This document shows positions 1-64,000 of a DNA stretch of 64,000 nucleotides, in pieces. Both the position numbers and the translations under genes were made by a program. The stretch is from Lachnospiraceae bacterium AC2028 (lineage in GTDB: Bacteria; Bacillota; Clostridia; Lachnospirales; Lachnospiraceae). The notes beneath the pieces are model-generated. The model was not told the origin of the DNA, did no database searches, and was given only the letters and a program-made list of their open reading frames with translations. Location of the stretch: NCBI GenBank assembly GCA_000702685.1, contig JNJD01000006.1, forward strand, positions 372,001 through 436,000. Direction: 5' to 3'. Every line of letters starts with the position of its first letter. The stretch's first letter is position 1.

Positions 1-859
1 ATTGGCCAAAGCTGTTGTTCCTGTTTATGAACAGAAATGCTCCGACAAATATCACCAGCACGAGCAGAACAACAAGAGATTTCTTTATATTCTTGACCCC
101 ACTGAAAAGAAGGATGGCTGCGATCTCAAACACCGCCAATCCCAACGTGGATCGGGATCCGGTGAAGAAAATATCCATAAACAGTACGATCAGCAGAACA
201 GGTCTCTTAAACAGATACATCTCATCCCTGTCAATATCGTAGCAGGCGATCGCCAGGAAGAGAAGCAACAGAAGTCCAAAGCCCAGCGGATGTCCGCAAG
301 GACCCATGATCCTGTAATGTCCCGATCTGTATACATTGCTGACTGTATTAGGTACAGTGGAGAGAAACTGAAGGTAAAGAGAATGGTTTGCCGCATATTC
401 CACGAAACCGTAAAATCCCAGAAAATATGCACAGAATAAAATTACCTTGATTGACCTGATAACACCGATAACATATCTTATGCCGAATAGCAGCATATAG
501 AAAGTCAGGATCTCAAGAAATACCATCATGAACGCATTGATATCCGCTCTGAAAATCGCGGTATATAATGCTACAAACAGATATGCGAATAACGGAAATG
601 TCACGGCGCACTTGTTCATATTATCCACGAACACCAGAACTACTTTCAGATTAAAAAGTATGTACACGACCAAAAGCACATTGGCAAACCTCGTGCAGGT
701 AATATCATAACCTATATGTATGCCAAAATACTGGGGCATCAAATAGAGTGCGGCAAGCAGAAAAAGATTGACACAGTACAACCCTCTCAATTTCCGCAAT
801 TCCGGTTCAACAAATTCCGGTATATCATACAAAGTAAGTTTCTTACTTGATGTTTCCAA
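1..859 (-). CDS. Wzy-like O-antigen/capsule polymerase-ligase, 3' end beyond window
   Basis: The frame is open from a TTG at 859 to the window edge (286 codons seen), so the C-terminus is missing. GGAG stands 7 bases before the TTG and there is no nearer ATG. The protein is almost entirely hydrophobic: at least seven membrane-spanning stretches separated by short charged loops. A segment reading HYRIMGPCGHPLGFG, then a long hydrophobic helix and a GSRST motif, is typical of the Wzy/O-antigen ligase family, which polymerises lipid-linked repeat units on the outer face of the membrane. It lies 25 bases after the PssE-like gene and is last in the run of capsule genes visible here. Polymerase versus ligase cannot be decided from the visible part. 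Confidence 0.75.
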   Translation of the reverse strand, partial: METSSKKLTLYDIPEFVEPELRKLRGLYCVNLFLLAALYLMPQYFGIHIGYDITCTRFANVLLVVYILFNLKVVLVFVDNMNKCAVTFPLFAYLFVALYTAIFRADINAFMMVFLEILTFYMLLFGIRYVIGVIRSIKVILFCAYFLGFYGFVEYAANHSLYLQFLSTVPNTVSNVYRSGHYRIMGPCGHPLGFGLLLLLFLAIACYDIDRDEMYLFKRPVLLIVLFMDIFFTGSRSTLGLAVFEIAAILLFSGVKNIKKSLVVLLVLVIFVGAFLFINRNNSFGQ

Positions 860-884
860 TTTTTCACTCCAATCAGATGAATGT

Positions 885-1376
885 TTACGAGTGTTTCTCT
901 GTCATCTCGAGAAAATCTTCAATAGAATCGATGATCGCCTGTGTATTAGACACATAGGGTTTATATGTCTTGTTCCGGACTTCATTAAGGCACTCGTCCA
1001 ATCTATCCAGTTCATAGCAGGAACAGATAATTCCAAGTTCATCGAACTGATGAAGAAGCTGTAATTGATGATCATCCACATGCTCACCGTATTTTGCCAG
1101 CCTGGGAACCGCAATGACTTTTTTTCCTTTCTTCACAGCTCCTATGATCACACCGGTGCCTCCGTGTGTCACTATCAGAGAAGCATTTTCAATACATTTG
1201 GAAAACTCTTCCCTGTCCATAAAACGGGTATACTTATATTTCTGAGGCATATAAGTACTTGCACCGATCTGGGCAAAGATTTCATCAGTGATTATGCCTT
1301 TATCGATCAGTTCATCAAGTTTTTTCAGCAATCGGTCAAACTGAAACTTCTGTGAACCCAAAGTAACAAAAATCAT
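885..1376 (-). CDS. PssE/EpsF-like glycosyltransferase, GT28 C-terminal domain
   Basis: A 163-residue protein opening with MIFVTLGSQKFQFDRLL, the nucleotide-sugar-binding half of the GT28/Alg13 family. It keeps the glycine-rich VTHGGTG motif near residue 90 and the VPRLAKYGEHVDDHQ segment that contacts the UDP-sugar. Alg13-type proteins act only together with an Alg14-type membrane partner; that partner is the adjacent gene at 1385-1840, 8 bases upstream. Together they would add the second sugar to the lipid-linked repeat unit (galactose or similar in Cps14F/G and PssD/E pairs). The donor sugar is not readable from sequence. Length fits the family. Confidence 0.85.
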   Translation of the reverse strand: MIFVTLGSQKFQFDRLLKKLDELIDKGIITDEIFAQIGASTYMPQKYKYTRFMDREEFSKCIENASLIVTHGGTGVIIGAVKKGKKVIAVPRLAKYGEHVDDHQLQLLHQFDELGIICSCYELDRLDECLNEVRNKTYKPYVSNTQAIIDSIEDFLEMTEKHS

Positions 1377-1384
1377 GAGAGATC

Positions 1385-1840
1385 CTAATAAATTCCGCCT
1401 TTATAAATGGCATTCGGATAAAATTCGAGCATTTCTTTCCACTGAACATAAAACTGATCGGCGTATTTATACAAAAGCCTGCCACTGAGAGTCTGCGATG
1501 TCACCTTTGCAAAAGACTCGATATAGATCAGTTTCTTTCCCAGAGCCTTCATCAGAAGCGCACAAGGTATCATAGCAAGAACTCCCGTAGTGATCATCAC
1601 ATCCGGCTTCTCCCGGATGATGATGACCAGACATTTACAGGCATTTGCGATGAATTTAAAAGGGAAAAGAAGCTCTTTCCTGTTGATCTGACTGACATAA
1701 AATGTCTTAACATCATCAAATTTTATGCCATATTCAGTCTTCTCCGTGAGGAGTATGCTGTCATGTTTCAGCATTAACGGCTTAAGCATCATAAGCTGTT
1801 CAAGGTGCCCCCCGGAGGAGGCACCAAAGATTATTTTCAT
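1385..1840 (-). CDS. PssD/Alg14-like glycosyltransferase membrane subunit
   Basis: A 151-residue Alg14/PssD/Cps14F family protein. It starts MKIIFGASSGGHLEQL, the family's glycine-rich N-terminus, and contains VMITTGVLAMIPCALLMKALGKKLIYIESFA, where the TTG-x-IP and ES-FA segments are conserved. Alg14-type subunits anchor the catalytic Alg13/PssE subunit to the membrane and bind the lipid acceptor. The start ATG overlaps the stop of the preceding Wzz-like gene by four bases, so translation is probably coupled. Function follows from family and pairing; the sugar transferred is unknown. Confidence 0.85.
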   Translation of the reverse strand: MKIIFGASSGGHLEQLMMLKPLMLKHDSILLTEKTEYGIKFDDVKTFYVSQINRKELLFPFKFIANACKCLVIIIREKPDVMITTGVLAMIPCALLMKALGKKLIYIESFAKVTSQTLSGRLLYKYADQFYVQWKEMLEFYPNAIYKGGIY

Positions 1841-2571
1841 ATAATGCCTTTTTCCTTAACATTGGGGATCAGCCCAAGGACAAGATCATTATTCTGTTCA
1901 CACTGAGCGATCGTATAAACCTTCTCAGAGAAGAACTCTTTTGCAAAAACAAGCAATGATGCAAATACGAACATAACTCCGGAGAAAATAAGTGCGACCA
2001 GAACCACGCTTATATTCTTGGACTCCTCTACTTCTCTTGCCTCATCCAGCACCTGAAGAGTTCCGCCTCCGACAATATCGTTGATCTCAACTACGAATGC
2101 ATTTGCCATAGCGTTGGCAATGTTTACCGCATCTGAAGGATCTTCGGCAATCGCTACCAGATCAATCTTATATCCGAAATATTTAGAATTTGCGCTCGCT
2201 CCACTGATGATGATATCTTCTTCCTCAACCATAGTTTTCAGAACATCTGCAGTGTAAAGAGCATTATTAAGCTCCGCAGCAGCTTTTTCACATACACGGT
2301 TACTGTTAAGCAGGTTGCTGTATGTATTCATTGCCGATACACCAACGTTTGATTCTGAAATTGATCCGTAAGCAGCACTGAATATGGTAGATGTTGCCTT
2401 ATAATTCGTCCTTACGCCTACAAAACTGACAAATATAAACGACAACACCAGACCAATGAGCGTCATAACAAAAACAGCACTTTTAAGCTTCCACAATCTG
2501 TAAAAAGCAGCTTTTATGTTTTCCAGCAGATCGTAATCAGCCAGTTCCAATTCTTTAACTTCTAACCTCAT
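1837..2571 (-). CDS. Wzz/CapA-like chain-length determinant
   Basis: A 244-residue membrane protein with two transmembrane helices flanking an extracytoplasmic domain: one near residues 33-53 (VFVMTLIGLVLSFIFVSF) and one near 190-210. This is the layout of Gram-positive CapA/YveK/CpsC proteins, which bind and activate a cytoplasmic BY-kinase and set polysaccharide chain length. The outer domain includes the family feature of repeated Asn/Ser-rich segments and an LSYK-like conversion of Wzz is not evident, so assignment rests on topology and context. The expected partner kinase is at 3488-4249, separated by one surface-protein gene. The cytoplasmic tail after helix two is about 35 residues. 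Confidence 0.8.
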   Translation of the reverse strand: MRLEVKELELADYDLLENIKAAFYRLWKLKSAVFVMTLIGLVLSFIFVSFVGVRTNYKATSTIFSAAYGSISESNVGVSAMNTYSNLLNSNRVCEKAAAELNNALYTADVLKTMVEEEDIIISGASANSKYFGYKIDLVAIAEDPSDAVNIANAMANAFVVEINDIVGGGTLQVLDEAREVEESKNISVVLVALIFSGVMFVFASLLVFAKEFFSEKVYTIAQCEQNNDLVLGLIPNVKEKGII

Positions 2572-2584
2572 AATCCGTTCAACC

Positions 2585-3484
2585 TCACTTCTTCTTCAAA
2601 ATAATCACTAAAGTAAAGAACAGAATAACAACGACGGCAGCCAAAGCTCCCATTCCGACATAATTAGGTTCGGCAGCGTCTCTTCTGACATAATCGGCAT
2701 CTCCCGTGGGGTTCTGCGGGTTTTCACCTTTTTGAATGGTGATAGATTGTCTGCCGACCTCCATATAATATACCTGACCTGCAGGATCGGCATATCTGAT
2801 GACTACTTCAATCGTGTGCTGTCCGGCTTCCGAAATGGTAAATGCAACCGCTGAATTCTTGGTTGCTCCCGGCTTCATGATTCCGATGGAAGAAGTAGCC
2901 ACTTCCTCACCGTCAACTTTGACAATGTAAGCAACGTCCGTTACGTTACCTTCTCCAAGTGCCTTGAATGTCAGTGATGTGGAAATGCTGTCATACTGCT
3001 TGCCTGTGTCGGGAATCTCGGACGAAAGAATTGCAAACGGCTCTTCTGTTCCGGCAGGAATTCTCAGCGTGGTGGTATGACTTCTGTCTGAAGTTGCAAT
3101 GGTGACATAGAAATCCAATGTATCCGAATAGATCGAAGGCCATGAATTATATTTCAGTTCCAGGGTCTGTGTCTCTTCGGGCTGAAGATCACCGATAAAG
3201 AACTCGGCTACCTTACCATACTCCGGCGCTACGCCTGAAGGATTGGTTATTTCAACCAGCGTATCTCTTGCAACTACACTTTTGCTGGCATTTTTTATAA
3301 TTACAGTAAGTACAAAGGATTCTCCGGGATTGATCCTTTCATTGGTGACGCTGTATGATTCCACGATAACGTGGGCACTTTCAACCCAAGAACCCGGATT
3401 AAACTCAACCGCATGGACAGTATTGGGGATTGCAAGCATCAAAACCAATAAGAGAATCGTGAAAGCTTTAATTCTTATTTTCAT
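2585..3484 (-). CDS. secreted CARDB-like surface protein with C-terminal membrane anchor
   Basis: A 299-residue protein with a clear signal peptide (lysine-rich start, hydrophobic core, cleavage probably after VHA near residue 26). Two Ig-like beta-sandwich modules follow, roughly residues 38-145 and 150-250; the first reads like a CARDB domain (NPGESFVLTVIIKNASKS). A single C-terminal helix around 275-295 ends in KKK, so the protein is held in the membrane with its body outside. It sits between the BY-kinase-like gene (3 bases away) and the Wzz-like gene (13 bases), an unusual place. No enzyme motif is visible; a scaffold or polysaccharide-contact role is inference. Confidence 0.7.
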   Translation of the reverse strand: MKIRIKAFTILLLVLMLAIPNTVHAVEFNPGSWVESAHVIVESYSVTNERINPGESFVLTVIIKNASKSVVARDTLVEITNPSGVAPEYGKVAEFFIGDLQPEETQTLELKYNSWPSIYSDTLDFYVTIATSDRSHTTTLRIPAGTEEPFAILSSEIPDTGKQYDSISTSLTFKALGEGNVTDVAYIVKVDGEEVATSSIGIMKPGATKNSAVAFTISEAGQHTIEVVIRYADPAGQVYYMEVGRQSITIQKGENPQNPTGDADYVRRDAAEPNYVGMGALAAVVVILFFTLVIILKKK

Positions 3485-3487
3485 CGC

Positions 3488-4249
3488 TTAATGTGCTCCT
3501 TTTTTCTTCATTTTGTCCGCAATGTTTTCCTGAAGGTGCTGTTCACCCTTAGCATTGACAAAGTAGTAATCATAATCCTTAACATTCTTCTTATATTGAT
3601 CACCTTCGATCTTATTGATGATCATGCCATAATATCTGTCAGGATAATCCTTCAGCATCCTCTTTGTGTTCTTGATCTGGCCCTTTCTGGTCTCACCCAG
3701 TGCAGCTATTGTTATGATACCGTCTGCTACTCCGAACATAACCTTTGCATCGGGAACGATATTGATTGAAGGGAAATCAAGGATTACGTAATCGTACTTC
3801 TTGCGAAGTGCCTCTACCAGCTCCTTCATCTTAACTGAGCAAAGAATACGTGTCGGATTGACATCACATTCACCGCAGGGAATATAAGACAGATTTTCAA
3901 TATTGGAAGAATAGGTTATCTTCTCGATTCCCGCATCCGAAACTTCTCCCGGAGCAATCAAAAAATCTGCCAGGCCGCTGTCAACATTATCATTCAGCTT
4001 CTTGTATCTTGCCGACTTTCTCACATCGCAATCCACAAGGATCGTTTTGCGCTTTCCGGCAGCTACAGCAATACTGATACCGATACAGGTTGTGGTTGTA
4101 CCCGCAAGGGGTGAACAACCGGTAAACAGCAGAACCTGTGATTGGTTATTGCTCTTATTGATAAGATCGACTGCTATCTTATCAATTGCAGCACTGACTG
4201 TCTGGCTTCTGTTTTCGTACAATTGAACTGTTTTTTTCTCCTGATCCAT
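3488..4249 (-). CDS. CapB/Wzc-type BY-kinase-like ATPase lacking the P-loop lysine
   Basis: A 253-residue cytoplasmic protein of the bacterial tyrosine kinase (CpsD/YveL) family. The A' motif ILVDCDVRKS (70-79) and Walker B VILDFPS (155-161) are intact. A C-terminal tyrosine group (Y219, Y226, Y228, Y229) could be the autophosphorylation cluster. The Walker A region reads SPLAGTTTT (46-54): the lysine of GK[ST] is replaced by threonine 51. In studied BY-kinases that lysine is needed for activity, so this may be a pseudokinase or bind ATP differently. It probably pairs with the Wzz-like protein at 1837-2571. The DNA over the motif is unambiguous. Confidence 0.8.
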   Translation of the reverse strand: MDQEKKTVQLYENRSQTVSAAIDKIAVDLINKSNNQSQVLLFTGCSPLAGTTTTCIGISIAVAAGKRKTILVDCDVRKSARYKKLNDNVDSGLADFLIAPGEVSDAGIEKITYSSNIENLSYIPCGECDVNPTRILCSVKMKELVEALRKKYDYVILDFPSINIVPDAKVMFGVADGIITIAALGETRKGQIKNTKRMLKDYPDRYYGMIINKIEGDQYKKNVKDYDYYFVNAKGEQHLQENIADKMKKKGAH

Positions 4250-4284
4250 AGCCTCTCCGTTCTAATCTTTTTCCTCTTATTTAT

Positions 4285-5802
4285 TTACAACGGGATTGAA
4301 ACACTGTCACTTCCGTCCCATGTAACAAACCGAATCTGATTATATGTGCCTGTGGTTGCATCAAAGCATGCCACGTACTTGCAATCCGCTTCAATGCAGA
4401 TATCAATATCTATGGGATAGTCCTCAAAACGATCGAAATAACTATCCTTGCCACCTCTGCTTGCGGGAATGACGTATTCATATCTCACCCCATCCGCATA
4501 AACAACAAGCAATCTGTCCTGAAGGGTATCATTGGTCACAGATAAATGCGTTTTTCCGCTTCCCTTCCATACACTTGCGACATAAAGATCACCTATATCG
4601 ATTACATTGGAAATCTCCACGCCTGCCGCTACATTCGGACAAACCGCTCCGTACTTTCGTGACTGTCCTACCGAAATATTTGATATAACAACATTCCGGT
4701 AATATTCAAATCCCTTATCCTTGGATGTGGCATAGATCGTATATCCGCCTCCGTTACAGATGGAATTCGTAAATGAGATATTTTTTCCGCTGCTGAATTC
4801 CAGCTGAAGCATTATACAAGCATTGATCGCATTCGATCCCGGGATCCAGGGTACTTCAAAACGGCAAAACTCATATTTAATATTTTCGGCAAGAATGCCT
4901 TCTTTTCCGTAGATCTGGGTTCCGTCCGAATGATAACCCGCACCTGCAGGATCCTGACTTGAAAAATTGCTGAAATAACAATACTTTACGGAAATATCAT
5001 GATACGGAACAAGACCGTCCCTATAGTACCCACCGAACTTACAGTATGTAAAATCCGCGCAGCTTCCGTAGAAACTGTTAAATGTACAGTTTTTAAATAC
5101 CAGCTTTACCCTGGGATAAGGTGAAAGCGATCTGAAAATGAAAAATTTACAATTTTCAAATACGAGTGTGATATCGCGATCGATCAGATCGGAGTTATAG
5201 ATTTCGACAATATAGTCAGAAAAATCATAACCGCTAAAGTAGATCTCCCCCGAGATATCAGTATTTCTTGTTAAGAAATCAAACGAATTGATTCCTTCGT
5301 TCTCCTGCAGAACGATCCCATTAACCGTATCGCTTGCAAGGACCTTCGTAAAGCCACCCCACGCTCCACAGTTATACCTGTCAGGAATAACATTATAATC
5401 TGTTGGCTGCCTCGTGACGTTTAGAACGTTAGTTGGCTGGTGATCTTTATCTTGTGAAACAGACTGTACGGTGACTGCATTGGGGTCAATTTCAGGATCA
5501 ACTCCCGGCTTTTCATCCGATACATCTTCAGAGCCCGAGTCATATTGAGCAGGAACCTCATCGGTCGTCGCGTCAGAAACCGCAGTCACAGGTGCCGTGA
5601 CTTCGCCGGGATTCACAACAGCCTCCATAACAGACAGATCGGCAACATCCGTATCATCTTCAGCAACCTGCCCGGTCACCTCAGCCGATCCATCCTGATT
5701 CTGCTCCGGCTCAGCGGGACGAAAGTGTCCGAACGCATACACACCAATCACAGCAACGACCGCCACGCCCAAAATCAGCGCTATACGTTTTTTCATAGGC
5801 AT
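4285..5802 (-). CDS. membrane-anchored right-handed beta-helix protein
   Basis: I take the ATG at 5802, preceded at 9 bases by GGGGAG; an ATG 33 bases upstream has no Shine-Dalgarno site. The protein is 505 residues: short basic start, one transmembrane helix (about residues 5-25), an acidic Asp/Glu/Val/Thr-rich linker to about residue 110, then a long domain of short repeated beta-strands with runs of Asn, Phe, Tyr and Cys (for example FENCKFFIF, FKNCTFNSF, KYCYFSNF). This periodicity indicates a right-handed parallel beta-helix, the fold of many polysaccharide lyases, epimerases and glycan-binding proteins. A HSDGTQIYG segment may be near an active site. It lies beside a GT2 gene and the BY-kinase-like gene, so it probably acts on the exported glycan; the chemistry is unknown. 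Confidence 0.7.
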   Translation of the reverse strand: MPMKKRIALILGVAVVAVIGVYAFGHFRPAEPEQNQDGSAEVTGQVAEDDTDVADLSVMEAVVNPGEVTAPVTAVSDATTDEVPAQYDSGSEDVSDEKPGVDPEIDPNAVTVQSVSQDKDHQPTNVLNVTRQPTDYNVIPDRYNCGAWGGFTKVLASDTVNGIVLQENEGINSFDFLTRNTDISGEIYFSGYDFSDYIVEIYNSDLIDRDITLVFENCKFFIFRSLSPYPRVKLVFKNCTFNSFYGSCADFTYCKFGGYYRDGLVPYHDISVKYCYFSNFSSQDPAGAGYHSDGTQIYGKEGILAENIKYEFCRFEVPWIPGSNAINACIMLQLEFSSGKNISFTNSICNGGGYTIYATSKDKGFEYYRNVVISNISVGQSRKYGAVCPNVAAGVEISNVIDIGDLYVASVWKGSGKTHLSVTNDTLQDRLLVVYADGVRYEYVIPASRGGKDSYFDRFEDYPIDIDICIEADCKYVACFDATTGTYNQIRFVTWDGSDSVSIPL

Positions 5803-5851
5803 ATTTGCACTCTCCCCTTTCTGTCCGTCAGACATTTTTTGTTTGTAAAAA

Positions 5852-6781
5852 TCAGGACTGTCTCAGACAATACAGATCGATCAGATAAGATCTGTAATTT
5901 TGGTAATACTTAAGGAACTTTATCAGTTTCAAAGCATGACCGGGCTTTCTGTTCTCCAGCATCTCACATCTTCTTTTCATCATCATGGTGTGAGAAGAAA
6001 GTATTTTCATATCCCCGGCAGAGGCCGAAAACTCTTTAGCCGCTTTTTCGGATTGCTCACAGGCAAAGAGCATATTCCTAAACAGTTCTGCCCTTTTTGC
6101 CCTGTTATGATAATTTCCGAATGTTGAAGTATTGTGGGCATGAATCCTGTGCCATACAAGATTGCGGTGAAGTACATACAATCCGTCCGCACACTGTGCA
6201 AGCCGCCACATCCGGTCATCCTGAGCCCATCCGTCAAACCAAAACTGCTCTGCTCTGTCAAAAAATGTCTTTCTGACGCACATACAGCATCCGATGGCTC
6301 CTATATACAGACTCCGGTTTCCCAGTTTGATCTTCTCAAGAATACCGTTATCAGGCATTTTATCCCTGATATTCTTCGGAGCCTTGAATGTCGGATCTTC
6401 GGGAGCCCACGGAAGATAATCGGAGCAAAGAACCGAGCAATCTTCATGCTCCTGCATGATCTTCTCCATAACAGCGATCTTCTCCGGATCCCATCTGTCA
6501 TCCTGATCCGAAAAAAGGATAAGATCACACGTTGCCAAAGAAGCCGCATGGTTAAAATTGTTTGCAAACCCCAGGTTATCGGGATTTACATAAACACGCC
6601 ATTTTTCATCGAGGCCGTGCCGGGAGATATATTCCCGTACTATCTCAACCGTATTATCGGTTGAACCATCGTCACAGACTATCAGTTCATCCGCGGATCT
6701 GCTCTGTTCACGTATCGTGTCCAGCTGCTCTTCGATATACTCAGCCCCGTTGTAGGTAGCCATTATCACAGATACTGACAT
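5852..6781 (-). CDS. GT2 glycosyltransferase (rhamnosyltransferase-like)
   Basis: A 309-residue GT-A fold family 2 glycosyltransferase. N-terminal VIMATYNGAEYIEEQLDTI, CDDGSTDNT (about residues 36-44) and the metal-binding FSDQDDRWDPEKI (about 91-103) are the usual nucleotide-sugar elements; the SDQDD form is common in rhamnosyltransferase-like members. No membrane helix is evident, so it would act at the cytoplasmic face. It is first in the transcription unit that starts at the promoter 6803-6830, 15 bases or so after the predicted transcript start. Donor and acceptor are not predictable from sequence. Confidence 0.88.
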   Translation of the reverse strand: MSVSVIMATYNGAEYIEEQLDTIREQSRSADELIVCDDGSTDNTVEIVREYISRHGLDEKWRVYVNPDNLGFANNFNHAASLATCDLILFSDQDDRWDPEKIAVMEKIMQEHEDCSVLCSDYLPWAPEDPTFKAPKNIRDKMPDNGILEKIKLGNRSLYIGAIGCCMCVRKTFFDRAEQFWFDGWAQDDRMWRLAQCADGLYVLHRNLVWHRIHAHNTSTFGNYHNRAKRAELFRNMLFACEQSEKAAKEFSASAGDMKILSSHTMMMKRRCEMLENRKPGHALKLIKFLKYYQNYRSYLIDLYCLRQS

Positions 6782-6802
6782 AAAAAAAGCCCAACCTTTT
6801 TA

Positions 6803-6830
6803 ATTATACGTACTTCAGAATAAATGTCAA
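6803..6830 (-). promoter_or_regulatory. sigma-A promoter inside the capsule locus
   Basis: On the minus strand TTGACA (6830-6825) and TATAAT (6808-6803), both perfect consensus, are 16 bases apart. They lie in the AT-rich 107-base gap between the GT2 genes at 6889-7908 and 5852-6781, about 21 bases before the latter's start. The predicted start of transcription is near 6796. No hairpin terminator is visible in the gap, so readthrough from upstream remains possible. Confidence 0.8.
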
Positions 6831-6888
6831 TTTTTTACTTAGAAATATTAAATTTTTTGACATCGAATACTAAAACGGCAATTATTCG

Positions 6889-7908
6889 TCAGGTGTTGTA
6901 GTCTCTTTTTATGATAAATCTCAGCCTGAGCATCTCGGCAATCAGGTTCATAAAAAGCTTGTTGTAATGCTTCAGATAATATCCCTTTGCACCGCTTCTG
7001 ATGTAAGGATTTTTCCTGAACTCCGGAACATTCCTTCGAAGGAATTCATGCGTCCTGTTTACAAGTTTACGTCTGGAACCAAATCCCTTTACAAAACCGA
7101 TCCTGTTAAGTGAACTGCACAGAAGAACCTTTCCGACAAAATACTCCAGTTCGAAATTATAATCATTTCTCAGGTTCTTACTTTCATAAAAGCGGATAAG
7201 TGCATCAAACACGTTAAATATGTCAGCCACTTTTTCCGGTCTGGCGTTCGTCATGGTGGAGCCTGCGTGAAGAGTCCTGGAACTGAGAGCCTCTTCAATA
7301 TAAACCGGCTTCCTGATCCAGGGGAGCAGTTCTATAAAAAATGCCGTATCCTCGTAAATGCACCCTTCGGGATATCTGGCTCCGGACGCCTCCAAAACAG
7401 TTCTTTTGAAAAGCGTGGTGAACATGCTTACATTGGCGTCAATGAACATTTCCCTGTTATTGCGGCAGATCGGACGCATATCCATCGCCCTGACAACGAC
7501 CTCAAGGTCATTCTCATATCTCACCGCCTTGTATCCGCATCCCACAAAGTCCGCATCATGCTCCTTTGCGGCACCATACATCTTTTGAACCCATTCAGGA
7601 TCAAAACAGTCGTCCGAATCAAGGCAGGTGATATACTCGCCTGTGCACACGTCGAAAGCCAGGTTTCTTGCACTGCCCTGACCTCCGTTCGGCTTGGTGA
7701 TCACTTTGAACGTTTCCGGATACCTGTCCGCATATTCTTTGATGATATCCGGAGACTTTCCATCCGTAGATCCGTCATCCACAACGATCACTTCGATATT
7801 CTCTTTTCCGATGCTCTGACAAACAAGACTGTCAAAACACCTTCGCATAAGCTCTCCCGTGTTATAGACAGGGATGATGACACTTACCTTCTTCATAAGA
7901 TAATTCAT
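6889..7908 (-). CDS. GT2 glycosyltransferase
   Basis: A 339-residue family 2 glycosyltransferase with VSVIIPVYNTGELMRRCFDSL at the N-terminus, VVDDGSTDG near residue 45, NGGQGSARNLA near 78 and the metal-binding DSDDCFDPEW near 97-106. The C-terminal 130 residues are basic and helical without a clear membrane span. The start gives MNYLMKKVS; the in-frame ATG four codons on is an alternative. It begins 6 bases after the kinase-fold gene ends, within the capsule operon, and is the last gene before the internal promoter at 6803-6830. Substrate unknown. Confidence 0.88.
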   Translation of the reverse strand: MNYLMKKVSVIIPVYNTGELMRRCFDSLVCQSIGKENIEVIVVDDGSTDGKSPDIIKEYADRYPETFKVITKPNGGQGSARNLAFDVCTGEYITCLDSDDCFDPEWVQKMYGAAKEHDADFVGCGYKAVRYENDLEVVVRAMDMRPICRNNREMFIDANVSMFTTLFKRTVLEASGARYPEGCIYEDTAFFIELLPWIRKPVYIEEALSSRTLHAGSTMTNARPEKVADIFNVFDALIRFYESKNLRNDYNFELEYFVGKVLLCSSLNRIGFVKGFGSRRKLVNRTHEFLRRNVPEFRKNPYIRSGAKGYYLKHYNKLFMNLIAEMLRLRFIIKRDYNT

Positions 7909-7914
7909 ATATTC

Positions 7915-9204
7915 CTAATTTACTATATACGAAAAGTATACTCTTCCGATCTTGCTTCTGAGAATGCGTGCCGCTTCGTCATCGGGCATCCCCCCTGCTT
8001 CCGAATATATAAGCATGGCGGAAGCCGCATCGTCCGATATAAATTCGTTGTATCTGTAATCCCCGCACACATTTCTGATAAGATACCTTCCCTCGTAGGT
8101 ATCCGATTCCCACGGAGGTTTACCGTCAATGCTGGCAGCGCCGAAATCGATCAGCAAATACTTCTCCACACGGCCGCTTTGATCCGTTACTACCATTATG
8201 TTCGTATCCCTCAGATCATTATGTACTATATTGGTCCGGTAAAGCACATCGAGGATCTTACATAAAAACTCACCCAGAAGTCTGATCGAATCACGGTCCA
8301 GCCGGTGCTTTTTCAGGTGATCATCCAGCGTTTCATACGGAACATACGGATACTTAACCCAGGAGTGATCATCCGCATGTTTTTCCATCAGGACAAAACA
8401 GTCTTTATCCTCTCCGCTTTCAATGATCCTCTTTTGAACAGTGATTTCATTTTTTATTGCCTTTACGGGTCCCGGCTCATTGCCCTTAATAAAGGATTTC
8501 TTATTTCCTTCGTTAAATATATATATATTTCCTCCGGAGTTGCTGTTAAGCAATCTCCCTTTGCTGTCATACGAACCGGCGCTTATGACATTTTCTCTGA
8601 TCAAACGGTCTGTAAACGCCTCGCATGAATGTTTCTTATCTTTACCGATCCGGAAAAACTTGAGCCTGAAATATGTTCTCATTCTGAGCAGGCTCATCTT
8701 TTTTGACAGTTTGATCCGGACTTTACCCGAAAAAGTTATTCTTTTACCGATCTTTCTCGAATAGATCGTATTATTTGCATGACTGATCTTTACATTGTTT
8801 TTCAATGTATAATCGACAAAAAAATCCTCAACGCCCTTTTCATCTTTCATAAGGCATTTCATATACCGGGATATTATATTTTCCCTAAGCCAGGAAGCAC
8901 GGTTCGAAAGGCAATACGCTGTATTCAGCCATAGAAAAGCAACGTCTTCGGAAGAAATATCGAATCCGGATTTTTTCTTTTTACGATACCATTCAGCCAG
9001 TCCCGCTTCTTTAAAGGTCTGAAGAACAATGATCCGTTTTCTGTCACCGTCAATGAAACCGAACCGGTTACTTTCACTTTTTAATGTCTCCGGAACAGTA
9101 TTCAGAAAAAACAATACTTCAATAGGATTGCACTCGGGATCGTCCAAAATAATGTAAAAGGCTTTATTCTCTTCCAATATTTTGACTACTTCTTTTACAG
9201 TCAC
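7915..9204 (-). CDS. kinase-fold protein (WaaP/APH-like) of the capsule locus
   Basis: A 429-residue protein with an unrecognised N-terminal part (1-220) and a C-terminal protein-kinase-like fold. Visible kinase elements are SFIKG with a possible ATP lysine at 240, HND at 328-330 in HNDLRDTNIMV (catalytic loop with Asp330 and Asn335), and DFG at 353-355. The HxDxxxxN form is like lipopolysaccharide kinases (WaaP/KdkA) and aminoglycoside phosphotransferases more than Ser/Thr kinases. Lying among glycosyltransferase genes, 6 bases from the next, it may phosphorylate a sugar of the repeat unit or a lipid carrier; this is inference. A regulatory protein kinase is the alternative. Confidence 0.65.
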   Translation of the reverse strand: MTVKEVVKILEENKAFYIILDDPECNPIEVLFFLNTVPETLKSESNRFGFIDGDRKRIIVLQTFKEAGLAEWYRKKKKSGFDISSEDVAFLWLNTAYCLSNRASWLRENIISRYMKCLMKDEKGVEDFFVDYTLKNNVKISHANNTIYSRKIGKRITFSGKVRIKLSKKMSLLRMRTYFRLKFFRIGKDKKHSCEAFTDRLIRENVISAGSYDSKGRLLNSNSGGNIYIFNEGNKKSFIKGNEPGPVKAIKNEITVQKRIIESGEDKDCFVLMEKHADDHSWVKYPYVPYETLDDHLKKHRLDRDSIRLLGEFLCKILDVLYRTNIVHNDLRDTNIMVVTDQSGRVEKYLLIDFGAASIDGKPPWESDTYEGRYLIRNVCGDYRYNEFISDDAASAMLIYSEAGGMPDDEAARILRSKIGRVYFSYIVN

Positions 9205-9238
9205 AACTCATTCTCCCAAACAAGGCGATAAAACCGGA

Positions 9239-10222
9239 TCAGTCCCAATACGTTTCAGTGGTCACATTGCGGAACTTGATCTTCCCATAAATGTACGGCA
9301 TCAAGGATTGAATATAACATTTAAACCTGGTTTTCCCGCTGATTTCGGAATTGTTCATAAACTCTTTCATTTCTTTTCTCAAAAGAGGTTTCAGCTTCTC
9401 TTTCCTTGTTTTCCTGCTGCAGAGATGATACTTTTCAATAAGTCTTTTGATGTAAAGTTTTTGAAGTATGTTATACAGATCATCTCTGCCGGTAGCTTTT
9501 AATCCTTCCAGATGATCATTGATCCAGCTTATATCTCCAAACAGAAGCGCTTCCCGATTATTATTGGCCAGACTGCTTTTTCTTCTGCGGTAATAATACA
9601 GAGCATCGGACACGAAAACTATTTTTCCGGCACGGTCGGCTACGGGAAGCATGATCTGTACATCTTCACACAGGATCGGTTTAAACTCAAGATCCTGAAA
9701 TATCTCTTTTTTATACATCTTATTCCACGCAAAAGAAAAGGACCCCGAATACGTTGTATATATCTTGCGGAGAAAATCTTCCGGAGAATACTGTTTTCCA
9801 TCTTCGATTCCGGAAAGACTGTGACTGGGTATGTTTTTATTCGGATAACAGGAATAATAATTGCAAAAAACCATCCCTGCATCATGTTTGATCAGTGCGT
9901 TAAGCAGTTTTTCAACATATTCCGGTTCGATATAATCATCCGAATCAATGAAACAGTAATATTCACCCGTTGCATGTTTCATTCCGGTATTTCGGGCCCT
10001 GGCCAATCCACCGTTTTCTTTGTGAATGACTGTTATCCGTTCGTCCTGTTTTGCGAATTCATCTGCTTTCTTCCCGCAGTTGTCTTTTGTTCCGTCATCA
10101 ACAATTATTATTTCAAGATTTCGGTAAGTCTGATGCAATATGGAATTTATACATTCGTCAAAATACTTTTCAACATTATATACCGGAACGATCACACTTA
10201 CTTTTCCAAGATCACTGCTCAT
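9239..10222 (-). CDS. GT2 glycosyltransferase
   Basis: I start this at the ATG at 10222 (327 residues), which has AAGGAAGGGA about 8 bases before it; a longer in-frame reading to 10321 adds 33 residues unlike the family and crosses a hairpin. The protein shows VSVIVPVYNVEKYFDECI, VVDDGTKDN, NGGLARARNTG and the metal-binding FIDSDDYIEPEYVE, all standard GT2 elements. The basic C-terminal third resembles EpsH/EpsJ-type capsule transferases. It is separated from the kinase-fold gene by 34 bases. Sugar and linkage are unknown. Confidence 0.87.
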   Translation of the reverse strand: MSSDLGKVSVIVPVYNVEKYFDECINSILHQTYRNLEIIIVDDGTKDNCGKKADEFAKQDERITVIHKENGGLARARNTGMKHATGEYYCFIDSDDYIEPEYVEKLLNALIKHDAGMVFCNYYSCYPNKNIPSHSLSGIEDGKQYSPEDFLRKIYTTYSGSFSFAWNKMYKKEIFQDLEFKPILCEDVQIMLPVADRAGKIVFVSDALYYYRRRKSSLANNNREALLFGDISWINDHLEGLKATGRDDLYNILQKLYIKRLIEKYHLCSRKTRKEKLKPLLRKEMKEFMNNSEISGKTRFKCYIQSLMPYIYGKIKFRNVTTETYWD

Positions 10223-10283
10223 ATTTCCGATCCCTTCCTTATGATCTGATTTAATCTTTTTTCCTTTATGATCCAATATATAT

Positions 10284-10307
10284 ACCCCCTGTGTATTTGC
10301 AGGGGGT
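10284..10307. repeat. intergenic hairpin in capsule operon
   Basis: ACCCCCTG (10284-10291) and CAGGGGGT (10300-10307) form a perfect 8-base-pair stem with an 8-base loop in the 102-base gap between the GT32 and GT2 genes. Neither strand has a T-run after the stem, so it is not a standard intrinsic terminator. It could protect an mRNA end or tune downstream expression. Function is not shown by the sequence. Confidence 0.5.
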
Positions 10308-10324
10308 GTATGAAAATACAAAAA

Positions 10325-11203
10325 TTATAAATCAGGAAGTTCCTTATGATATTTCTGAGCCTGTGAATATCTGTAAAAAGGAATCCTTTTATTTTTCTTG
10401 TAATATCGAGGTTTTCTGATAATTATCTGAATCAGCTCAAATGCCGCAGGATGTCCTGAAAGAAACAGTTTTATTTTGTCTTTGAATGATTTTGATTCTT
10501 TTGCTTTGGTTCTCCAGGAACCTGTATTCAGATGAATCGTATAATGTTTGCCCGTCAGAGAACCGATCTCAAAAAATTCCTTGGGGTATATGGTAAAATC
10601 CGATAATTCCTGATAACGGTTATTGAGCTGAAATTCCGGATAGTTTTTCAGTGCATACCATGTGACATAGTAGTTATTAGTTACGTAATCGGATATGTAG
10701 AATTTACCATCCTTCTCCACCAGCTGAAGATCACTTTTGGTGTCGGTGAAAACAGTTCTATCATACATTGATAAAAGTGAAGCGATGAGATCACTTCCTT
10801 TTGAGGCGCCTATTATAGCGGTACCGATGCAGCAATTATAACTGAATCCCAGAAGGACGTTATTATTCAATAATGGATCCAGTTCTTTTTTTATGATCAC
10901 ATCGGTATCAAGATAGATACCGCCATATTCATACAATGCTTTTAATCTGTAGTAATCCGAGACAAAAGCGTATTTTTTGTCCGAGTAAGCTTTTTTGACA
11001 AAGTCATTCTCATCAAAAGAGCAATTGCTCTCGTCCCATCTGATCAGCTTATAGTCCTTAAGTATTCTCCAGCTGTTTATGCATTCTTCAATCTCAGCAG
11101 GAAGTTCACCCCTCCCAAACCAACAGTAATGAATGATCTTGGGAATGGTCCTAAGGCCGGATTCGGTATTTGGCTGAATAGAGGTATTGCTGATAGTCGA
11201 CAT
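10325..11203 (-). CDS. GT32 (DXD-motif) capsular glycosyltransferase
   Basis: A 292-residue member of the glycosyltransferase family with a DXD sugar-binding region (OCH1/capsular type). IPKIIHYCWFGRGELP near residues 19-34 and the segment ASDYYR-like FVSDYYRLKALYEYGGIYLDTDV (about 79-101) are the family hallmarks; LDTD supplies the DXD metal site. It probably transfers a hexose or HexNAc at the cytoplasmic face. It follows the GT8 gene by 15 bases in the operon. Specificity cannot be read. Confidence 0.88.
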   Translation of the reverse strand: MSTISNTSIQPNTESGLRTIPKIIHYCWFGRGELPAEIEECINSWRILKDYKLIRWDESNCSFDENDFVKKAYSDKKYAFVSDYYRLKALYEYGGIYLDTDVIIKKELDPLLNNNVLLGFSYNCCIGTAIIGASKGSDLIASLLSMYDRTVFTDTKSDLQLVEKDGKFYISDYVTNNYYVTWYALKNYPEFQLNNRYQELSDFTIYPKEFFEIGSLTGKHYTIHLNTGSWRTKAKESKSFKDKIKLFLSGHPAAFELIQIIIRKPRYYKKNKRIPFYRYSQAQKYHKELPDL

Positions 11204-11218
11204 CTCTTTATATCCGGA

Positions 11219-12196
11219 TCAAAGTTTATGCTGCAGATTCAATAAGGGTTTCAAAATTCCCGCTTTATACAGCACCCGGTGTATGAACAGTTTTCCGGCA
11301 ACCTTGGGCTCTGTTTTATGGCTGTTTATATACGGTAAGATATATTTACTGTATATATCCTTGTCTATATTCTTGCGGATATATCCGTACCAGATATCTC
11401 CCTTGTAAACATATCTGCATTGCCAGGGTTTGGTCGGCTGTGCATAATGTATCATTACGGGTGTATCAATCGCTTCATGTATTTCGGATGTTTGGAAATA
11501 CTGACTTACGAAATCGCTGTAATGATCCTGTTTGTGGTTTACAAAACGGTATTTAACAAGAACGTTATATTTCAGTTCCAGAAATTTGATATTGTCCTTA
11601 CATACAATATTTAAGATATCCTGATCGCCGAAGAACAGACGCTCCTTTGACAGTTCCAAAAACTTGGAAACCAGATCATCCTGTCGCATCCTTTTCAGAT
11701 TCATATATAACATACCGGAATTAACATATCCGGCCGGATCGGGGCGATCGCATGAATAGTCAAATTTACTGATATAAGGCATAGCTTCGATGTCGCGGAC
11801 AGCGCCGAAATAATAATCACTTATGTCTATATCAAAAACGGATGACATATCACCGGTAACAATGATATCACCGTCTATGTAAACGCAATAATCACTGTCC
11901 GGAAGCAGTTCCGGAAGCAATAATCTGTACATCGACGGCAGAGTAGTATGTTTTATCACAAGCTTTGTATCAGAAAATGAATTCCCCATATTAATGAATG
12001 ACAGGGAAAGATTCTGAAATTCCCGGCTGACGGAATCTATAAGATTCTTACAATCCGAGCTAAGATCTTTTGAGACAAGAATATACACATAATAATCTTC
12101 ATCCCGATTTGAATGCTTCATCAATGAATGAATTGCTATATATGTCGGAACGGTATAGTTATCATCCGTTGAAAAAACAAATACATTCTTATTCAT
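11219..12196 (-). CDS. GT8 glycosyltransferase
   Basis: The start is the ATG at 12196, six bases after GAGG; a TTG twelve bases upstream is a weaker choice. The 325-residue product has the retaining GT8 layout: VFVFSTDDNYTVPTYIAIHSL at the N-terminus, YRLLLPELLP, then YIDGDIIVTGD with the DxD metal motif near residue 100, and a C-terminal HYAQPTKPWQ (matching the family's H-x-G/KPW element). Family members transfer glucose or galactose from UDP-sugars. It sits between Wzt and the GT32 gene. The actual donor is unknown. Confidence 0.9.
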   Translation of the reverse strand: MNKNVFVFSTDDNYTVPTYIAIHSLMKHSNRDEDYYVYILVSKDLSSDCKNLIDSVSREFQNLSLSFINMGNSFSDTKLVIKHTTLPSMYRLLLPELLPDSDYCVYIDGDIIVTGDMSSVFDIDISDYYFGAVRDIEAMPYISKFDYSCDRPDPAGYVNSGMLYMNLKRMRQDDLVSKFLELSKERLFFGDQDILNIVCKDNIKFLELKYNVLVKYRFVNHKQDHYSDFVSQYFQTSEIHEAIDTPVMIHYAQPTKPWQCRYVYKGDIWYGYIRKNIDKDIYSKYILPYINSHKTEPKVAGKLFIHRVLYKAGILKPLLNLQHKL

Positions 12197-12244
12197 CCTG
12201 AACCTCAAAAATATGTGACCGGTGACTGAGTGATGGATCGTCCG

Positions 12245-13462
12245 TTACATCAGCTCAATATTTCCCCAAGCCGAATTATGCCAATTGAGTCTTGAGTCTT
12301 CATGTTCTTCACGATGTATCACAATATCCAATCCCTTTACACAGTCAAGATCCGCGCCTTCACCGAATTGTTCCATGGCAAATACGGTATAAAATGTCTT
12401 GTATTCCCCGTTCTTCACCTGGGACAGATCCAGCTTGATGACACTCTCACCGGCATCACCCGGAGCGCCCTCGATCAGGTCATAAAAAACCTTCGTTGCA
12501 AAAGCTCTTTCTTCCTGATCGTTGATCTCGACCCTTACACCGACTTTTACAACATCTTTGAGGACTCTCCATTTGAGCTTGATCTCCAGTTCTTCCGATC
12601 CGGTGATCTCACTGTTTTCGTTTACATATTCTGCGCTTATAAGCCTTACGTCTTCCCTGCCGAGCCATCCCGGTCTTACATAATCCGAAAAATCCACGAA
12701 TTTTTCGGTTTTAACACTTTCATTGCCAAAGTAGCGGTCACAGGCCTCTTCAGTGTCTCCGTTAAAAACAAGCGTGCCATGATCAAGTATGATACAGCGC
12801 TGGCAAAGCCTTCTGACAGTTCCCATATTGTGGCTGACATAAAGGATTGTCTTGTTTTCCTGAGTTGCGATCTCACGCATCTTTTTAAGGCACTTATGCT
12901 GGAACTTCACATCTCCTACAGCCAGAACTTCATCCATGATCAGAATGTCCGCATCAAGATGAACCGCCACGGAGAATGCCAGCTTTACATACATTCCCGA
13001 TGAATACCTTTTTACAGGTGTATCTATAAAACGCCCGCACTCGGAAAAAGCGATAATGGACTCAATCTTGGAATCGATCTCCTTCATCGTCATACCAAGG
13101 ATTGAGCCATTCAGATAGATATTCTCCCTTCCCGTAAGTTCAGGATGGAAACCTGTTCCGACCTCCAGGAGACTGGCCACCTTTCCGTTAATGCAGATCT
13201 TTCCTCTCGTGGGACTGGTAATGCGGGAGATCAATTTTAACAGTGTTGATTTTCCCGCACCGTTTGACCCTATGATTCCGAGAGTCTCTCCGCGCTTTAC
13301 TTCAAATGAGACATCATTCAATGCCGTAAAGCTTTCGTTATGAAGTTTGCCTGTTTTTTTATTTGCCTGCCTCTTTACGGCATCTTTCAGGGTTTCGCCG
13401 GTCACAGTTCCGAGCACGTAATCTTTTCCGACATTTGAAACCTTTAAAATCACATCATCCAT
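12245..13462 (-). CDS. Wzt-type polysaccharide ABC exporter ATPase with C-terminal glycan-binding domain
   Basis: A 405-residue ATPase: Walker A GSNGAGKST at 65-73, signature RYSSGM near 157, Walker B ILIMDEV near 177, and the H-loop in YVSHNMGT. After about residue 265 comes a beta-rich extension matching the Wzt C-terminal domain, which in known systems recognises the capped non-reducing end of the glycan before export. Its permease partner is at 14526-15368, with one GT2 gene between. The extended domain implies export of a finished, end-modified chain from the cytoplasm (ABC-dependent pathway). Confidence 0.92.
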   Translation of the reverse strand: MDDVILKVSNVGKDYVLGTVTGETLKDAVKRQANKKTGKLHNESFTALNDVSFEVKRGETLGIIGSNGAGKSTLLKLISRITSPTRGKICINGKVASLLEVGTGFHPELTGRENIYLNGSILGMTMKEIDSKIESIIAFSECGRFIDTPVKRYSSGMYVKLAFSVAVHLDADILIMDEVLAVGDVKFQHKCLKKMREIATQENKTILYVSHNMGTVRRLCQRCIILDHGTLVFNGDTEEACDRYFGNESVKTEKFVDFSDYVRPGWLGREDVRLISAEYVNENSEITGSEELEIKLKWRVLKDVVKVGVRVEINDQEERAFATKVFYDLIEGAPGDAGESVIKLDLSQVKNGEYKTFYTVFAMEQFGEGADLDCVKGLDIVIHREEHEDSRLNWHNSAWGNIELM

Positions 13463-13533
13463 AATAGACCCTTCGTTTCTTTTCGAATCTTATCCAAATT
13501 GTACTTATGAAAACCTGTGCATCCGTTACGGCC

Positions 13534-14505
13534 CTAACCTTTTCGTCTTTCAGGCATCATCTGTTCCAGCTGGGAAGATACGGCTGATATATATTTTCCA
13601 ATCACAGGATTTTTAGCCGCATCCAGAATCTCGCTGCGGACCTCGTCGTCGGACAGTTCATTCAGTTTATTCTTTATATGATTGCCGAAGGACGAAAGAC
13701 AGATCTTATCAAAGTTACTGCTTATGATATTTTTCTTCAACCGCCCGGCTTCTCTGAATACATGTTCCAATAAAACAGTCAGCCTGGGAAGAATAGTCTT
13801 TTGATCCAATGTATGCATTATGGAAGAATTCTGTTGTCTGTAATAATACAGATAATTTACCAGCATCACTGTGGACCGAATGCACAGCGAATATTCTGCA
13901 GCAAAACACAGATCCTCACCAAAATTGAATTCCGTCTCGTAAAACCGCAGATCATTATTTAATACGATGTCTCTTCTGTAAAGTCTGGTAGGTGCCTCCC
14001 AACCATCCCTATAATCGAAAAGCCTGTCCGTAAGATGTGAAAGAAGTGCGTTTTCATCGGGCAGCTTATATGCTTCCTGTTCGACCCTGAAATAAACACG
14101 TTCCTCATTCTGTCTGTTTGCATCTGTCTTGATATATTCAAATACATACTGCTCGCCCTTGGCATAGCGCATTCTTTCATGCAGTACAGCAAGCGCATCG
14201 GAAGGTATCCAGTCATCACTGTCCACAAACCAGAGCCACTCTCCGCCGGCTTCGCTGATTCCACGATTGCGGGCACCTGAAAGACCTGCATTTTCCTGAT
14301 GGATGACCTTAGCGGTACTTTTCCGTCCCGCACGCCCGTTGAACTGTTCACAAAAGCTGTCACATATTGCGGGACAGCCATCCGTGGAACCATCGTCAAC
14401 CAGGATCACTTCGAAATCATCAAAATCCTGCGCCGCAACCGAATCCAGACATTCCTGCAGGTACTTTTCGGTATTATAAACAGGTATTATCAAACTAAAC
14501 AGCAC
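13534..14505 (-). CDS. GT2 glycosyltransferase between the two exporter genes
   Basis: A 323-residue family 2 enzyme: SLIIPVYNTEKYLQECLDSV, LVDDGSTDGCPAICD, NAGLSGARNRG and FVDSDDWIPSDAL are all in the expected order in the first 110 residues. The rest is helical and cytoplasmic. The gene starts 20 bases after the ABC permease stop and ends 71 bases before Wzt, so it splits the exporter pair; such nesting suggests work on the same glycan. Its sugar is unknown. Confidence 0.88.
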   Translation of the reverse strand: MLFSLIIPVYNTEKYLQECLDSVAAQDFDDFEVILVDDGSTDGCPAICDSFCEQFNGRAGRKSTAKVIHQENAGLSGARNRGISEAGGEWLWFVDSDDWIPSDALAVLHERMRYAKGEQYVFEYIKTDANRQNEERVYFRVEQEAYKLPDENALLSHLTDRLFDYRDGWEAPTRLYRRDIVLNNDLRFYETEFNFGEDLCFAAEYSLCIRSTVMLVNYLYYYRQQNSSIMHTLDQKTILPRLTVLLEHVFREAGRLKKNIISSNFDKICLSSFGNHIKNKLNELSDDEVRSEILDAAKNPVIGKYISAVSSQLEQMMPERRKG

Positions 14506-14525
14506 CGTTACTCTCCTCTTATCCT

Positions 14526-15368
14526 TTATACGATATCAACAAAATTCTTTTCAGTTTTTCCAAACAGGATCAGCCCTATTATGGTTATCACGATTGAAAA
14601 GACTACTCCGTATACCATTCCCGGCCAGTAGATACTGCCCGTTCCGGTAAGACAGTATCTGAAAGCTTCAACAAATGCAGACATCGGATTCAGATAGACG
14701 ATACGCTTGAGTAACGGAGAAAGCTGCGAAACCGGATACAGAACAGGAGAAACATACATAAGACCCTGAACACCGATTCCCGCCACATGTCCCAGATCCC
14801 TGTATTTAACAGTCAGTGAAGAAATGATCATTCCCAGGGAAGTTCCCATAAATGAAGACAAAAGCAGAAGCGGTATCATTCCCAAAAGCGGAAGTCCGGT
14901 AAAAACCACCTCTCCGCGTATCAGGTAATAGGCCCACACACCGGCACACACAATAAGCTGAATAAGGCACTTCATCATATTCAGCAATCCGTTTGCAACC
15001 GGAACAGCAAGTCTGGGAAAATAGACTTTACCAAACAGATATGCATTTTCCATCAGCACCCTGGTATTACCAAGAAAACAGGAAGCAAACAGAGTCCAGA
15101 TAATATTACCTGATAAACAGAAAAGGAAATACGGAATCCCGTCGGAATCCATATTCCCGACGTAACCGAATACCAGAGTAAAGATACCTGTATTAAAAAC
15201 CACACCAAAGATCATCCAGAACGGTCCCAGGACAGTCTGCTTATACTGAACGGAATAATTACGCTTATACAGCATCCATATCAGACTTCGGAACTGCCAC
15301 AGTTCACGAAGGTTAAAATTCCATAATTTCGGCTTTCCGTCAATCTCAACCTGCCACTTACTATCCAT
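14526..15368 (-). CDS. Wzm-type polysaccharide ABC-2 permease
   Basis: A 280-residue ABC-2 family permease with about six transmembrane helices after an N-terminal amphipathic region ending ELWQFRSLIWMLYKRNYSVQYKQTVLGPFW, the segment typical of TagG/Wzm/KpsM permeases. It pairs with the Wzt-like ATPase at 12245-13462 to move a polyprenyl-linked polysaccharide across the membrane. A C-terminal LNPMSAFVEAFRYCLTG segment is also conserved in the family. A GGAG site stands just before the start. Confidence 0.92.
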   Translation of the reverse strand: MDSKWQVEIDGKPKLWNFNLRELWQFRSLIWMLYKRNYSVQYKQTVLGPFWMIFGVVFNTGIFTLVFGYVGNMDSDGIPYFLFCLSGNIIWTLFASCFLGNTRVLMENAYLFGKVYFPRLAVPVANGLLNMMKCLIQLIVCAGVWAYYLIRGEVVFTGLPLLGMIPLLLLSSFMGTSLGMIISSLTVKYRDLGHVAGIGVQGLMYVSPVLYPVSQLSPLLKRIVYLNPMSAFVEAFRYCLTGTGSIYWPGMVYGVVFSIVITIIGLILFGKTEKNFVDIV

Positions 15369-15442
15369 AATTCTCCAATCCTGATCACATCATAATTGTA
15401 ATTTCATATCGGGAATGTACAGATCATCCCCGGAGATCATCT

Positions 15443-16576
15443 TTATTCCGAAAAGAGCATCTCTTCAATCTCACGGAATCTCTGATCCTGATCGATGATC
15501 TTTCTGCGTTCAAGGATCTTTTCTTTGTAATGCTTTTGTAATGAGGGATCGTCCAACACCTTTTTCATTCCCTCATATATTCCCTTGACCGAAGGCTCCA
15601 TGACCAGGCCATATTCGTTATCACCGACCAGCTCTCTGACGCCGGAACAGTCGGTTAAAAGAAGGGGAGTTCCCAGAATGGCAGCCTCCTGACTCACCAG
15701 AGAATAACCTTCGAAGATCGACGTGGACAACAGCCAATCGGCCATTTTCATATATTTCTGAGGATTGCTGCGGAGTCCGATGAACTTAACATTCTGTATG
15801 TGAAGTCTGTCCATACTTCTCATAATGCGCTTATATTCATCGCCCCAGTTTTCTTTTCCGCCCACAACCACAACATCAAATTTATATCCGTCTTCTTCCA
15901 GCATATGAGCAGCTTCCAAAAGAAGATCAAATCCTTTTTGATAGTTGATCCTGCCGACAGCAACAAATAACGGCCTGTCCGGATCTTTTTCGATGTCGTT
16001 AACAGGTTCATTACCCTGATACTGTATAAAGTCCACATTCAAAGGATTATATTTCACAACATAATTGCCGGTATCTCCCAGCACTTCGATAAGCGACTTT
16101 TTTATGTCCTCGGAGACACAGACCACATTGGTATACTTCTCCAAAGCCTGCCGCTCGTTTTCAGCGCCTCCGTACAGAGACTGTGTATAGTAATGATGCT
16201 TATAATCTGTATGGCACCATGAAAATTTCCTCTGATTATTAAACTCAGAAATTATTTTGGTTACTTCTCCGTCTTTAAGAGCAATGACTACATCAAAGTC
16301 ATTATTTGCTTTCAACTTGTTATAACGGTATCTGCATATTGCTTTCTGAGCCATGCATCTGACATATGCTTTGCTGAATTTGCCCTTGGTTGTTTTCGGC
16401 ACAGTCTTGTAGATGTATTTTACGTTTTCGGGGAATAACTCATCAAACCTCCTGTGTTTATAGATGGTCATTACCGTGATATCGTATGTGTCATGCCATC
16501 TTTCCACAAAATCCACAAGAAGTTTTTCTACGCCTCCTCCGGCCAGAAGATCGTTTACTATAAGGATTTTTTTCAT
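15443..16576 (-). CDS. GT4 glycosyltransferase
   Basis: A 377-residue GT-B fold enzyme. The N-terminus has the donor-family NDLLAGGGVEKLLVDF loop; the C-terminal half has FVAVGRINYQKGFDLLLEAA, where R/K contact the diphosphate, and FEGYSLVSQEAAILGTPLLLTD, the E-x7-E motif of GT4. It would act at the cytoplasmic membrane face on the lipid-linked acceptor. It follows the initiating sugar transferase by 72 bases, so it may add an early sugar. Specificity is not predictable. Confidence 0.9.
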   Translation of the reverse strand: MKKILIVNDLLAGGGVEKLLVDFVERWHDTYDITVMTIYKHRRFDELFPENVKYIYKTVPKTTKGKFSKAYVRCMAQKAICRYRYNKLKANNDFDVVIALKDGEVTKIISEFNNQRKFSWCHTDYKHHYYTQSLYGGAENERQALEKYTNVVCVSEDIKKSLIEVLGDTGNYVVKYNPLNVDFIQYQGNEPVNDIEKDPDRPLFVAVGRINYQKGFDLLLEAAHMLEEDGYKFDVVVVGGKENWGDEYKRIMRSMDRLHIQNVKFIGLRSNPQKYMKMADWLLSTSIFEGYSLVSQEAAILGTPLLLTDCSGVRELVGDNEYGLVMEPSVKGIYEGMKKVLDDPSLQKHYKEKILERRKIIDQDQRFREIEEMLFSE

Positions 16577-16648
16577 ATATGTGCTATCACTTTCTTAAAA
16601 TATTTTATGCTTTCGTTTTCGACAGATCCGTTTGATTTTTTTCGCACA

Positions 16649-18040
16649 TCAATACGCTCCGGTCCTCTTCAAGATCAGCTGGACCAATGTCTTTATGATG
16701 ATCTTCAGATCAAGCCATATGCTCCAGTTATCGATGTAGTAGGTATCGAGGGCGACAACTTCCTCAAAATTCGTGATCTCGCTGCGGCCGCTTGTCTGCC
16801 ACATGCCTGTGATTCCGGGTTTGATGGACAGACGTCTCCAATGCCTGGTGTCATATCTTGCAACTTCATCGACCGTGGGCGGACGTGTGCCGACGAGGCT
16901 CATCGTTCCGAACAGCACGTTAAAAAGCTGCGGAAGTTCATCAATGGAAGTTTTACGGATGAATTTCCCGACCCGGGTGATACGGGGATCATCCTTGATC
17001 TTAAACATATATCCGCCGGAGACTTTGTTCTTATCTTCAAGCTCCTTTTTTCTCTTCTCCGCATCGGCGACCATGCTCCGGAATTTATACATCTTGAAAC
17101 GGCGTCCGTTCATTCCGACGCGCTCCTGCTTGAAGATCACAGGTCCCTTTGAATCGATCTTGATCATGATCGCGACAATGATCATCGGGATTCCGAATAT
17201 GATGATCCCGAACAGGCTTCCGGCAATATCTATGACCCTCTTGGCAAATTTAGCATATGCATTCAGGACAACGTTGTGATAAGTCAGTGCCGGATAAGGT
17301 CCGATGCTGCATAGCGTGCTGCTTGCACGCTGGACATGATAAGGTCTTTCAATCACGCGTGTGATCAGTCCCATTTCGAGGCAGAGTGCAACATACTTTT
17401 CGTAATTGACGGGCCGTGCCCTGTGCTGCATGAAAAAGACCTGATCGATCTGATGACTGTGAACTATCTCCTCAAGCTGTTCTATCGATCCCAGATACGG
17501 AGTTTTATCGTTCTCCGGAATATCATCGGTCTCGGCCAGATAACCGATCACATCCACGCTCATACTGTTATGTCCGATAAAGCGCAGCACCTTCTCGTAC
17601 ATCTCTTTTGAGCCCACAAGGAGCGTTCTCGAAGCATAGGTCTTTCTTTTACGAAGAATCTTTCGCATTCCGAAAGCACTGAGAAGCAAAAAGATGTACT
17701 CAATGATGCAGAACATCAGGTAGAAGAAAATACTGACCTTACATCTGCCGACCCAGAAGGCCAGAACGATCACGAGCCCGTTGGAATATATGAAATCCCA
17801 GCTCAGATAGTTCAGCCATCGGTCAAAATAAAAGAACAATGTGGTGTCATACAGCCTTTTACTGTTGTTAAATACAATGATCAGAAAGATTGCGGACGCG
17901 TGAAGAATATAATAATCCAGATTTGCGATATACTTGCACTTAAAGATCAAAGATGTGATAACAAAAGCCAAAGAAGCCAGCAGAATATCGGACAAGAAAT
18001 ATGCAATATTGTAATTGGCATGTCTGCTACGATTCTTCAT
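16649..18040 (-). CDS. polyprenyl-phosphate glycosyl-1-phosphate transferase (initiating enzyme)
   Basis: A 463-residue membrane enzyme of the WbaP/CpsE type. Four or five N-terminal transmembrane helices are followed by a CoA-binding-like domain (about 125-255), another helix near 285 and the C-terminal catalytic domain: FKQERVGMNGRRFKMYKFRSM, a basic linker, then SIDELPQLFNVLFGTMSLVGTRPP and KPGITGMWQ, all family signatures. It loads the first sugar-1-phosphate onto undecaprenyl phosphate to begin repeat-unit synthesis. It is the first gene of the locus, about 110 bases after the predicted start of transcription. Donor sugar is not readable. Confidence 0.93.
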   Translation of the reverse strand: MKNRSRHANYNIAYFLSDILLASLAFVITSLIFKCKYIANLDYYILHASAIFLIIVFNNSKRLYDTTLFFYFDRWLNYLSWDFIYSNGLVIVLAFWVGRCKVSIFFYLMFCIIEYIFLLLSAFGMRKILRKRKTYASRTLLVGSKEMYEKVLRFIGHNSMSVDVIGYLAETDDIPENDKTPYLGSIEQLEEIVHSHQIDQVFFMQHRARPVNYEKYVALCLEMGLITRVIERPYHVQRASSTLCSIGPYPALTYHNVVLNAYAKFAKRVIDIAGSLFGIIIFGIPMIIVAIMIKIDSKGPVIFKQERVGMNGRRFKMYKFRSMVADAEKRKKELEDKNKVSGGYMFKIKDDPRITRVGKFIRKTSIDELPQLFNVLFGTMSLVGTRPPTVDEVARYDTRHWRRLSIKPGITGMWQTSGRSEITNFEEVVALDTYYIDNWSIWLDLKIIIKTLVQLILKRTGAY

Positions 18041-18158
18041 TTCCCCTCATATGTCGAAGCGTAAAAAATTTGATCCGAAAGGACACTTTTCCACTGATCG
18101 GAATGCATTCTTTCATAATGTATGCGTGGCACCTTATGCACAAAACGCACGACTATAT

Positions 18159-18187
18159 ATTATATTGCTTTGGTCTTATATCGTCAA
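18159..18187 (-). promoter_or_regulatory. sigma-A promoter of the capsule operon
   Basis: On the minus strand TTGACG (18187-18182) and TATAAT (18164-18159) are separated by exactly 17 bases. The predicted transcript starts near 18152 and has a leader of about 110 bases before the initiating transferase. It is only 32 bases from the oppositely directed promoter at 18220-18248. The 303-base gap 18041-18343 contains this promoter, the divergent one and the palindromes described with them; I see nothing else in it. Confidence 0.85.
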
Positions 18188-18219
18188 ATCAGCCCCCGGG
18201 AACAAACGTAAAAAAAGTG

Positions 18220-18248
18220 TTGACATATATATCGGCTTCCGATATACT
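18220..18248 (+). promoter_or_regulatory. sigma-A promoter of the padR operon
   Basis: TTGACA (18220-18225) and TATACT (18243-18248) have a 17-base spacer. The spacer contains ATATCGG-CTT-CCGATAT (18229-18245), a 7-base-pair palindrome, and the predicted start of transcription (about 18255) falls inside the larger palindrome at 18249-18287. A repressor bound at either site would block polymerase. Confidence 0.85.
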
Positions 18249-18287
18249 CGAATCACGATATATCGGTGGTCGGTATATCGTGATTCG
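18249..18287. promoter_or_regulatory. perfect 14-bp-arm palindrome, probable PadR operator
   Basis: CGAATCACGATATA (18249-18262) and its exact reverse complement (18274-18287) flank an 11-base centre. The left arm begins directly after the -10 hexamer, so it covers the transcription start of the padR operon. PadR proteins commonly repress their own promoters through such dyads. Binding by the adjacent PadR is inference. Confidence 0.75.
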
Positions 18288-18343
18288 ATATAAACGCGTT
18301 TAACACACAAAATCCATACATTACCGGATAACAGGAGGCAAAT

Positions 18344-18655
18344 ATGCCACAACAAGCACTTACGGAAGCAGTTTTCTATATAATGCTCTCACTTCTGAAA
18401 CCGCTTCACGGGTACGGTATCATTCAAAATGTCGGTGAACTTTCAAAGGGCCGGGTCAAACTTGCGCCGGGAACTCTTTACGGAGCCCTGAACACCCTGA
18501 CGGATAAGGGCTGGATCGATGCTCTTCCCGAAAATCCCGAATCACGCAAGAAAGAATACGTGATAACGGAGGCAGGAAAGGCTGTACTAAGCGAAGAGAT
18601 CGGCAGGCTTTCCGAACTCGTTGAAAACGGCAGGAAATTTATGGAGGAAAACTGA
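18344..18655 (+). CDS. PadR family transcriptional regulator
   Basis: A 103-residue PadR winged-helix protein with little beyond the DNA-binding domain: LTEAVFYIMLSLLKPLHGYGI, then APGTLYGALNTLTDKGWI (recognition helix, family motif P-x-T-L-Y) and KKEYVITEAGKAVL (wing). The short C-terminal helix would give the dimer. AGGAGG stands 5 bases before the ATG. It is co-transcribed with a DUF2812 protein and a CPBP protease, a frequent arrangement in which PadR represses its own operon until an inducer, often a membrane-active compound, is sensed. Confidence 0.93.
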   Translation: MPQQALTEAVFYIMLSLLKPLHGYGIIQNVGELSKGRVKLAPGTLYGALNTLTDKGWIDALPENPESRKKEYVITEAGKAVLSEEIGRLSELVENGRKFMEEN

Positions 18656-18656
18656 T

Positions 18657-19223
18657 ATGCGCACGACAGTTCATAAGCTCTTCTGGATATGGCAGCTGCC
18701 CAAGGAAGAAGCCTGGATCAATGAAATGGCAGAGCACGGGTACGGCCTTGTGAGCGCAGGAAAGATCACCTTCGAATTCGAAGATATCGAAAGCGGACAA
18801 TACAAATACAAAGAGATGATGCTGAAAGGAAGCTTTGATTCCAAAAATGTCCGGAATTTCCTTAAGTTCATGGAAGAAATGGGAGTTGATAACGTAGGAC
18901 ACGTCTCCTATCCCGGCCACACCATAGTCTATCTGCGATATGACAGTTCTCTGGAGAATTTCGATATATATTCCGATCTTGATTCGAAGATCGAATATGA
19001 AAAAATAATGGTAGGCTATCTTCTCTTTGCAGCCATCATCAATCTGGCAGCCTGGATATTAAACATGGCGATATTCATAGCCAATTGTCTGAGAGGGTAT
19101 CCTTCCTATATAAGCCTCGTAAGTACACTGAGCCTTGTGCTTACGGTCATCATATTCATCAACATATCAAAAAGAAACAGCACGATAAGCACACTCAAAG
19201 CTGAACGTGAAATACACGAATAA
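18657..19223 (+). CDS. DUF2812-type membrane protein
   Basis: I start at the ATG at 18657, one base after the padR stop and 8 bases after GGAGGAAAA; a longer reading would overlap padR. The 188-residue product has a cytoplasmic N-terminal domain of about 115 residues (FWIWQLPKEEAWINEMAEHGYGLV is typical of DUF2812) and two transmembrane helices near residues 122-142 and 155-172. DUF2812 proteins are habitually paired with PadR regulators; their biochemical role is not established. Confidence 0.8.
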   Translation: MRTTVHKLFWIWQLPKEEAWINEMAEHGYGLVSAGKITFEFEDIESGQYKYKEMMLKGSFDSKNVRNFLKFMEEMGVDNVGHVSYPGHTIVYLRYDSSLENFDIYSDLDSKIEYEKIMVGYLLFAAIINLAAWILNMAIFIANCLRGYPSYISLVSTLSLVLTVIIFINISKRNSTISTLKAEREIHE

Positions 19224-19234
19224 GGAGAAGAAAA

Positions 19235-20422
19235 ATGCAAAAACTTACGAATCAGGAAAGACTTCGTCCCTGGATGGGATTTGTACTCTTCGGTTTTATG
19301 ATGGCAGTATTTGTAACCCTGTGCGCATGGATGCAGCAGAACTGGGGAATGGTCGGACTTGTACTTACGGAATTGATCCTCGCCGCCATCGCAATAGGAT
19401 TCTGTCTTATAAGAAAAGTTAAAATAAGTGAGGTTCTTCCGATAAAGAAGATCACCGTAAGGGATTTCTTCGGATGCGTGATACTTCTCATCAGTACTTA
19501 TATGATCTCAATGGCCTCCGTTATGTTAACTGCGTTTATCTTCCCGGATTCCGCAGCGGAAGCAAATGCACTCGGAAGCTTTCTCTATGACGGCACTTAT
19601 GGCCTGATACCCCTGCTCCTCATAGTTGCCCTTCTTCCCGCAACCTGCGAAGAGATCTTTCACAGAGGCGCTGTTCTCTCCACATTCAGATCACTTGATA
19701 AGGAATGGATCGCTGTCATACTTGTAGGACTCTTCTTCTCGATCAACCACCTTTCAATACTCAGAGGTCCGTTTACCTTCATACTCGGTGCTGTCTTCGC
19801 ATATGTTGTGATCAAAAAGAACAACATACTCCTGACAATGATGATGCATTTCATGGTCAATTCTTTTTCGGTATGTCTTACCTACTTTGTACTGAGCAAT
19901 ACCGAGATGGAGGCTTCATCCATGAGTCTGGAAGTGGGACTTGATACCGTGGGATTATATACTGCCTTGATGTTCCTTGCTCCCGTCCTCTTTGTAACAG
20001 GCAAGATGCTGCTCATGCCCGAAACACATAAGAATAAACATTTTGCGATAGCAGGCATCATCTCCGCAGCTATGCTCATCGGCGGGATCGTGATAATGAT
20101 GCTCGGTTCAAAACAATCATTGTTTTCCGCAAACGGCCCTCTTGATATGTCCGAAGGCGAAGTCAAAACCTTTGACGGCATCTGCATTCAGGAAGAAGAC
20201 GATTACACGATCGTAGTTGTCATCACAGGTTCCGAAGGAAATTTCAGAGTTGAAGTAAAGGATGAAAACGGTGAAGTTGCCTGCGGCGGAAATATGGATA
20301 CTTCCATGATGCAGATATACAACTCGACGGTCCGTCTGGACGAAGGCGAGATATCAATAGATATAATAAGCCTCAGCGGAGATCCCGGTCAGAACGCTTC
20401 GTATTCCATCGCAGTAAAATGA
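19235..20422 (+). CDS. CPBP family intramembrane protease
   Basis: A 395-residue membrane protein. The first 245 residues are a CAAX-protease/bacteriocin-processing (CPBP, Abi) domain with its three motifs: E139-E140-x3-R144, FSINHL with H172, and H205-x3-N209. A final helix pair is followed by an extracytoplasmic 110-residue beta-rich tail (about 280-395) not usual in the family, with a lipid- or ligand-sensing look but no recognisable motif. AAGGAG precedes the start by 6 bases. CPBP proteins process prenylated or bacteriocin-like peptides or give self-immunity; here the substrate is unknown. Confidence 0.85.
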   Translation: MQKLTNQERLRPWMGFVLFGFMMAVFVTLCAWMQQNWGMVGLVLTELILAAIAIGFCLIRKVKISEVLPIKKITVRDFFGCVILLISTYMISMASVMLTAFIFPDSAAEANALGSFLYDGTYGLIPLLLIVALLPATCEEIFHRGAVLSTFRSLDKEWIAVILVGLFFSINHLSILRGPFTFILGAVFAYVVIKKNNILLTMMMHFMVNSFSVCLTYFVLSNTEMEASSMSLEVGLDTVGLYTALMFLAPVLFVTGKMLLMPETHKNKHFAIAGIISAAMLIGGIVIMMLGSKQSLFSANGPLDMSEGEVKTFDGICIQEEDDYTIVVVITGSEGNFRVEVKDENGEVACGGNMDTSMMQIYNSTVRLDEGEISIDIISLSGDPGQNASYSIAVK

Positions 20423-20471
20423 ATGCGAACGACGGAACCGTCCCCTTTTACAATTTCATTGAAAAAATAAC

Positions 20472-20504
20472 GGAACACGGGATAATTCCCGTGTTCCTTT
20501 TTTT
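20472..20504 (+). terminator. intrinsic terminator after the padR operon, probably bidirectional
   Basis: GGAACACGGG (20472-20481), six-base loop, CCCGTGTTCC (20488-20497), then seven T. On the opposite strand the stem is followed by GTTATTTTTTC, so it can also end the degV transcript that converges here. Confidence 0.92.
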
Positions 20505-20517
20505 CGCTCAGGTTTTA

Positions 20518-21348
20518 TTATAATGCGATTATGACTCCGCCGGGATTTTCATAAGTTGTCGAAAGTCCTCCGGCATTGATTATCTTAACATCGGAAAATC
20601 CGAAACGCTCCGTCAGGATCCTGGCAACCTTCGTACATATTTCCTTACTGTCGCACTGGGTTATCCTGACCTTACGTGTCTTATCGAAATCTTTCTTTTC
20701 GATGTGATAAAGCATTCTGTTGATCGCATGATTAACGCCTATCGACTGGTCGATCTGCTTTATCTCACCGTCCACACCTATAAGAACGGGTTTGACATTC
20801 ATTGTTGTTGCGACAAGAGCTTTGACGCCTTTAAGTCTTCCGCTCTTTTTGAAGGTTTCGAGATCATCGAGAACGAAGATCGTGTACATCTCATCACGGA
20901 ATGTCTCAACCTTTTTGACAACCTCTTCAAAGCTGCAGCCCATTTCAGCAAATTCAATGATCTTCTCGACAAGTACATGCTCTCCCGCCGCTGCGGATTT
21001 CGAATCGAAGATATGTATCTTCGCATCCTCATGTTCATCTTCGAACATATCCTTGGCTACCATCGCGGAATTATAAACTCCGCTGAGTTTAGATGAGATA
21101 GTCACAACATAATTATCGCAATTCTCTTCGAATGCGTTGAGGAATTCTTCGGGAGAAGGACATGCGGATCTGGGATATCCGGGATCTTCCTTGATAAGCT
21201 TAATCCACTCTTCCTGGGTGCGTCTTCCGTCGTCCCTGTATTCCACACCGCCGATTATTACCGACATGGGAACGCGTACAACATTGCCCGTTTTCATCTG
21301 CAGCTTTGTAAAATCACAGCAGCTGTCTCCTATTACCTTAAATGCCAT
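20518..21348 (-). CDS. DegV family fatty-acid-binding protein
   Basis: A 276-residue DegV protein: N-terminal IGDSCCDFTKLQ with the family's D-S-x-D region, VTISSKLSGVYNSA (lipid-headgroup serine loop), and GRLKG before the second domain. The family binds single fatty acids, and some members (FakB) present them to the FakA kinase for phosphorylation; no FakA gene is in the window. AAGGAG stands before the ATG, 42 bases after the hybrid kinase gene ends, so it may be read from the same transcript. Confidence 0.9.
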   Translation of the reverse strand: MAFKVIGDSCCDFTKLQMKTGNVVRVPMSVIIGGVEYRDDGRRTQEEWIKLIKEDPGYPRSACPSPEEFLNAFEENCDNYVVTISSKLSGVYNSAMVAKDMFEDEHEDAKIHIFDSKSAAAGEHVLVEKIIEFAEMGCSFEEVVKKVETFRDEMYTIFVLDDLETFKKSGRLKGVKALVATTMNVKPVLIGVDGEIKQIDQSIGVNHAINRMLYHIEKKDFDKTRKVRITQCDSKEICTKVARILTERFGFSDVKIINAGGLSTTYENPGGVIIAL

Positions 21349-21390
21349 ATGATCTCCTTAATACCTAAAGTCTTTACCGGCTCACCTCTT

Positions 21391-24300
21391 TTACTTGGAG
21401 GGAGCAAATTCCATTATCTCGTCATCGTCTTCTGTGTTTCCGGTCTCATTAACATCATCCGCCGTTCCGAGCGCATCCTTTACCGCAGAAGCAATTTTTG
21501 AATACAGGTCAAGCGTATTCTCATGTTCTTTTTCAACAAAGCCAAGATCCCTGTCTTTCGATGCGTTTTCCATCTCCAGGGCAAGATCCGCAAGTTCCGA
21601 AGCTCCGATCGTTCTGGAAGTGCTCTTCACCGCATGGACAAGAACGGAATAATTATCCCAATCCTTCTTCTCATAATATCCGGCGAGCTTTTCGCTGTGA
21701 TCGGCATATTCGGTCGCATATTCTTTCAGGATATCACGGTAGAATTCCTTATCTCCCTGTGCAAATGCTATTCCCGCATCCACATCGATTCCGGCAGCCT
21801 TAAGCTTATCTTCAAATCCCTCTCCGCTTCCGGACGCGTTATCATAAGATTTTACTTCATCTGCCGAAACGGCAGTCTCTGCTTCGGATGCTGCATCCTC
21901 TTTCTCTGAAGGCACGATACCGTCATCCCTGTTATTCTTCTCGACTTTCTCGGGCGGCAGGTAAGCAACCAGCATCTTTTCAAGTGCCTTGCCTTCAACG
22001 GGCTTGGTCAGATAATCGGTAAAGCCTTCGGACATATATCTTTCCTTCGCGCCTCTGATCGCATCCGCGGTAAGACATATGACAGGTGTATCGGCATTAA
22101 GCCTGCTGTCAAGATCGCGGATGATCTTGAGTGTCTGGGTTCCGTCCATTCCGGGCATTCTCTGATCAAGAAGGATCAGATCGTATCTGACGGAATCGGC
22201 AAGCTTTATTGCCTCATCACCGCTGGGCGCGGTATCGATCTGCACCCCGGTCTTCTTGAGGAGATTGACCACAACGAGGATATTCATTCTGGTATCATCC
22301 ACAACAAGTATCCTTGCGCCGGGAGCATGGAAGGATTCATGATACAGCTGCTCACTTCCGGCATAGAGAGAATGTATCTTGTATTCACCGAGCGGTTCCG
22401 GATTTTCTATCTTCTGCCACAGGTCAAAAGAGAAAACGGATCCCTGTCCGTAAGTACTCTTTACATTGAGCTTGCTGTCCATAAGTGCAAGCAGTTTTGT
22501 TGCGATGGACATACCGAGCCCCGTTCCCTCGATAGTTCTGTTACGTATGACATCCAGCCTTTCGAAGGATTCGAAAAGCTTGTCCATATCGCTTTCCTTT
22601 ATTCCTATACCGGTATCGGCAACTTCAAAATACAGCAGTGCTTTTCCGTCTTTTACTTCTTTTCCTTTTACGGTAAGTGTTACGCTTCCTTCGTGGGTAT
22701 ACTTGACCGCATTCGTAAGAAGATTGAGGACTACCTGATTGATCCTGGAGTCATCTCCGTAAAATTCCGAAGGAAGATCCGGATCGATACAGACCTTGAA
22801 TCTTAGTTTCTTCTCCTCAGCCTTTTCCTGTACCGAATTGACAAGATATGTGATAAGAGTGCTCAGACTGTAGCGCACGGGAACGATCTCCATCTTGCCG
22901 TCTTCAATCTTGGAAAAATCGAGGATGCTGTTTACAAGCTGAAGAAGATTCTTTCCGGAGTTACTGATATTTCCCGCATATTCCCTGATACTGTCTTCAC
23001 TCGTTTCCCTGAGGATCATCTCATTCATTCCGAGGATGGCATTTATGGGAGTTCTTATCTCATGTGACATATCGGCAAGGAAATTACTCTTTGCCTTATT
23101 AGCCTCATCGGCGGATACTTTTTCAAGCCTCAGCACTTCGGCCTCATATTGCTCTTTCTGTCTGGCAGAGTTCATCTCCTCCACCTTTTTTCCGTATGCC
23201 TGCTCGTTCTTATATCCGATGAAATAGAAAATCGTTACAAGCACGAAGATGGTAAGAGATACCAGTATGTTGACCGTCAGCTGTGAATAAGCGTCAGCAA
23301 ACAGATCCGCATTCCTTACCACGATGACTACATGCCACTGATCCATTACACTGCTGGTGAAAAGAGTACACTTCTCGCCCATCACTTCGGCTTCTATCGA
23401 CGGTTTATCGGCACCTGCAACCGTATCAAGAAGTGCCTCGCCGTAATTATCGCGGATGTTGGTTCCGACATATTTCCTGTCCTTATGAGTGACGATGAGT
23501 CCGTCACTGTTTACTATCATCGCATATCCGTTGCCTGCGATATCGGCCGCCTCGGTTATGTCCTGAACATGTCCTACGGTTACATCAAGGCATACGATAT
23601 TATCATCGTATCCTCCCGCCGAATGAAGCAGTCTGCCTATGGTAATGACTATGTCTCCGGTGTGTGCATCAACATAAGGTGAAACTATGATAGTCTTACC
23701 GTCCGCTTCGAGTATTGCACTGTACCAGTCTCTTTCCCTTGCATCATATCCTTCGGGAGGGATCCATCCGGATCCGTCAAGGAATTCTCCGCGGATATAT
23801 CCGTATACACCGGTGAAATTCTCATCAAATCTGGACTTGAGCCTGGTTGTCTGATTCGTAAGATAAGCATTTATCTTTTCCTCGGACTCATTGTTCTCAA
23901 GCATGATGTCGATCGAATCGGCTGTAACATTGAGAGATGACTGGGCTATCGCAAGATAATTGTCCAGTTCGGATGAAATGTTAGCTGCTTTGTCCTCACC
24001 CGAGGTATAGATGCCGCTTAGCGATACTCTGTAGAATAATCTTGAATTATAAATGACGGTAAAGACCATAAGACCGAGGGTGACGATTATCGTCACGAAC
24101 AGGTTTATCCTGCCCCTCTTGATCTTTATGCCCGAATCGCCGCTTGCTCTCTTGTATTTGTATCTCTGAGCGGCAATATAGACCAGCGCCAGGATTATCA
24201 GGCACAGGAATATAGAGATCATAAAAAGAATGACCGCGATCATATTAAGGACAGCGGAATTATCCGTTCCCTGCGGTATGGTCTTCCTCATCCAGTCTGC

Positions 24301-25047
24301 AACAAGGTAACCGCCCACACAGGCTGCAAGAAGAAGTCCCGATATAATGACTTCGATCCTTGCATGGAATCTGGTATCGCGCGCGGTACTGTCCAAGTGC
24401 TCCAAACCACGTGTTTTATATGTCTTGTTTATCGCCCATGCAAAGAACATCTCGGCAAAATATCCGATGACGCAGCTGTAGTAATAAGGATTTGTAAATC
24501 CCGAGCTCCAGTCAAAGCAGGAAGCCGTCCACATGACATACTGTGTGGTGATATAGAACAGAATGAGAAAATGGAAATAAGGAACAGGTTCTCCGTTTTT
24601 CTTTTCCTTCAGATAATACAGGATGGACTGTAGACAGATAACGACTATGGCCGTGGAAAAACCAACCTGCCAGACATTGTTGAAATATCCGCCGTACTGG
24701 ATATAGATAAAGAACTGAAAAACATTAAGGGGAATGGGAAGCAGCATCAAAGGGTTGAAGTACTTAACCGACTTTTCGCTTCGCATATGAAGAACAGACA
24801 GAAAGATGATAACATATCCGATATTCCAGCCGAAGTATGCGAGGAACGCGGAAACATCCGGTTCCTCATGCATAACTATCGTATATGTGGTCCAGTAATA
24901 ATCACTCAGAAGTTCAGACAGGAAAAAGAGGGTCGCATAAAACCATCCCTTCTTCGGAATCTCCACATATCTGAACAGACTGCCCAGAAGACCTATGATG
25001 GCAGCCAGGAGCATGATGACATCGGTAACAATATCAAGATTCACCAT
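21391..25047 (-). CDS. hybrid sensor histidine kinase with multi-TM and Cache sensors, REC and HPt domains
   Basis: A 1218-residue phosphorelay protein. Order: about seven hydrophobic spans in 1-220 without a named domain, two helices near 233-252 and 266-292, one at 315-334, an extracytoplasmic double-Cache region (about 345-590), a helix at 593-611, a short coiled coil, HisKA with His662 (MSHEIRTP), HATPase with N box Asn773/779 and G boxes DTGIG and GTGLG, a receiver with Asp917/918 and phospho-acceptor Asp961, and an HPt domain with His1138. The full relay His-Asp-His is in one chain. Target response regulator unknown. It follows the MCP gene by 31 bases and shares its sensor type. Confidence 0.93.
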   Translation of the reverse strand: MVNLDIVTDVIMLLAAIIGLLGSLFRYVEIPKKGWFYATLFFLSELLSDYYWTTYTIVMHEEPDVSAFLAYFGWNIGYVIIFLSVLHMRSEKSVKYFNPLMLLPIPLNVFQFFIYIQYGGYFNNVWQVGFSTAIVVICLQSILYYLKEKKNGEPVPYFHFLILFYITTQYVMWTASCFDWSSGFTNPYYYSCVIGYFAEMFFAWAINKTYKTRGLEHLDSTARDTRFHARIEVIISGLLLAACVGGYLVADWMRKTIPQGTDNSAVLNMIAVILFMISIFLCLIILALVYIAAQRYKYKRASGDSGIKIKRGRINLFVTIIVTLGLMVFTVIYNSRLFYRVSLSGIYTSGEDKAANISSELDNYLAIAQSSLNVTADSIDIMLENNESEEKINAYLTNQTTRLKSRFDENFTGVYGYIRGEFLDGSGWIPPEGYDARERDWYSAILEADGKTIIVSPYVDAHTGDIVITIGRLLHSAGGYDDNIVCLDVTVGHVQDITEAADIAGNGYAMIVNSDGLIVTHKDRKYVGTNIRDNYGEALLDTVAGADKPSIEAEVMGEKCTLFTSSVMDQWHVVIVVRNADLFADAYSQLTVNILVSLTIFVLVTIFYFIGYKNEQAYGKKVEEMNSARQKEQYEAEVLRLEKVSADEANKAKSNFLADMSHEIRTPINAILGMNEMILRETSEDSIREYAGNISNSGKNLLQLVNSILDFSKIEDGKMEIVPVRYSLSTLITYLVNSVQEKAEEKKLRFKVCIDPDLPSEFYGDDSRINQVVLNLLTNAVKYTHEGSVTLTVKGKEVKDGKALLYFEVADTGIGIKESDMDKLFESFERLDVIRNRTIEGTGLGMSIATKLLALMDSKLNVKSTYGQGSVFSFDLWQKIENPEPLGEYKIHSLYAGSEQLYHESFHAPGARILVVDDTRMNILVVVNLLKKTGVQIDTAPSGDEAIKLADSVRYDLILLDQRMPGMDGTQTLKIIRDLDSRLNADTPVICLTADAIRGAKERYMSEGFTDYLTKPVEGKALEKMLVAYLPPEKVEKNNRDDGIVPSEKEDAASEAETAVSADEVKSYDNASGSGEGFEDKLKAAGIDVDAGIAFAQGDKEFYRDILKEYATEYADHSEKLAGYYEKKDWDNYSVLVHAVKSTSRTIGASELADLALEMENASKDRDLGFVEKEHENTLDLYSKIASAVKDALGTADDVNETGNTEDDDEIMEFAPSK

Positions 25048-25078
25048 TCTTCACACCCTCACCGGATATAAAAAGTAA

Positions 25079-27091
25079 TTATCTGAGATTGAAGTTCCTG
25101 AGATCACCTTCGATCTCGGATGAATACCCTGTAAGCTTTTCGGATACTTCGGAAAGATTATCGGTCTCGTGGGATATCCTTGAGCTTTCATGAACGATCG
25201 AATCGGACAGATCAAGTATCTGATTGATCGTTGCAGCCTGTTCCTCGGTTGCCGCTGCATTTCCGGTGGCAACATCATTTATCCTGCTTATGCCGTCGGC
25301 TATATCACCGATAGCATCGGTAGCTTTAGAAATATTTTCGAAGATCACATCAAAGGATTCATTGGAGCGGTCAACACCCGCAAGGCACTTCTCCATATCC
25401 TTGAGGCAGTCATCGGCCTTTTTGTTGATGTCTACGATATTCTCGGTGATGGTCTCAACAAGAGTGCTGATATGCGAAGCAGCCTGTGATGACTGATTTG
25501 CCAGTGCACCGACTTCTCCTGCGACAACGGCAAAACCTCTGCCCATTTCTCCGGCTCTGGCAGCCTCGATGGATGCGTTGAGAGAAAGAAGGTTGGTCTG
25601 TGAAGAGATATCTCCGATCGTATCGGTTATTCCCTTGATCTCATCAACAGTAGCGGCAGTCATACGGATGATCTCCGCAAGCTGTCCGATCGTATTGTTG
25701 AGAACGGTAACGCTTTCGGTCATGACCTTCATCTCACTGCGTCCGTCTTCGGAGGACTTAACAGCCTCGGAGCAGAGAACTCTTACTTCATCGGAACCGG
25801 TAGCAAGACTGGACGAAACCCCCGCAAGCTCGGTAGCCGCATTTGCGACATCCTCGATCGACTGGTTGAGATCGGTAAGGTAATCGTTGAGCTTTTCGAT
25901 GGAACCGTTCTGTGATGAATTGGAATCGGTAAGTCCGTCGGAAATATTCTTGCACTGCTCGGCGCTCTGTGACATATCATCGGAGATCTCGGTAAGGTGA
26001 AGGAGCATCCCCCTCATACGGTCGATATAATCATTGAGCTGTTCACTCAGTGTGGTGATCTCATTATTTCCTTCGGGATCGATCTTTGCAGTAAAATCAC
26101 CGCCGGTAAGATCACCGATCTTGCCCGAAACGGATGATACGGGATCAAGATGCTTTCTGATTGTCAGGAAAAGGAATACCGCAAGTGCGATAAGAAGAAG
26201 CAGCGATATTACAAGGCTGACATTCAGTGAGGCAATGGTTCTGTCCATTACGAAGCTGTTGGGTGTGGCACTTACAACGACCCATGAAGTTCCCTGAACC
26301 TCGGTAGCGGCAAACATCATCTTGCCTGCGCCGGTCTTGACGACCTGGATCTTATCCTCGTTATATGAAACGGAAGTATCAAGAGAAGAATAAACGGAAT
26401 TAAGACCGGCAAGCACGGGATCGGTGCTACCGCTTAAATTGGTTCCGACAACAGACTCGTCGGTTGAAAGGAGTATATCTCCGCTCTCGGAATTGATGAT
26501 GTAGATCTTTACATCGGACGAGCTTGACTTGAATGCATTCATCTTCTCCGCCATCTCATCGAATACGATGTCGGAACTGAGAACCGTCTTGTCATCAAGT
26601 GCTATGGAACATGCAAGACAGGTCTTGCCGGTGGATGCGTCAACGTAAGGATCGGAAACATAAAGCTCGCCCTTTGCGGCAAGTGCGCCCGTATACCAGG
26701 GTCTGCCGGTGAAATCAAATGTATCATCGGGTATCCATCCGGATCCGTCGAGGAATGTCATATCGCTTCCGTAAGCAACATATACATCCTGTGAATCGGG
26801 GTCCGAAGCGGTGATCGCAAGAAGCATCTGCCTGGCATCTTCATAATCCATTTCGGGTGAACTCTTCCATACATCGGCGGTCTGCTGAACCCTGCTCTCG
26901 ATAAGACTCCACCAGTTGTAGATCTCATGGGAGTACGAAACGGATTCGCGAACAAGAAGTGACTGCGACAGATCATCGATCTGTACCGACTGTCTGTTCA
27001 TGCTGAACTCGGTGATGATCACTATGATGACCGTTACGGCGATGAGCACTCTTCCGAGCAAGATCTTTTTTAATGACTTTCTTTTCTTCAT
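25079..27091 (-). CDS. methyl-accepting chemotaxis protein with double Cache sensor
   Basis: A 670-residue chemoreceptor: transmembrane helix near 12-30, extracytoplasmic dCache region (about 40-285) with FLDGSGWIP and PYVDASTGK motifs, a second helix near 288-312, a HAMP domain, and a long cytoplasmic signalling coil whose hairpin tip reads [26 protein letters not shown]. It would control CheA at polar arrays. No pentapeptide tether is seen at the C-terminus. The gene lies between metA and the hybrid kinase, all in the same direction. Confidence 0.95.
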
Positions 27092-27143
27092 CCTGATAAT
27101 CCCCCGTTCTTTGATATATATTTACAAACTATCTTTCCGGCAT

Positions 27144-28073
27144 TTACGAACGATCCGAACCGATAGTCGTAACATCATAAGGTGTTGCCTGATATACGTA
27201 ATAATTGAGCCAGTTGCTGTAGAGATTGATCGAATGGCTTCTCCAGGTAAGCAGAGGCCTCTGCGTCGGATCGTCATTCGGGAAATAATTTTCGGGAAGA
27301 CTTACATCATCCCTCTTTCCGAGATCTCTTTCATACTCGTTCTTAAGAGTCAGACGGTCATATTCCGAATGTCCCGTTACGAATATCTTGTGTCCGTTCT
27401 CAGCCATCGCAAGGTACACACCGGCTCTGTCCGATTCGGCAAGGATAGTAAGTTCCTTGCAGGCTTTAAGTGCTTCCGCGGGAGTGTCGGTATGTCTTGA
27501 ATGAGGAGCAAGGAAGACATCATCGAACCCTCTCACAAGAGGTATCTTGCGGTTGAGCACACGGTGCTCAAAGACACCGAAGAGCTTTTCGGGAAGCTGT
27601 CTTTTATCAATTCCGTAGTAATGATAAAAGCCGGCCTGAGCGCCCCAGCATATATGGAAGATGCTGGTAACGTGCTTATCCGCCCAGTCGAGGATCTTGA
27701 CCGTCTCGTCCCAGTAATCTACTTCCTCGAATGAGATATCCTCTACAGGAGCACCTGTAATGATCATTCCGTCAAAGTTTTGATCCTTGATCTCATCGAA
27801 TGTCACATAGAACTTATTGAGATGGGATGCGGAAGTGTTCTTGGATACGTGAGTCTCGGTCATCATGAACGTCACGTCGACCTGAAGAGGAGTATTGGAA
27901 AGAGCTCTGAGGAGCTGCAGTTCCGTATCCTGCTTGACCGGCATGTTGTTCAGGATAAGAACCTTAAGCGGTCTTATATCCTGATGCATCGCACGGTTTT
28001 CATCCATCACGAATATATTTTCAGTTTCAAGTATCTGCCTGGCGGGCAGCTCGCTCTGCACCTTAATGGGCAT
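27144..28073 (-). CDS. metA: homoserine O-acyltransferase MetA, predicted acetyl-CoA user
   Basis: A 309-residue MetA, the first committed enzyme of methionine synthesis, activating the homoserine hydroxyl. Catalytic Cys142 (HICWGAQAG), His235 and Glu237 (GHSEYD) fall at the classical numbering. Residue 111, in APVED, is glutamate; in the characterised family Glu111 selects acetyl-CoA and Gly111 selects succinyl-CoA, so the enzyme is probably a homoserine O-acetyltransferase though many databases would label it succinyltransferase. The start is 6 bases after the ligA stop with AAGGAG upstream. No other methionine gene is present. Confidence 0.95.
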   Translation of the reverse strand: MPIKVQSELPARQILETENIFVMDENRAMHQDIRPLKVLILNNMPVKQDTELQLLRALSNTPLQVDVTFMMTETHVSKNTSASHLNKFYVTFDEIKDQNFDGMIITGAPVEDISFEEVDYWDETVKILDWADKHVTSIFHICWGAQAGFYHYYGIDKRQLPEKLFGVFEHRVLNRKIPLVRGFDDVFLAPHSRHTDTPAEALKACKELTILAESDRAGVYLAMAENGHKIFVTGHSEYDRLTLKNEYERDLGKRDDVSLPENYFPNDDPTQRPLLTWRSHSINLYSNWLNYYVYQATPYDVTTIGSDRS

Positions 28074-28079
28074 CTGACA

Positions 28080-30050
28080 TCACTCCTTCAGATATGTATT
28101 TATGAAATCTTCCTCGGTGATTATTGTTACTCCGAGGCTCTTTGCAGTTTTGTTCTTGGACGAATTCGACGCCGCATCGTTATTGATGAGCGCGGTGGTC
28201 TTGGCGGAAACGCTTCCTGCAACCTTGCCGCCCCTGTTTTCTATCTCCGCTTTCAGGGCATTTCTGTTTTCAAACCGGTCCAGGCTTCCCGTGATAACGA
28301 AAGTAAGACCCGCGAGATTCTGCGACGAAGTATTAACGGGAACTTCCAGTTCCAGATGTGCAAGCACAGCATCTATCCTGCGGTTATTCTCTTCATCCGC
28401 AAAATATGCGGTTATATCGCCGGCCATAATGTCACCGATTCCTTCGACTTCGGACAGCTCGTCCACGGCAGCTTTTCTGATCTTCTCGATATCATGATCG
28501 AATGCCTTGGCAAGGACCTTGGCATTTGCAACACCTATTCCGGGTATGCCGAGTCCGAACAGGAATCTGGGAAGGGTTGTCTTCGAAGCTTTCTCTATCG
28601 ACTCAATAAGATTCGAATAGGATTTTTCTCCGAAGCCTTCCATATTTATGATCTTTTCCCTGTATCTGTCCAGACGGAAAAGATCATCGAACTCTTTTAC
28701 AAATCCCATATCGATAAGCTTTTCCAAAGTCATCTCGGAAAGCCCGTCGATATTAAGTGCATCCCTTGACACAAACTGCGAGAAGGTCTTGATCTGTTTT
28801 GCAGCACATGCCGGATTGGTACAGTAAAGGCTCTCGGCTTCGTTAAGAGCTCTTATCTCGGTGGGTGCACCGCATACCGGACACTTATCGGGAACGGTTA
28901 CATTTCCGCTCTTCGTGAGATTCTCGGCGATCTGCGGGATTATCATATTGGCTTTGTAAACCGTGATGCGGTCACCTATGCCAAGCTTAAGTTCCCTTAC
29001 AATGCTTACATTATGTACCGAAGCTCTTGTGACCGTGGTTCCTTCAAGTTCAACGGGATCGAATATCGCAACGGGATTGATAAGTCCCGTCCTGCTCGCA
29101 CTCCATTCGATCTCTTTAAGCGTTGTCTCGGCAGTCTCATCGGCCCATTTGAACGCGATCGCATTCCTGGGAGACTTCGCAGTCCTGCCGAGTGAAAGAC
29201 CGTAATCAACATCTTCGTACGTAAGTACCAGACCGTCGGAGGGAATATCGTAATCCGCGATCTTTTTCTCATATTCACCCACGGCATCTACAACGGTCTG
29301 TGCCGATACCTTCACTCTTTCTACGGCTTCGAATCCGAGCGATTCAAGAAATGACAGTCTGCCGTCCGTCGATGCAAGGACACCTTCATCCGCACCGTCC
29401 GCAGATACAAGATTGAACGCAACGAACCTTACATGTCTTCCCGCGGTGATCTTGGAATCGAGCTGCCTTACCGATCCGCTGCAGAGGTTCCTGGGATTTT
29501 TATATTTATCCGCATCGTTTATTATCGATGCGTTGATTTTCTCAAAATCCTTATAAGAGATTACGGCTTCGCCTCTTACAACGAGCTCTCCCGCAAAAGA
29601 GATCTTAAGCGGAACATTGTCGAACACCCTTGCATTCGGTGTGATGACTTCACCTATCTCTCCGTTGCCTCTTGTTACGGCTTTGGACAGTTCGCCGTTC
29701 TGATATGTCAGCACAACGGTAAGTCCGTCGAGCTTCCAGCTTAAGACTCCTTCGTGATCCCCGAGCCAGTCAGCGAGTTCTTCCCTCGACTTGGTCTTGC
29801 CGAGTGAGAGCATCGGTGAGGGATGGCGCTCCTTGGGAAGTTCATCTACAGCTTCATATCCCACGGTCTGAGTCGGGCTTCCGGCAAGTACAACACCTGT
29901 CTCCTCTTCAAGTCTTACAAGCTCATCATAGAGTGCATCGTACTCCCTGTCTGAAAGAGGCGATTCGTCCTTGGCATAATAATCCTCGGATGCCTTCTTC
30001 AAAATGACATTTAATTCCTTTATCCTGTTTATCTTGACTTCGTCTGCCAT
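28080..30050 (-). CDS. ligA: NAD-dependent DNA ligase
   Basis: A 656-residue LigA with all family domains: the adenylation domain with Lys106 in SWKLDG, an OB domain, a four-cysteine zinc finger (CPVC...CTNPAC, about 395-418), helix-hairpin-helix repeats (about 440-570) and a C-terminal BRCT domain from about 580 (LAGLTFVITGSLDRFENR). It joins nicks in replication and repair using NAD+. Length matches the usual 650-680. It is followed at 6 bases by metA and preceded by a pseudouridine synthase gene in the same direction. Confidence 0.97.
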   Translation of the reverse strand: MADEVKINRIKELNVILKKASEDYYAKDESPLSDREYDALYDELVRLEEETGVVLAGSPTQTVGYEAVDELPKERHPSPMLSLGKTKSREELADWLGDHEGVLSWKLDGLTVVLTYQNGELSKAVTRGNGEIGEVITPNARVFDNVPLKISFAGELVVRGEAVISYKDFEKINASIINDADKYKNPRNLCSGSVRQLDSKITAGRHVRFVAFNLVSADGADEGVLASTDGRLSFLESLGFEAVERVKVSAQTVVDAVGEYEKKIADYDIPSDGLVLTYEDVDYGLSLGRTAKSPRNAIAFKWADETAETTLKEIEWSASRTGLINPVAIFDPVELEGTTVTRASVHNVSIVRELKLGIGDRITVYKANMIIPQIAENLTKSGNVTVPDKCPVCGAPTEIRALNEAESLYCTNPACAAKQIKTFSQFVSRDALNIDGLSEMTLEKLIDMGFVKEFDDLFRLDRYREKIINMEGFGEKSYSNLIESIEKASKTTLPRFLFGLGIPGIGVANAKVLAKAFDHDIEKIRKAAVDELSEVEGIGDIMAGDITAYFADEENNRRIDAVLAHLELEVPVNTSSQNLAGLTFVITGSLDRFENRNALKAEIENRGGKVAGSVSAKTTALINNDAASNSSKNKTAKSLGVTIITEEDFINTYLKE

Positions 30051-30106
30051 AAAAAGATTTCTTTACTTCATCAGTTTTAAATTCTTCCGGATGATGCCGG
30101 ATGACA

Positions 30107-30811
30107 TCATTTACGCAGTCCCCTGATCTCTTCTTCCGTAAGCTCTCTGTACTGACCGGGCTTAAGACCGCTCAGGGTCACGTTCATGACTCGTACTCTC
30201 TTAAGCTTTTTAACCTTCAGACCGGCCTGTTCGCACATACGCCTTATCTGCCTGTTAAGTCCCTGTGTAAGGGTTATAGACATCGTCACTTTGTCCTTGA
30301 TGACAACCTTGCAGGGTCTGGTCTTAACCTTGAGCTCGGGTATGTAGATACCCTTTCTGAGCTTCTCTGCGGTCTCTTCGGTAACTTCCTTATCGACTGT
30401 GACAATGTATTCTTTTTCGTGGAGATTCGCCCCTCTCATCATATGGTCGATGAGATCGCCGTCATTGGTGAGGAGGATCAGTCCCTCAGAATCCTTATCG
30501 AGCCTGCCCGCATAGGTGACTCTTACGGGATAATCTATATAGTCGGTTATGAGTCTGTCGGCATGGTCGTCTTTTTCGGAAGTGGTAACCCCCTTGGGCT
30601 TATAGAAAGCCAGAACAACGGTATCCTTCCTGCCCTTCAGAACCCTTCCTTCATACTCTACCCTGTCGCCTTCGGACACTCCCTCTCCGACCTTAGCCAC
30701 ATGATCGTTGATGAGCACCTTGCCGGCTTCGATGAGTCTGTCCGCTTCACGCCTCGAGCATATGCCGGACTCCGCAAGGAATTTATTGAGTCTTATTTTT
30801 CCTGAGTCCAT
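30107..30811 (-). CDS. RluF/RluB-type 23S rRNA pseudouridine synthase
   Basis: A 234-residue enzyme with an N-terminal S4 RNA-binding domain (RLNKFLAESGICSRREADRLIEAG) and an RsuA/RluB/RluF catalytic domain. The catalytic aspartate is in GRLDKDSEGLILLTNDG (about residue 105), and LTQGLNRQIRRM is the second family motif. The KDSEGL form is closer to RluF (23S U2604) than RluB (TEGL), but the target base is inferred. Its first 19 bases overlap the end of the RNase H gene, so translation is likely coupled. Confidence 0.9.
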   Translation of the reverse strand: MDSGKIRLNKFLAESGICSRREADRLIEAGKVLINDHVAKVGEGVSEGDRVEYEGRVLKGRKDTVVLAFYKPKGVTTSEKDDHADRLITDYIDYPVRVTYAGRLDKDSEGLILLTNDGDLIDHMMRGANLHEKEYIVTVDKEVTEETAEKLRKGIYIPELKVKTRPCKVVIKDKVTMSITLTQGLNRQIRRMCEQAGLKVKKLKRVRVMNVTLSGLKPGQYRELTEEEIRGLRK

Positions 30812-31278
30812 ATCTCCATATCCTCTATGCGGCGCGTCTCGGGGATGCCAACCGTCTCGGAACCTCTCTTGGCCATCTTATCCGCAAGTTCATTGTATTT
30901 AACGCCCGTGTGGGCATCGACTTTTTTAAACCTGATATCTATGTGGCTCATCCAGCCCTTCATGGTCATCGAATACGATCTGGTCAGGTCGTTCTTGCTC
31001 TTCCATGCGCCGGTAACCCAGCTTTCTATTCCCTGATAATCGTAATAGATCTCTATGGCCTTATAGCCGCTCTTAATGGCGCAAAGTACGGCATTCATCG
31101 ATCCGAGCATTTCGCCTGTGACATTCCTCTGCTTAGCATTTTCGGGATCGTTGCCGCTGCCGCAAAGAACTCTTACGCTGCCGTCTTCGGGTAAAAAAAC
31201 GCAGCCGAAAGAATACACTCCCGTCTCCACGTTGAATGATCCGTCGACATATGCTTTTATCAGGTCTTTTCCCGCCAA
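30793..31278 (-). CDS. ribonuclease HI family protein
   Basis: RNase HI fold: YVDGSFN (first catalytic Asp), NVTGEM (Glu), YYDYQGIESW (Asp) and KYNELADKMAK (last Asp). It degrades RNA in RNA:DNA hybrids. I choose TTG at 31278 (161 residues) because AAGGGG stands 5 bases before it and the likely -10 element lies just upstream; a longer reading from TTG at 31311 has no Shine-Dalgarno site and would begin about at the transcription start. The viroplasmin-type N-terminal domain of longer homologues is absent. Confidence 0.85.
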   Translation of the reverse strand: MAGKDLIKAYVDGSFNVETGVYSFGCVFLPEDGSVRVLCGSGNDPENAKQRNVTGEMLGSMNAVLCAIKSGYKAIEIYYDYQGIESWVTGAWKSKNDLTRSYSMTMKGWMSHIDIRFKKVDAHTGVKYNELADKMAKRGSETVGIPETRRIEDMEIWTQEK

Positions 31279-31314
31279 ATCGGCCCCTTCCGGATTCACA
31301 TAAATATTCAATCT

Positions 31315-31344
31315 ATTTTACCACAGAACGCCTATTTTTTGAAC
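31315..31344 (-). promoter_or_regulatory. possible promoter of the RNase H-rluF-ligA unit
   Basis: On the minus strand TAAAAT (31320-31315) is a good -10; 17 bases upstream only TTCAAA can serve as -35. It lies directly after the terminator at 31354-31378, where a new transcript would be expected. Weak -35, so moderate confidence only. Confidence 0.45.
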
Positions 31345-31353
31345 AAATTAAAA

Positions 31354-31378
31354 GGCGGGACGAACGATTCGTCCCGCC
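31354..31378 (-). terminator. intrinsic terminator of the ABC exporter operon
   Basis: GGCGGGACGAA (31354-31364), 3-base loop and TTCGTCCCGCC (31368-31378) give a perfect 11-base-pair stem; the minus strand continues TTTTAATTT. It lies 49 bases after the stop of the downstream exporter gene. Confidence 0.88.
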
Positions 31379-31426
31379 GTGTGTTTTTCGTGAAATCATG
31401 TGATTTTATAAGGCCCGGCAATGGCC

Positions 31427-33226
31427 TCAGCTGTACATCTTCTCCTGGGAGCGGTACATTCGGGCATAGAGGCCGTCGGGAATAACGAGAAGGCTCTCAT
31501 GAGTTCCGCTCTCCACAATTTCACCGTCCTTGAAGACCAGTAGCCTGTCACAGAACTTACACGATGCAAGCCTGTGGGATATGAAAATGGCCGTCTTACC
31601 TGTCACCATCGAACCGAACTGCTCATAGATCTCTTTTTCGGCAACGGGATCAAGAGCTGCCGTGGGCTCATCGAGAATAAGGACAGGTCCGTCCTTGTAA
31701 AGGGCCCTTGCCATTGCAATCTTCTGTTGCTCTCCGCCGGAGGGTTCGAATCCGCTCTGATCGTAATATCTGAACACAGGAGTCATAAGTCCCATCGGAA
31801 GAGAATCCACCTTCTCCTTAAGTCCGACTCTTTCAATAAGAGGCATCAACTCGGCATCATCCACGGTATCAGGCTTGTCGCAGATAAGGTTTTCTTTTAT
31901 CGAAAAACCGAGAAGACAGAAATCCTGGAAAACGACCGAAAGAAGCTTCATATAGCTGCCGTATTCATAATCGAAAATGCTCACTCCGTTTACGAGTATC
32001 TCGCCATCCGTCGGCTCATACAGCCTGCACAGAAGCTTTATGAACGTTGTCTTGCCCGCACCGTTTAATCCTACGACCGACAGCTTTTCACCGTTACGTA
32101 TGACAGTGCTGACATTCTTAAGAGCATAAGCGGAAGAACCGGGATATCTGAAAGAAACATTTTTAAACTCGATAACAACACCGTTTGATACATCTGCAAG
32201 CTTGTCACCTTTCTCGTTATAAATATTCCCCTCGACATATCTGATGTATTTATCCGTGTATCCGCAGAATTTCTTAAGCTCGAGCATCTTGCCGAGCACC
32301 GTATTGATCGAAGCGACTATGGTTGTCACTGCGGTTGAGAGCATCGTAAAATCACCTATGCTTATCTCTCCGCGGATGACCATCATCGCAAATATCAGAT
32401 AAGTAAGCGCTGCCGTAACAGCCAGATTGATCTTGGAGCCCGTAACGTATTTCAGGGCACTCTTTGCGTGCGACCTGTTGATCTCCGACTGTCTGTCATT
32501 GAATTCATCGACTCTTCCGAGCATCATATCCTTTGCTCCGAACAGTCTTATGTCCTTGCCGTACTTTATATCCGACAGACCGTGAAGCAGATAAAAATAT
32601 GCGCGGTCATTCTTGGCAAGAAGCGCGATCTGATCCATCTTTATCTTATTGAGCCTGTTTTCAAAAAACGTATTAAGGATGACATTTACAAGAACAAGGA
32701 TCAGGGGTATCCATGTATAACCGAGGACCAGCACAGCACTGAGAACCAGCACAACGATGGATGATATGATGCCCGCGAGTGATTCGAAAAGTCCCTTGGA
32801 ACCTCCGGAGTACGATTCATCGATTCCCGTCCTTGCATCGGCGAGACTGTCGAGTATCTCTTTATTCTCGGTGGTCTCATATTTAAGTTCCATGCTCTTT
32901 CTGCCGACACCCGCTTCGAGAAATCTGTTAAGCCCCTGATAATAAACCTTATCGAGTTCAATAAACAGATATCCCGTTAAAACTTTTATCGCAAAGTCCG
33001 CAAACACCATCACCGCGGCGATCCTGATCAGGACCCTCAGGTCCATATTACCCATGATCTCATCGATCATCATCCTGGGTGCGAACATATTTATGAACGG
33101 CTGTATCATCATAGAGATGATAAGGATCGCATAAAGGGGATAGAACCCTTTTTTATACTTTTTCATTGCGGCCGCAAAGTATTTTATCGGATGTGTTTTG
33201 ATGTTGTTTTTTTCTTCATTCCTCAT
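31427..33226 (-). CDS. ABC exporter half-transporter (TMD-NBD), second subunit
   Basis: About 599 residues: an N-terminal six-helix membrane domain (about 25-320) and a C-terminal ATPase with Walker A GLNGAGKTTF, signature PSGGEQQK and Walker B VLILDEPTAALD, all intact. I favour ATG at 33226, 9 bases after GGGAGG; GTG three bases earlier is possible. Its first bases overlap the end of the partner gene, as is usual for heterodimeric exporters. The family exports drugs, peptides or lipids; the cargo is unknown. Confidence 0.93.
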   Translation of the reverse strand: MRNEEKNNIKTHPIKYFAAAMKKYKKGFYPLYAILIISMMIQPFINMFAPRMMIDEIMGNMDLRVLIRIAAVMVFADFAIKVLTGYLFIELDKVYYQGLNRFLEAGVGRKSMELKYETTENKEILDSLADARTGIDESYSGGSKGLFESLAGIISSIVVLVLSAVLVLGYTWIPLILVLVNVILNTFFENRLNKIKMDQIALLAKNDRAYFYLLHGLSDIKYGKDIRLFGAKDMMLGRVDEFNDRQSEINRSHAKSALKYVTGSKINLAVTAALTYLIFAMMVIRGEISIGDFTMLSTAVTTIVASINTVLGKMLELKKFCGYTDKYIRYVEGNIYNEKGDKLADVSNGVVIEFKNVSFRYPGSSAYALKNVSTVIRNGEKLSVVGLNGAGKTTFIKLLCRLYEPTDGEILVNGVSIFDYEYGSYMKLLSVVFQDFCLLGFSIKENLICDKPDTVDDAELMPLIERVGLKEKVDSLPMGLMTPVFRYYDQSGFEPSGGEQQKIAMARALYKDGPVLILDEPTAALDPVAEKEIYEQFGSMVTGKTAIFISHRLASCKFCDRLLVFKDGEIVESGTHESLLVIPDGLYARMYRSQEKMYS

Positions 33227-35045
33227 CACTTTTTTCCTCCCGATAAAACTGAGCCTGTGTTTCGTACAGATCGTAATATTTTCCTTTCTTAGCCATCAGT
33301 TCTTCATGACTTCCGTATTCCACAAGATGTGAATCTTCAAACATCGCCACCTTGTCGCAGAATTTGGTCGATGATAATCTGTGCGAAATGAAGATTCCGG
33401 TCCTGTCGCCTATCAGGTCGTTGAAGCTTGTATATACCCTTTCTTCCGCAAGAGGATCAAGTGCCGATGTCGGCTCATCCAGGATGATCACCGGGGCGTT
33501 CTTGTACAGCGCTCTCGCAAGAGCAAGCTTCTGCTTTTCACCGCCCGAAAAATCCACACCGTCCTTCTCGATGACTTTCAGCACCTGGCTGTGAATACCG
33601 GCATCCAGAGTATCTATCTTTTCCGACAATCCGCATCTTTCGATGCAATCTTCGACTCTCTTCTCATCCGTATCCCGGAGATTTTTCATTGATACATTTT
33701 CCGCAACGGTAAATGGATATTCCTCAACATTCTGGAACACGGCCGAAAAATATCTGAACAGACCGGCACGTGACATATCGGATGTGTCGCTTCCATTCAA
33801 CGTGATCCGGCCTTTCACGGGCTTGTAAAAACCTGCGAGCAGTTTTATGAAGGTTGTCTTTCCCGCACCGTTAAGACCGACGATCGCAAGTCTCTGTCCG
33901 TATGGGATCCTGATCGAAATGTTTTCAAGCGCATTCTTTTCCTGACCGTCATAGCAGAATGTAACATCTTCAAATTCGAATTCGGGGTGATCGGTCTGCA
34001 TGGCCGTTCCGGATTCTGAAGCAGCGGTATCACAGGCAGGCTCGTCCGGAATTCTGTAAGTTTCGATGAACGATCTGAAATCCTTAACTTCAAGCGACTG
34101 CTTCTTGATCTCCGTGTATTCCTGTATGAATTCGCTGAGTGCCTTTGTGAAGATATGCACCGATGCGATATAAAGAGTAAATTCCGCTACGGTCAGGTTA
34201 TTCTTCGACAATTCGTATATCAAGAATCCGTAAAGGCTTATTTCCTGAAGCAGCGCAAGCGGCATGCAGATCGCATTGCTCTTAAACCAGATATTTCTCG
34301 AAAGTCTGTATTTATCCAGTATATCCGCAGTGACATCAAGGTATTTACCGTAGATGTAATCCTTCATGTCATAGACCCTGATCTCTTTTGCCGATGTGAA
34401 GTGGTTGGTCAGATAACCGAGATTAAAATGCTTCCTCCAATAGGGACCGAGCGCATCCCAGACATTTTTCTTATCTATGATCTTGGTCTTATCTATCACG
34501 AAAAAAGAAAGAAGCAGCAGTCCCAAAAGGATCACTATAAGAAGCGGATGCAGACCGGAAACAAGTATCCCCGCCATGATGATCTGAAGGATCAGTTTGC
34601 CGCACTTAACTGTAGAATCCATCATTCCCTCGATGCCCTGCGTCTTCACGTTCATGACATTCCTGATGCGCTCATGTTCGTCGAGCACCTTGGGGTTTTC
34701 GAGATTGGAATATTCCATCGAAGTCATCGTTTCGGTGAGTTCTCTTTTGAAGCTTATAAGCGCATGCTTCATCTTATAGGGCGTGTTGTTTTCAACATAT
34801 CCGTTTATCAGATATACGATCAGCATCACAACGGAATTGATCCCGATAAGAATAAGTGTCTTCTCCGGTCCGTCTTCTGCAGTAAGTGAATCGATGATAA
34901 GTTTTACCGTTACCGGAATGATGAAAAGAGACACCGTCTCTGCTGTCACCCCCAGTATCTGCAGGGCAAGCAGATGTCCTCCGTCTTTTTTCATACCGCG
35001 TATGACATATTTCAGATTGCTCCAAAAGCCGTATCTTTCCTTCAT
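33216..35045 (-). CDS. ABC exporter half-transporter (TMD-NBD), first subunit
   Basis: About 609 residues: membrane domain then ATPase with Walker A GLNGAGKTTF, signature DFSGGEKQK, Walker B VIILDEPTSALD. I start at ATG 35045 (AAGGAG upstream, at a longish 13 bases); the in-frame GTG at 35075 lies before the predicted transcription start and has no ribosome site. With the overlapping gene at 31427-33226 it forms a heterodimer. Both ATP sites look canonical, unlike the one-degenerate-site design of many heterodimeric exporters. The promoter has a 19-base spacer like MerR-activated multidrug exporters. Confidence 0.92.
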   Translation of the reverse strand: MKERYGFWSNLKYVIRGMKKDGGHLLALQILGVTAETVSLFIIPVTVKLIIDSLTAEDGPEKTLILIGINSVVMLIVYLINGYVENNTPYKMKHALISFKRELTETMTSMEYSNLENPKVLDEHERIRNVMNVKTQGIEGMMDSTVKCGKLILQIIMAGILVSGLHPLLIVILLGLLLLSFFVIDKTKIIDKKNVWDALGPYWRKHFNLGYLTNHFTSAKEIRVYDMKDYIYGKYLDVTADILDKYRLSRNIWFKSNAICMPLALLQEISLYGFLIYELSKNNLTVAEFTLYIASVHIFTKALSEFIQEYTEIKKQSLEVKDFRSFIETYRIPDEPACDTAASESGTAMQTDHPEFEFEDVTFCYDGQEKNALENISIRIPYGQRLAIVGLNGAGKTTFIKLLAGFYKPVKGRITLNGSDTSDMSRAGLFRYFSAVFQNVEEYPFTVAENVSMKNLRDTDEKRVEDCIERCGLSEKIDTLDAGIHSQVLKVIEKDGVDFSGGEKQKLALARALYKNAPVIILDEPTSALDPLAEERVYTSFNDLIGDRTGIFISHRLSSTKFCDKVAMFEDSHLVEYGSHEELMAKKGKYYDLYETQAQFYREEKSDEE

Positions 35046-35075
35046 GACCGATATTGCACTCCTTTCATGTATCAC

Positions 35076-35106
35076 ACGATAAAGGGTGCCCCAGGGGAAG
35101 AGTCAA
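35076..35106 (-). promoter_or_regulatory. promoter with 19-bp spacer, MerR-type
   Basis: TTGACT (35106-35101) and TATCGT (35081-35076) on the minus strand are 19 bases apart, too far for unaided polymerase. The spacer begins CTTCCCCTGGGG, much like the GC-rich dyads under MerR-family activators of multidrug exporters (BmrR, TipA types). The dyad is off-centre, so the assignment is tentative. No MerR gene is in the window. Confidence 0.5.
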
Positions 35107-35122
35107 CGGCAAAGCATAAAAA

Positions 35123-35150
35123 AATCCCGTGGATTTTCATCCACGGGATT
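35123..35150 (-). terminator. intrinsic terminator of gdhA, probably bidirectional
   Basis: AATCCCGTGGAT, 4-base loop, ATCCACGGGATT is a 12-base-pair stem followed by a T-run on the minus strand; the plus strand also has TGAGTTTTTTT after it. It lies 19 bases after the gdhA stop. Confidence 0.92.
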
Positions 35151-35169
35151 TGAGTTTTTTTGATCGGGA

Positions 35170-36710
<1,541 letters not shown>

Positions 36711-36740
36711 AAAAAGGCCCCTGCATATACGCAGGGGCCT
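36711..36740 (-). terminator. intrinsic terminator of the SH3b gene
   Basis: AGGCCCCTGC (36715-36724), ATATAC loop, GCAGGGGCCT (36731-36740); the minus strand then reads TTTTT. It lies 17 bases after the stop of the SH3b gene. Confidence 0.9.
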
Positions 36741-36756
36741 CAGCCGTTAATTCTTA

Positions 36757-37950
36757 TCAGTCATATGTTATCTCAAGATACTGTGAGCTTAAGTATACGA
36801 CCTTATTGTTATATACTACTTCGCACCAGCCGTCCTTTTCGGAGACAAGTCTTGCGGTGGTTCCCTTTGCAAAAGAACCCATCACCATTCCGTCGGTGCT
36901 TGCGCTTGCTCTTATGTTCAGCGTTTCTGTAGCGGTTACGGTACCTATGGTAACGACACTGCTGACATCTATATCAAGCGTCAGATACTCGGACTTTACA
37001 TATCCGGTCTTTCCTTCGAAATTGATCTGTGACCAGCCGTTACCCTTGATCTCCACAACCTCTACGGATTGTCCGCCCCTGAGCTGTCCCATGGTATCAG
37101 CGTTCATGGAATCGGAAACCCTGACATTGACGGTCTGGTTGGCGGTAGCCATCTGTATCTCGGGCTCGTCGTTGCCGCTAACATCGTACTGCTCTATCTC
37201 GGGCATCTCGATCTCTTCACCGGAATTAAGCGCCGCAAGCTTTTCACCGGCTTCGGTGCTGACAACGGAATCGAGCTCCTTCATATATGTGAGAAGCTCC
37301 GGTGTCGCGGTGATCCTGTCATTGTAATCGGTGGTGATCCTGTTGCCGAGTTCGATAACATCATCACAGGCAAGAACTCTGGCGATATAATCGTTCTCTT
37401 CCGCCGAAACCTCACCGGTAACGATCCTGTATCCTCCCTCCGCATCAACGGAAACATTGAATCCGTCATAGCAGGGAAGCTTATTATCGGGATATCTGTC
37501 GAATGTTACATTCGAAACGACAAAAGCAATGATCTTGCTCTGATCGTAGCCGGGGATACAGTAGATGCTTTCAATCTCATAATCAAGATACCGGCTCTGT
37601 TCAGCCTTGATCAGTTTGTCATAGGTCTCGATCGAATCGACCATGGTTTCCAGAGTGTCCACATCACCGTTCGAAAGACAGAGATAATATCCTGCGAAAA
37701 AATCAGCCAGAGCGGTATCGGTGTTTTCCGTAAGGACTAAGGGCACCTCCTCAACAACCGGCTCGTCTCCGCCGCTTACGGTAACTGCCGCGGGATCGGC
37801 TGCGGAAACATCCGCGGGTACATTCCTGCCTCTTGCCGAAAGTGCCGCATAAGTAACTACCGCGGTAACCAGCATCAGAAAAACAGGGGCAAGAATCTTT
37901 ATATGATTTTTAACGAACGGGACTATTCTGTTATATAAATCCTTGTTCAT
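36757..37950 (-). CDS. membrane-anchored protein with two bacterial SH3 domains
   Basis: I start at ATG 37950 (GGAG 5 bases upstream); an upstream extension would run into the tRNA gene. The 397-residue product has one transmembrane helix near residues 16-37, an acidic linker, an extracytoplasmic alpha/beta region (about 75-240) of unknown type and two SH3b domains: about 270-330 (NVRVSDSMNADTMGQL) and 335-397 (NIRASASTDGMVMGSF). SH3b domains usually bind peptidoglycan or peptides, so a cell-wall role is likely. No catalytic NlpC/P60 or amidase domain is present. Transcribed directly after tRNA-Arg. Confidence 0.8.
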   Translation of the reverse strand: MNKDLYNRIVPFVKNHIKILAPVFLMLVTAVVTYAALSARGRNVPADVSAADPAAVTVSGGDEPVVEEVPLVLTENTDTALADFFAGYYLCLSNGDVDTLETMVDSIETYDKLIKAEQSRYLDYEIESIYCIPGYDQSKIIAFVVSNVTFDRYPDNKLPCYDGFNVSVDAEGGYRIVTGEVSAEENDYIARVLACDDVIELGNRITTDYNDRITATPELLTYMKELDSVVSTEAGEKLAALNSGEEIEMPEIEQYDVSGNDEPEIQMATANQTVNVRVSDSMNADTMGQLRGGQSVEVVEIKGNGWSQINFEGKTGYVKSEYLTLDIDVSSVVTIGTVTATETLNIRASASTDGMVMGSFAKGTTARLVSEKDGWCEVVYNNKVVYLSSQYLEITYD

Positions 37951-37962
37951 TGGTTCTCCATA

Positions 37963-38034
37963 TGCAGCCGACAGGAATCGAACCTGCATTAAAGGCGTCG
38001 GAGGCCTTCGTTCTATCCATTAGACTACGGCTGC
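37963..38034 (-). tRNA. tRNA-Arg (anticodon CCG)
   Basis: The minus strand folds as a 72-base tRNA: acceptor GCAGCCG/CGGCTGC, anticodon stem AAGGC/GCCTT with loop CTCCGAC (anticodon CCG, reads CGG), and T arm GCAGG-TTCGAAT-CCTGT. Discriminator A; CCA is not encoded. Its 3' end is 12 bases from the start codon of the SH3b gene. Confidence 0.95.
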
Positions 38035-38093
38035 AAGTTTAATGGAATCTGTAACCTTTTTTTATTTGTTACAAATTTATTACAATCTTTGGG

Positions 38094-38122
38094 ATTGTAC
38101 CATAAATGGCCTTTTGTGTAAA
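38094..38122 (-). promoter_or_regulatory. promoter of tRNA-Arg and the SH3b gene
   Basis: TTTACA (38122-38117) and TACAAT (38099-38094) with a 17-base spacer on the minus strand. Predicted start near 38087 gives about 50 bases before the tRNA. No other promoter is seen before the SH3b gene. Confidence 0.78.
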
Positions 38123-38149
38123 GTTTTGCCCCCGCTCCGCCCCTTCATG

Positions 38150-39043
38150 CTAAGCTATCGTTATCTTCCCGGTTTCCCTGTCAAAATAGTAGAGAGAATC
38201 CGATAAAACGTCCTGCGGAGCTATCTGGGTCCTGTTGATCACCTTGATCATATCCTTCAGATATGTAAGATCCGTTTCATTCCTGTCCGACAGCACGATT
38301 ATTTCATGAATGGAGCTGGGAATTATATATACATTGCTTCCGAGAAGCTCCGACACCTCTTCCATTTTTCCCGGATACAGCATGACTGCCGCTCCGAGGG
38401 TCAGTCGTTCATTGGAAAGCACATAGAGATTCAGGTCCCTCAGTTCTTCGGTCAGCATACCTGCCTTTTCCGGGCATATCGACTCCATAAGATTGCATAT
38501 CTCCCTGCATGTCCCGGGCAGGATCTTCGGGGCATTTTCCATGGAATCCCTCATCAGATCCTCTGTCTTTACACCCCAGTGCTCCATATGGGTATTTCTG
38601 ACGAGTATGGCCCCGCCATCCATTTTGCCGACATCCACGGAATAATAGAATGCTATCTCCAGATCCAGAAAAGGCAGATGAGGTATGGATTCAAGAAGCT
38701 CTTCGTTCAGTTCGGATGAGATCAGCTTAAATGCCAGCCTTTTTCTAACCTCCTCATAATCCTCAAAAAAACCGATATCAATGCCTTCCTCGGGAAGTGC
38801 GGCCATGTAATCCTTTACGAGTCTTCCCGCCGCATTCCGAATGCATTCACCGTCCAGATAATCTTCATAGTAGGAGTTCAGGTATACCGTGGGTGACAGG
38901 TTCAGTCCGTTCTTTTTGATCAGAAGGGCATCAAGGCAAACCCCGTTGTTCTTCTCCACGGAAACTTCCTTTACATTGTATCCTTCGCCAAGTTCCAGAG
39001 AAACTGCCTGCTTCATATTTCCGGAAAATTCTTTTATTGTCAT
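38150..39043 (-). CDS. DUF5688 family protein
   Basis: A 297-residue soluble protein matching the DUF5688 type found widely in Lachnospiraceae. Recognisable are MTIKEFSGNMKQAV, the NGLNLSPTVYLNSYYEDYLDG segment and the C-terminal VIPSSIHEIIV-like stretch (VYIIPSSIHEIIVLSD). No membrane span, signal peptide or catalytic motif is seen. AAAGGA stands before the ATG. It lies alone between the efp terminator and the tRNA promoter. The role is unknown. Confidence 0.75.
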   Translation of the reverse strand: MTIKEFSGNMKQAVSLELGEGYNVKEVSVEKNNGVCLDALLIKKNGLNLSPTVYLNSYYEDYLDGECIRNAAGRLVKDYMAALPEEGIDIGFFEDYEEVRKRLAFKLISSELNEELLESIPHLPFLDLEIAFYYSVDVGKMDGGAILVRNTHMEHWGVKTEDLMRDSMENAPKILPGTCREICNLMESICPEKAGMLTEELRDLNLYVLSNERLTLGAAVMLYPGKMEEVSELLGSNVYIIPSSIHEIIVLSDRNETDLTYLKDMIKVINRTQIAPQDVLSDSLYYFDRETGKITIA

Positions 39044-39091
39044 ATTCTTCCTTTCATAGCAAATGTGTTAACGGTAAATACGCGCACTAAA

Positions 39092-39118
39092 ACAGCCATG
39101 CGTTGTCCGCATGGCTGT
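39092..39118 (-). terminator. intrinsic terminator of efp
   Basis: ACAGCCATGCG (39092-39102), 5-base loop, CGCATGGCTGT (39108-39118); the minus strand continues TTTTAG. It lies 25 bases after the efp stop. Confidence 0.85.
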
Positions 39119-39142
39119 CAGTCACATTGCTATGAAAGGTGA

Positions 39143-39700
39143 TCAGACTCTGGAGAGATACTCGCCGGTTCTGGTATCGATCTTGATCTTGTCTCCGGTC
39201 TCTACGAAGAGAGGAACGGCAACCTGTGCTCCGGTCTCTACGAAAGCGGGCTTGTTGGCACCGGTAGCGGTGTCTCCCTTGAATCCGGGCTCGGTCTCGG
39301 TAACTTCAAGCTCTACGAAAAGAGGAGGCTCGATGGAAAATGCATTTCCGTTGTGTGAGCAGACTTTGCAGATGTCATTCTCTTTAACGAACTTGAGAGC
39401 GTCTCCTACGAGATCGGAGGAAAGCTGTACCTGATCGTATGTCTCGGTATCCATAAAGGTGTAAAGATCGCCATCCTTGTACAGATACTGCATATCCTTT
39501 CTATCTATATGAGCCTGAGGGCACTTCTCGGTAGGACGGAAAGTTCTCTCAACTACGCCGCCGTTCTTGATGTCCTTAAGCTTGGTGCGGACGAAAGCCG
39601 CTCCCTTGCCGGGCTTAACATGCTGGAAATCGATGATCTGATATACGGAATTATCAAGTTCGATGGTAATACCGTTTCTGAAGTCACCTGCAGAAATCAT
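39143..39700 (-). CDS. efp: translation elongation factor EF-P
   Basis: A 185-residue EF-P with three beta-barrel domains. Lys32 at the loop tip (HVKPGKGAA) is the residue that is post-translationally modified in many bacteria; the loop here is PGKG, compatible with several modification systems, none encoded in the window. C-terminal [17 protein letters not shown] is the family signature. EF-P relieves ribosome stalling at proline runs. AGGAGG precedes the start, and it has its own promoter at 39745-39773. Confidence 0.98.
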
Positions 39701-39744
39701 AAAAAAACCTCCTAAATTCTATGCAGCCAAAATAATCCTCAGAT

Positions 39745-39773
39745 ATCTTACATTAAAAGTATCGGGATTTCAA
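39745..39773 (-). promoter_or_regulatory. efp promoter
   Basis: TTGAAA (39773-39768) and TAAGAT (39750-39745), 17 bases apart on the minus strand. It begins at the very end of aroQ and gives a leader of about 38 bases before efp. Confidence 0.75.
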
Positions 39774-39774
39774 C

Positions 39775-40212
39775 CTATTTTATCATTTCGGTCACGTAGT
39801 CCATGGCTTCGAGATAGCCGTCAAGCCCTTTTCCGTATATCTGGCGGTCACAGGCGGGGGCGGTGACCGATACTTTGCGGAAGTCTTCCCTGGACTGTAT
39901 ATCCGAGATGTGAACCTCTACCTTTACGGGCTTTTCGAGGGACTTGAGCGCATCGTGTATCGCATAACTGTAATGGGTATATGCTCCGGGATTGATGACG
40001 ATGCCGTCGGTTCCGTTAAAATAGCTCTCCTGGAGCTTATCTATGATCGCACCCTCGTGATTGGACTGGAACACTTCCACCTCTGCTCCGATCGCGTCCG
40101 CATGCTCACGGATCATTTTCACAAGACTGTCATAATCCTGATTCCCGTAGATATTCTTTTCCCTTATTCCGAGAAAGTTAAGATTGGGGCCGTTGATCAC
40201 CAGTATCTTCAT
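39775..40212 (-). CDS. aroQ: 3-dehydroquinate dehydratase, type II
   Basis: Start ATG at 40212 (145 residues), 10 bases after GGAG; the ATG three codons upstream is too close to that site. The product matches the dodecameric type II enzyme: ILVINGPNLNFLG, catalytic Tyr in NIYG, NPGAYTHYSYAI, VEVHISDIQSREDFR and the final GLDGYLEAM. It dehydrates 3-dehydroquinate in the shikimate pathway. The start lies 35 bases inside the end of aroK, so the genes are translationally linked. efp follows directly, without the pepP gene often seen between. Confidence 0.95.
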   Translation of the reverse strand: MKILVINGPNLNFLGIREKNIYGNQDYDSLVKMIREHADAIGAEVEVFQSNHEGAIIDKLQESYFNGTDGIVINPGAYTHYSYAIHDALKSLEKPVKVEVHISDIQSREDFRKVSVTAPACDRQIYGKGLDGYLEAMDYVTEMIK

Positions 40213-40804
40213 TCTTTTCATTCTCCGTTTTTTCGATCACAGGGATATCCCATCCCAGCTGTCTTAATTTATCCAGCACGGTTTCCATTACCAGATCTCT
40301 TGAGATGCTGCCCGTATCTACCACGATATCGGCGCATCTTTCGTAAGCGGGTCCTCTTTTGGCGATAAGCTCCCTGATCCTTGATAACGGATCTTCACAC
40401 TGAAGAAGCGGCCTGGTCGTATCGCCCTTAAGCCTTTCGTAGACCTCTTCAGCCGATATCCTCAGATAGCATACCGTTCCGCACTTTTTGATCAGAGGCT
40501 GGTTCTCCAGCAGCACCGGTGTGCCGCCTCCGAGGGAATAGATCCTTCCTATGCGGTCATCCCTTATCTCCCTGAGGACCTGTGTCTCCATCTGTCTGAA
40601 CGCTCTCTCGCCCTTCGATGCGAAGATCTCTGATATGCTCATGCCCTCTTTTTCTTCAATCATCCTGTCCGTATCATAGAAAGCACGTCTGAGCTTATAT
40701 GAAAGCCCTCTTCCTATCGATGTCTTTCCGCTTCCCATGAATCCGATGAGTATCAGATGAGGTCCCTTGCTGTATTCACTGTTTTTTTTGTGCTTCTTAT
40801 ACAT
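40178..40804 (-). CDS. aroK: shikimate kinase
   Basis: P-loop kinase with Walker A GFMGSGKTS, the shikimate-binding DTD pair, GERAFRQME (Arg contact), and GGGTP. The ATG at 40804 overlaps the aroE stop by eight bases (208 residues); an upstream ATG at 40846 would add 14 basic residues and no ribosome site is clear for either. About 20 hydrophilic residues rich in Glu and Asn extend the C-terminus beyond the usual 170-residue enzyme. It phosphorylates shikimate with ATP. Part of the aroE-aroK-aroQ operon. Confidence 0.92.
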   Translation of the reverse strand: MYKKHKKNSEYSKGPHLILIGFMGSGKTSIGRGLSYKLRRAFYDTDRMIEEKEGMSISEIFASKGERAFRQMETQVLREIRDDRIGRIYSLGGGTPVLLENQPLIKKCGTVCYLRISAEEVYERLKGDTTRPLLQCEDPLSRIRELIAKRGPAYERCADIVVDTGSISRDLVMETVLDKLRQLGWDIPVIEKTENEKNEDTGDQRPQS

Positions 40805-41663
40805 CGGCCAAAACTTTTTCGTATACTTCGCCTGCGAGTTCATCACCGATACTTATGCCGGTCCAGTATTCGTAGGCGATCACTCCCTGATAGAGCAGCA
40901 TCTTCGAACCGTTATACGCTCTTGCACCGGACGTCGCGCACAGCTGCATAAAGCGTGTCGTCTTCGGATTAAAGATCAGATCGTAACCGACCTTTACCCT
41001 TTCGTAAAATGCGGGATCTTCTATCACGGCCTTTTCCACATCGGGATACATTCCGACGCTGGTAGCCTGGATCACAATATACTTCCTGTCTTCGGGAAGC
41101 CTGCCGTAATCTCCGATGGAAAGCGGTCTTGCGAAATTCCTGTCACATATTGCGTTGACGCTTCCGGCAAGTTCCTCCGCGTGGTCCCCGTTACGGTTGA
41201 TGATCGTAACCGATGAAGCTCCCCGGTCTTCGAGCAGCATGACAACGGCACGTGCTACTCCGCCCGCACCGAGCACGACAATGTCTTCGCCTTTTATATC
41301 CACACCGTCTTTTTCGAATGCCCTCATAAGTCCGGGCATATCCGTGTTATATCCCTTATATCCGTTCTCACATCTGACAAGAGTGTTTACGGATCCTATC
41401 TTCTTCGCAAGAGGATCTATGTCACACAGGAAAGGAATGACATCCTGCTTATAAGGAACCGTGACATTGAGTCCGAAAATGCCGAGAGCATGTGCACCCT
41501 TTATCGCTTTTTCGAGATCGCCGTCCGCAACGGGAAATGCTCCGTATGCAAGATCAAAGCCGGTCTTTTCGGCAAGCATGTTATGCATTGCCGGCGATTT
41601 GGTATGACCGACCGGATTACCGATAAGTCCGCAAATTAAAGTTGTTCCGCTTATATCCTTCAT
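40797..41663 (-). CDS. aroE: shikimate dehydrogenase
   Basis: A 288-residue AroE. Catalytic Lys72 is in NVTVPYK, the shikimate-binding GNPVGHTKSPAMHN is at 15-28, and the NADP fold begins VLGAGGVARAV. It reduces 3-dehydroshikimate to shikimate with NADPH. The stop codon of the YqeG-like gene overlaps its start by four bases, and aroK overlaps its end. The C-terminal GAYNGSKMLLYQG-like region (ARAYNGSKMLLYQGVIAYEYWTG, about 250-272) is also conserved. Confidence 0.95.
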   Translation of the reverse strand: MKDISGTTLICGLIGNPVGHTKSPAMHNMLAEKTGFDLAYGAFPVADGDLEKAIKGAHALGIFGLNVTVPYKQDVIPFLCDIDPLAKKIGSVNTLVRCENGYKGYNTDMPGLMRAFEKDGVDIKGEDIVVLGAGGVARAVVMLLEDRGASSVTIINRNGDHAEELAGSVNAICDRNFARPLSIGDYGRLPEDRKYIVIQATSVGMYPDVEKAVIEDPAFYERVKVGYDLIFNPKTTRFMQLCATSGARAYNGSKMLLYQGVIAYEYWTGISIGDELAGEVYEKVLADV

Positions 41664-42187
41664 TTCTTTTCCGTGTTTTCTTTTTTCCCGTTTTTGAGTT
41701 TCTTATGATATGCCCTGAGTATAAACCACTCAAGTCTTCTTTTCAGTATGATCTGTATCTCTTCCCTGGGATCGATGGGCTCGGTAAGTATCGTATCTAT
41801 GCCCGCTCTGTTTGCACCCCATACATCCGTGAATATCTGGTCTCCCACAAACAGAGTAGTATCCGGTGTCGTGCCCATGAGCTTCATCGCCTTCTCATAT
41901 CCCTTTACCGAAGGCTTTCCGGCTTTGTAAACATAGAGCGATCCTACTTCGTCCGCAAAGGGCTTTACCCTCGGCTCTTTGTTATTGGAAAGGAGAACAG
42001 TCTTAAAGCCTATGTACCTGAGCTTTTCAAACAGTTCGATGCTCCTTTTATCCGCAGGTGCCCCGTGCATTACAAGGGTATTGTCTATATCGTAAATGAT
42101 ACCTCTTTTCCCCATGGCATAATAGCTTTCATAGGGAACGGAATATGCGGATGCTATTTCTTTAGTCGGATACAGGTTATCAAACAA
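41660..42187 (-). CDS. YqeG family HAD phosphatase
   Basis: I place the start at TTG 42187 (175 residues): AAAGAGG stands 8 bases before it and the product then begins MFDNLYPTKEIAS, like YqeG proteins. A longer frame to 42283 would reach across the promoter of the divergent gene. HAD motifs are IIYDIDNTLV (nucleophile Asp), LLSNN, a lysine in YKAGKPS and FVGDQIFTDVWGA. YqeG of Bacillus and the related phosphatidylglycerophosphate phosphatases are the nearest relatives. It is first in the aroE-aroK-aroQ operon, ending with a four-base overlap. Confidence 0.88.
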   Translation of the reverse strand: MFDNLYPTKEIASAYSVPYESYYAMGKRGIIYDIDNTLVMHGAPADKRSIELFEKLRYIGFKTVLLSNNKEPRVKPFADEVGSLYVYKAGKPSVKGYEKAMKLMGTTPDTTLFVGDQIFTDVWGANRAGIDTILTEPIDPREEIQIILKRRLEWFILRAYHKKLKNGKKENTEKK

Positions 42188-42238
42188 TTGCGGATCCTCT
42201 TTTGTCAAAATCCTCTGCGGACCGTTACATTGCCAAAG

Positions 42239-42247
42239 TGGTATAAT
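42239..42247 (+). promoter_or_regulatory. extended -10 promoter
   Basis: TGGTATAAT (42239-42247), an extended -10 with a perfect TATAAT; no -35 match is present at the usual distance. It would start transcription near 42254, some 30 bases before the small membrane-protein gene. Confidence 0.65.
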
Positions 42248-42283
42248 GATACTGTACTGCAGTTCATATGTGAGGTAATACAA

Positions 42284-42676
42284 ATGGAAAAAAGATTACT
42301 CGATTATATGGCATACCTTAAAGGTATTTCCGAAAAAGCGGAAAAGGGAGAATTCACACCCGAAGAGCTCGAAGTCTTAAGACAGCAGGCTTCTCTTCAG
42401 ATAGCATTCTTCCAGCATGAAAGGCTCATCCATCTCATAGTGACCATGACATTCGCTCTTATGACGATCATGACACTTATCGGAATATGCCTCACTTCAT
42501 ATCTTCCTCTTGTGGCTCTTATAGTGCTTCTGCTCGTGCTCCTCGTTCCCTATATCAGGCATTACTACATCCTTGAAAACGGAACGCAGACTCTCTACAG
42601 ATATTTCGACAGTCTCGAAAAACAGCGCACTCCCGGAAAAGCGGAAATCTTTGCACAGAGACCGCCGAAGAAATAA
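42284..42676 (+). CDS. small membrane protein, two helices
   Basis: A 130-residue protein starting at ATG 42284, seven bases after TGAGGT. A coiled, charged N-terminus (residues 1-45) precedes two adjoining transmembrane helices (about 46-68 and 71-88) and a cytoplasmic tail. I do not recognise a family. It is the only plus-strand gene here, divergent from yqeG and convergent with mgtE. The frame remains open upstream into yqeG, but only the part from 42284 has a ribosome site. Confidence 0.75.
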   Translation: MEKRLLDYMAYLKGISEKAEKGEFTPEELEVLRQQASLQIAFFQHERLIHLIVTMTFALMTIMTLIGICLTSYLPLVALIVLLLVLLVPYIRHYYILENGTQTLYRYFDSLEKQRTPGKAEIFAQRPPKK

Positions 42677-42691
42677 ACTCCCCGCCCGGTA

Positions 42692-44119
42692 TTATAAACG
42701 GAATACCTGTATCAGGATTATATAGCAGAGTCCGTAATACAGAGCTACTCCGAGGATATCATTAAGCGTTGAGATAAACGGACCCGATGCTGCGGCAGGG
42801 TCCACTTTTATTTTGTTGAAAAAGAGCGGTATGATCGTTCCGGTTATCGATGCGACAAGCATCGCGATAAGCATCGCAAAACCCACGCACATTGATACGG
42901 TCACCGAATAATTCCACGCTCCGCCTTTTGCAAAGTGGATATAGAATCCGACTACAAGCACTGAAATGATCCCGAGTATGAGCCCGTTTCCGAGTCCTAC
43001 CTTCATCTCCTTAAGCACAAGTCTTATCTTATCTCCGGCAGACAGTTCCTCATCGGCGATGACTCTTATGGTCACAGCGAGCGACTGAGTTCCGACATTT
43101 CCGGACATGGAAAGTATCAGTGACTGAAATGCAATGACAACGGGGATCGCGGCAATGACACCTTCGAATGCACCGACAAGCGTTGATGTGAGCATTCCGA
43201 GAAGAAGCAGTGCGATCAGCCAGGGAATACGCTTTTTGATGGAAGCGGATGTTTTCTCATCCAGATCTTCCTCTTCGGTAAGACCTGCCAGCTTTGCGTA
43301 ATCATCGCCCATCTCATCATCGACGGCCTCTACGATATCCTGGGATGTGATGACGCCGAGTATATGTCCTTCATCATTGAGCACGGGGATCGAATCCTCC
43401 GCGTAACTCTTGATCCTTTCGATGCATTCCGAAACTATGTCATGATCGTTCAGGCAGGGATAGGATGTGATTATCAGATCGTTCAGATCCGCGGTATCTC
43501 TAGCAACTATCAGATCCTTAAGATCTATCGCTCCGTAGAAAACATCATTTTCATCGGTCACATAGATGGTCATGATGTTATCGTTTTCACCCGCCTGATT
43601 GACGAGTTCCTTCATTGCGGATTTTATATTCAGCGTATTTTTGATGACGACGTAATTGGTAGTCATTCGGCTACCGATCTCATCTTCGTCATACGACTGG
43701 ATCAGCCTGATGTCTTCACCGGCTTCTTCATCCATCAGATCGACCAGGGTTTCCGCGGTCTTCTCATCCATGTTCTCGAGAATATCGACAGCGTCGTCGG
43801 TATCCATGTTCTCGAGGAACTTTGCAGCCTGGGATGCGGGGAGTTCGGCGAGCAGCTCATGCGAATCTTCCACATAAGCAAGTATCTCGGAGAACCTTTC
43901 TTCACCGAGCAGTTCAAGGATCTTTCTTCTTTTTTCTTTTTCAAGCTCTTCGAAAGCACCCGCGATATCGTTGTCATGATAATCGGCGAGTCTTTCGGAA
44001 AGTTCTTCATCGGAGAGTCCTTCGGAAAAGAGATCGATTATCTCACGGACATAATCTCTCTCCTCTCTTTCCTCTTTCTCTTCGGAAACCTGCTCTTTGA
44101 TCAGTTCTTTTTCATCCAT
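42692..44119 (-). CDS. mgtE: MgtE-type magnesium channel
   Basis: Start ATG 44119 with AGGTGA 7 bases upstream (475 residues). Domain order matches MgtE: a highly acidic N domain (about 30-155) with helical repeats such as LADYHDNDIAGAFEELE, two CBS domains (about 160-290) that sense magnesium, then five membrane helices from about residue 308 to the end. The pore-proximal GNVGTQSLA segment is present. It admits Mg2+ when cytosolic levels are low. Fewer than 101 bases separate it from carB, too little for an M-box riboswitch. Confidence 0.95.
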   Translation of the reverse strand: MDEKELIKEQVSEEKEEREERDYVREIIDLFSEGLSDEELSERLADYHDNDIAGAFEELEKEKRRKILELLGEERFSEILAYVEDSHELLAELPASQAAKFLENMDTDDAVDILENMDEKTAETLVDLMDEEAGEDIRLIQSYDEDEIGSRMTTNYVVIKNTLNIKSAMKELVNQAGENDNIMTIYVTDENDVFYGAIDLKDLIVARDTADLNDLIITSYPCLNDHDIVSECIERIKSYAEDSIPVLNDEGHILGVITSQDIVEAVDDEMGDDYAKLAGLTEEEDLDEKTSASIKKRIPWLIALLLLGMLTSTLVGAFEGVIAAIPVVIAFQSLILSMSGNVGTQSLAVTIRVIADEELSAGDKIRLVLKEMKVGLGNGLILGIISVLVVGFYIHFAKGGAWNYSVTVSMCVGFAMLIAMLVASITGTIIPLFFNKIKVDPAAASGPFISTLNDILGVALYYGLCYIILIQVFRL

Positions 44120-44146
44120 ATGGCTGTCACCTGTATAAATAAATTT

Positions 44147-44178
44147 ACCGGTGCCGCGGATACTCTCCGGACACCGGT
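44147..44178. repeat. intergenic hairpin between carB and mgtE
   Basis: ACCGGTG (44147-44153) and CACCGGT (44172-44178) with an 18-base interior that could pair further. On the minus strand it lies after carB and is followed by AAATTTATTT, so a weak terminator or a processing site is possible. Confidence 0.4.
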
Positions 44179-44219
44179 TCATTCCGGCAGTAAAAGTATT
44201 AACTGCAATTCCGGATCAT

Positions 44220-47200
44220 TTATTTGATCATTGCATGATATTCCTGGAGCGAACGTACGGGAACGCCTTCTCCGGAAAGCTCGGCCTTGATTCCCTCTGC
44301 GGTAGCTCTTGCGCCTGCGATCGTAGTGATGTAGGGAACATGATGCTTGATCGCGTTCTGACGGATGTAAGAATCGCTTACATCATCCTTCTTGGTGCTG
44401 GGAGTATCTACGATAAGATCGATCTCGCCGTTCTTGATGGCATCAACGATATTGGGACGTCCCTCGAATATCTTGTTGATGCGCTCTGCCTTGATGCCCG
44501 CTTCAACGATCTTCTCGTAGGTGGAGCCTGTAGCGAGGATCTTGAATCCGTCATCCGCAAAGCTCTGTGCGATGGGAAGAAGGTAAGGCTTATCGTTGTG
44601 GTTTACGCTTATGAGTACGGTACCCTTAAGAGGAAGCTCTGTCTTGGTTGCTTCTTCTGCCTTGTAGAATGCCTTTCCGACATTCTCGGAGATACCGAGG
44701 ACCTCACCGGTCGAACGCATCTCGGGTCCGAGGATGGGATCGACTTCGGGGAACATATTGAAGGGGAATACCGCTTCCTTGACTCCGTAGTAAGGAATGT
44801 TCCTGTCCTTAAGTGCGGGTACGGGTGAAGGATCACCTGTGATCGCACTCATCATTATCTGGGTTGCGAGCCTTACCATATTGATGTCACATACCTTGGA
44901 AACAAGAGGCACGGTGCGTGATGCTCTGGGATTGGCTTCGAGTACGTATACAACATCATCCTCGATCGCATACTGCATGTTCATGAGACCTACTACATGC
45001 ATCTCCTTGGCGATCTTTCTGGTGTATTCCTTGATGGTGGCAACCTGCTTTTCGGTAAGGTGCTTGGAAGGAAGGATACATGCGGAGTCTCCGGAGTGGA
45101 TGCCCGCAAGCTCGATGTGCTCCATGACTGCGGGAACGAATACGTTCTCACCGTCGCTTATGGCATCAGCTTCACACTCTGTTGCATTGTGAAGGAATCT
45201 GTCAATGAGGATGGGTCTGTCGGGAGTAACTCCTACGGCTTCTGCCATATAGACATCCATCTGCTCATCATCGTGAACGACTTCCATTCCTCTTCCGCCG
45301 AGGACATATGAAGGACGGACCATAACGGGATATCCGATACGGTGTGCGATCTCCTTGGCTCCGTCGACATCGGATGCCATTCCCGATTCAGCCATGGGGA
45401 TCTCGAGTCTGTCCATCATATCGCGGAACAGATCTCTGTCCTCTGCCATATCGATGGTCTCGGGAGTTGTTCCGAGGATGTTTACACCATATTTCTTGAG
45501 GTCTGCCGCAAGGTTGAGAGGAGTCTGTCCTCCGAACTGGGCGATGACACCGACGGGCTTCTCCTTCCTGTAGATGCTTAAGACATCTTCGAGGGTAAGA
45601 GGCTCGAAGTAAAGCTTGTCGGAAGTGTCGTAGTCGGTTGATACGGTCTCGGGGTTACAGTTTACGATGACCGTCTCATAACCGAGCTTCTTGAGTGCGA
45701 ATGCGGCATGTACGCAGCAATAGTCGAACTCGATACCCTGGCCGATACGGTTGGGACCGCCGCCGAGGATCATGACCTTCTTGGAATTATCGGAAGCTAC
45801 GCTCTTATCTTCGATATTGTAGCTTGAGTAGTAATATGCACTGTCCTTGGTTCCGCTTACGTGAACACCTTCCCATCCTTCCGTGACGCCTGCTGCCTCA
45901 CGTGCGTTGCGGATCTCCTCTTCCGATACTTCGCAGATCTGAGCGAGGTACTTATCGGAGAAGCCGTCCTTCTTGGCCTTGGTGAGCATTTGGGTATCGG
46001 GAACCTTGCCCTTGGAAGAAGCGATGATGGCCTCCTCTTCTTCAACAAGTTCCTTCATCTGCTCGATGAAATATTTCTTGATCTTAGTAAGCTCGTAAAG
46101 CTCATCTACGCTTGCGCCCTTACGGAGTGCTTCGTACATGATGAACTGTCTTTCGGAAGTGGGATTGACGAGCTCCTTCATAAGCTCTTCAAGAGTCATC
46201 TCGTGGAAGTTCTTGACATATCCGAGTCCGTATCTGCTCTTCTCAAGAGATCTGATAGCCTTCTGGAATGCTTCCTTATAGGTCTTACCGATACTCATGA
46301 CTTCACCTACGGCTCTCATCTGGGTTCCGAGATGATCGTCAACACCCTTGAACTTTTCGAATGCCCATCTTGCGAACTTGATAACGATGTAATCGCCGTC
46401 GGGAACATACTTATCAAGAGTACCGTACTTTCCGCACTCGATATCCTTGAGATCGAGTCCGCATGCAAGCATTGCGGAAACAAGTGCGATGGGGAATCCT
46501 GTAGCCTTTGATGCAAGAGCTGAGGATCTTGATGTTCTGGGATTGATCTCGATAACGATGATACGGTCGGTCTTGGGATCGTGTGCAAACTGGCAGTTAC
46601 ATCCGCCGATGACCTGTACCTTGTCTACGATGCTGTAAGCGTATTTCTGAAGTCTGTCCTGAACTTCCTGGGAAATGGTGAGCATGGGTGCGGAGCAGAA
46701 TGAGTCTCCGGTATGAACGCCCATGGGATCGATATTTTCGATGAAGCATACGGTGATCATCTTGCCGGTCGAATCTCTTACTACTTCGAGCTCGAGCTCT
46801 TCCCAGCCGATGACCGATTCTTCTACGAGTACCTGATGTACCATTGATGCCTGAAGACCTCTTGCACAGACGGTCTTGAGTTCTTCGACATTATATACGA
46901 GTCCGCCGCCGGAACCGCCCATGGTGTAAGCGGGTCTGAGTACTACGGGGTAGCCGAGCTTCGATGCTATCTCAACAGCTTCGTCTACGGAATAAGCAAC
47001 CTGTGAACGGGCCATCTCAATTCCGAGCTCATCCATGGTGTTCTTGAACTCGATCCTGTCCTCGCCTCTTTCGATGGCATCAACCTGGACACCGATGACC
47101 TTTACGCCGTACTTATCAAGGACACCTTCCTTGGCAAGCTCCGAGCAGAGGTTGAGTCCGGACTGTCCTCCGAGGTTGGGAAGAAGCGCATCGGGACGCT

Positions 47201-47438
47201 CTTTTTCGATGATCTGGGTAAGTCTCTTTACATTAAGAGGCTCTATATAAGTGACATCCGCAGTTTCGGTATCTGTCATTATCGTAGCGGGGTTGGAATT
47301 TACGAGTATGATCTCGTATCCGAGCTTTCTCAGTGCCTTGCAGGCCTGTGTTCCTGAATAGTCGAATTCGCACGCCTGACCGATGATGATCGGGCCCGAA
47401 CCGATAATGAGGATTCGATGGATGTCTGTTCTTTTCAT
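44220..47438 (-). CDS. carB: carbamoyl-phosphate synthase large subunit
   Basis: Start ATG 47438 (AAAGGAAG upstream; 1072 residues). Two homologous ATP-grasp halves are clear, opening IGSGPIIIGQACEFDYSGTQ and, from about 560, LGGGPNRIGQGIEFDYCC. The C-terminal allosteric domain (about 945-1072) includes SVNHNDK and GIKAERINKIFEG. It makes carbamoyl phosphate from bicarbonate, ammonia supplied by the CarA subunit, and two ATP, for pyrimidines and arginine. carA is not adjacent on either side; the gene has its own promoter at 47520-47548. Confidence 0.98.
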   Translation of the reverse strand: MKRTDIHRILIIGSGPIIIGQACEFDYSGTQACKALRKLGYEIILVNSNPATIMTDTETADVTYIEPLNVKRLTQIIEKERPDALLPNLGGQSGLNLCSELAKEGVLDKYGVKVIGVQVDAIERGEDRIEFKNTMDELGIEMARSQVAYSVDEAVEIASKLGYPVVLRPAYTMGGSGGGLVYNVEELKTVCARGLQASMVHQVLVEESVIGWEELELEVVRDSTGKMITVCFIENIDPMGVHTGDSFCSAPMLTISQEVQDRLQKYAYSIVDKVQVIGGCNCQFAHDPKTDRIIVIEINPRTSRSSALASKATGFPIALVSAMLACGLDLKDIECGKYGTLDKYVPDGDYIVIKFARWAFEKFKGVDDHLGTQMRAVGEVMSIGKTYKEAFQKAIRSLEKSRYGLGYVKNFHEMTLEELMKELVNPTSERQFIMYEALRKGASVDELYELTKIKKYFIEQMKELVEEEEAIIASSKGKVPDTQMLTKAKKDGFSDKYLAQICEVSEEEIRNAREAAGVTEGWEGVHVSGTKDSAYYYSSYNIEDKSVASDNSKKVMILGGGPNRIGQGIEFDYCCVHAAFALKKLGYETVIVNCNPETVSTDYDTSDKLYFEPLTLEDVLSIYRKEKPVGVIAQFGGQTPLNLAADLKKYGVNILGTTPETIDMAEDRDLFRDMMDRLEIPMAESGMASDVDGAKEIAHRIGYPVMVRPSYVLGGRGMEVVHDDEQMDVYMAEAVGVTPDRPILIDRFLHNATECEADAISDGENVFVPAVMEHIELAGIHSGDSACILPSKHLTEKQVATIKEYTRKIAKEMHVVGLMNMQYAIEDDVVYVLEANPRASRTVPLVSKVCDINMVRLATQIMMSAITGDPSPVPALKDRNIPYYGVKEAVFPFNMFPEVDPILGPEMRSTGEVLGISENVGKAFYKAEEATKTELPLKGTVLISVNHNDKPYLLPIAQSFADDGFKILATGSTYEKIVEAGIKAERINKIFEGRPNIVDAIKNGEIDLIVDTPSTKKDDVSDSYIRQNAIKHHVPYITTIAGARATAEGIKAELSGEGVPVRSLQEYHAMIK

Positions 47439-47519
47439 GAAAATCTTCCTTTCTGATACTTCCGGTTGCCCGGAATTACTGCATGATATCATTTAATATG
47501 CTTTCATAATCCAGCAGAT

Positions 47520-47548
47520 ATTATAGGTGTTTTCGGGATATATGGCAA
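47520..47548 (-). promoter_or_regulatory. carB promoter
   Basis: TTGCCA (47548-47543) and TATAAT (47525-47520) with a 17-base spacer on the minus strand; start near 47513, about 75 bases before carB. The rest of the gap to 47695 shows no convincing terminator or PyrR-type attenuator. Confidence 0.8.
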
Positions 47549-47695
47549 CCTCTCAAAAACCCCGTAAATACGTCATTTTGACCATCTTTTGCGGTCCTCT
47601 CACGGCTTTCCCGGATTGTTTAGAATTTTCACGTATTTTTCCGGAATTTTCCGTCATTTCGGATCAGTCAGAGGGCTCCCGGAGTCATGAATCGA

Positions 47696-49102
47696 TCAAG
47701 CTCTCCTGAGATGCATCACGGTTTCCACTTCCTTGGTCCAGGGAAACTGGTCCACACAGCCGTAGCGTTCTATCCTGTATCCCGCATCTATGAAAGACTC
47801 AAGATCCCTTTCAAGAGAAGTGGGCTTGCAGGAAATGTAAATGATATTCTCGACACCGTAAGAGATGATCTTCGGCAATGCCTTGGGATGAATACCATCC
47901 CTTGGCGGATCGAGGATGATGATGTCGGGCATATCGGTAAGTTCATCCAGGACCTTCAGCACATCTCCGCAGATGAATTCGCAGTTATCTATTCCGTTTT
48001 CCCTGACACTTGCTTTAGCCGCTTCGACAGCTTCGGGGATTATCTCCACACCGTATACCTTGCCTGCATCACTTGCAGCGATCTGTGCTATCGTTCCGGT
48101 ACCGCTGTAAAGATCGAATACCTTGCGGCCCTTTGCGCCGCCGTTACATCCGGCAACGTAGTCTCTCACCATGGAATAAAGCACTTCCGCACTGTAAGTG
48201 TTTGTCTGGAAAAAAGAAAACGGTCCTATCTTAAACCTCAGATCCAGAAGAGTCTCGCTTATATAGTCTCTCCCGTACAGAAGCTTTACGTCATCTGCGA
48301 TGATCGCATCGGATATGCAATCATTAACGATCTGCACTATTCCGCAAAGCCTGCCTTCAAACTCAAGCGCAGCAAGCCCCGAGACATATCCGTTTAAAAG
48401 TCCGGTGTGATCTTCGCCTGCAGCATCATCGGAAGCCGTAACGGGACAGATAAGTATTTCACCGGTGTGGGCCGCTTTTCTTACAAGAAGATTTCTTAAG
48501 TATCCGGTATGATCTTTCTTGTGATAAAAGGGAGTGCCTGCCTCCCTGAAATAATCCCTTGTAAATGTGAGGATCTTCCTGTAATCCTCATCCACTATCA
48601 AGCAGTCGCTGACATCAAGAATATCGTGGAATGCACCTCTTTTGTGGAGACCGATGTTCAGTTCTCCTCCGAGCTTTTCGTCGCCGAAGGAAAACTCCAT
48701 CTTGTTACGGTATCCGTACATGACGGGGGATTCTTTTATTCCGTCGAATACGGGGGAATAACCGTACTTTTCATAGCTTTCGGCAACTCTTGCATTAAAA
48801 AGCTTCTTTACCTGATCGCATTTCAGCTCCGCTTCTTTTTCTCCGGACATAGAAAGATATGCGCATCCTCCGCATTCTCCGAAGTGTGCGCATATCCTGC
48901 CTGTTTCAATATCACTTTTTTCAAGTACTTCAAGAAGAGTGCCTTCGGCTCTGTCAGAATGGCTTCTTCCGATGCGAACGGAAACCTTCTGTCCGGGAAG
49001 GGCATTTTTAACCACAACAACACCCTCATCGCACCTTACGCGTGCTCTGCAGGGGTAATCACATTCCTCTACCCATCCTTCGACAATCTGGCCTCTCTTC
49101 AT
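47696..49102 (-). CDS. RlmCD/RumA-type 23S rRNA (uracil-5-)-methyltransferase
   Basis: A 468-residue TrmA/RumA family enzyme. An N-terminal TRAM domain (about 1-58) binds RNA; C72-x5-C78-x2-C81 (CAHFGECGGC) supplies three of four iron-sulfur ligands. SAM-binding DLYSGTGTIAQ, ILDPPRDG and the catalytic cysteine in YISCKPTSL follow, with general base glutamate in KEVETVMHL. It makes 5-methyluridine in 23S rRNA. Gram-positive enzymes often modify two sites (RlmCD); which applies here is not visible. It lies 2 bases after the acidic-tail protein gene. Confidence 0.93.
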   Translation of the reverse strand: MKRGQIVEGWVEECDYPCRARVRCDEGVVVVKNALPGQKVSVRIGRSHSDRAEGTLLEVLEKSDIETGRICAHFGECGGCAYLSMSGEKEAELKCDQVKKLFNARVAESYEKYGYSPVFDGIKESPVMYGYRNKMEFSFGDEKLGGELNIGLHKRGAFHDILDVSDCLIVDEDYRKILTFTRDYFREAGTPFYHKKDHTGYLRNLLVRKAAHTGEILICPVTASDDAAGEDHTGLLNGYVSGLAALEFEGRLCGIVQIVNDCISDAIIADDVKLLYGRDYISETLLDLRFKIGPFSFFQTNTYSAEVLYSMVRDYVAGCNGGAKGRKVFDLYSGTGTIAQIAASDAGKVYGVEIIPEAVEAAKASVRENGIDNCEFICGDVLKVLDELTDMPDIIILDPPRDGIHPKALPKIISYGVENIIYISCKPTSLERDLESFIDAGYRIERYGCVDQFPWTKEVETVMHLRRA

Positions 49103-49104
49103 GA

Positions 49105-49455
49105 TCAGCTGTCTGCTTCGTCAGCAAAAAAATCCTCGTCTTCGAATTCGTCATCTTCGAACTCGTCATCGAAGTCCTCGAGATAATCGGGGCTGAAATG
49201 GCGATATACAAGGTATCCTACTACGCATCCGATTGCGATGATGCCGATGATCGCAAGGATAACAAGTCCCGCATGAGACTTCTTCTCATCCTCTTTCTCA
49301 TCCGCAGGCTTAGCGATAAGATTGCCTATTCCGGCTGCTGCTGCAAGCTCTGCAACCCTTGCTGCCTGGGTTCCGCCGAAATCCTTGATCTGATCAAGAT
49401 CGAAAGGAATCTTGTTCTTAAGGTCTACCTTCTTCTTGCAATTCTTACAACTCAT
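49105..49455 (-). CDS. small membrane protein with CxxC start and acidic tail
   Basis: Start ATG 49455, with AAAGGCGG 5 bases upstream (116 residues). The order is a CKNCKKK motif at the N-terminus that could bind metal, a soluble alanine-rich stretch, one transmembrane helix (about 62-82) and a tail of mostly Asp and Glu ending ADEADS. I do not recognise a family. It sits between pcrA and the rRNA methyltransferase in the same direction. The acidic tail would face the opposite side from the CxxC. Confidence 0.75.
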   Translation of the reverse strand: MSCKNCKKKVDLKNKIPFDLDQIKDFGGTQAARVAELAAAAGIGNLIAKPADEKEDEKKSHAGLVILAIIGIIAIGCVVGYLVYRHFSPDYLEDFDDEFEDDEFEDEDFFADEADS

Positions 49456-49526
49456 ATGAACCGCCTTTCTTATAAGAATCAAAAAAATATTCTTCAAAAA
49501 AGTCCCTGAATAATCAATTCAGTATA

Positions 49527-51806
49527 TCATTCTTTGACCAGTTTTGCAAAGGATGCATACATCACTTTTTGGCCGTGTGCGTCAAAATCAACGCTGACTT
49601 TGTAATCCCTCGGCTCCCTGACAAGTGCCGTAACGGTGCCCGCTCCGAACTTGAAATGCCTGACCCTGTCGCCGACCGCATAATCGGGCTCGGCAGCCTC
49701 CGCCGCCTTCTGGAATCCCTTCTTTATACCGAGTGATTCAAGTCCCGCAGTACCTGTATAGAGAGCCTTGACCGGCTTTACCGGCTTTTCTTCCTTTTTC
49801 GCATATGAAAAAGAAGACGCTCTCCTCGGATAATCGCTTTCGTAACAGTCATCCGCGGGACGCTTTTTCTTTTTACCCGGAACAAAACCCTCGACAAGCT
49901 CCGAAGGTATCTCCGTAACAAACCTGCTCACCGGATTGAACTGGGTCTCGCCCCTGAGCATTCTTGCCTTGGCGCAGGTCATGATCAGTTCCTTCTCGGC
50001 TCTTGTCATTCCGACATACGCAAGACGTCTCTCCTCCTCGATATCCTCATCGTCTCCGGAGGATATGGACATATATCCGGGGAAAAGACCGTCCTCCATT
50101 CCGGCAAGATAGACTATAGGAAATTCAAGTCCCTTAGCCGAATGCAGCGTCATGAGAAGGACTCTTTCTTCGGTAAGATCCGCAGAATCCAGATCACTTA
50201 CGAGCGCAACCTCTTCAAGGAAATCGGAAAGCGACGCATCCGGTCTTCCGTCGCAGAAGGCTACGGCCTTACTTACAAGTTCGTTCACATTGCCGATCTT
50301 ATCCTCGGCTTTCTCTTCATCCTGATCCTTGAGGTATTCCTCATAGTCGGTCATCTCGATGATCTTATTGATGAGTTCGGCTATGGAAGCGTTATCCCTG
50401 TATGCCCTGAGGACACCTATCATATCAGTGAAGACCTTTATCTTGGAAGCGGCCTTTCCGAGTCCGGGCACGTCCTGTGCTTCGCACATGGCAGTAAAAA
50501 GAGAGATATCCCTTGCATCGGCATAATCCAGAACCTTCTCGAGAGTCGCATTTCCTATCGATCTCTTCGGTACATTCACGATCCTTCTTACCGACAGATC
50601 GTCAATACCCGAATCAATGACCTTAAGGTATGCGATGATATCCTTGATCTCGGCTCTTGAATAGAAATTCACGCCGCCGACAACATTGTAAGGAATGCCC
50701 GCCATGATGAGGCGCTCCTCAAGTATTCTGGCCTGTGCGTTGGTCCTGTAGAGCACGGCACAGCTTCCGTATCCGGTTCCCATCTTATTCCTGTGCCTTA
50801 TATCGGATACTATATATTCGGCTTCTTCGAAAGCGGTATCGAACTGATTGAATACGGGCTTCTTACCCTCTCCCGCATCGGTCCAGAGCTTTTTGTCCTT
50901 CCTGCCCCTGTTATTGGCGATCACGGCATTGGCGGCATCGAGTATGTACTGCGTGGAACGGTAATTCTGCTCAAGCTTTATGACCGTTGCTTCCGGGTAA
51001 TGCTCTTCGAAATCAAGGATATTCCTTATATTGGCACCCCTGAAGCGGTATATTGACTGATCGTCATCGCCTACCACACAGAGGTTCTTATACTTGTCCG
51101 CAAGGAGCCTTATCAGCTCGAACTGTGCGGTATTGGTATCCTGATACTCATCGACAAGGATGTATTTGAATCTTTCCCTGTACCTTTCAAGGACATCCGG
51201 GAATTCATCAAAGAGCCTTACCGTAAGCATGATGATATCGTCAAAATCAACGGCATTATTCTTGCGGAGAGTTTCCTGGTACTCCCTGTAAGCCCTTGCA
51301 TAAACTGTCTTGGAAAAATCATTCAGTACATATTTTTCGTATCCGCTCTCATCCATCAGCTCATTCTTGGCGGATGAGATCTCCGAGAGAATGGTCCTTT
51401 CCTTATATCTCTTGGTATCGATGTTCAGACGCTTGCAGACGTTCTTCATCGTCGTCTTCTGGTCATCGGTATCGTAAACGGTAAATCTGTCATCATATCC
51501 GAGAAGAGATATGTTGGATCTGAGGATCCTCATGCATGCGGAATGAAAGGTCGAGACCCACATACGGTCCGCATCGGGACCGACAAGAGCCGCAACCCTT
51601 TCCTTCATCTCGCCCGCCGCCTTATTGGTGAAGGTCACGGCGAGGATATTCATTGGATTGATATGCTTTTCGGCTATAAGATAGGCGATCCTGTAAGTGA
51701 GAGTCCTTGTCTTGCCGGATCCGGCTCCCGCGAGTATAAGAAGCGGACCGTCTCCCGCACAGGCAGCCTCTCTCTGCTTGGGATTAAGGCCATCGAACAT
51801 TCCCAT
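49527..51806 (-). CDS. pcrA: PcrA/UvrD-type DNA helicase
   Basis: A 759-residue superfamily 1A helicase: Q motif LNPKQREA, Walker A AGAGSGKT, motif II LVDEYQDTN, motif III GDDDQSIYRFRGA, motif IV LEQNYRS, and motifs V/VI TLHSAKGLEF and VGMTRAEKEL. The C-terminal tail (about 700-759) ends YAVGDRVRHFKFGAGTV, the RNA polymerase-binding Tudor-like domain of PcrA. It unwinds DNA 3' to 5' in repair and clears RecA and polymerase. AAGGAG stands 8 bases from the ATG; the start abuts the stop of the Tim44-like gene. Confidence 0.97.
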   Translation of the reverse strand: MGMFDGLNPKQREAACAGDGPLLILAGAGSGKTRTLTYRIAYLIAEKHINPMNILAVTFTNKAAGEMKERVAALVGPDADRMWVSTFHSACMRILRSNISLLGYDDRFTVYDTDDQKTTMKNVCKRLNIDTKRYKERTILSEISSAKNELMDESGYEKYVLNDFSKTVYARAYREYQETLRKNNAVDFDDIIMLTVRLFDEFPDVLERYRERFKYILVDEYQDTNTAQFELIRLLADKYKNLCVVGDDDQSIYRFRGANIRNILDFEEHYPEATVIKLEQNYRSTQYILDAANAVIANNRGRKDKKLWTDAGEGKKPVFNQFDTAFEEAEYIVSDIRHRNKMGTGYGSCAVLYRTNAQARILEERLIMAGIPYNVVGGVNFYSRAEIKDIIAYLKVIDSGIDDLSVRRIVNVPKRSIGNATLEKVLDYADARDISLFTAMCEAQDVPGLGKAASKIKVFTDMIGVLRAYRDNASIAELINKIIEMTDYEEYLKDQDEEKAEDKIGNVNELVSKAVAFCDGRPDASLSDFLEEVALVSDLDSADLTEERVLLMTLHSAKGLEFPIVYLAGMEDGLFPGYMSISSGDDEDIEEERRLAYVGMTRAEKELIMTCAKARMLRGETQFNPVSRFVTEIPSELVEGFVPGKKKKRPADDCYESDYPRRASSFSYAKKEEKPVKPVKALYTGTAGLESLGIKKGFQKAAEAAEPDYAVGDRVRHFKFGAGTVTALVREPRDYKVSVDFDAHGQKVMYASFAKLVKE

Positions 51807-52573
51807 CAGCCTATCTCCTTAATGGCACAGAACTGCCAGACTTTTATGTTGAACTCGGTTATGGCACAGCCGCAATAAGGGCATGTTTTATTTCCGAGTG
51901 TTGTTATCGCACCTCCGCAATTGGGACAGTTGAGCGCATGACCCGCAGCCCTGATATCATCGACCTTATCCGCATCCTGGATATAACAGCAGTCGATGTT
52001 GTATCTGCTCTGGGTAATGGAATCCTTGCTGCCCCTGATGACCTTGCCTTCCTGCTCCGCCCAGAATTTGTACTGGAGCGCACACTGGAATCTGACAACG
52101 CATCTTCCGCCGTAGCGGTTATAAGTATTGAGTACGGTATTGTGAACCTTGATGCCTTCGAAATGTTCCCTGATCTCACGAAGGTTAAGGTCGTTGAGTC
52201 TTAAATAGAGCGACTCCTTCAGCTCCTCATTTCCGTCGGAAAAAAGAGAAAGATTATGCTCATCTATGGCTCTGAGATATTCCTTCAGACAATTTTCAGC
52301 TCTGCTCTTCATCTCATCGACATTAAACTCCGGAAAATCCCTGGCGAGTTTCGGAGTGTAGATGGAATGACCGTCGGATACGGACTTGGGTGTCTGCATA
52401 TATTCCTGCTCGGTCTTCTTGATGTTGGAGATAAGATCCTCATCTCCGAACATGGACTTGGAAACCTCGCGTGCTTTCTTTTTGATCTTGAACCAGATCA
52501 CGAGCACGGCAATTATCACCGTGAGAAGAAGAACCAGAAATATGGTTGAAAAAATTATGGGAATGAGAGCCAT
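51806..52573 (-). CDS. Tim44-like membrane protein with C-terminal zinc ribbon
   Basis: A 255-residue protein: transmembrane helix near residues 7-27, a linker with TPKSVSDGHSIYTPK, a Tim44-like/NTF2-type domain (about 85-215) and a zinc ribbon at 217-237 (CPNCGG...CPYCG). Tim44-like bacterial proteins are lipid- or peptide-binding, but roles are not settled. It lies upstream of pcrA (1-base overlap of ends) and downstream of the SPFH gene, with which it shares the zinc-ribbon theme. A terminator at 52589-52618 separates the two. Confidence 0.75.
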   Translation of the reverse strand: MALIPIIFSTIFLVLLLTVIIAVLVIWFKIKKKAREVSKSMFGDEDLISNIKKTEQEYMQTPKSVSDGHSIYTPKLARDFPEFNVDEMKSRAENCLKEYLRAIDEHNLSLFSDGNEELKESLYLRLNDLNLREIREHFEGIKVHNTVLNTYNRYGGRCVVRFQCALQYKFWAEQEGKVIRGSKDSITQSRYNIDCCYIQDADKVDDIRAAGHALNCPNCGGAITTLGNKTCPYCGCAITEFNIKVWQFCAIKEIG

Positions 52574-52588
52574 GGCTGTCCTTTCAAA

Positions 52589-52618
52589 AAGCCCGTCCCC
52601 ATAACGGAGACGGGCTTA
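52589..52618 (-). terminator. hairpin after the SPFH gene
   Basis: On the minus strand AAGCCCGTC, 12-base loop, GACGGGCTT followed by TTTTG. It lies 17 bases after the SPFH stop and just ahead of the Tim44-like gene, so it may partly end transcription there. Confidence 0.75.
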
Positions 52619-52634
52619 AACTAAAACCGTTTAA

Positions 52635-53996
52635 TTACTGCTTGATGTCTGCCTCATTGAAGGGGTCTCCGCACTGAGGGCAGAACTTGGGAGGATTAGC
52701 GGGATCCTCGGGCTCGAAGCCGCACTTATCGCACTTGTAAAGAGGTACGCCTGCAGGTCTCTTTGCTCCGCAGCCACTGCAGAAGTTGCCCTGGTTTACG
52801 GTTCCGCATGAGCAGGTCCATCCTGCATCGGAGGGCTTGGGATTTCCGCAGTTAGAGCAGAACTTGCCGGTGTTGCCGCCGGTTCCGCATGAACAGGTCC
52901 ATCCTGCGATAACGCCGCCTGCTACGGCACCTGCGGGCTGCATCTGAGGCTGCTGCATCTGGGGCTGCTGGTACATATTCTGAGCCTGGCCCATCTGATA
53001 CATGCCTGCTGCCTGCTGTCCGCCCATCATGCTTGCCATGTTCATTCCTGCGAATGCCATCATGGGGCCGGTAGAGGTGTTCTTTGCAGCTGCTTCCATA
53101 GCGTTTACGGTTCCGAGAGTCATAGCTGCAGCACCCATGTTGGGATCTCTGTAGACTGCTCTCTCCTGAGCGTCCTTAAGTCTCTTCTCATCTTCCTCGT
53201 TAGCCTTGACGGAGTTGATGGAGATGGAAGCGATGTTGATACCGCGGAGGTCGCCCCACTGGCTTGAAAGCTCTTCGTTAAGGATGTTGCAGAGCTCGGT
53301 GGTATGAGCAACAAGCTGATCATACTCGATGCGCTGAGCGCTGATCTTAGCGAATGCGGGCTGGAGTGCGCTTACGAGCTCACTCTTCATGATCGAAGAA
53401 AGATTCTCTTTGCTGTAGTCGCCGGTTACGTTGCCGGATACATGCTTGTAGAAAAGAAGGGGATCTACGATCTTGAAGGAGTACTCACCGTTAGCCTTGA
53501 TGTTAACGGTAAGCTTCATGTTAAGATCGGGATCTACGATCTTGAAGGGAACGGTCTGGGGAGTTCCCCACTTGTTCTGAAGGATCTCCTTGGTGTTTAC
53601 GAAGTAAACTCTCTGATCCTTACCGGTGTTGCCGCCCATAGCGATACGGCGTCCTACAGTCTTGAAGGTGTTGATGAGGTTCTCACCGAGTTTGCCGTAG
53701 AAAAGTGAAGGCTCGGTTGAAGTATCATAGATGAATTCACCGGGCTCTGCACAGAAATCGACAACAGCACCCTGATCTACGATCAGCATGCACTGTCCTT
53801 CGTTAACAGCGATCTTGGAGCCGTTGGAAATGATGTTGTCATTTCCCTTTGTATTATTGTTTCTCGCACCGTTGGTCCTTACCTGGCCCTTGGTAAGAAG
53901 CACATCGTTAGGCATTGAATCGCAGTAGAAAAACTCGAGCCACTGATCGGCAAGTGTTCCGCCTGCGGCAGCCATTGCAGCGCTAATAAGTCCCAT
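52635..53996 (-). CDS. SPFH-domain (YdjI-type) protein with zinc ribbons
   Basis: A 453-residue protein: SPFH/band 7 domain (about 55-275), an Ala/Met/Gln-rich linker with repeated QPQMQ (about 285-350) and three C-terminal zinc-ribbon modules (CSCG...CSNCG, CSCG...CSGCG, CDKCG...CPQCG). Bacillus YdjI and the virion-core-like family have this SPFH plus ribbon layout; such proteins form membrane-associated scaffolds in envelope-stress systems. AGGAGG is 8 bases before the start. No transmembrane helix is obvious; membrane association may come from the N-terminus. Confidence 0.85.
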   Translation of the reverse strand: MGLISAAMAAAGGTLADQWLEFFYCDSMPNDVLLTKGQVRTNGARNNNTKGNDNIISNGSKIAVNEGQCMLIVDQGAVVDFCAEPGEFIYDTSTEPSLFYGKLGENLINTFKTVGRRIAMGGNTGKDQRVYFVNTKEILQNKWGTPQTVPFKIVDPDLNMKLTVNIKANGEYSFKIVDPLLFYKHVSGNVTGDYSKENLSSIMKSELVSALQPAFAKISAQRIEYDQLVAHTTELCNILNEELSSQWGDLRGINIASISINSVKANEEDEKRLKDAQERAVYRDPNMGAAAMTLGTVNAMEAAAKNTSTGPMMAFAGMNMASMMGGQQAAGMYQMGQAQNMYQQPQMQQPQMQPAGAVAGGVIAGWTCSCGTGGNTGKFCSNCGNPKPSDAGWTCSCGTVNQGNFCSGCGAKRPAGVPLYKCDKCGFEPEDPANPPKFCPQCGDPFNEADIKQ

Positions 53997-54079
53997 TCTT
54001 TAACCCTCCTGATTAAGTGTTTTTGCTCGGGCTCATAAGAGGAAAAACATGCTTTTCCGATAAGCCCCGACTAAATGAA

Positions 54080-54108
54080 ATTATACACTTTGGGCGGCTT
54101 TCTTGCAA
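54080..54108 (-). promoter_or_regulatory. promoter of the SPFH gene
   Basis: TTGCAA (54108-54103) and TATAAT (54085-54080) with a 17-base spacer on the minus strand; leader of about 75 bases. Confidence 0.8.
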
Positions 54109-54153
54109 GGAATACACACCCCTTTCCAAAAGGTTTGGAAACAGGATAAATAT

Positions 54154-54942
54154 ATGGTAAAATCTATTCAAATGTTTAGTTCAACTTCTTTACTTTTAAT
54201 CCGAAAAGAGAAGAATTTTATGACGGGGGCCATCACCAAGGGATTGGAGAAGGCTCATTTTAACGTTATCGAAGAATCCCTGAGCGTGAACGCCATCCAG
54301 AAGTATAAGGACGAGTGCGCTCTCATTCTTTTCTATACCGACGGCTATGAGACTCTTGAATACATCTCATCCGTGCTTGTATATCTCAAGGACCTCATCG
54401 TAGAGGAGAACAAGCTTCTCTACCTGATCGGCGATCCCAACGAATTCGCCGCCATCTGCAGGACCATACCCCAGGCCTCTCTTTGCGATACCATGGCCAG
54501 ACCGCTTGATATGAACAGGCTGGTCGACGATATGAGGAAATACACTTCCGAGGATTTCAGCCAAAAGAAAAACATCCTCGTCGTGGATGATGATGCCACA
54601 TATCTTAAGATAATCAGGGAATGGCTCAAGAACGATTACAACGTCGCGATAGTCACATCGGCCATGCAGGCGGTAATGCATATGTCCAATAACGAGACCG
54701 ATCTCGTGCTGCTCGATTACGATATGCCCGTAACAAACGGACCCAAGATCTACGAAATGATGAAATCCGATCCCGAGATATCGGGGATCCCGGTCATGTT
54801 CCTTACAGGCAAGAACGATAAGGACAGCATAATGAAGGTCATGTCGCTCAAGCCGGCCGGTTATCTGCTCAAGACCATCGGAAAAGCCGACCTGATCAAG
54901 ACATTAAAGCAGTTTTTCGTAAATCAGAAATTCAATAAATAA
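54154..54942 (+). CDS. response regulator with a degenerate and an intact receiver domain
   Basis: Start ATG 54154 (262 residues; AGGA 7 bases upstream). Residues 1-120 have the size and hydrophobic pattern of a receiver but lack the paired acidic residues, so they look like a pseudo-receiver. A second receiver (about 138-258) has LVVDDDAT, phospho-acceptor Asp in LLDYDMP, conserved Thr/Lys in FLTGKND and a final KTI. No DNA-binding or enzyme domain follows. The partner kinase may be any of the cell's; none is adjacent. Confidence 0.8.
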   Translation: MVKSIQMFSSTSLLLIRKEKNFMTGAITKGLEKAHFNVIEESLSVNAIQKYKDECALILFYTDGYETLEYISSVLVYLKDLIVEENKLLYLIGDPNEFAAICRTIPQASLCDTMARPLDMNRLVDDMRKYTSEDFSQKKNILVVDDDATYLKIIREWLKNDYNVAIVTSAMQAVMHMSNNETDLVLLDYDMPVTNGPKIYEMMKSDPEISGIPVMFLTGKNDKDSIMKVMSLKPAGYLLKTIGKADLIKTLKQFFVNQKFNK

Positions 54943-54976
54943 AAGGATGCAGCATATGCCGCATCCTTTCTTTTTT
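54942..54976 (+). terminator. intrinsic terminator, possibly bidirectional
   Basis: AAAGGATGC (54942-54950), loop, GCATCCTTT (54961-54969), then CTTTTTT. The minus strand reads TTATTTATT after the stem and can also serve the DUF1836 gene. Confidence 0.88.
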
Positions 54977-55013
54977 CACTCATCCGCGAACTGCAAATGC
55001 AGTCGGTGTTCGC

Positions 55014-55634
55014 TTATTTTTCATCGGGATCTTCAAAGAGGAACTGTTCCTCCGCCATATCGTCTATCATATGCTCGATGATGGTCTTCTTCAGATAGAT
55101 GTCATAACCGAGCTGACAGATGAATGCGAATTTCTTGAGATATTCTCTCTTATCGTCGGGAGCATCATCGAATGACCTCTCGATCTTCTCGACCTTTTCG
55201 TCCAGATCCTTCTTGAGCTTGCCTCTCGCGCCCTTGCCTGCCTGGATCATTCCGGCATAGAGCTTGGCTACGGAATAGTCATCTCCCATCGTATCATCCG
55301 AAAGCGGTGACAGAAGTGTCTGAATATCGCTTATCGAAAGGAATGACTTGAAATAGAAAATAAAGAGAAGCTCGAGCATATGCTCTCTCGAGTATTTCTT
55401 TTTGACGGGGGGATGGATCAGATGGTTCTTCGCATAATTGTTGATCATGGTCTTGGTAAGGACCTTATCTCTTGAAGGCTTCCTTACAAGATTCGAAAGC
55501 TTGCGGTCCATGAAGGTCGTTAGCTGATCCATATATAATTCCATAGCGGGAAGTTCATCGGGGGATATCGTATTGATCGTCCTCAGATGGTCTATCGCTC
55601 TTTCAACTGTTTCCGTGAATCTTTCTTCGCTCAT
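55014..55634 (-). CDS. DUF1836 family, probable HTH regulator
   Basis: A 206-residue DUF1836 protein. VLTKTMINNYAKNHLIHPPVKKKYSREHMLELL (about 58-90) is a MerR-like winged helix region and defines the family; the rest is helical with no enzyme motif. Such proteins are thought to be transcription regulators in Firmicutes, but targets are not described. Its promoter at 55697-55725 contains a palindrome that would suit autoregulation. Divergent from the SLC13-like transporter gene. Confidence 0.85.
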   Translation of the reverse strand: MSEERFTETVERAIDHLRTINTISPDELPAMELYMDQLTTFMDRKLSNLVRKPSRDKVLTKTMINNYAKNHLIHPPVKKKYSREHMLELLFIFYFKSFLSISDIQTLLSPLSDDTMGDDYSVAKLYAGMIQAGKGARGKLKKDLDEKVEKIERSFDDAPDDKREYLKKFAFICQLGYDIYLKKTIIEHMIDDMAEEQFLFEDPDEK

Positions 55635-55696
55635 AAAGGTCTCCGATATTTATGATGTACGGATTGCTTCGTTCTTCACGCAATCCCGCAAACATC

Positions 55697-55725
55697 ATTA
55701 TATAGTTTTCAATACTATATAGCAA
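55697..55725 (-). promoter_or_regulatory. promoter of the DUF1836 gene
   Basis: TTGCTA (55725-55720) and TATAAT (55702-55697) with a 17-base spacer on the minus strand; start near 55690 and a leader of about 55 bases. Confidence 0.8.
55699..55721. promoter_or_regulatory. 8-bp-arm palindrome inside the DUF1836 promoter
   Basis: TATATAGT (55699-55706) and ACTATATA (55714-55721), exact reverse complements with a 7-base centre, fill the spacer between -35 and -10. Position suits a repressor operator; the protein that binds is unknown. Confidence 0.6.
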
Positions 55726-55760
55726 GCATTTTGGGCGGCTAAAATCTGTCGATTTTCCGA

Positions 55761-55788
55761 TTGATAATGCGCGAATCTGTGATACAAT
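55761..55788 (+). promoter_or_regulatory. promoter of the SLC13-like gene, leaderless arrangement
   Basis: TTGATA (55761-55766) and TACAAT (55783-55788) with a 16-base spacer. Only 7 bases separate the -10 element from the ATG at 55796, so transcription should start at or within a base or two of the start codon. Confidence 0.65.
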
Positions 55789-55795
55789 TTCACCT

Positions 55796-56935
55796 ATGAA
55801 AAAATTACTGTTGCTTATCAAAAAAGATCCGATGCTTCCGGTATCGCTTCTTGCGGCGGTGATCTCGCTGTTCATCACACCGCCTTCGAAAAACCTTATT
55901 TCAGCCATAGACTGGCATACTCTCGGAATACTCTTCATGATGCTGACGGTCCTCGAAGGATTCAAGCAGGAAGATCTGTTCCAGCCCCTATTGAAACTCA
56001 GTTCAAGATTTTCCACAATGGCGACGCTGTCGCTCTTTCTGATATTCGGAGTGTTCTTCACTTCGATGTTCGTGACCAATGACGTATCTCTGATAATCTT
56101 CGTTCCCCTCACGATCCTTCTTTTCAGAAGCGTTAAAAGAGAAGAATGCATCCTTCCGATAATCTCGATGGAAAACATCGCTGCGATCCGCGGCTCACTG
56201 CTCATGCCTTTCGGAAGTCCGCAGAACCTTTTTCTGTTCAACAGTTCCGGTGTCAGCGCCGGCAGGTTCATATTCCACATGTCGCCACTGTGTGCGGGCA
56301 GTGCGATCCTTCTTATCGTATTCGTGCTTGTCTGCTACAGGAAGGAAAAGGGACGCAAGGTGGAGTTCGAACTTGATCTCGTTCCCTGGAAAAAAGAAAA
56401 CAGGATAAGACGCGTTACATATCTTATACTGTTTCTGATGATACTCATCGTCATAGTATCGAGAACGGCTCTCTGGCCGTTTGCGGTGGGAATCGTTCTC
56501 ATATCCGTTCTCATCGTCAACAGGAAGCTTCTTAAAAGTGTCGATTATGTTCTCCTCGTTACATTCTTCTGCTTCTTCGTATTCTCTTCTTCCATCACCG
56601 CAAATCCTGCGATAGAAAGCTTTCTTGCACGTACCGTAACCGGAAGGGAATACATATCGGTGATCCTGCTCAGCCAGATTATCTCCAATGTGCCCGCTTC
56701 GATCGTACTGTATCCGTTCTCCGATAATTTCGCCGGACTCATCTACGGCGCGGATACTGCAGGACTCGTATCACTAATAGGTTCTCTTGCTTCGGTGATC
56801 AATTACCGTATCTATGTGAGAGAATATCCCGGAAAGGGCAAGGACTTCATCAAGACCTTCACTCTTATAAGCTGGATGTTCTTCATCCTCGTAGTCATGC
56901 CCGGATACTGGCTGAGCCATTGGAATTTCTTCTGA
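55796..56935 (+). CDS. SLC13/ArsB-like ion transporter family protein
   Basis: A 379-residue membrane protein with about ten hydrophobic spans. Two re-entrant-loop motifs typical of the ion transporter superfamily are visible: FVTNDVSLIIFVPL (about 92-105) and SNVPASIVLYPFS (about 303-315). The superfamily carries dicarboxylates, arsenite or sodium; the substrate here cannot be told. It is shorter than DASS transporters (about 450). No Shine-Dalgarno site precedes the ATG. Stands alone between a divergent regulator and a terminator. Confidence 0.8.
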   Translation: MKKLLLLIKKDPMLPVSLLAAVISLFITPPSKNLISAIDWHTLGILFMMLTVLEGFKQEDLFQPLLKLSSRFSTMATLSLFLIFGVFFTSMFVTNDVSLIIFVPLTILLFRSVKREECILPIISMENIAAIRGSLLMPFGSPQNLFLFNSSGVSAGRFIFHMSPLCAGSAILLIVFVLVCYRKEKGRKVEFELDLVPWKKENRIRRVTYLILFLMILIVIVSRTALWPFAVGIVLISVLIVNRKLLKSVDYVLLVTFFCFFVFSSSITANPAIESFLARTVTGREYISVILLSQIISNVPASIVLYPFSDNFAGLIYGADTAGLVSLIGSLASVINYRIYVREYPGKGKDFIKTFTLISWMFFILVVMPGYWLSHWNFF

Positions 56936-56954
56936 GCATGCTTTGCAAAAACGA

Positions 56955-56988
56955 AACAGCAGGCCCGGTATGAGCCTGCTGTTTTTTA
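56955..56988 (+). terminator. intrinsic terminator between convergent genes
   Basis: AACAGCAGGC (56955-56964), 9-base loop, GCCTGCTGTT (56974-56983), then TTTTTAT. It ends the transporter gene; the minus strand reads TCGTTTTTG after the stem and may end the operon 57000-63943. Confidence 0.9.
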
Positions 56989-56999
56989 TATGTCTTTTT

Positions 57000-57407
57000 T
57001 CAGATCAGTTTGCGGATATGAAGGATGTTCTGTCCGTCCTTATATTCGTATTCGATACTGTCCATACTCTTTTTGACCATGAAGATACCGAGTCCGCCGA
57101 TGTCACGATCTTCAGCGGAAAGAGTGATATCGGGATCTTCCTTGGCAAGAGGATCGTAAGGAATTCCGTGATCGATGAAAGTGATCGATATGGCGGGAGG
57201 ATCCTTCTCAACCTCAACGCGCACCGTTGCCGGGCCGGTTTCCGGTTTGTATGCATAGTGTGCGATATTGACGAAAAGCTCTTCTACGGCAACATCTATC
57301 TGGGTATGGATCTTGACGGAACATTCAAGCTTTTCGATCTCTTCGTCAACAAACGCGAGAACCTGATCGAGATTTTCAACCAATGCTTCAATGTTTAATT
57401 CCCGCAT
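57000..57407 (-). CDS. RsbW/SpoIIAB-like anti-sigma factor ATPase
   Basis: A 135-residue HATPase_c protein of the GHKL serine-kinase type. N box AVEELFVNIAHYAY with Glu and Asn, G1 box FIDHGIPYDP, and G2 box GGLGIFMVKKSMDSIEYEY are all intact. Such proteins bind either a sigma factor or an unphosphorylated STAS protein, and phosphorylate the latter. Here the STAS protein at 63644-63943 and the phosphatase 3 bases upstream are the natural partners. Which target it inhibits is unknown; no sigma factor gene is in the window. Confidence 0.9.
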   Translation of the reverse strand: MRELNIEALVENLDQVLAFVDEEIEKLECSVKIHTQIDVAVEELFVNIAHYAYKPETGPATVRVEVEKDPPAISITFIDHGIPYDPLAKEDPDITLSAEDRDIGGLGIFMVKKSMDSIEYEYKDGQNILHIRKLI

Positions 57408-57410
57408 GTC

Positions 57411-59114
57411 TCACTCCTTTCCGGATCCCAGGTACTTGAATCCGAGCATTGTAATATCATCAAACTGAGGTGCTTCACCTACAAACAGATCGATATCGGA
57501 ACGGACATTTTCGAGCATTGTCTTGGGATCCGCATCGGGATTCTTATTGAGTGCTTCGAGCATTCTGTCGATACCGAAGAGAACATCATCGGATCTTGTG
57601 GCTTCGGTAACACCGTCGGTGTAAACATACAGGCTGTCTCCGGGATTGAGCTTAAATTCATGCTCCTTGAACTTGATGCCCGGAAGCGTTGCAACAGCGG
57701 GTGAGTGACGGTACTTGACGAGTTCAAACCTGCCGTCCTTCCTGCGGATCGCGGGATGCTCATGACCTGCGTTGGCAGCGTATCCCTTACCTGTGGAGAT
57801 CTGGATGATCGCAAACCATACGGTTACGAACAGCTCAGCTTCATTGCCTTCACCGAGCTGGTCATTGGCATATGCCAGAACCTCTGCGGGTGAACCGCCC
57901 ATCTGCGCTCTGTTCTTGATAAGGGTCTTGGCAATGACCATGAACAGTGCAGCGGGAACTCCCTTACCGGACACGTCAGCCATGACAAGACCGATATGAT
58001 CGTCATCGATAAGGAAGAAGTCATAGAAGTCACCACCGACTTCCTTAGCGGGACTCATGGAAGCATAAAGATCGAATTCCGTTCTGTCGGGGAAAGCGGG
58101 GAATATTCTGGGCAGCATGTCCGCCTGTATCTGTGTGGCGACATTGAGCTCCGCTCCGATACGCTCCTTCTCCGCGGTGATCTTGGTAATGTTATCGATG
58201 TATTCGTTGATACCGATCTCCATTGCGAGGACGCTTTCCGCAAGCACCTGTATCTCGTCGCGGTTGCGTACCTTCTTTAGGTTTTCGGATACTTCGTTCT
58301 CATTCTCCACGAAGTATGCTGCTTCATGAGAGATAAGCTTGATCGGCTTGATGAGAAGATTGACCAGTATGAATGCGGTAATGATGAAGAGCACCGCCGA
58401 AATGATACATACGATGACAAGCACGATAAAGATGTACTGATTAACATCGGTCTGGAGCGTACGCATGGGTGTTTCAACACCTACGAATGCGATCGTCTTC
58501 CCGTTATTGACTATCGGATATACCGCGGTGATGTTATATCCGTATGTACCCTCTGAAATATAATATCCGTCGTAAGGGATACCGGTTCTGTAGGATATGC
58601 GGGCACCTTCGATGTAATCGGGCAGAATGGGGCTCTTGTCGCCGAGGAAGAATCTGTACTCTTCCATCGGATATGTATCCATGATGTAGCAGATAGGATT
58701 CCAGGTTCCGTCGGCAAAGCTTTCGGGTGTGTAGACATCCAGTTCTTCTATATTGATGATACCGACGAAAATATCGTTAACATCCATGCCTTCTCTCATA
58801 TCAAGAAGGATCCCGAGAAGATTCTGATAGCGGTCTGAATTGATTATCTCTTCTATCTCTTCAGCACCTTCTCCGGTGGTGTTGTATTTATACGAAAGCT
58901 CACCCCACGATTCCAGTTCTTCCTTGTCATCGAAGAGAAGATCGACAGACTTTGCTATCTGATATCCGATATCATTATAGTGTCTGTAGATCGAATCACG
59001 GTATGTCCTGATACCGACAATGATCGAACCTGCGGTAACCAGCGCAACGAACACCGCGAGTCCGAGGATCAGTCTTCCCGTCAGTCCGGTAACGTAGATT
59101 TTCTTACTCTTCAT
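57411..59114 (-). CDS. SpoIIE-type PP2C serine phosphatase with membrane sensor and HAMP
   Basis: Start ATG 59114, overlapping the GH3 stop (567 residues); a GTG 15 bases upstream is an alternative. A first helix near 9-31, an extracytoplasmic sensor (about 35-230), a second helix near 232-254, a HAMP-like linker, and the PP2C/SpoIIE domain (about 325-565) with VGGDFYDFF, MADVSGKG, TDGVTEA and FDDITML, where the metal-binding aspartates are intact. It should dephosphorylate the STAS protein and so reverse the action of the RsbW-like ATPase. It links an outside signal to the partner switch. Confidence 0.92.
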   Translation of the reverse strand: MKSKKIYVTGLTGRLILGLAVFVALVTAGSIIVGIRTYRDSIYRHYNDIGYQIAKSVDLLFDDKEELESWGELSYKYNTTGEGAEEIEEIINSDRYQNLLGILLDMREGMDVNDIFVGIINIEELDVYTPESFADGTWNPICYIMDTYPMEEYRFFLGDKSPILPDYIEGARISYRTGIPYDGYYISEGTYGYNITAVYPIVNNGKTIAFVGVETPMRTLQTDVNQYIFIVLVIVCIISAVLFIITAFILVNLLIKPIKLISHEAAYFVENENEVSENLKKVRNRDEIQVLAESVLAMEIGINEYIDNITKITAEKERIGAELNVATQIQADMLPRIFPAFPDRTEFDLYASMSPAKEVGGDFYDFFLIDDDHIGLVMADVSGKGVPAALFMVIAKTLIKNRAQMGGSPAEVLAYANDQLGEGNEAELFVTVWFAIIQISTGKGYAANAGHEHPAIRRKDGRFELVKYRHSPAVATLPGIKFKEHEFKLNPGDSLYVYTDGVTEATRSDDVLFGIDRMLEALNKNPDADPKTMLENVRSDIDLFVGEAPQFDDITMLGFKYLGSGKE

Positions 59115-60712
59115 GCCTCTTCTACCCACTTTCTGTATAATTGATATGTGAATCCGTTATTGGCCACGTGATTGGGTTTCTTATGTCCGCCGGCGAGTCC
59201 TATCTCTTTGAGGACATTGCCGTATGTACCGGGTTTCATCAAAAGCACCTGCGGCCTTCGTATGTAATCCATCTGTCTGAGATCCGCATAATCCGGATTG
59301 TATTCCGATAATTTCTCATCAAGCTTATTCGATATATCGGTGTTGAAACCGACATAACCCTTCGATGATACCGCGGCTATGAAATATCTTCCCGGAGTAG
59401 TATCATGCTCTATCCCGATGGTCCATTCCGAAATGCTGTTCTTATCATCAAGTTCCGATATCGCCTTTTCTATCAGATGTATATCCATCTTTTCACCGGC
59501 GATATTGAGTGTCTGCGAGCTTCGCATGATAAACTCGAATATCGGGGACTTTCCGAGGAACCCCTGGACGCGGAGTATATCCTCCATGACATATCTGTAC
59601 AGCCCGGAGAAATTTGTTATCACGGGTTTATAGCATTTACCAAGTTCCAATTCCAGTGGCAGATATGTCGTCTCCCCTCCTTCGGCCGGAAGGAATTCAT
59701 AGAACGCCGTCCTGGGCATGAACACGTAATTGAAATCATTATCGTCCACGGCGGCTCCCATATAACATTCGGATGCACAATATGCCAGATAATAGTACTG
59801 CGCGTCACCGATGTATGCCCTGAGAGTTTTGTCTTCGGTAAAATAGGACCTGTTGCTGACGCCGCTCACAAGCTTCAGTCCCGGCCAGAGTTTCTTGGCT
59901 ATGCCGTAAGCTCCTCCCATGCACAGGGTCCTGACCTCATTAAGTCTGTCATTGCTCACCGGAAGCGAAAGCAGGTAATTTCTTATATCTTCCGGAATCT
60001 TGTAACCCTCCGGTATACGGCGCTTTGCCATGGCGCTGAGCACCTCTTCCCAGAATTCTTCCAGATATGTGAAGAATATCAGAAGGTCATACAGGAATAT
60101 GCTTTCCAGGACGGTTATATCCCTCTCCGCAAATCCTACCCAGAGCTTTACGAAAAGCCTGTCTCCGAGAGAATCGGAAAAAAGTGTTTTGAATCCTCCG
60201 GCAAAATGCGATTCGTCCAGACTGCCTTCCTCATACAGGTATCTGAAAAGAGATTCCGACAAAAGAAGATCCTTCGTCGATTCTTTGGAAAGATCGGTCC
60301 TGAACGTATTGATCATGAATCTCTTTCCGCCGAATTCATTTATTATCTCTTCCTGACGGTATCCGACGGCATTACCATATCTTCTGAAAGCTTCGGAGGT
60401 CACGGGGATATTCTTGGCTATGCCCTCAGTCCCCGAGGTGCGGCAGTAATTTTCAACGGGATATACGGTCAGAACATTGTTCTTACCTTCAAGCATCGAA
60501 TCAACATAACCGCGGAAAGGTTCATAATGAGAAAGCGGAAGTCTTCTGCGATATTCATCGATGCCGTCTATGGTACCGAAATCATATGTCTTTCCGATCT
60601 CGGTATCCTTATTATCCCGCATCAATGCGAGCAGATTGTTCCGGTTGATCTCATCCGCATGAAAACAATCTTCTTCAAGCTGATGCCAGTATTCTGCATT
60701 ATCGAAATGCAT
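59111..60712 (-). CDS. GH3 family acyl-acid amido synthetase-like enzyme
   Basis: A 533-residue GH3-superfamily protein, named for plant auxin-conjugating enzymes. Adenylate-forming motifs are CRTSGTEGIAKNIP (90-103, phosphate loop) and, further on, YLPLELELGKCYKPVITNFSGLYRYVMEDI, followed by a C-terminal cap ending HVANNGFTYQLYRKW. Family members activate a carboxylic acid with ATP and join it to an amino acid or other amine. AGGGGGG precedes the start. Its four-base stop overlap with the phosphatase gene shows coupling. The substrate is unknown. Confidence 0.85.
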   Translation of the reverse strand: MHFDNAEYWHQLEEDCFHADEINRNNLLALMRDNKDTEIGKTYDFGTIDGIDEYRRRLPLSHYEPFRGYVDSMLEGKNNVLTVYPVENYCRTSGTEGIAKNIPVTSEAFRRYGNAVGYRQEEIINEFGGKRFMINTFRTDLSKESTKDLLLSESLFRYLYEEGSLDESHFAGGFKTLFSDSLGDRLFVKLWVGFAERDITVLESIFLYDLLIFFTYLEEFWEEVLSAMAKRRIPEGYKIPEDIRNYLLSLPVSNDRLNEVRTLCMGGAYGIAKKLWPGLKLVSGVSNRSYFTEDKTLRAYIGDAQYYYLAYCASECYMGAAVDDNDFNYVFMPRTAFYEFLPAEGGETTYLPLELELGKCYKPVITNFSGLYRYVMEDILRVQGFLGKSPIFEFIMRSSQTLNIAGEKMDIHLIEKAISELDDKNSISEWTIGIEHDTTPGRYFIAAVSSKGYVGFNTDISNKLDEKLSEYNPDYADLRQMDYIRRPQVLLMKPGTYGNVLKEIGLAGGHKKPNHVANNGFTYQLYRKWVEEA

Positions 60713-60765
60713 AAATCCCCCCTGAGATTTTTTTATGTTTCTGCAGTCTTGGCAGTTCTTGTTTT

Positions 60766-62490
60766 CTATAAAAGAATGATTATCGTATTCATTCCAAGCG
60801 TGTAACTGTGATGCACATAGGTAGCGGTTTTTTCCAGCATGCTGATGCCCATGTAGAAATCTTCGTCCTCATCGACATGTTCGAACGGATTGTATCTTTC
60901 TCCGGCGCATCTGATACGCACGCCTGTTGTTTCCTCGAGAGCAAAGCTTCTCATATCTATGGTCTTAAGATCCGAATTGCTCTTCTGTATCATGACGGTA
61001 AGCAGCTCTTCTATGGCAAGACCCATCTTATAGATGTTCTTTTTGTCCATATTATTGGCCTGGCAGAATTCCTTGATCCGCTCGCTCGCATCGCACACGC
61101 TCTCTATATCTGCGGCAACCGAATAATCAAGGACCTTGTTCTCTCTTTCCAGATGATCGTCAAGAAGAAGCATTCCGGAAAGCGGAACCTTGCCGCTCCT
61201 GCTCTTCGCCGATATCACGGTAACGATCATCCATGTAAGGACGATAGAGAGCAATGCGGATATCGGAAGGAAGTTCCAGAGATAAAGCTCTCTCCTGATC
61301 CCGTATAAAAACAGAACGGCTATGGGGAATATCAGTCTTCTCATCACGGTGATGAAATTGGAAAGACCGATACGTCCAGAGGTATTAAAATATACCGACC
61401 ATATGGTTGAAATGACATTTGCGAGCACGGAAAGAGAAAGTGCAAGCAAAGGAAGTGTCAGATCCTCCGGTGAATTGAACAGTATTTCCAGCGGTCCGTG
61501 AAGCAGAATAAGTACCGCTCCGAATATCAGGCTCATGAAAAAAGCCACAACGATCTCTATCTTGAACAGAACACGGATACCGGTATTTTCATGAGCCGCA
61601 TAATAAACTCCCGTCATGGGTGCGGCTGCCTGGGGTATTCCGGACACTATGATAAGCGACAGTTCGGAAAGGGTATTAAGTATTGCCCATACCGCAGCCC
61701 CGCTCACACCGGCGATCTTAAGGATCAGGGCATTGATTATAAGAAGTCTTACCGCATCGTAGAAATTACCGAGTGCCGTCGGGCTTCCGAAACGGATTAT
61801 GGATCCCGTTCCCTTAACTCCGAACAGTTTCAGGGATATCCTGTAATCCGATCCCTTACGGTTAAGGCATGCGAAACCGTAAATACATGCAATAAGAGTC
61901 GATACAACGCTGGCGATCGCTGCTCCCGTTATCCCCATCGGATAAATGAACAAAAGCACTGCGTCCAATATGGTATCAAGGCTCACCATGATGAATGTCA
62001 TCATAGTGATCTCCTTGCGTTTTCCGGCCAGCTGAAGATAGAAAACCGGAGAATAAAGCATCATAAAGGGAAGTGCACCCAGCAGCGATACATAAATATA
62101 CCGGTATATGTATTCATTTAACGCACTGCCCTGCGCGAGAAGATCCGAAAGAGGTCTGCAGAAAAACGCAAATGCCGAAAAAAGAATTCCGCAGATGAAT
62201 GTAAGCGTCAGGGAACTGTGATAATACCTGACGGCCGATTGAATGTTCTCTTTTCCCGCCTCACGCGCGGAAAGGAGGCTTCCGCCCGAAGCTATCAGGG
62301 CACCGATACTGCAGAGCACAAGATACACAGGCATCGACAGCGTGACCGCACTGAGTCCGTCCTTACCGAGTACAAGCGAGATAAAGACGCTGTCTATCAG
62401 AGCATTGACCGTTCCACCCAGTATTGAGAACATGATCGGGAAAAGATTGATCAGATATTGTCTGCGTAAAAAACTGTCGTCGTAGTTCAT
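60766..62490 (-). CDS. MATE-type transporter fused to a degenerate RsbW-like HATPase domain
   Basis: A 574-residue fusion. Residues 1-440 form a MATE/PST-type twelve-helix exporter (FLRRQYLINLFPIMFSILGGTVNALIDSVFISLVLGKDGL is the MATE start). From about 450 to the end is an HATPase_c-like domain: IEELLTVMIQ stands for the N box but without its asparagine, the G1 aspartate is replaced in CAGERYNPFEH, while GISMLEKTATYVHHSYTLGMNTI is like G2. ATP binding may thus be lost. The start overlaps the ATP-grasp stop by four bases. It could join the exporter directly to the partner switch. Confidence 0.88.
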   Translation of the reverse strand: MNYDDSFLRRQYLINLFPIMFSILGGTVNALIDSVFISLVLGKDGLSAVTLSMPVYLVLCSIGALIASGGSLLSAREAGKENIQSAVRYYHSSLTLTFICGILFSAFAFFCRPLSDLLAQGSALNEYIYRYIYVSLLGALPFMMLYSPVFYLQLAGKRKEITMMTFIMVSLDTILDAVLLFIYPMGITGAAIASVVSTLIACIYGFACLNRKGSDYRISLKLFGVKGTGSIIRFGSPTALGNFYDAVRLLIINALILKIAGVSGAAVWAILNTLSELSLIIVSGIPQAAAPMTGVYYAAHENTGIRVLFKIEIVVAFFMSLIFGAVLILLHGPLEILFNSPEDLTLPLLALSLSVLANVISTIWSVYFNTSGRIGLSNFITVMRRLIFPIAVLFLYGIRRELYLWNFLPISALLSIVLTWMIVTVISAKSRSGKVPLSGMLLLDDHLERENKVLDYSVAADIESVCDASERIKEFCQANNMDKKNIYKMGLAIEELLTVMIQKSNSDLKTIDMRSFALEETTGVRIRCAGERYNPFEHVDEDEDFYMGISMLEKTATYVHHSYTLGMNTIIILL

Positions 62491-63632
62491 AGTAAAGTCG
62501 AGAACTTAGCCTTCTTTCCTTTAAACACTTCATCAAGCATCTTTTTGGTATCATCCCCGAAAAGAGGTCCGCAGGTAACCTGCATATCATTGATACCGCA
62601 AAGAGTGAAATTCACTTCAACAAGTACGGCTTCACCGTTCTCATCGATCGCAACATCCCATCCGACAAGTCTGAAATGGCTTATTGAGGGGTGTGCATTC
62701 TTTACCAGTTCATACGCCTTGTCCATATATGCAAGACGCTTGTCTCCGAATCTGTATCCGAGTTCAGGATGCGTATCCGTCTGTCGCCCGTCATGGAAAA
62801 CTCCCGTTGCGGTGAGCTGTCCGTTTTCACCTATCCCGCAGATGACCCCTCCGTGGGAACTGTTATCGACGCGGTCTCCGCCCACACCGATCCTCGACAT
62901 TGCACGAAGAACCTTGACCTCGCATCCGTCCATCCAAGTCATGATGCGGATGGTATTTACAGAGGAAGGATTAAGTGCGGCCATATCCGCATGCTGCTTT
63001 ATAGGCTCCTGTATGATCGCATCCGTCTTAATGCCGCGTAGAATCCTGCGGAATTCATTGAATTTATCGTCGCCGGAAATAAAATGCACTCCGAAACCGC
63101 CCTCGGAAAGCACCGCCTGCTTGAGGACCACTTCGTCCTCCGCAAGGATGCGCTTTTTTACCTGCTCGGGAGTGATCAGCCTGCCGCTTCCATCAAGCCA
63201 GCTTTTGCCGACACGCATGGCAACGGTCCTCGGCTGAGGAGTGTCCGGAAAGAGCTTACTATAGTAACACTTATTGTCCATATAACACGATTCACGCCTG
63301 TCATTGTAGAACCGGTCAATGTACATAAAATAAAAATCTTCCGGAAGGTATTCCGGATAGAATTTTCCGCCGGAGCGGTATGTGTAAAGCCTGTGATATT
63401 TATCGTCCATATGACGTACATAGGGACGATAGAAATCATCTATGGCCTTCTTCTGCTCGGCGGTCAGTTCCGGTATATCCTTAAAGGAAGGCAGCGTGAT
63501 CTTACGCGAAAGACGCATTACGGCCGCGTTGTTCAGAAGATCGAGACTGGTACTTCCTTCATGATATTTACCGGTAAGTATTGTATAGACGTTATCTTTA
63601 AATACCTGAAAACCGGAAGGTAAAGTATTCAT
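62487..63632 (-). CDS. ATP-grasp ligase (sugar-transfer-associated type)
   Basis: I choose ATG 63632 (381 residues), 14 bases after GAGGAG; GTG 63647 is possible but sits on that site. The C-terminal half is an ATP-grasp fold of the sugar-transfer-associated type: VVLKQAVLSEGGFGV, LNPSSVNTIRIMT, RVDNSSHGGVICGI and VEVNFTLCGIND carry the expected ATP- and metal-binding residues. ATP-grasp enzymes join a carboxylate, via acyl phosphate, to an amine or thiol. It follows the STAS gene and precedes the MATE fusion, both closely. Substrate unknown. Confidence 0.85.
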   Translation of the reverse strand: MNTLPSGFQVFKDNVYTILTGKYHEGSTSLDLLNNAAVMRLSRKITLPSFKDIPELTAEQKKAIDDFYRPYVRHMDDKYHRLYTYRSGGKFYPEYLPEDFYFMYIDRFYNDRRESCYMDNKCYYSKLFPDTPQPRTVAMRVGKSWLDGSGRLITPEQVKKRILAEDEVVLKQAVLSEGGFGVHFISGDDKFNEFRRILRGIKTDAIIQEPIKQHADMAALNPSSVNTIRIMTWMDGCEVKVLRAMSRIGVGGDRVDNSSHGGVICGIGENGQLTATGVFHDGRQTDTHPELGYRFGDKRLAYMDKAYELVKNAHPSISHFRLVGWDVAIDENGEAVLVEVNFTLCGINDMQVTCGPLFGDDTKKMLDEVFKGKKAKFSTLL

Positions 63633-63643
63633 ATAAAAAGAGA

Positions 63644-63943
63644 TCACTCCTCAATATTGAGTATATCGATGAATCCGGTGACCTCGAAGATCTCCATGAC
63701 TTCTTCGTTGGCATTTCTGATCGTCATGCTTCCCTGCTTGTTCATGATCTTCTGTGCGGATAAAAGAACACGAAGACCTGCGGAAGAAACATACGCAAGA
63801 TTCTTAAGATCAAAGATGAGTTCCTTGATGCCTTCGATGTTGTTCTTGACCTCTTCTTCAAGCTGAGGTGCCGTCATGGTATCAAGTCTTCCTTCAAGAG
63901 CGATCTCAAGTTTTGTTCCGTCAAGAGTTTTGTCGATAGTCAT
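63644..63943 (-). CDS. STAS-domain anti-anti-sigma factor
   Basis: A 99-residue single-STAS protein of the SpoIIAA/RsbV type. LEGRLDTMTAPQLEEEV and FDLKNLAYVSSAGLRVLLSAQK carry the family pattern; Ser54, before AGLR, aligns with the serine phosphorylated by RsbW-type kinases. AAGGAGA stands 8 bases before the ATG. It begins the run of six genes, and only 57 bases upstream remain in the window, with no clear promoter, so the operon may have further genes beyond. Confidence 0.92.
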   Translation of the reverse strand: MTIDKTLDGTKLEIALEGRLDTMTAPQLEEEVKNNIEGIKELIFDLKNLAYVSSAGLRVLLSAQKIMNKQGSMTIRNANEEVMEIFEVTGFIDILNIEE

Positions 63944-64000
63944 ATTGTTCTCCTTTTTATATGATCACCTGGCGTTGGGATCTTCACCACGTGACAATTT

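Follow-up and report, generated by a model that had tools for sequence, protein, structure and literature searches.

A partner-switch gene set beside two ligases and a MATE-type exporter with a putative degenerate RsbW-like domain in Lachnospiraceae bacterium AC2028

The window analysed here, a stretch of 64,000 nucleotides from contig JNJD01000006.1 of Lachnospiraceae bacterium AC2028, ends with a tightly packed group of genes, all of which are encoded on the minus strand (Table 1). Six ORFs of this group, called by a simple longest-frame rule, were recovered at the coordinates of the first-pass annotation, and their coordinates, Pfam domains and junctions agree with the co-directional arrangement with three overlaps or near-overlaps described there. 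When read from the sequence, the ATP-grasp/MATE and GH3/SpoIIE junctions are both 4-nt ATGA overlaps (the SpoIIE start at 59114 being preferred over a GTG at 59129), the SpoIIE and kinase genes are separated by 3 nt, and the MATE and GH3 genes by 53 nt, with a G-rich stretch ahead of the GH3 ATG. The STAS and ATP-grasp genes either overlap by 4 nt (GTGA) or, if an alternative ATG at 63632 is used (381 aa), lie 11 nt apart; judged by the ORFs of the related loci L032, L034 and L035, the ATG seems the likelier start. A seventh gene, which encodes a GGDEF-domain protein of 416 aa and runs past the end of the window as far as about 65215 in window numbering (L002 10966–12216), is found only 21 nt upstream of the STAS gene, with AAGGAG before the latter. 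Hence, while the packing of the six genes stands, the operon probably begins with the GGDEF gene just beyond the window rather than with STAS, as had been assumed.

Table 1. Genes and other features of the operon, in window coordinates.
Feature	Coordinates	Strand	Evidence or remark
GGDEF-domain protein, 3' end	63965..64000	-	ORF call, GGDEF 1.4e-24
STAS-domain protein, 99 aa	63644..63943	-	Pfam STAS 2.2e-15; TIGR00377 above cut-off
ATP-grasp ligase, 386 aa from GTG	62487..63647	-	Pfam ATPgrasp_ST PF14397 1.3e-34
MATE-type exporter with C-terminal RsbW/SpoIIAB-like domain, 574 aa	60766..62490	-	Pfam MatE, alignments, family profile
Exporter tail (residues about 455-574), a degenerate HATPase domain	60766..61128	-	Alignments, AlphaFold, Foldseek
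GH3-family acyl-adenylate/amide ligase, 533 aa	59111..60712	-	Pfam GH3 1.5e-42
Membrane SpoIIE-type phosphatase	57411..59114	-	Pfam SpoIIE 1.9e-45
RsbW-type serine kinase, 135 aa	57000..57407	-	Pfam HATPase_c_2 6.1e-23
Terminator-like hairpin, 13 pairs, T-tail	56954..56984	-	15 nt past the final stop codon of the kinase gene

The operon had also been said to contain no internal promoter or terminator, a statement that a consensus scan does not uphold. The scan returned 16 promoter-like sites against 15.6 in shuffled sequences and so gives no signal for or against internal promoters, and terminator-like sites numbered 14 against 6.9 (sd 3.2) in shuffles, six weaker ones being intragenic and on the strand of the operon. 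No known RNA, including riboswitches, was detected at E≤1 within 3.7 kb near the operon start.

Three of the encoded proteins probably constitute a complete partner switch. The STAS protein is of the anti-anti-sigma type, and Ser54 in its YVSSAGLRV motif, which by comparison with RsbV/SpoIIAA we take to be the candidate phospho-acceptor, is conserved in all 19 STAS rows that score 100 bits or more. The free kinase retains both the N-box (EELFVN) and the G1 motif (DHG), and the metal motifs (metal-binding aspartates) of the PP2C domain of the phosphatase are intact as well. The latter protein has hydrophobic helices that can be read from its sequence and a possibly Cache/PDC-like outer domain; the Foldseek matches of this domain are weak (best E 2.4e-4, query TM 0.30) and do not allow a sensor ligand to be named. 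On sequence grounds, a STAS protein with a candidate acceptor serine, an intact RsbW/SpoIIAB-type kinase and a SpoIIE/RsbU-type PP2C phosphatase thus appear to be assembled in a single operon, with NCBIfam equivalog scores of the RsbW/SpoIIE type far under their cut-offs.

The whole genome (99.6% complete) contains one HATPase_c_2 protein above cut-off, one SpoIIE-type phosphatase (a second match being Stp1-type) and one stand-alone STAS protein (the other STAS domain being part of a SulP-type permease); no RsbW-type kinase, SpoIIE-type phosphatase or stand-alone STAS protein was found outside the operon. In agreement with the first-pass annotation, no sigma gene is present among the seven genes of the operon. 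Seven Sigma70_r2 genes are encoded genome-wide, namely RpoD, a SigH-like gene, FliA, three ECF types and an RpoD-like gene without a detected region 4, and none of the seven reached the SigBFG cut-off of 234 bits. These results bear on the explanation that the operon encodes a classical switch acting on an unlinked sigma factor, in which case FliA or an ECF factor may be the target and the linkage to ligases and exporter would reflect mere co-expression. The three families are indeed the parts of the sigma-B and sigma-F switches, RsbU-RsbV-RsbW and SpoIIE-SpoIIAA-SpoIIAB of Bacillus, and the tail of the exporter is predicted to fold as SpoIIAB and RsbW do. However, in contrast to the Bacillus systems, a SigB/F/G-type sigma factor above cut-off is missing from this nearly complete genome, the equivalog scores are far lower than the cut-offs, and one RsbW-like domain appears degenerate and transporter-fused. 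In addition, the linkage to switch genes is retained with exporters only 25–41% identical to that of the window, and such an explanation is considered improbable.

The first-pass annotation took sigma factors to be what known partner switches control, a premise that proved too narrow, as SiaABCD, HsbRDA and BgrSTUWV act on diguanylate cyclases (extracts of PMC8457831). As described in part in the same extracts, SiaABCD of Pseudomonas aeruginosa combines a membrane SpoIIE-type phosphatase, a dedicated kinase, a STAS-like protein and a diguanylate cyclase in one operon, its output being other than a sigma factor. The GGDEF protein, with its intact GGDEF motif and predicted diguanylate cyclase activity, supplies the corresponding component here, and its gene is shared by the window and L032–L036, which together make up the six loci of the window clade. 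It is conceivable, although unlikely, that the GGDEF protein is the main output: dephosphorylated STAS would then activate the synthesis of c-di-GMP, and ligases and exporter would be only co-transcribed or act downstream of c-di-GMP. The short distance between the GGDEF and STAS genes is consistent with this, as is the control of diguanylate cyclases by STAS-type proteins in the three systems above (PMC8457831, in the extracts), and the top NCBIfam score of the phosphatase is that to SiaA, albeit with 59 bits against a cut-off of 700 (NF038263). Meanwhile, the N-terminal part of the GGDEF protein is restricted to the window clade among the 55 loci with analysed fusions, and a GGDEF protein as a general part of such loci is thereby ruled out. 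The only other GGDEF-domain matches were found 1 kb from an intact-tail fusion on the opposite strand (L120), 6 kb away (L122) and, without linkage, at a distance of 8 kb (L002, L033); the contig of L038 ends just upstream of STAS. The operon also differs from SiaABCD in its RsbW-type kinase, its canonical Pfam STAS domain and the additional presence of a pair of ligases and of an exporter that carries a dead kinase domain, and the conservation of that domain is left unexplained if the GGDEF protein is the main output. Candidate output partners of the switch are the exporter tail and the GGDEF protein.

The transporter part of the exporter matches PF01554 in two stretches (2.1e-18) and reaches 100 bits with TIGR00797, under the cut-off of 147. 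Its HATPase part, claimed by the first-pass annotation as a MATE-HATPase fusion, went undetected by Pfam and NCBIfam profiles and is supported instead by a family profile, by a relative in L145 that Pfam does detect and by the predicted fold. The AlphaFold model of the tail (mean pLDDT 71) gave UsfX, SpoIIAB and RsbW as best Foldseek matches (E from 4.6e-8) at 10–16% identity to the solved folds, which points to a degenerate, C-terminal HATPase_c_2-like domain of the SpoIIAB/RsbW fold. In alignments the N-box Asn is replaced by Val and the G1 Asp by Cys, and the lid region is shortened; the ATP-site Asn and Asp missing here are kept in the free kinase. In a comparison with the exporter of L033, the tail proved the better conserved of the two parts, with 88% identity (dN 0.085) as opposed to 74% (dN 0.178) for the transporter. 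We propose to group together MATE proteins fused to an RsbW-like domain, to which the exporter of the window would belong by its predicted fold.

A total of 61 such fusions were collected from 40 stretches chosen by hand from the upper part of a match listing, from GH3 loci, from relatives of the window and from the window itself, and 60 of them, a non-random sample, were analysed (L121, an 884-aa frame with a misaligned motif, was dropped). Degenerate tails were found in 18 exporters, 15 of which form one clade (support 100/99) and the remaining three (L047, L134, L138) a second one; two changes therefore suffice, and the idea that the ATP site was lost many times independently was dropped. 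With STAS, SpoIIE, GH3 and ATP-grasp profiles built from the same loci as were scanned, a STAS, SpoIIE or kinase gene was found in the same-strand run of 15/15 members of the degenerate-tail clade as opposed to 10/42 intact-tail exporters (32 being without one), although the clade is a single lineage, to which the window and its closest relatives contribute six rows, and the 15 cases are therefore not independent events. All three switch genes are present in nine of the 15 runs. The runs of L036, L061 and L128 end at contig ends, whereas kinase and STAS are both absent from that of L037, STAS from that of L129, and SpoIIE and STAS from that of L140. Within the second clade, the runs of L047 and L138 are devoid of switch genes, and in L134 STAS domains are fused to APH-type kinase domains; two “STAS” counts of the tally (L133, L134) are such STAS-APH fusions. 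A separate kinase accompanies intact tails as well (L041, L052, L054, L115, L145, L147). The gain of a kinase is therefore not simply followed by loss of the ATP site, and a rule whereby the tail is degenerate exactly when a separate kinase is present fails. The tail profile was also run over a class-wide sample of 392 genomes and, at E≤1e-15, gave 37 matches in 31 of them; the frame around 35 of these matches is 570–673 aa long, which, going by tail and length, is the size of the fusion.

Gene order in other genomes, the test suggested by the first-pass annotation itself, speaks for a functional unit: the order of all seven genes is identical in four close relatives (L032–L035) and, up to the contig end, in L036. 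Parts of the cluster recur in distant Lachnospiraceae, including MATE fusion, GH3 and SpoIIE together with STAS and kinase (L038, L052, L054), GH3/MATE/SpoIIE (L037), MATE/tandem ATP-grasp/GH3/SpoIIE (L061) and ATP-grasp/MATE/SpoIIE (L128). The converse search started from 47 GH3 places, of which 30 (in 28 stretches, chosen regardless of MATE) were examined, one was that of the window and 16, including the 15 weakest, were left out. Within 6 kb of GH3, a MATE fusion was present in 8/28 stretches (absent from 20) and SpoIIE in 7/28, about 1% being expected by position for the latter. A parallel operon in L145 comprises a MATE fusion, an NRPS with terminal reductase, a PPTase, STAS, SpoIIE and kinase; reductase-ended NRPSs adjoin the same exporter family in L110, L136, L145, L147 and L148, and in all of these but L110 the run includes a switch gene. 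Reductase-ended NRPS clusters of gut Clostridia reportedly yield peptide aldehydes/pyrazinones (Guo et al. 2017); the window has GH3 and ATP-grasp where those have NRPS.

All three GH3 domains (N-terminal, middle and C-terminal) are present in the GH3 protein, along with three motifs for nucleotide binding (TSGTEG, YCASECY, GLYRYVMED), a composition shared with OlsH and the plant GH3 acyl-acid amido synthetases. The presumed ATP-grasp motifs of the other ligase are kept in 8/8 aligned rows, and the only PDB match of this ligase is at chance level (E 0.32). The closest solved relative of the GH3 protein is AtGH3.12, a benzoate-glutamate ligase (E 1.1e-30), which would fit a role in detoxification: both ligases would conjugate an incoming acid to an amino acid, the MATE protein would expel the conjugate and the outer sensor would detect the acid. 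A plant phenolic acid in the rumen may serve as an example. MATE proteins are often drug exporters, and three of the seven related records have rumen or omasum in their title. Nevertheless, the reductase-ended NRPSs of the parallel loci L136, L145, L147 and L148 point to biosynthesis, the seven operon genes include none for the catabolism or uptake of such an acid, and detoxification seems rather doubtful. The sole NCBIfam match of the GH3 protein is OlsH, a lyso-ornithine lipid synthetase, at 82.2 bits. Bacterial GH3s have been proposed as aminolipid makers (extracts of PMC12493201), and a GNAT-type protein adjoins the degenerate exporter in L143; hence the product might be an N-acyl amino acid of the lyso-ornithine-lipid type, extended by the ATP-grasp ligase and flipped by the MATE-type protein, which would then not be an exporter of a soluble compound. 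Yet the score is far below the OlsH cut-off (NF052613, 620 bits), an O-acyltransferase is absent from the seven operon genes and the NRPS counterparts suggest peptide-type products, making an aminolipid very unlikely.

The reading that we put forward, and to which we give an even chance, is that the operon is a self-contained system for making and exporting a product, and that a partner switch gates it by acting directly on the exporter. The GH3 enzyme would adenylate a carboxylic acid and couple it with an amine that is probably an amino acid, and a second amide bond would be formed by the ATP-grasp ligase (classes assigned by homology, substrates presumed), after which the MATE protein, also classed by homology, would move the product across the membrane. 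The phosphatase would sense an extracellular signal via its Cache-like domain and reverse the phosphorylation of STAS, probably at Ser54, by the free RsbW-type kinase, a cycle suggested by the intact active sites. Dephosphorylated STAS would then dock on the dead RsbW-like tail of the exporter and turn transport on or off, and the GGDEF protein may, in this lineage, be a second target. The earlier proposal of a make-and-export unit with a partner switch and no sigma factor is thus supported by the recurring gene order and the genome-wide searches, apart from its sigma-only premise, and is refined in that the exporter's C-terminal domain is probably the link between switch and make-and-export unit.

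Among the literature matches listed (titles and abstract openings), there is no description of this cluster or of a MATE/RsbW fusion. BtrUVW (Bordetella secretion) and SypA/SypE (Vibrio fischeri) are partner-switch proteins whose output is something other than a known sigma factor, one of the two acting on a secretion process, and the extracts of that source (PMC8256260) mention no transporter with a fused RsbW-like domain. More tentatively, Clostridia may possess a large class of MATE exporters with an RsbW-like domain that are controlled directly by STAS phosphorylation, many of them serving GH3/ATP-grasp/NRPS biosynthesis; in one clade the tail would be non-catalytic and a pure STAS dock, and a sigma-factor switch would thereby have been turned into a post-translational valve on metabolite secretion. 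If this holds true, partner switching would also act as a fast valve on small-molecule secretion, by means of a dead kinase domain carried on the exporter. Since a share of the fusion exporters stand with GH3, ATP-grasp or NRPS genes, the fusion could mark regulated metabolite clusters, and as a marker it could reveal those that are missed by NRPS-centred mining.

Six ORFs with the domains named in the first-pass annotation (STAS, ATP-grasp, MATE exporter, GH3, SpoIIE phosphatase and RsbW-type kinase) were recovered by ORF calling and domain search. The tight packing it had described was likewise borne out by two certain 4-nt overlaps, one 3-nt gap and one 53-nt gap, while the STAS/ATP-grasp junction is either an 11-nt gap or a 4-nt overlap. 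Its claim that no internal promoter or terminator exists was not borne out by a consensus scan, which gave six weaker terminator-like sites within genes on the operon's strand; promoter-like sites were as frequent as in shuffled sequences. A GGDEF gene, itself preceded by a divergent ORF, lies upstream of STAS and most likely forms a seven-gene operon with the six. From gene spacing and conservation, we infer a single transcript.

Coordinates of the operon and of features in related loci (L-numbers, loci of the AC2028 or related genomes)
Feature	Locus	Position	Strand	Remarks
Six genes, STAS to kinase	window	57000-63943	-	
Seven-gene operon, most likely extent	window coordinates	57000 to about 65215	-	
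GGDEF protein, 416 aa	mostly beyond window	21 nt upstream of STAS	as STAS	
Hairpin, 13 pairs and T-tail	window	15 nt past last stop codon of operon		
Operon middle	window	60766-63647		
CitMHS-type transporter gene	window	55796-56935	+	converges on operon's 3' end
RpoD-like protein, 271 aa	L075 (AC2028, contig C11)	1222-2037		regions 2 and 3 matched, region 4 undetected
Weak, just sub-cut-off match to ADP-ribosyltransferase family	L037	3013-5256		upstream of GH3/MATE/SpoIIE
Two adjacent dCache-SpoIIE proteins	L041	4098-8934		upstream of STAS, GH3 and MATE/RsbW fusion; second carries C-terminal kinase domain
Five small related proteins	L129	2748-4521		same-strand run with degenerate fusion, SpoIIE and kinase; Nif11 (a domain found in certain precursors of peptide natural products) matched in the one scanned
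STAS fused to APH-type phosphotransferase domain	L133	3087-4262		adjoins MATE/RsbW fusion
STAS fused to APH-type phosphotransferase domain	L134	8547-9746		adjoins MATE/RsbW fusion
Separate APH-type protein	L136			adjoins STAS and fusion
Condensation domain fused to cyclic-nucleotide-binding domain	L142	6353-8335		beside NRPS and MATE/RsbW fusion

Of the relatives found, the nearest with names are Lachnospiraceae MAGs; rumen or omasum appears in the titles of three of the seven related records. The same gene order does occur elsewhere: all seven genes are collinear in four loci of close relatives (L032 to L035), and in a fifth (L036) the order is kept up to a contig end inside SpoIIE. A core of STAS, MATE, GH3, SpoIIE and kinase is present in L038, in L054 (with a second MATE fusion downstream) and in L052 (with two genes inserted after STAS and, again, a second fusion downstream). 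Other arrangements comprise GH3, MATE and SpoIIE (L037), MATE, a protein with two ATP-grasp stretches, GH3 and SpoIIE (L061), and ATP-grasp, MATE and SpoIIE (L128). Among 55 fusion-bearing loci, only those of the window's clade carry the N-terminal part of this GGDEF protein. Fourfold-site divergence from L033 and L034 is 0.69-0.73 in ATP-grasp, 0.44-0.60 in MATE, GH3 and SpoIIE, and 0.30-0.36 in GGDEF and STAS (Fisher test of ATP-grasp versus GGDEF with L033, 1.6e-9); the operon middle may have been swapped between relatives, the first genes staying, or may evolve faster.

The RsbW/SpoIIAB-like tail of the window exporter was undetected by Pfam. Residues 425-574, modelled with AlphaFold (mean pLDDT 71), gave UsfX, SpoIIAB and RsbW as best PDB matches (E from 4.6e-8, query TM 0.56-0.68). 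In alignment with the free kinases, the N-box Asn, a Mg-ATP ligand in SpoIIAB, is replaced by Val and the G1 Asp, another such ligand, by Cys; the lid is shorter, and the N-box Glu pair, which in SpoIIAB includes the catalytic base, is still present. The tail is 97%, 88% and 87% identical to those of L032, L033 and L035, versus 92%, 74% and 75% for the transporter part (dN with L033, 0.085 versus 0.178), with synonymous sites near saturation. Its higher identity and lower dN argue that the tail is not decaying.

A tail profile had matches, some of them free kinases, in 124 of 396 family genomes at E<=0.001. Class-wide, at E<=1e-15, 31 of 392 genomes matched, and 35 of the 37 matches fell in frames of 570-673 aa. 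Sixty-one fusions were collected and 60 analysed; the ATP-site Asn and Asp are kept in 42 (intact) and not in 18 (degenerate). SpoIIE lies within 6 kb of 13/18 degenerate versus 9/42 intact fusions, and a separate kinase within 6 kb of 11/18 versus 5/42. At least one switch gene (STAS, SpoIIE or kinase) shares a same-strand run with 16/18 degenerate versus 10/42 intact fusions (Fisher, 6e-6); since the rows are related and hand-picked, this value describes a conserved lineage rather than many events. In the maximum-likelihood tree, 15 of the degenerate fusions form one clade (100/99) and the other three another. Every member of the clade of 15 has a switch gene in its same-strand run, nine having all three. 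As its lineages beyond the window's own share 25-41% identity with the window protein, the linkage of exporter and switch is old.

GH3 was found above the cut-off in 36 of 298 family genomes. Within 6 kb of GH3, the 28 stretches fetched from this search contained a MATE/RsbW fusion (8), SpoIIE (7), STAS (6), kinase (4) or at least one switch gene (9). SpoIIE matches numbered 124 across 60 family genomes (summed, PP2C-type matches included); with about 1% expected near GH3 by position, assuming a 3.1 Mb genome, 7/28 has P of about 6e-9 under this simple positional model. Some fusions adjoin or lie near ATP-dependent acid-activating enzymes, namely GH3, ATP-grasp, AMP-binding proteins (L112, L144) and NRPSs (L110, on the other strand, L136, L142, L145, L147, L148), and the NRPS-linked exporters keep the ATP-site residues. 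L145 comes close to a full counterpart of the window operon, encoding on one strand a MATE fusion, a 2994-aa NRPS with terminal reductase, a phosphopantetheinyl transferase, STAS, SpoIIE and kinase; L147 carries SpoIIE/kinase, STAS, NRPS-reductase and MATE fusion. L143 combines a degenerate exporter and full switch with a GNAT-type protein and a dicarboxylate symporter, without a ligase. Several other fusions have neighbours without evident link to acid-activating enzymes, such as ArgRS, anthranilate synthase, sulfate permease or rRNA methylase genes; hence the biosynthetic link is not general to all members.

GH3 enzymes make acyl-adenylates and amides, and the closest solved relatives of the window GH3 are plant GH3s. 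The bacterial GH3 OlsH couples fatty acids to ornithine (PMC12493201); the window GH3, however, scores far under the OlsH cut-off.

The first-pass premise that known partner-switch loci control sigma factors is too narrow, since diguanylate cyclases are published targets (PMC8457831) and further outputs, including secretion, are reviewed (PMC8256260). Among the papers listed in a literature search thin on subscription journals, none described this gene cluster or an RsbW-like domain fused to a transporter. The AC2028 genome (2.77 Mb, 99.6% complete) holds one HATPase_c_2 protein above the cut-off (a weaker match belongs to a WalK-like histidine kinase), a single SpoIIE-type phosphatase (a second match is an Stp1-type PP2C) and two PF01740 STAS matches, the non-operon one within a SulP-type permease. 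Its seven Sigma70_r2 genes encode RpoD, a SigH-like factor, FliA, three ECF-like factors and an RpoD-like protein without detected region 4. As none of the seven reaches the SigB/F/G cut-off, a classical sigma factor is an unlikely target of the switch; FliA or an ECF factor could still be one.

Judged by sequence, STAS, kinase, phosphatase, GH3 and ATP-grasp all seem to have intact active sites, and a weak match suggests a Cache-like sensor in the phosphatase. In the simplest reading, the switch would set the phosphorylation state of STAS, and dephosphorylated STAS would dock on the tail, a dead RsbW-like domain, just as RsbW is bound by STAS in sigma switches. In a closely related alternative, the free kinase would be the partner of the tail and would be kept by it at the membrane. 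If STAS is the partner, its docking on the tail would control export.
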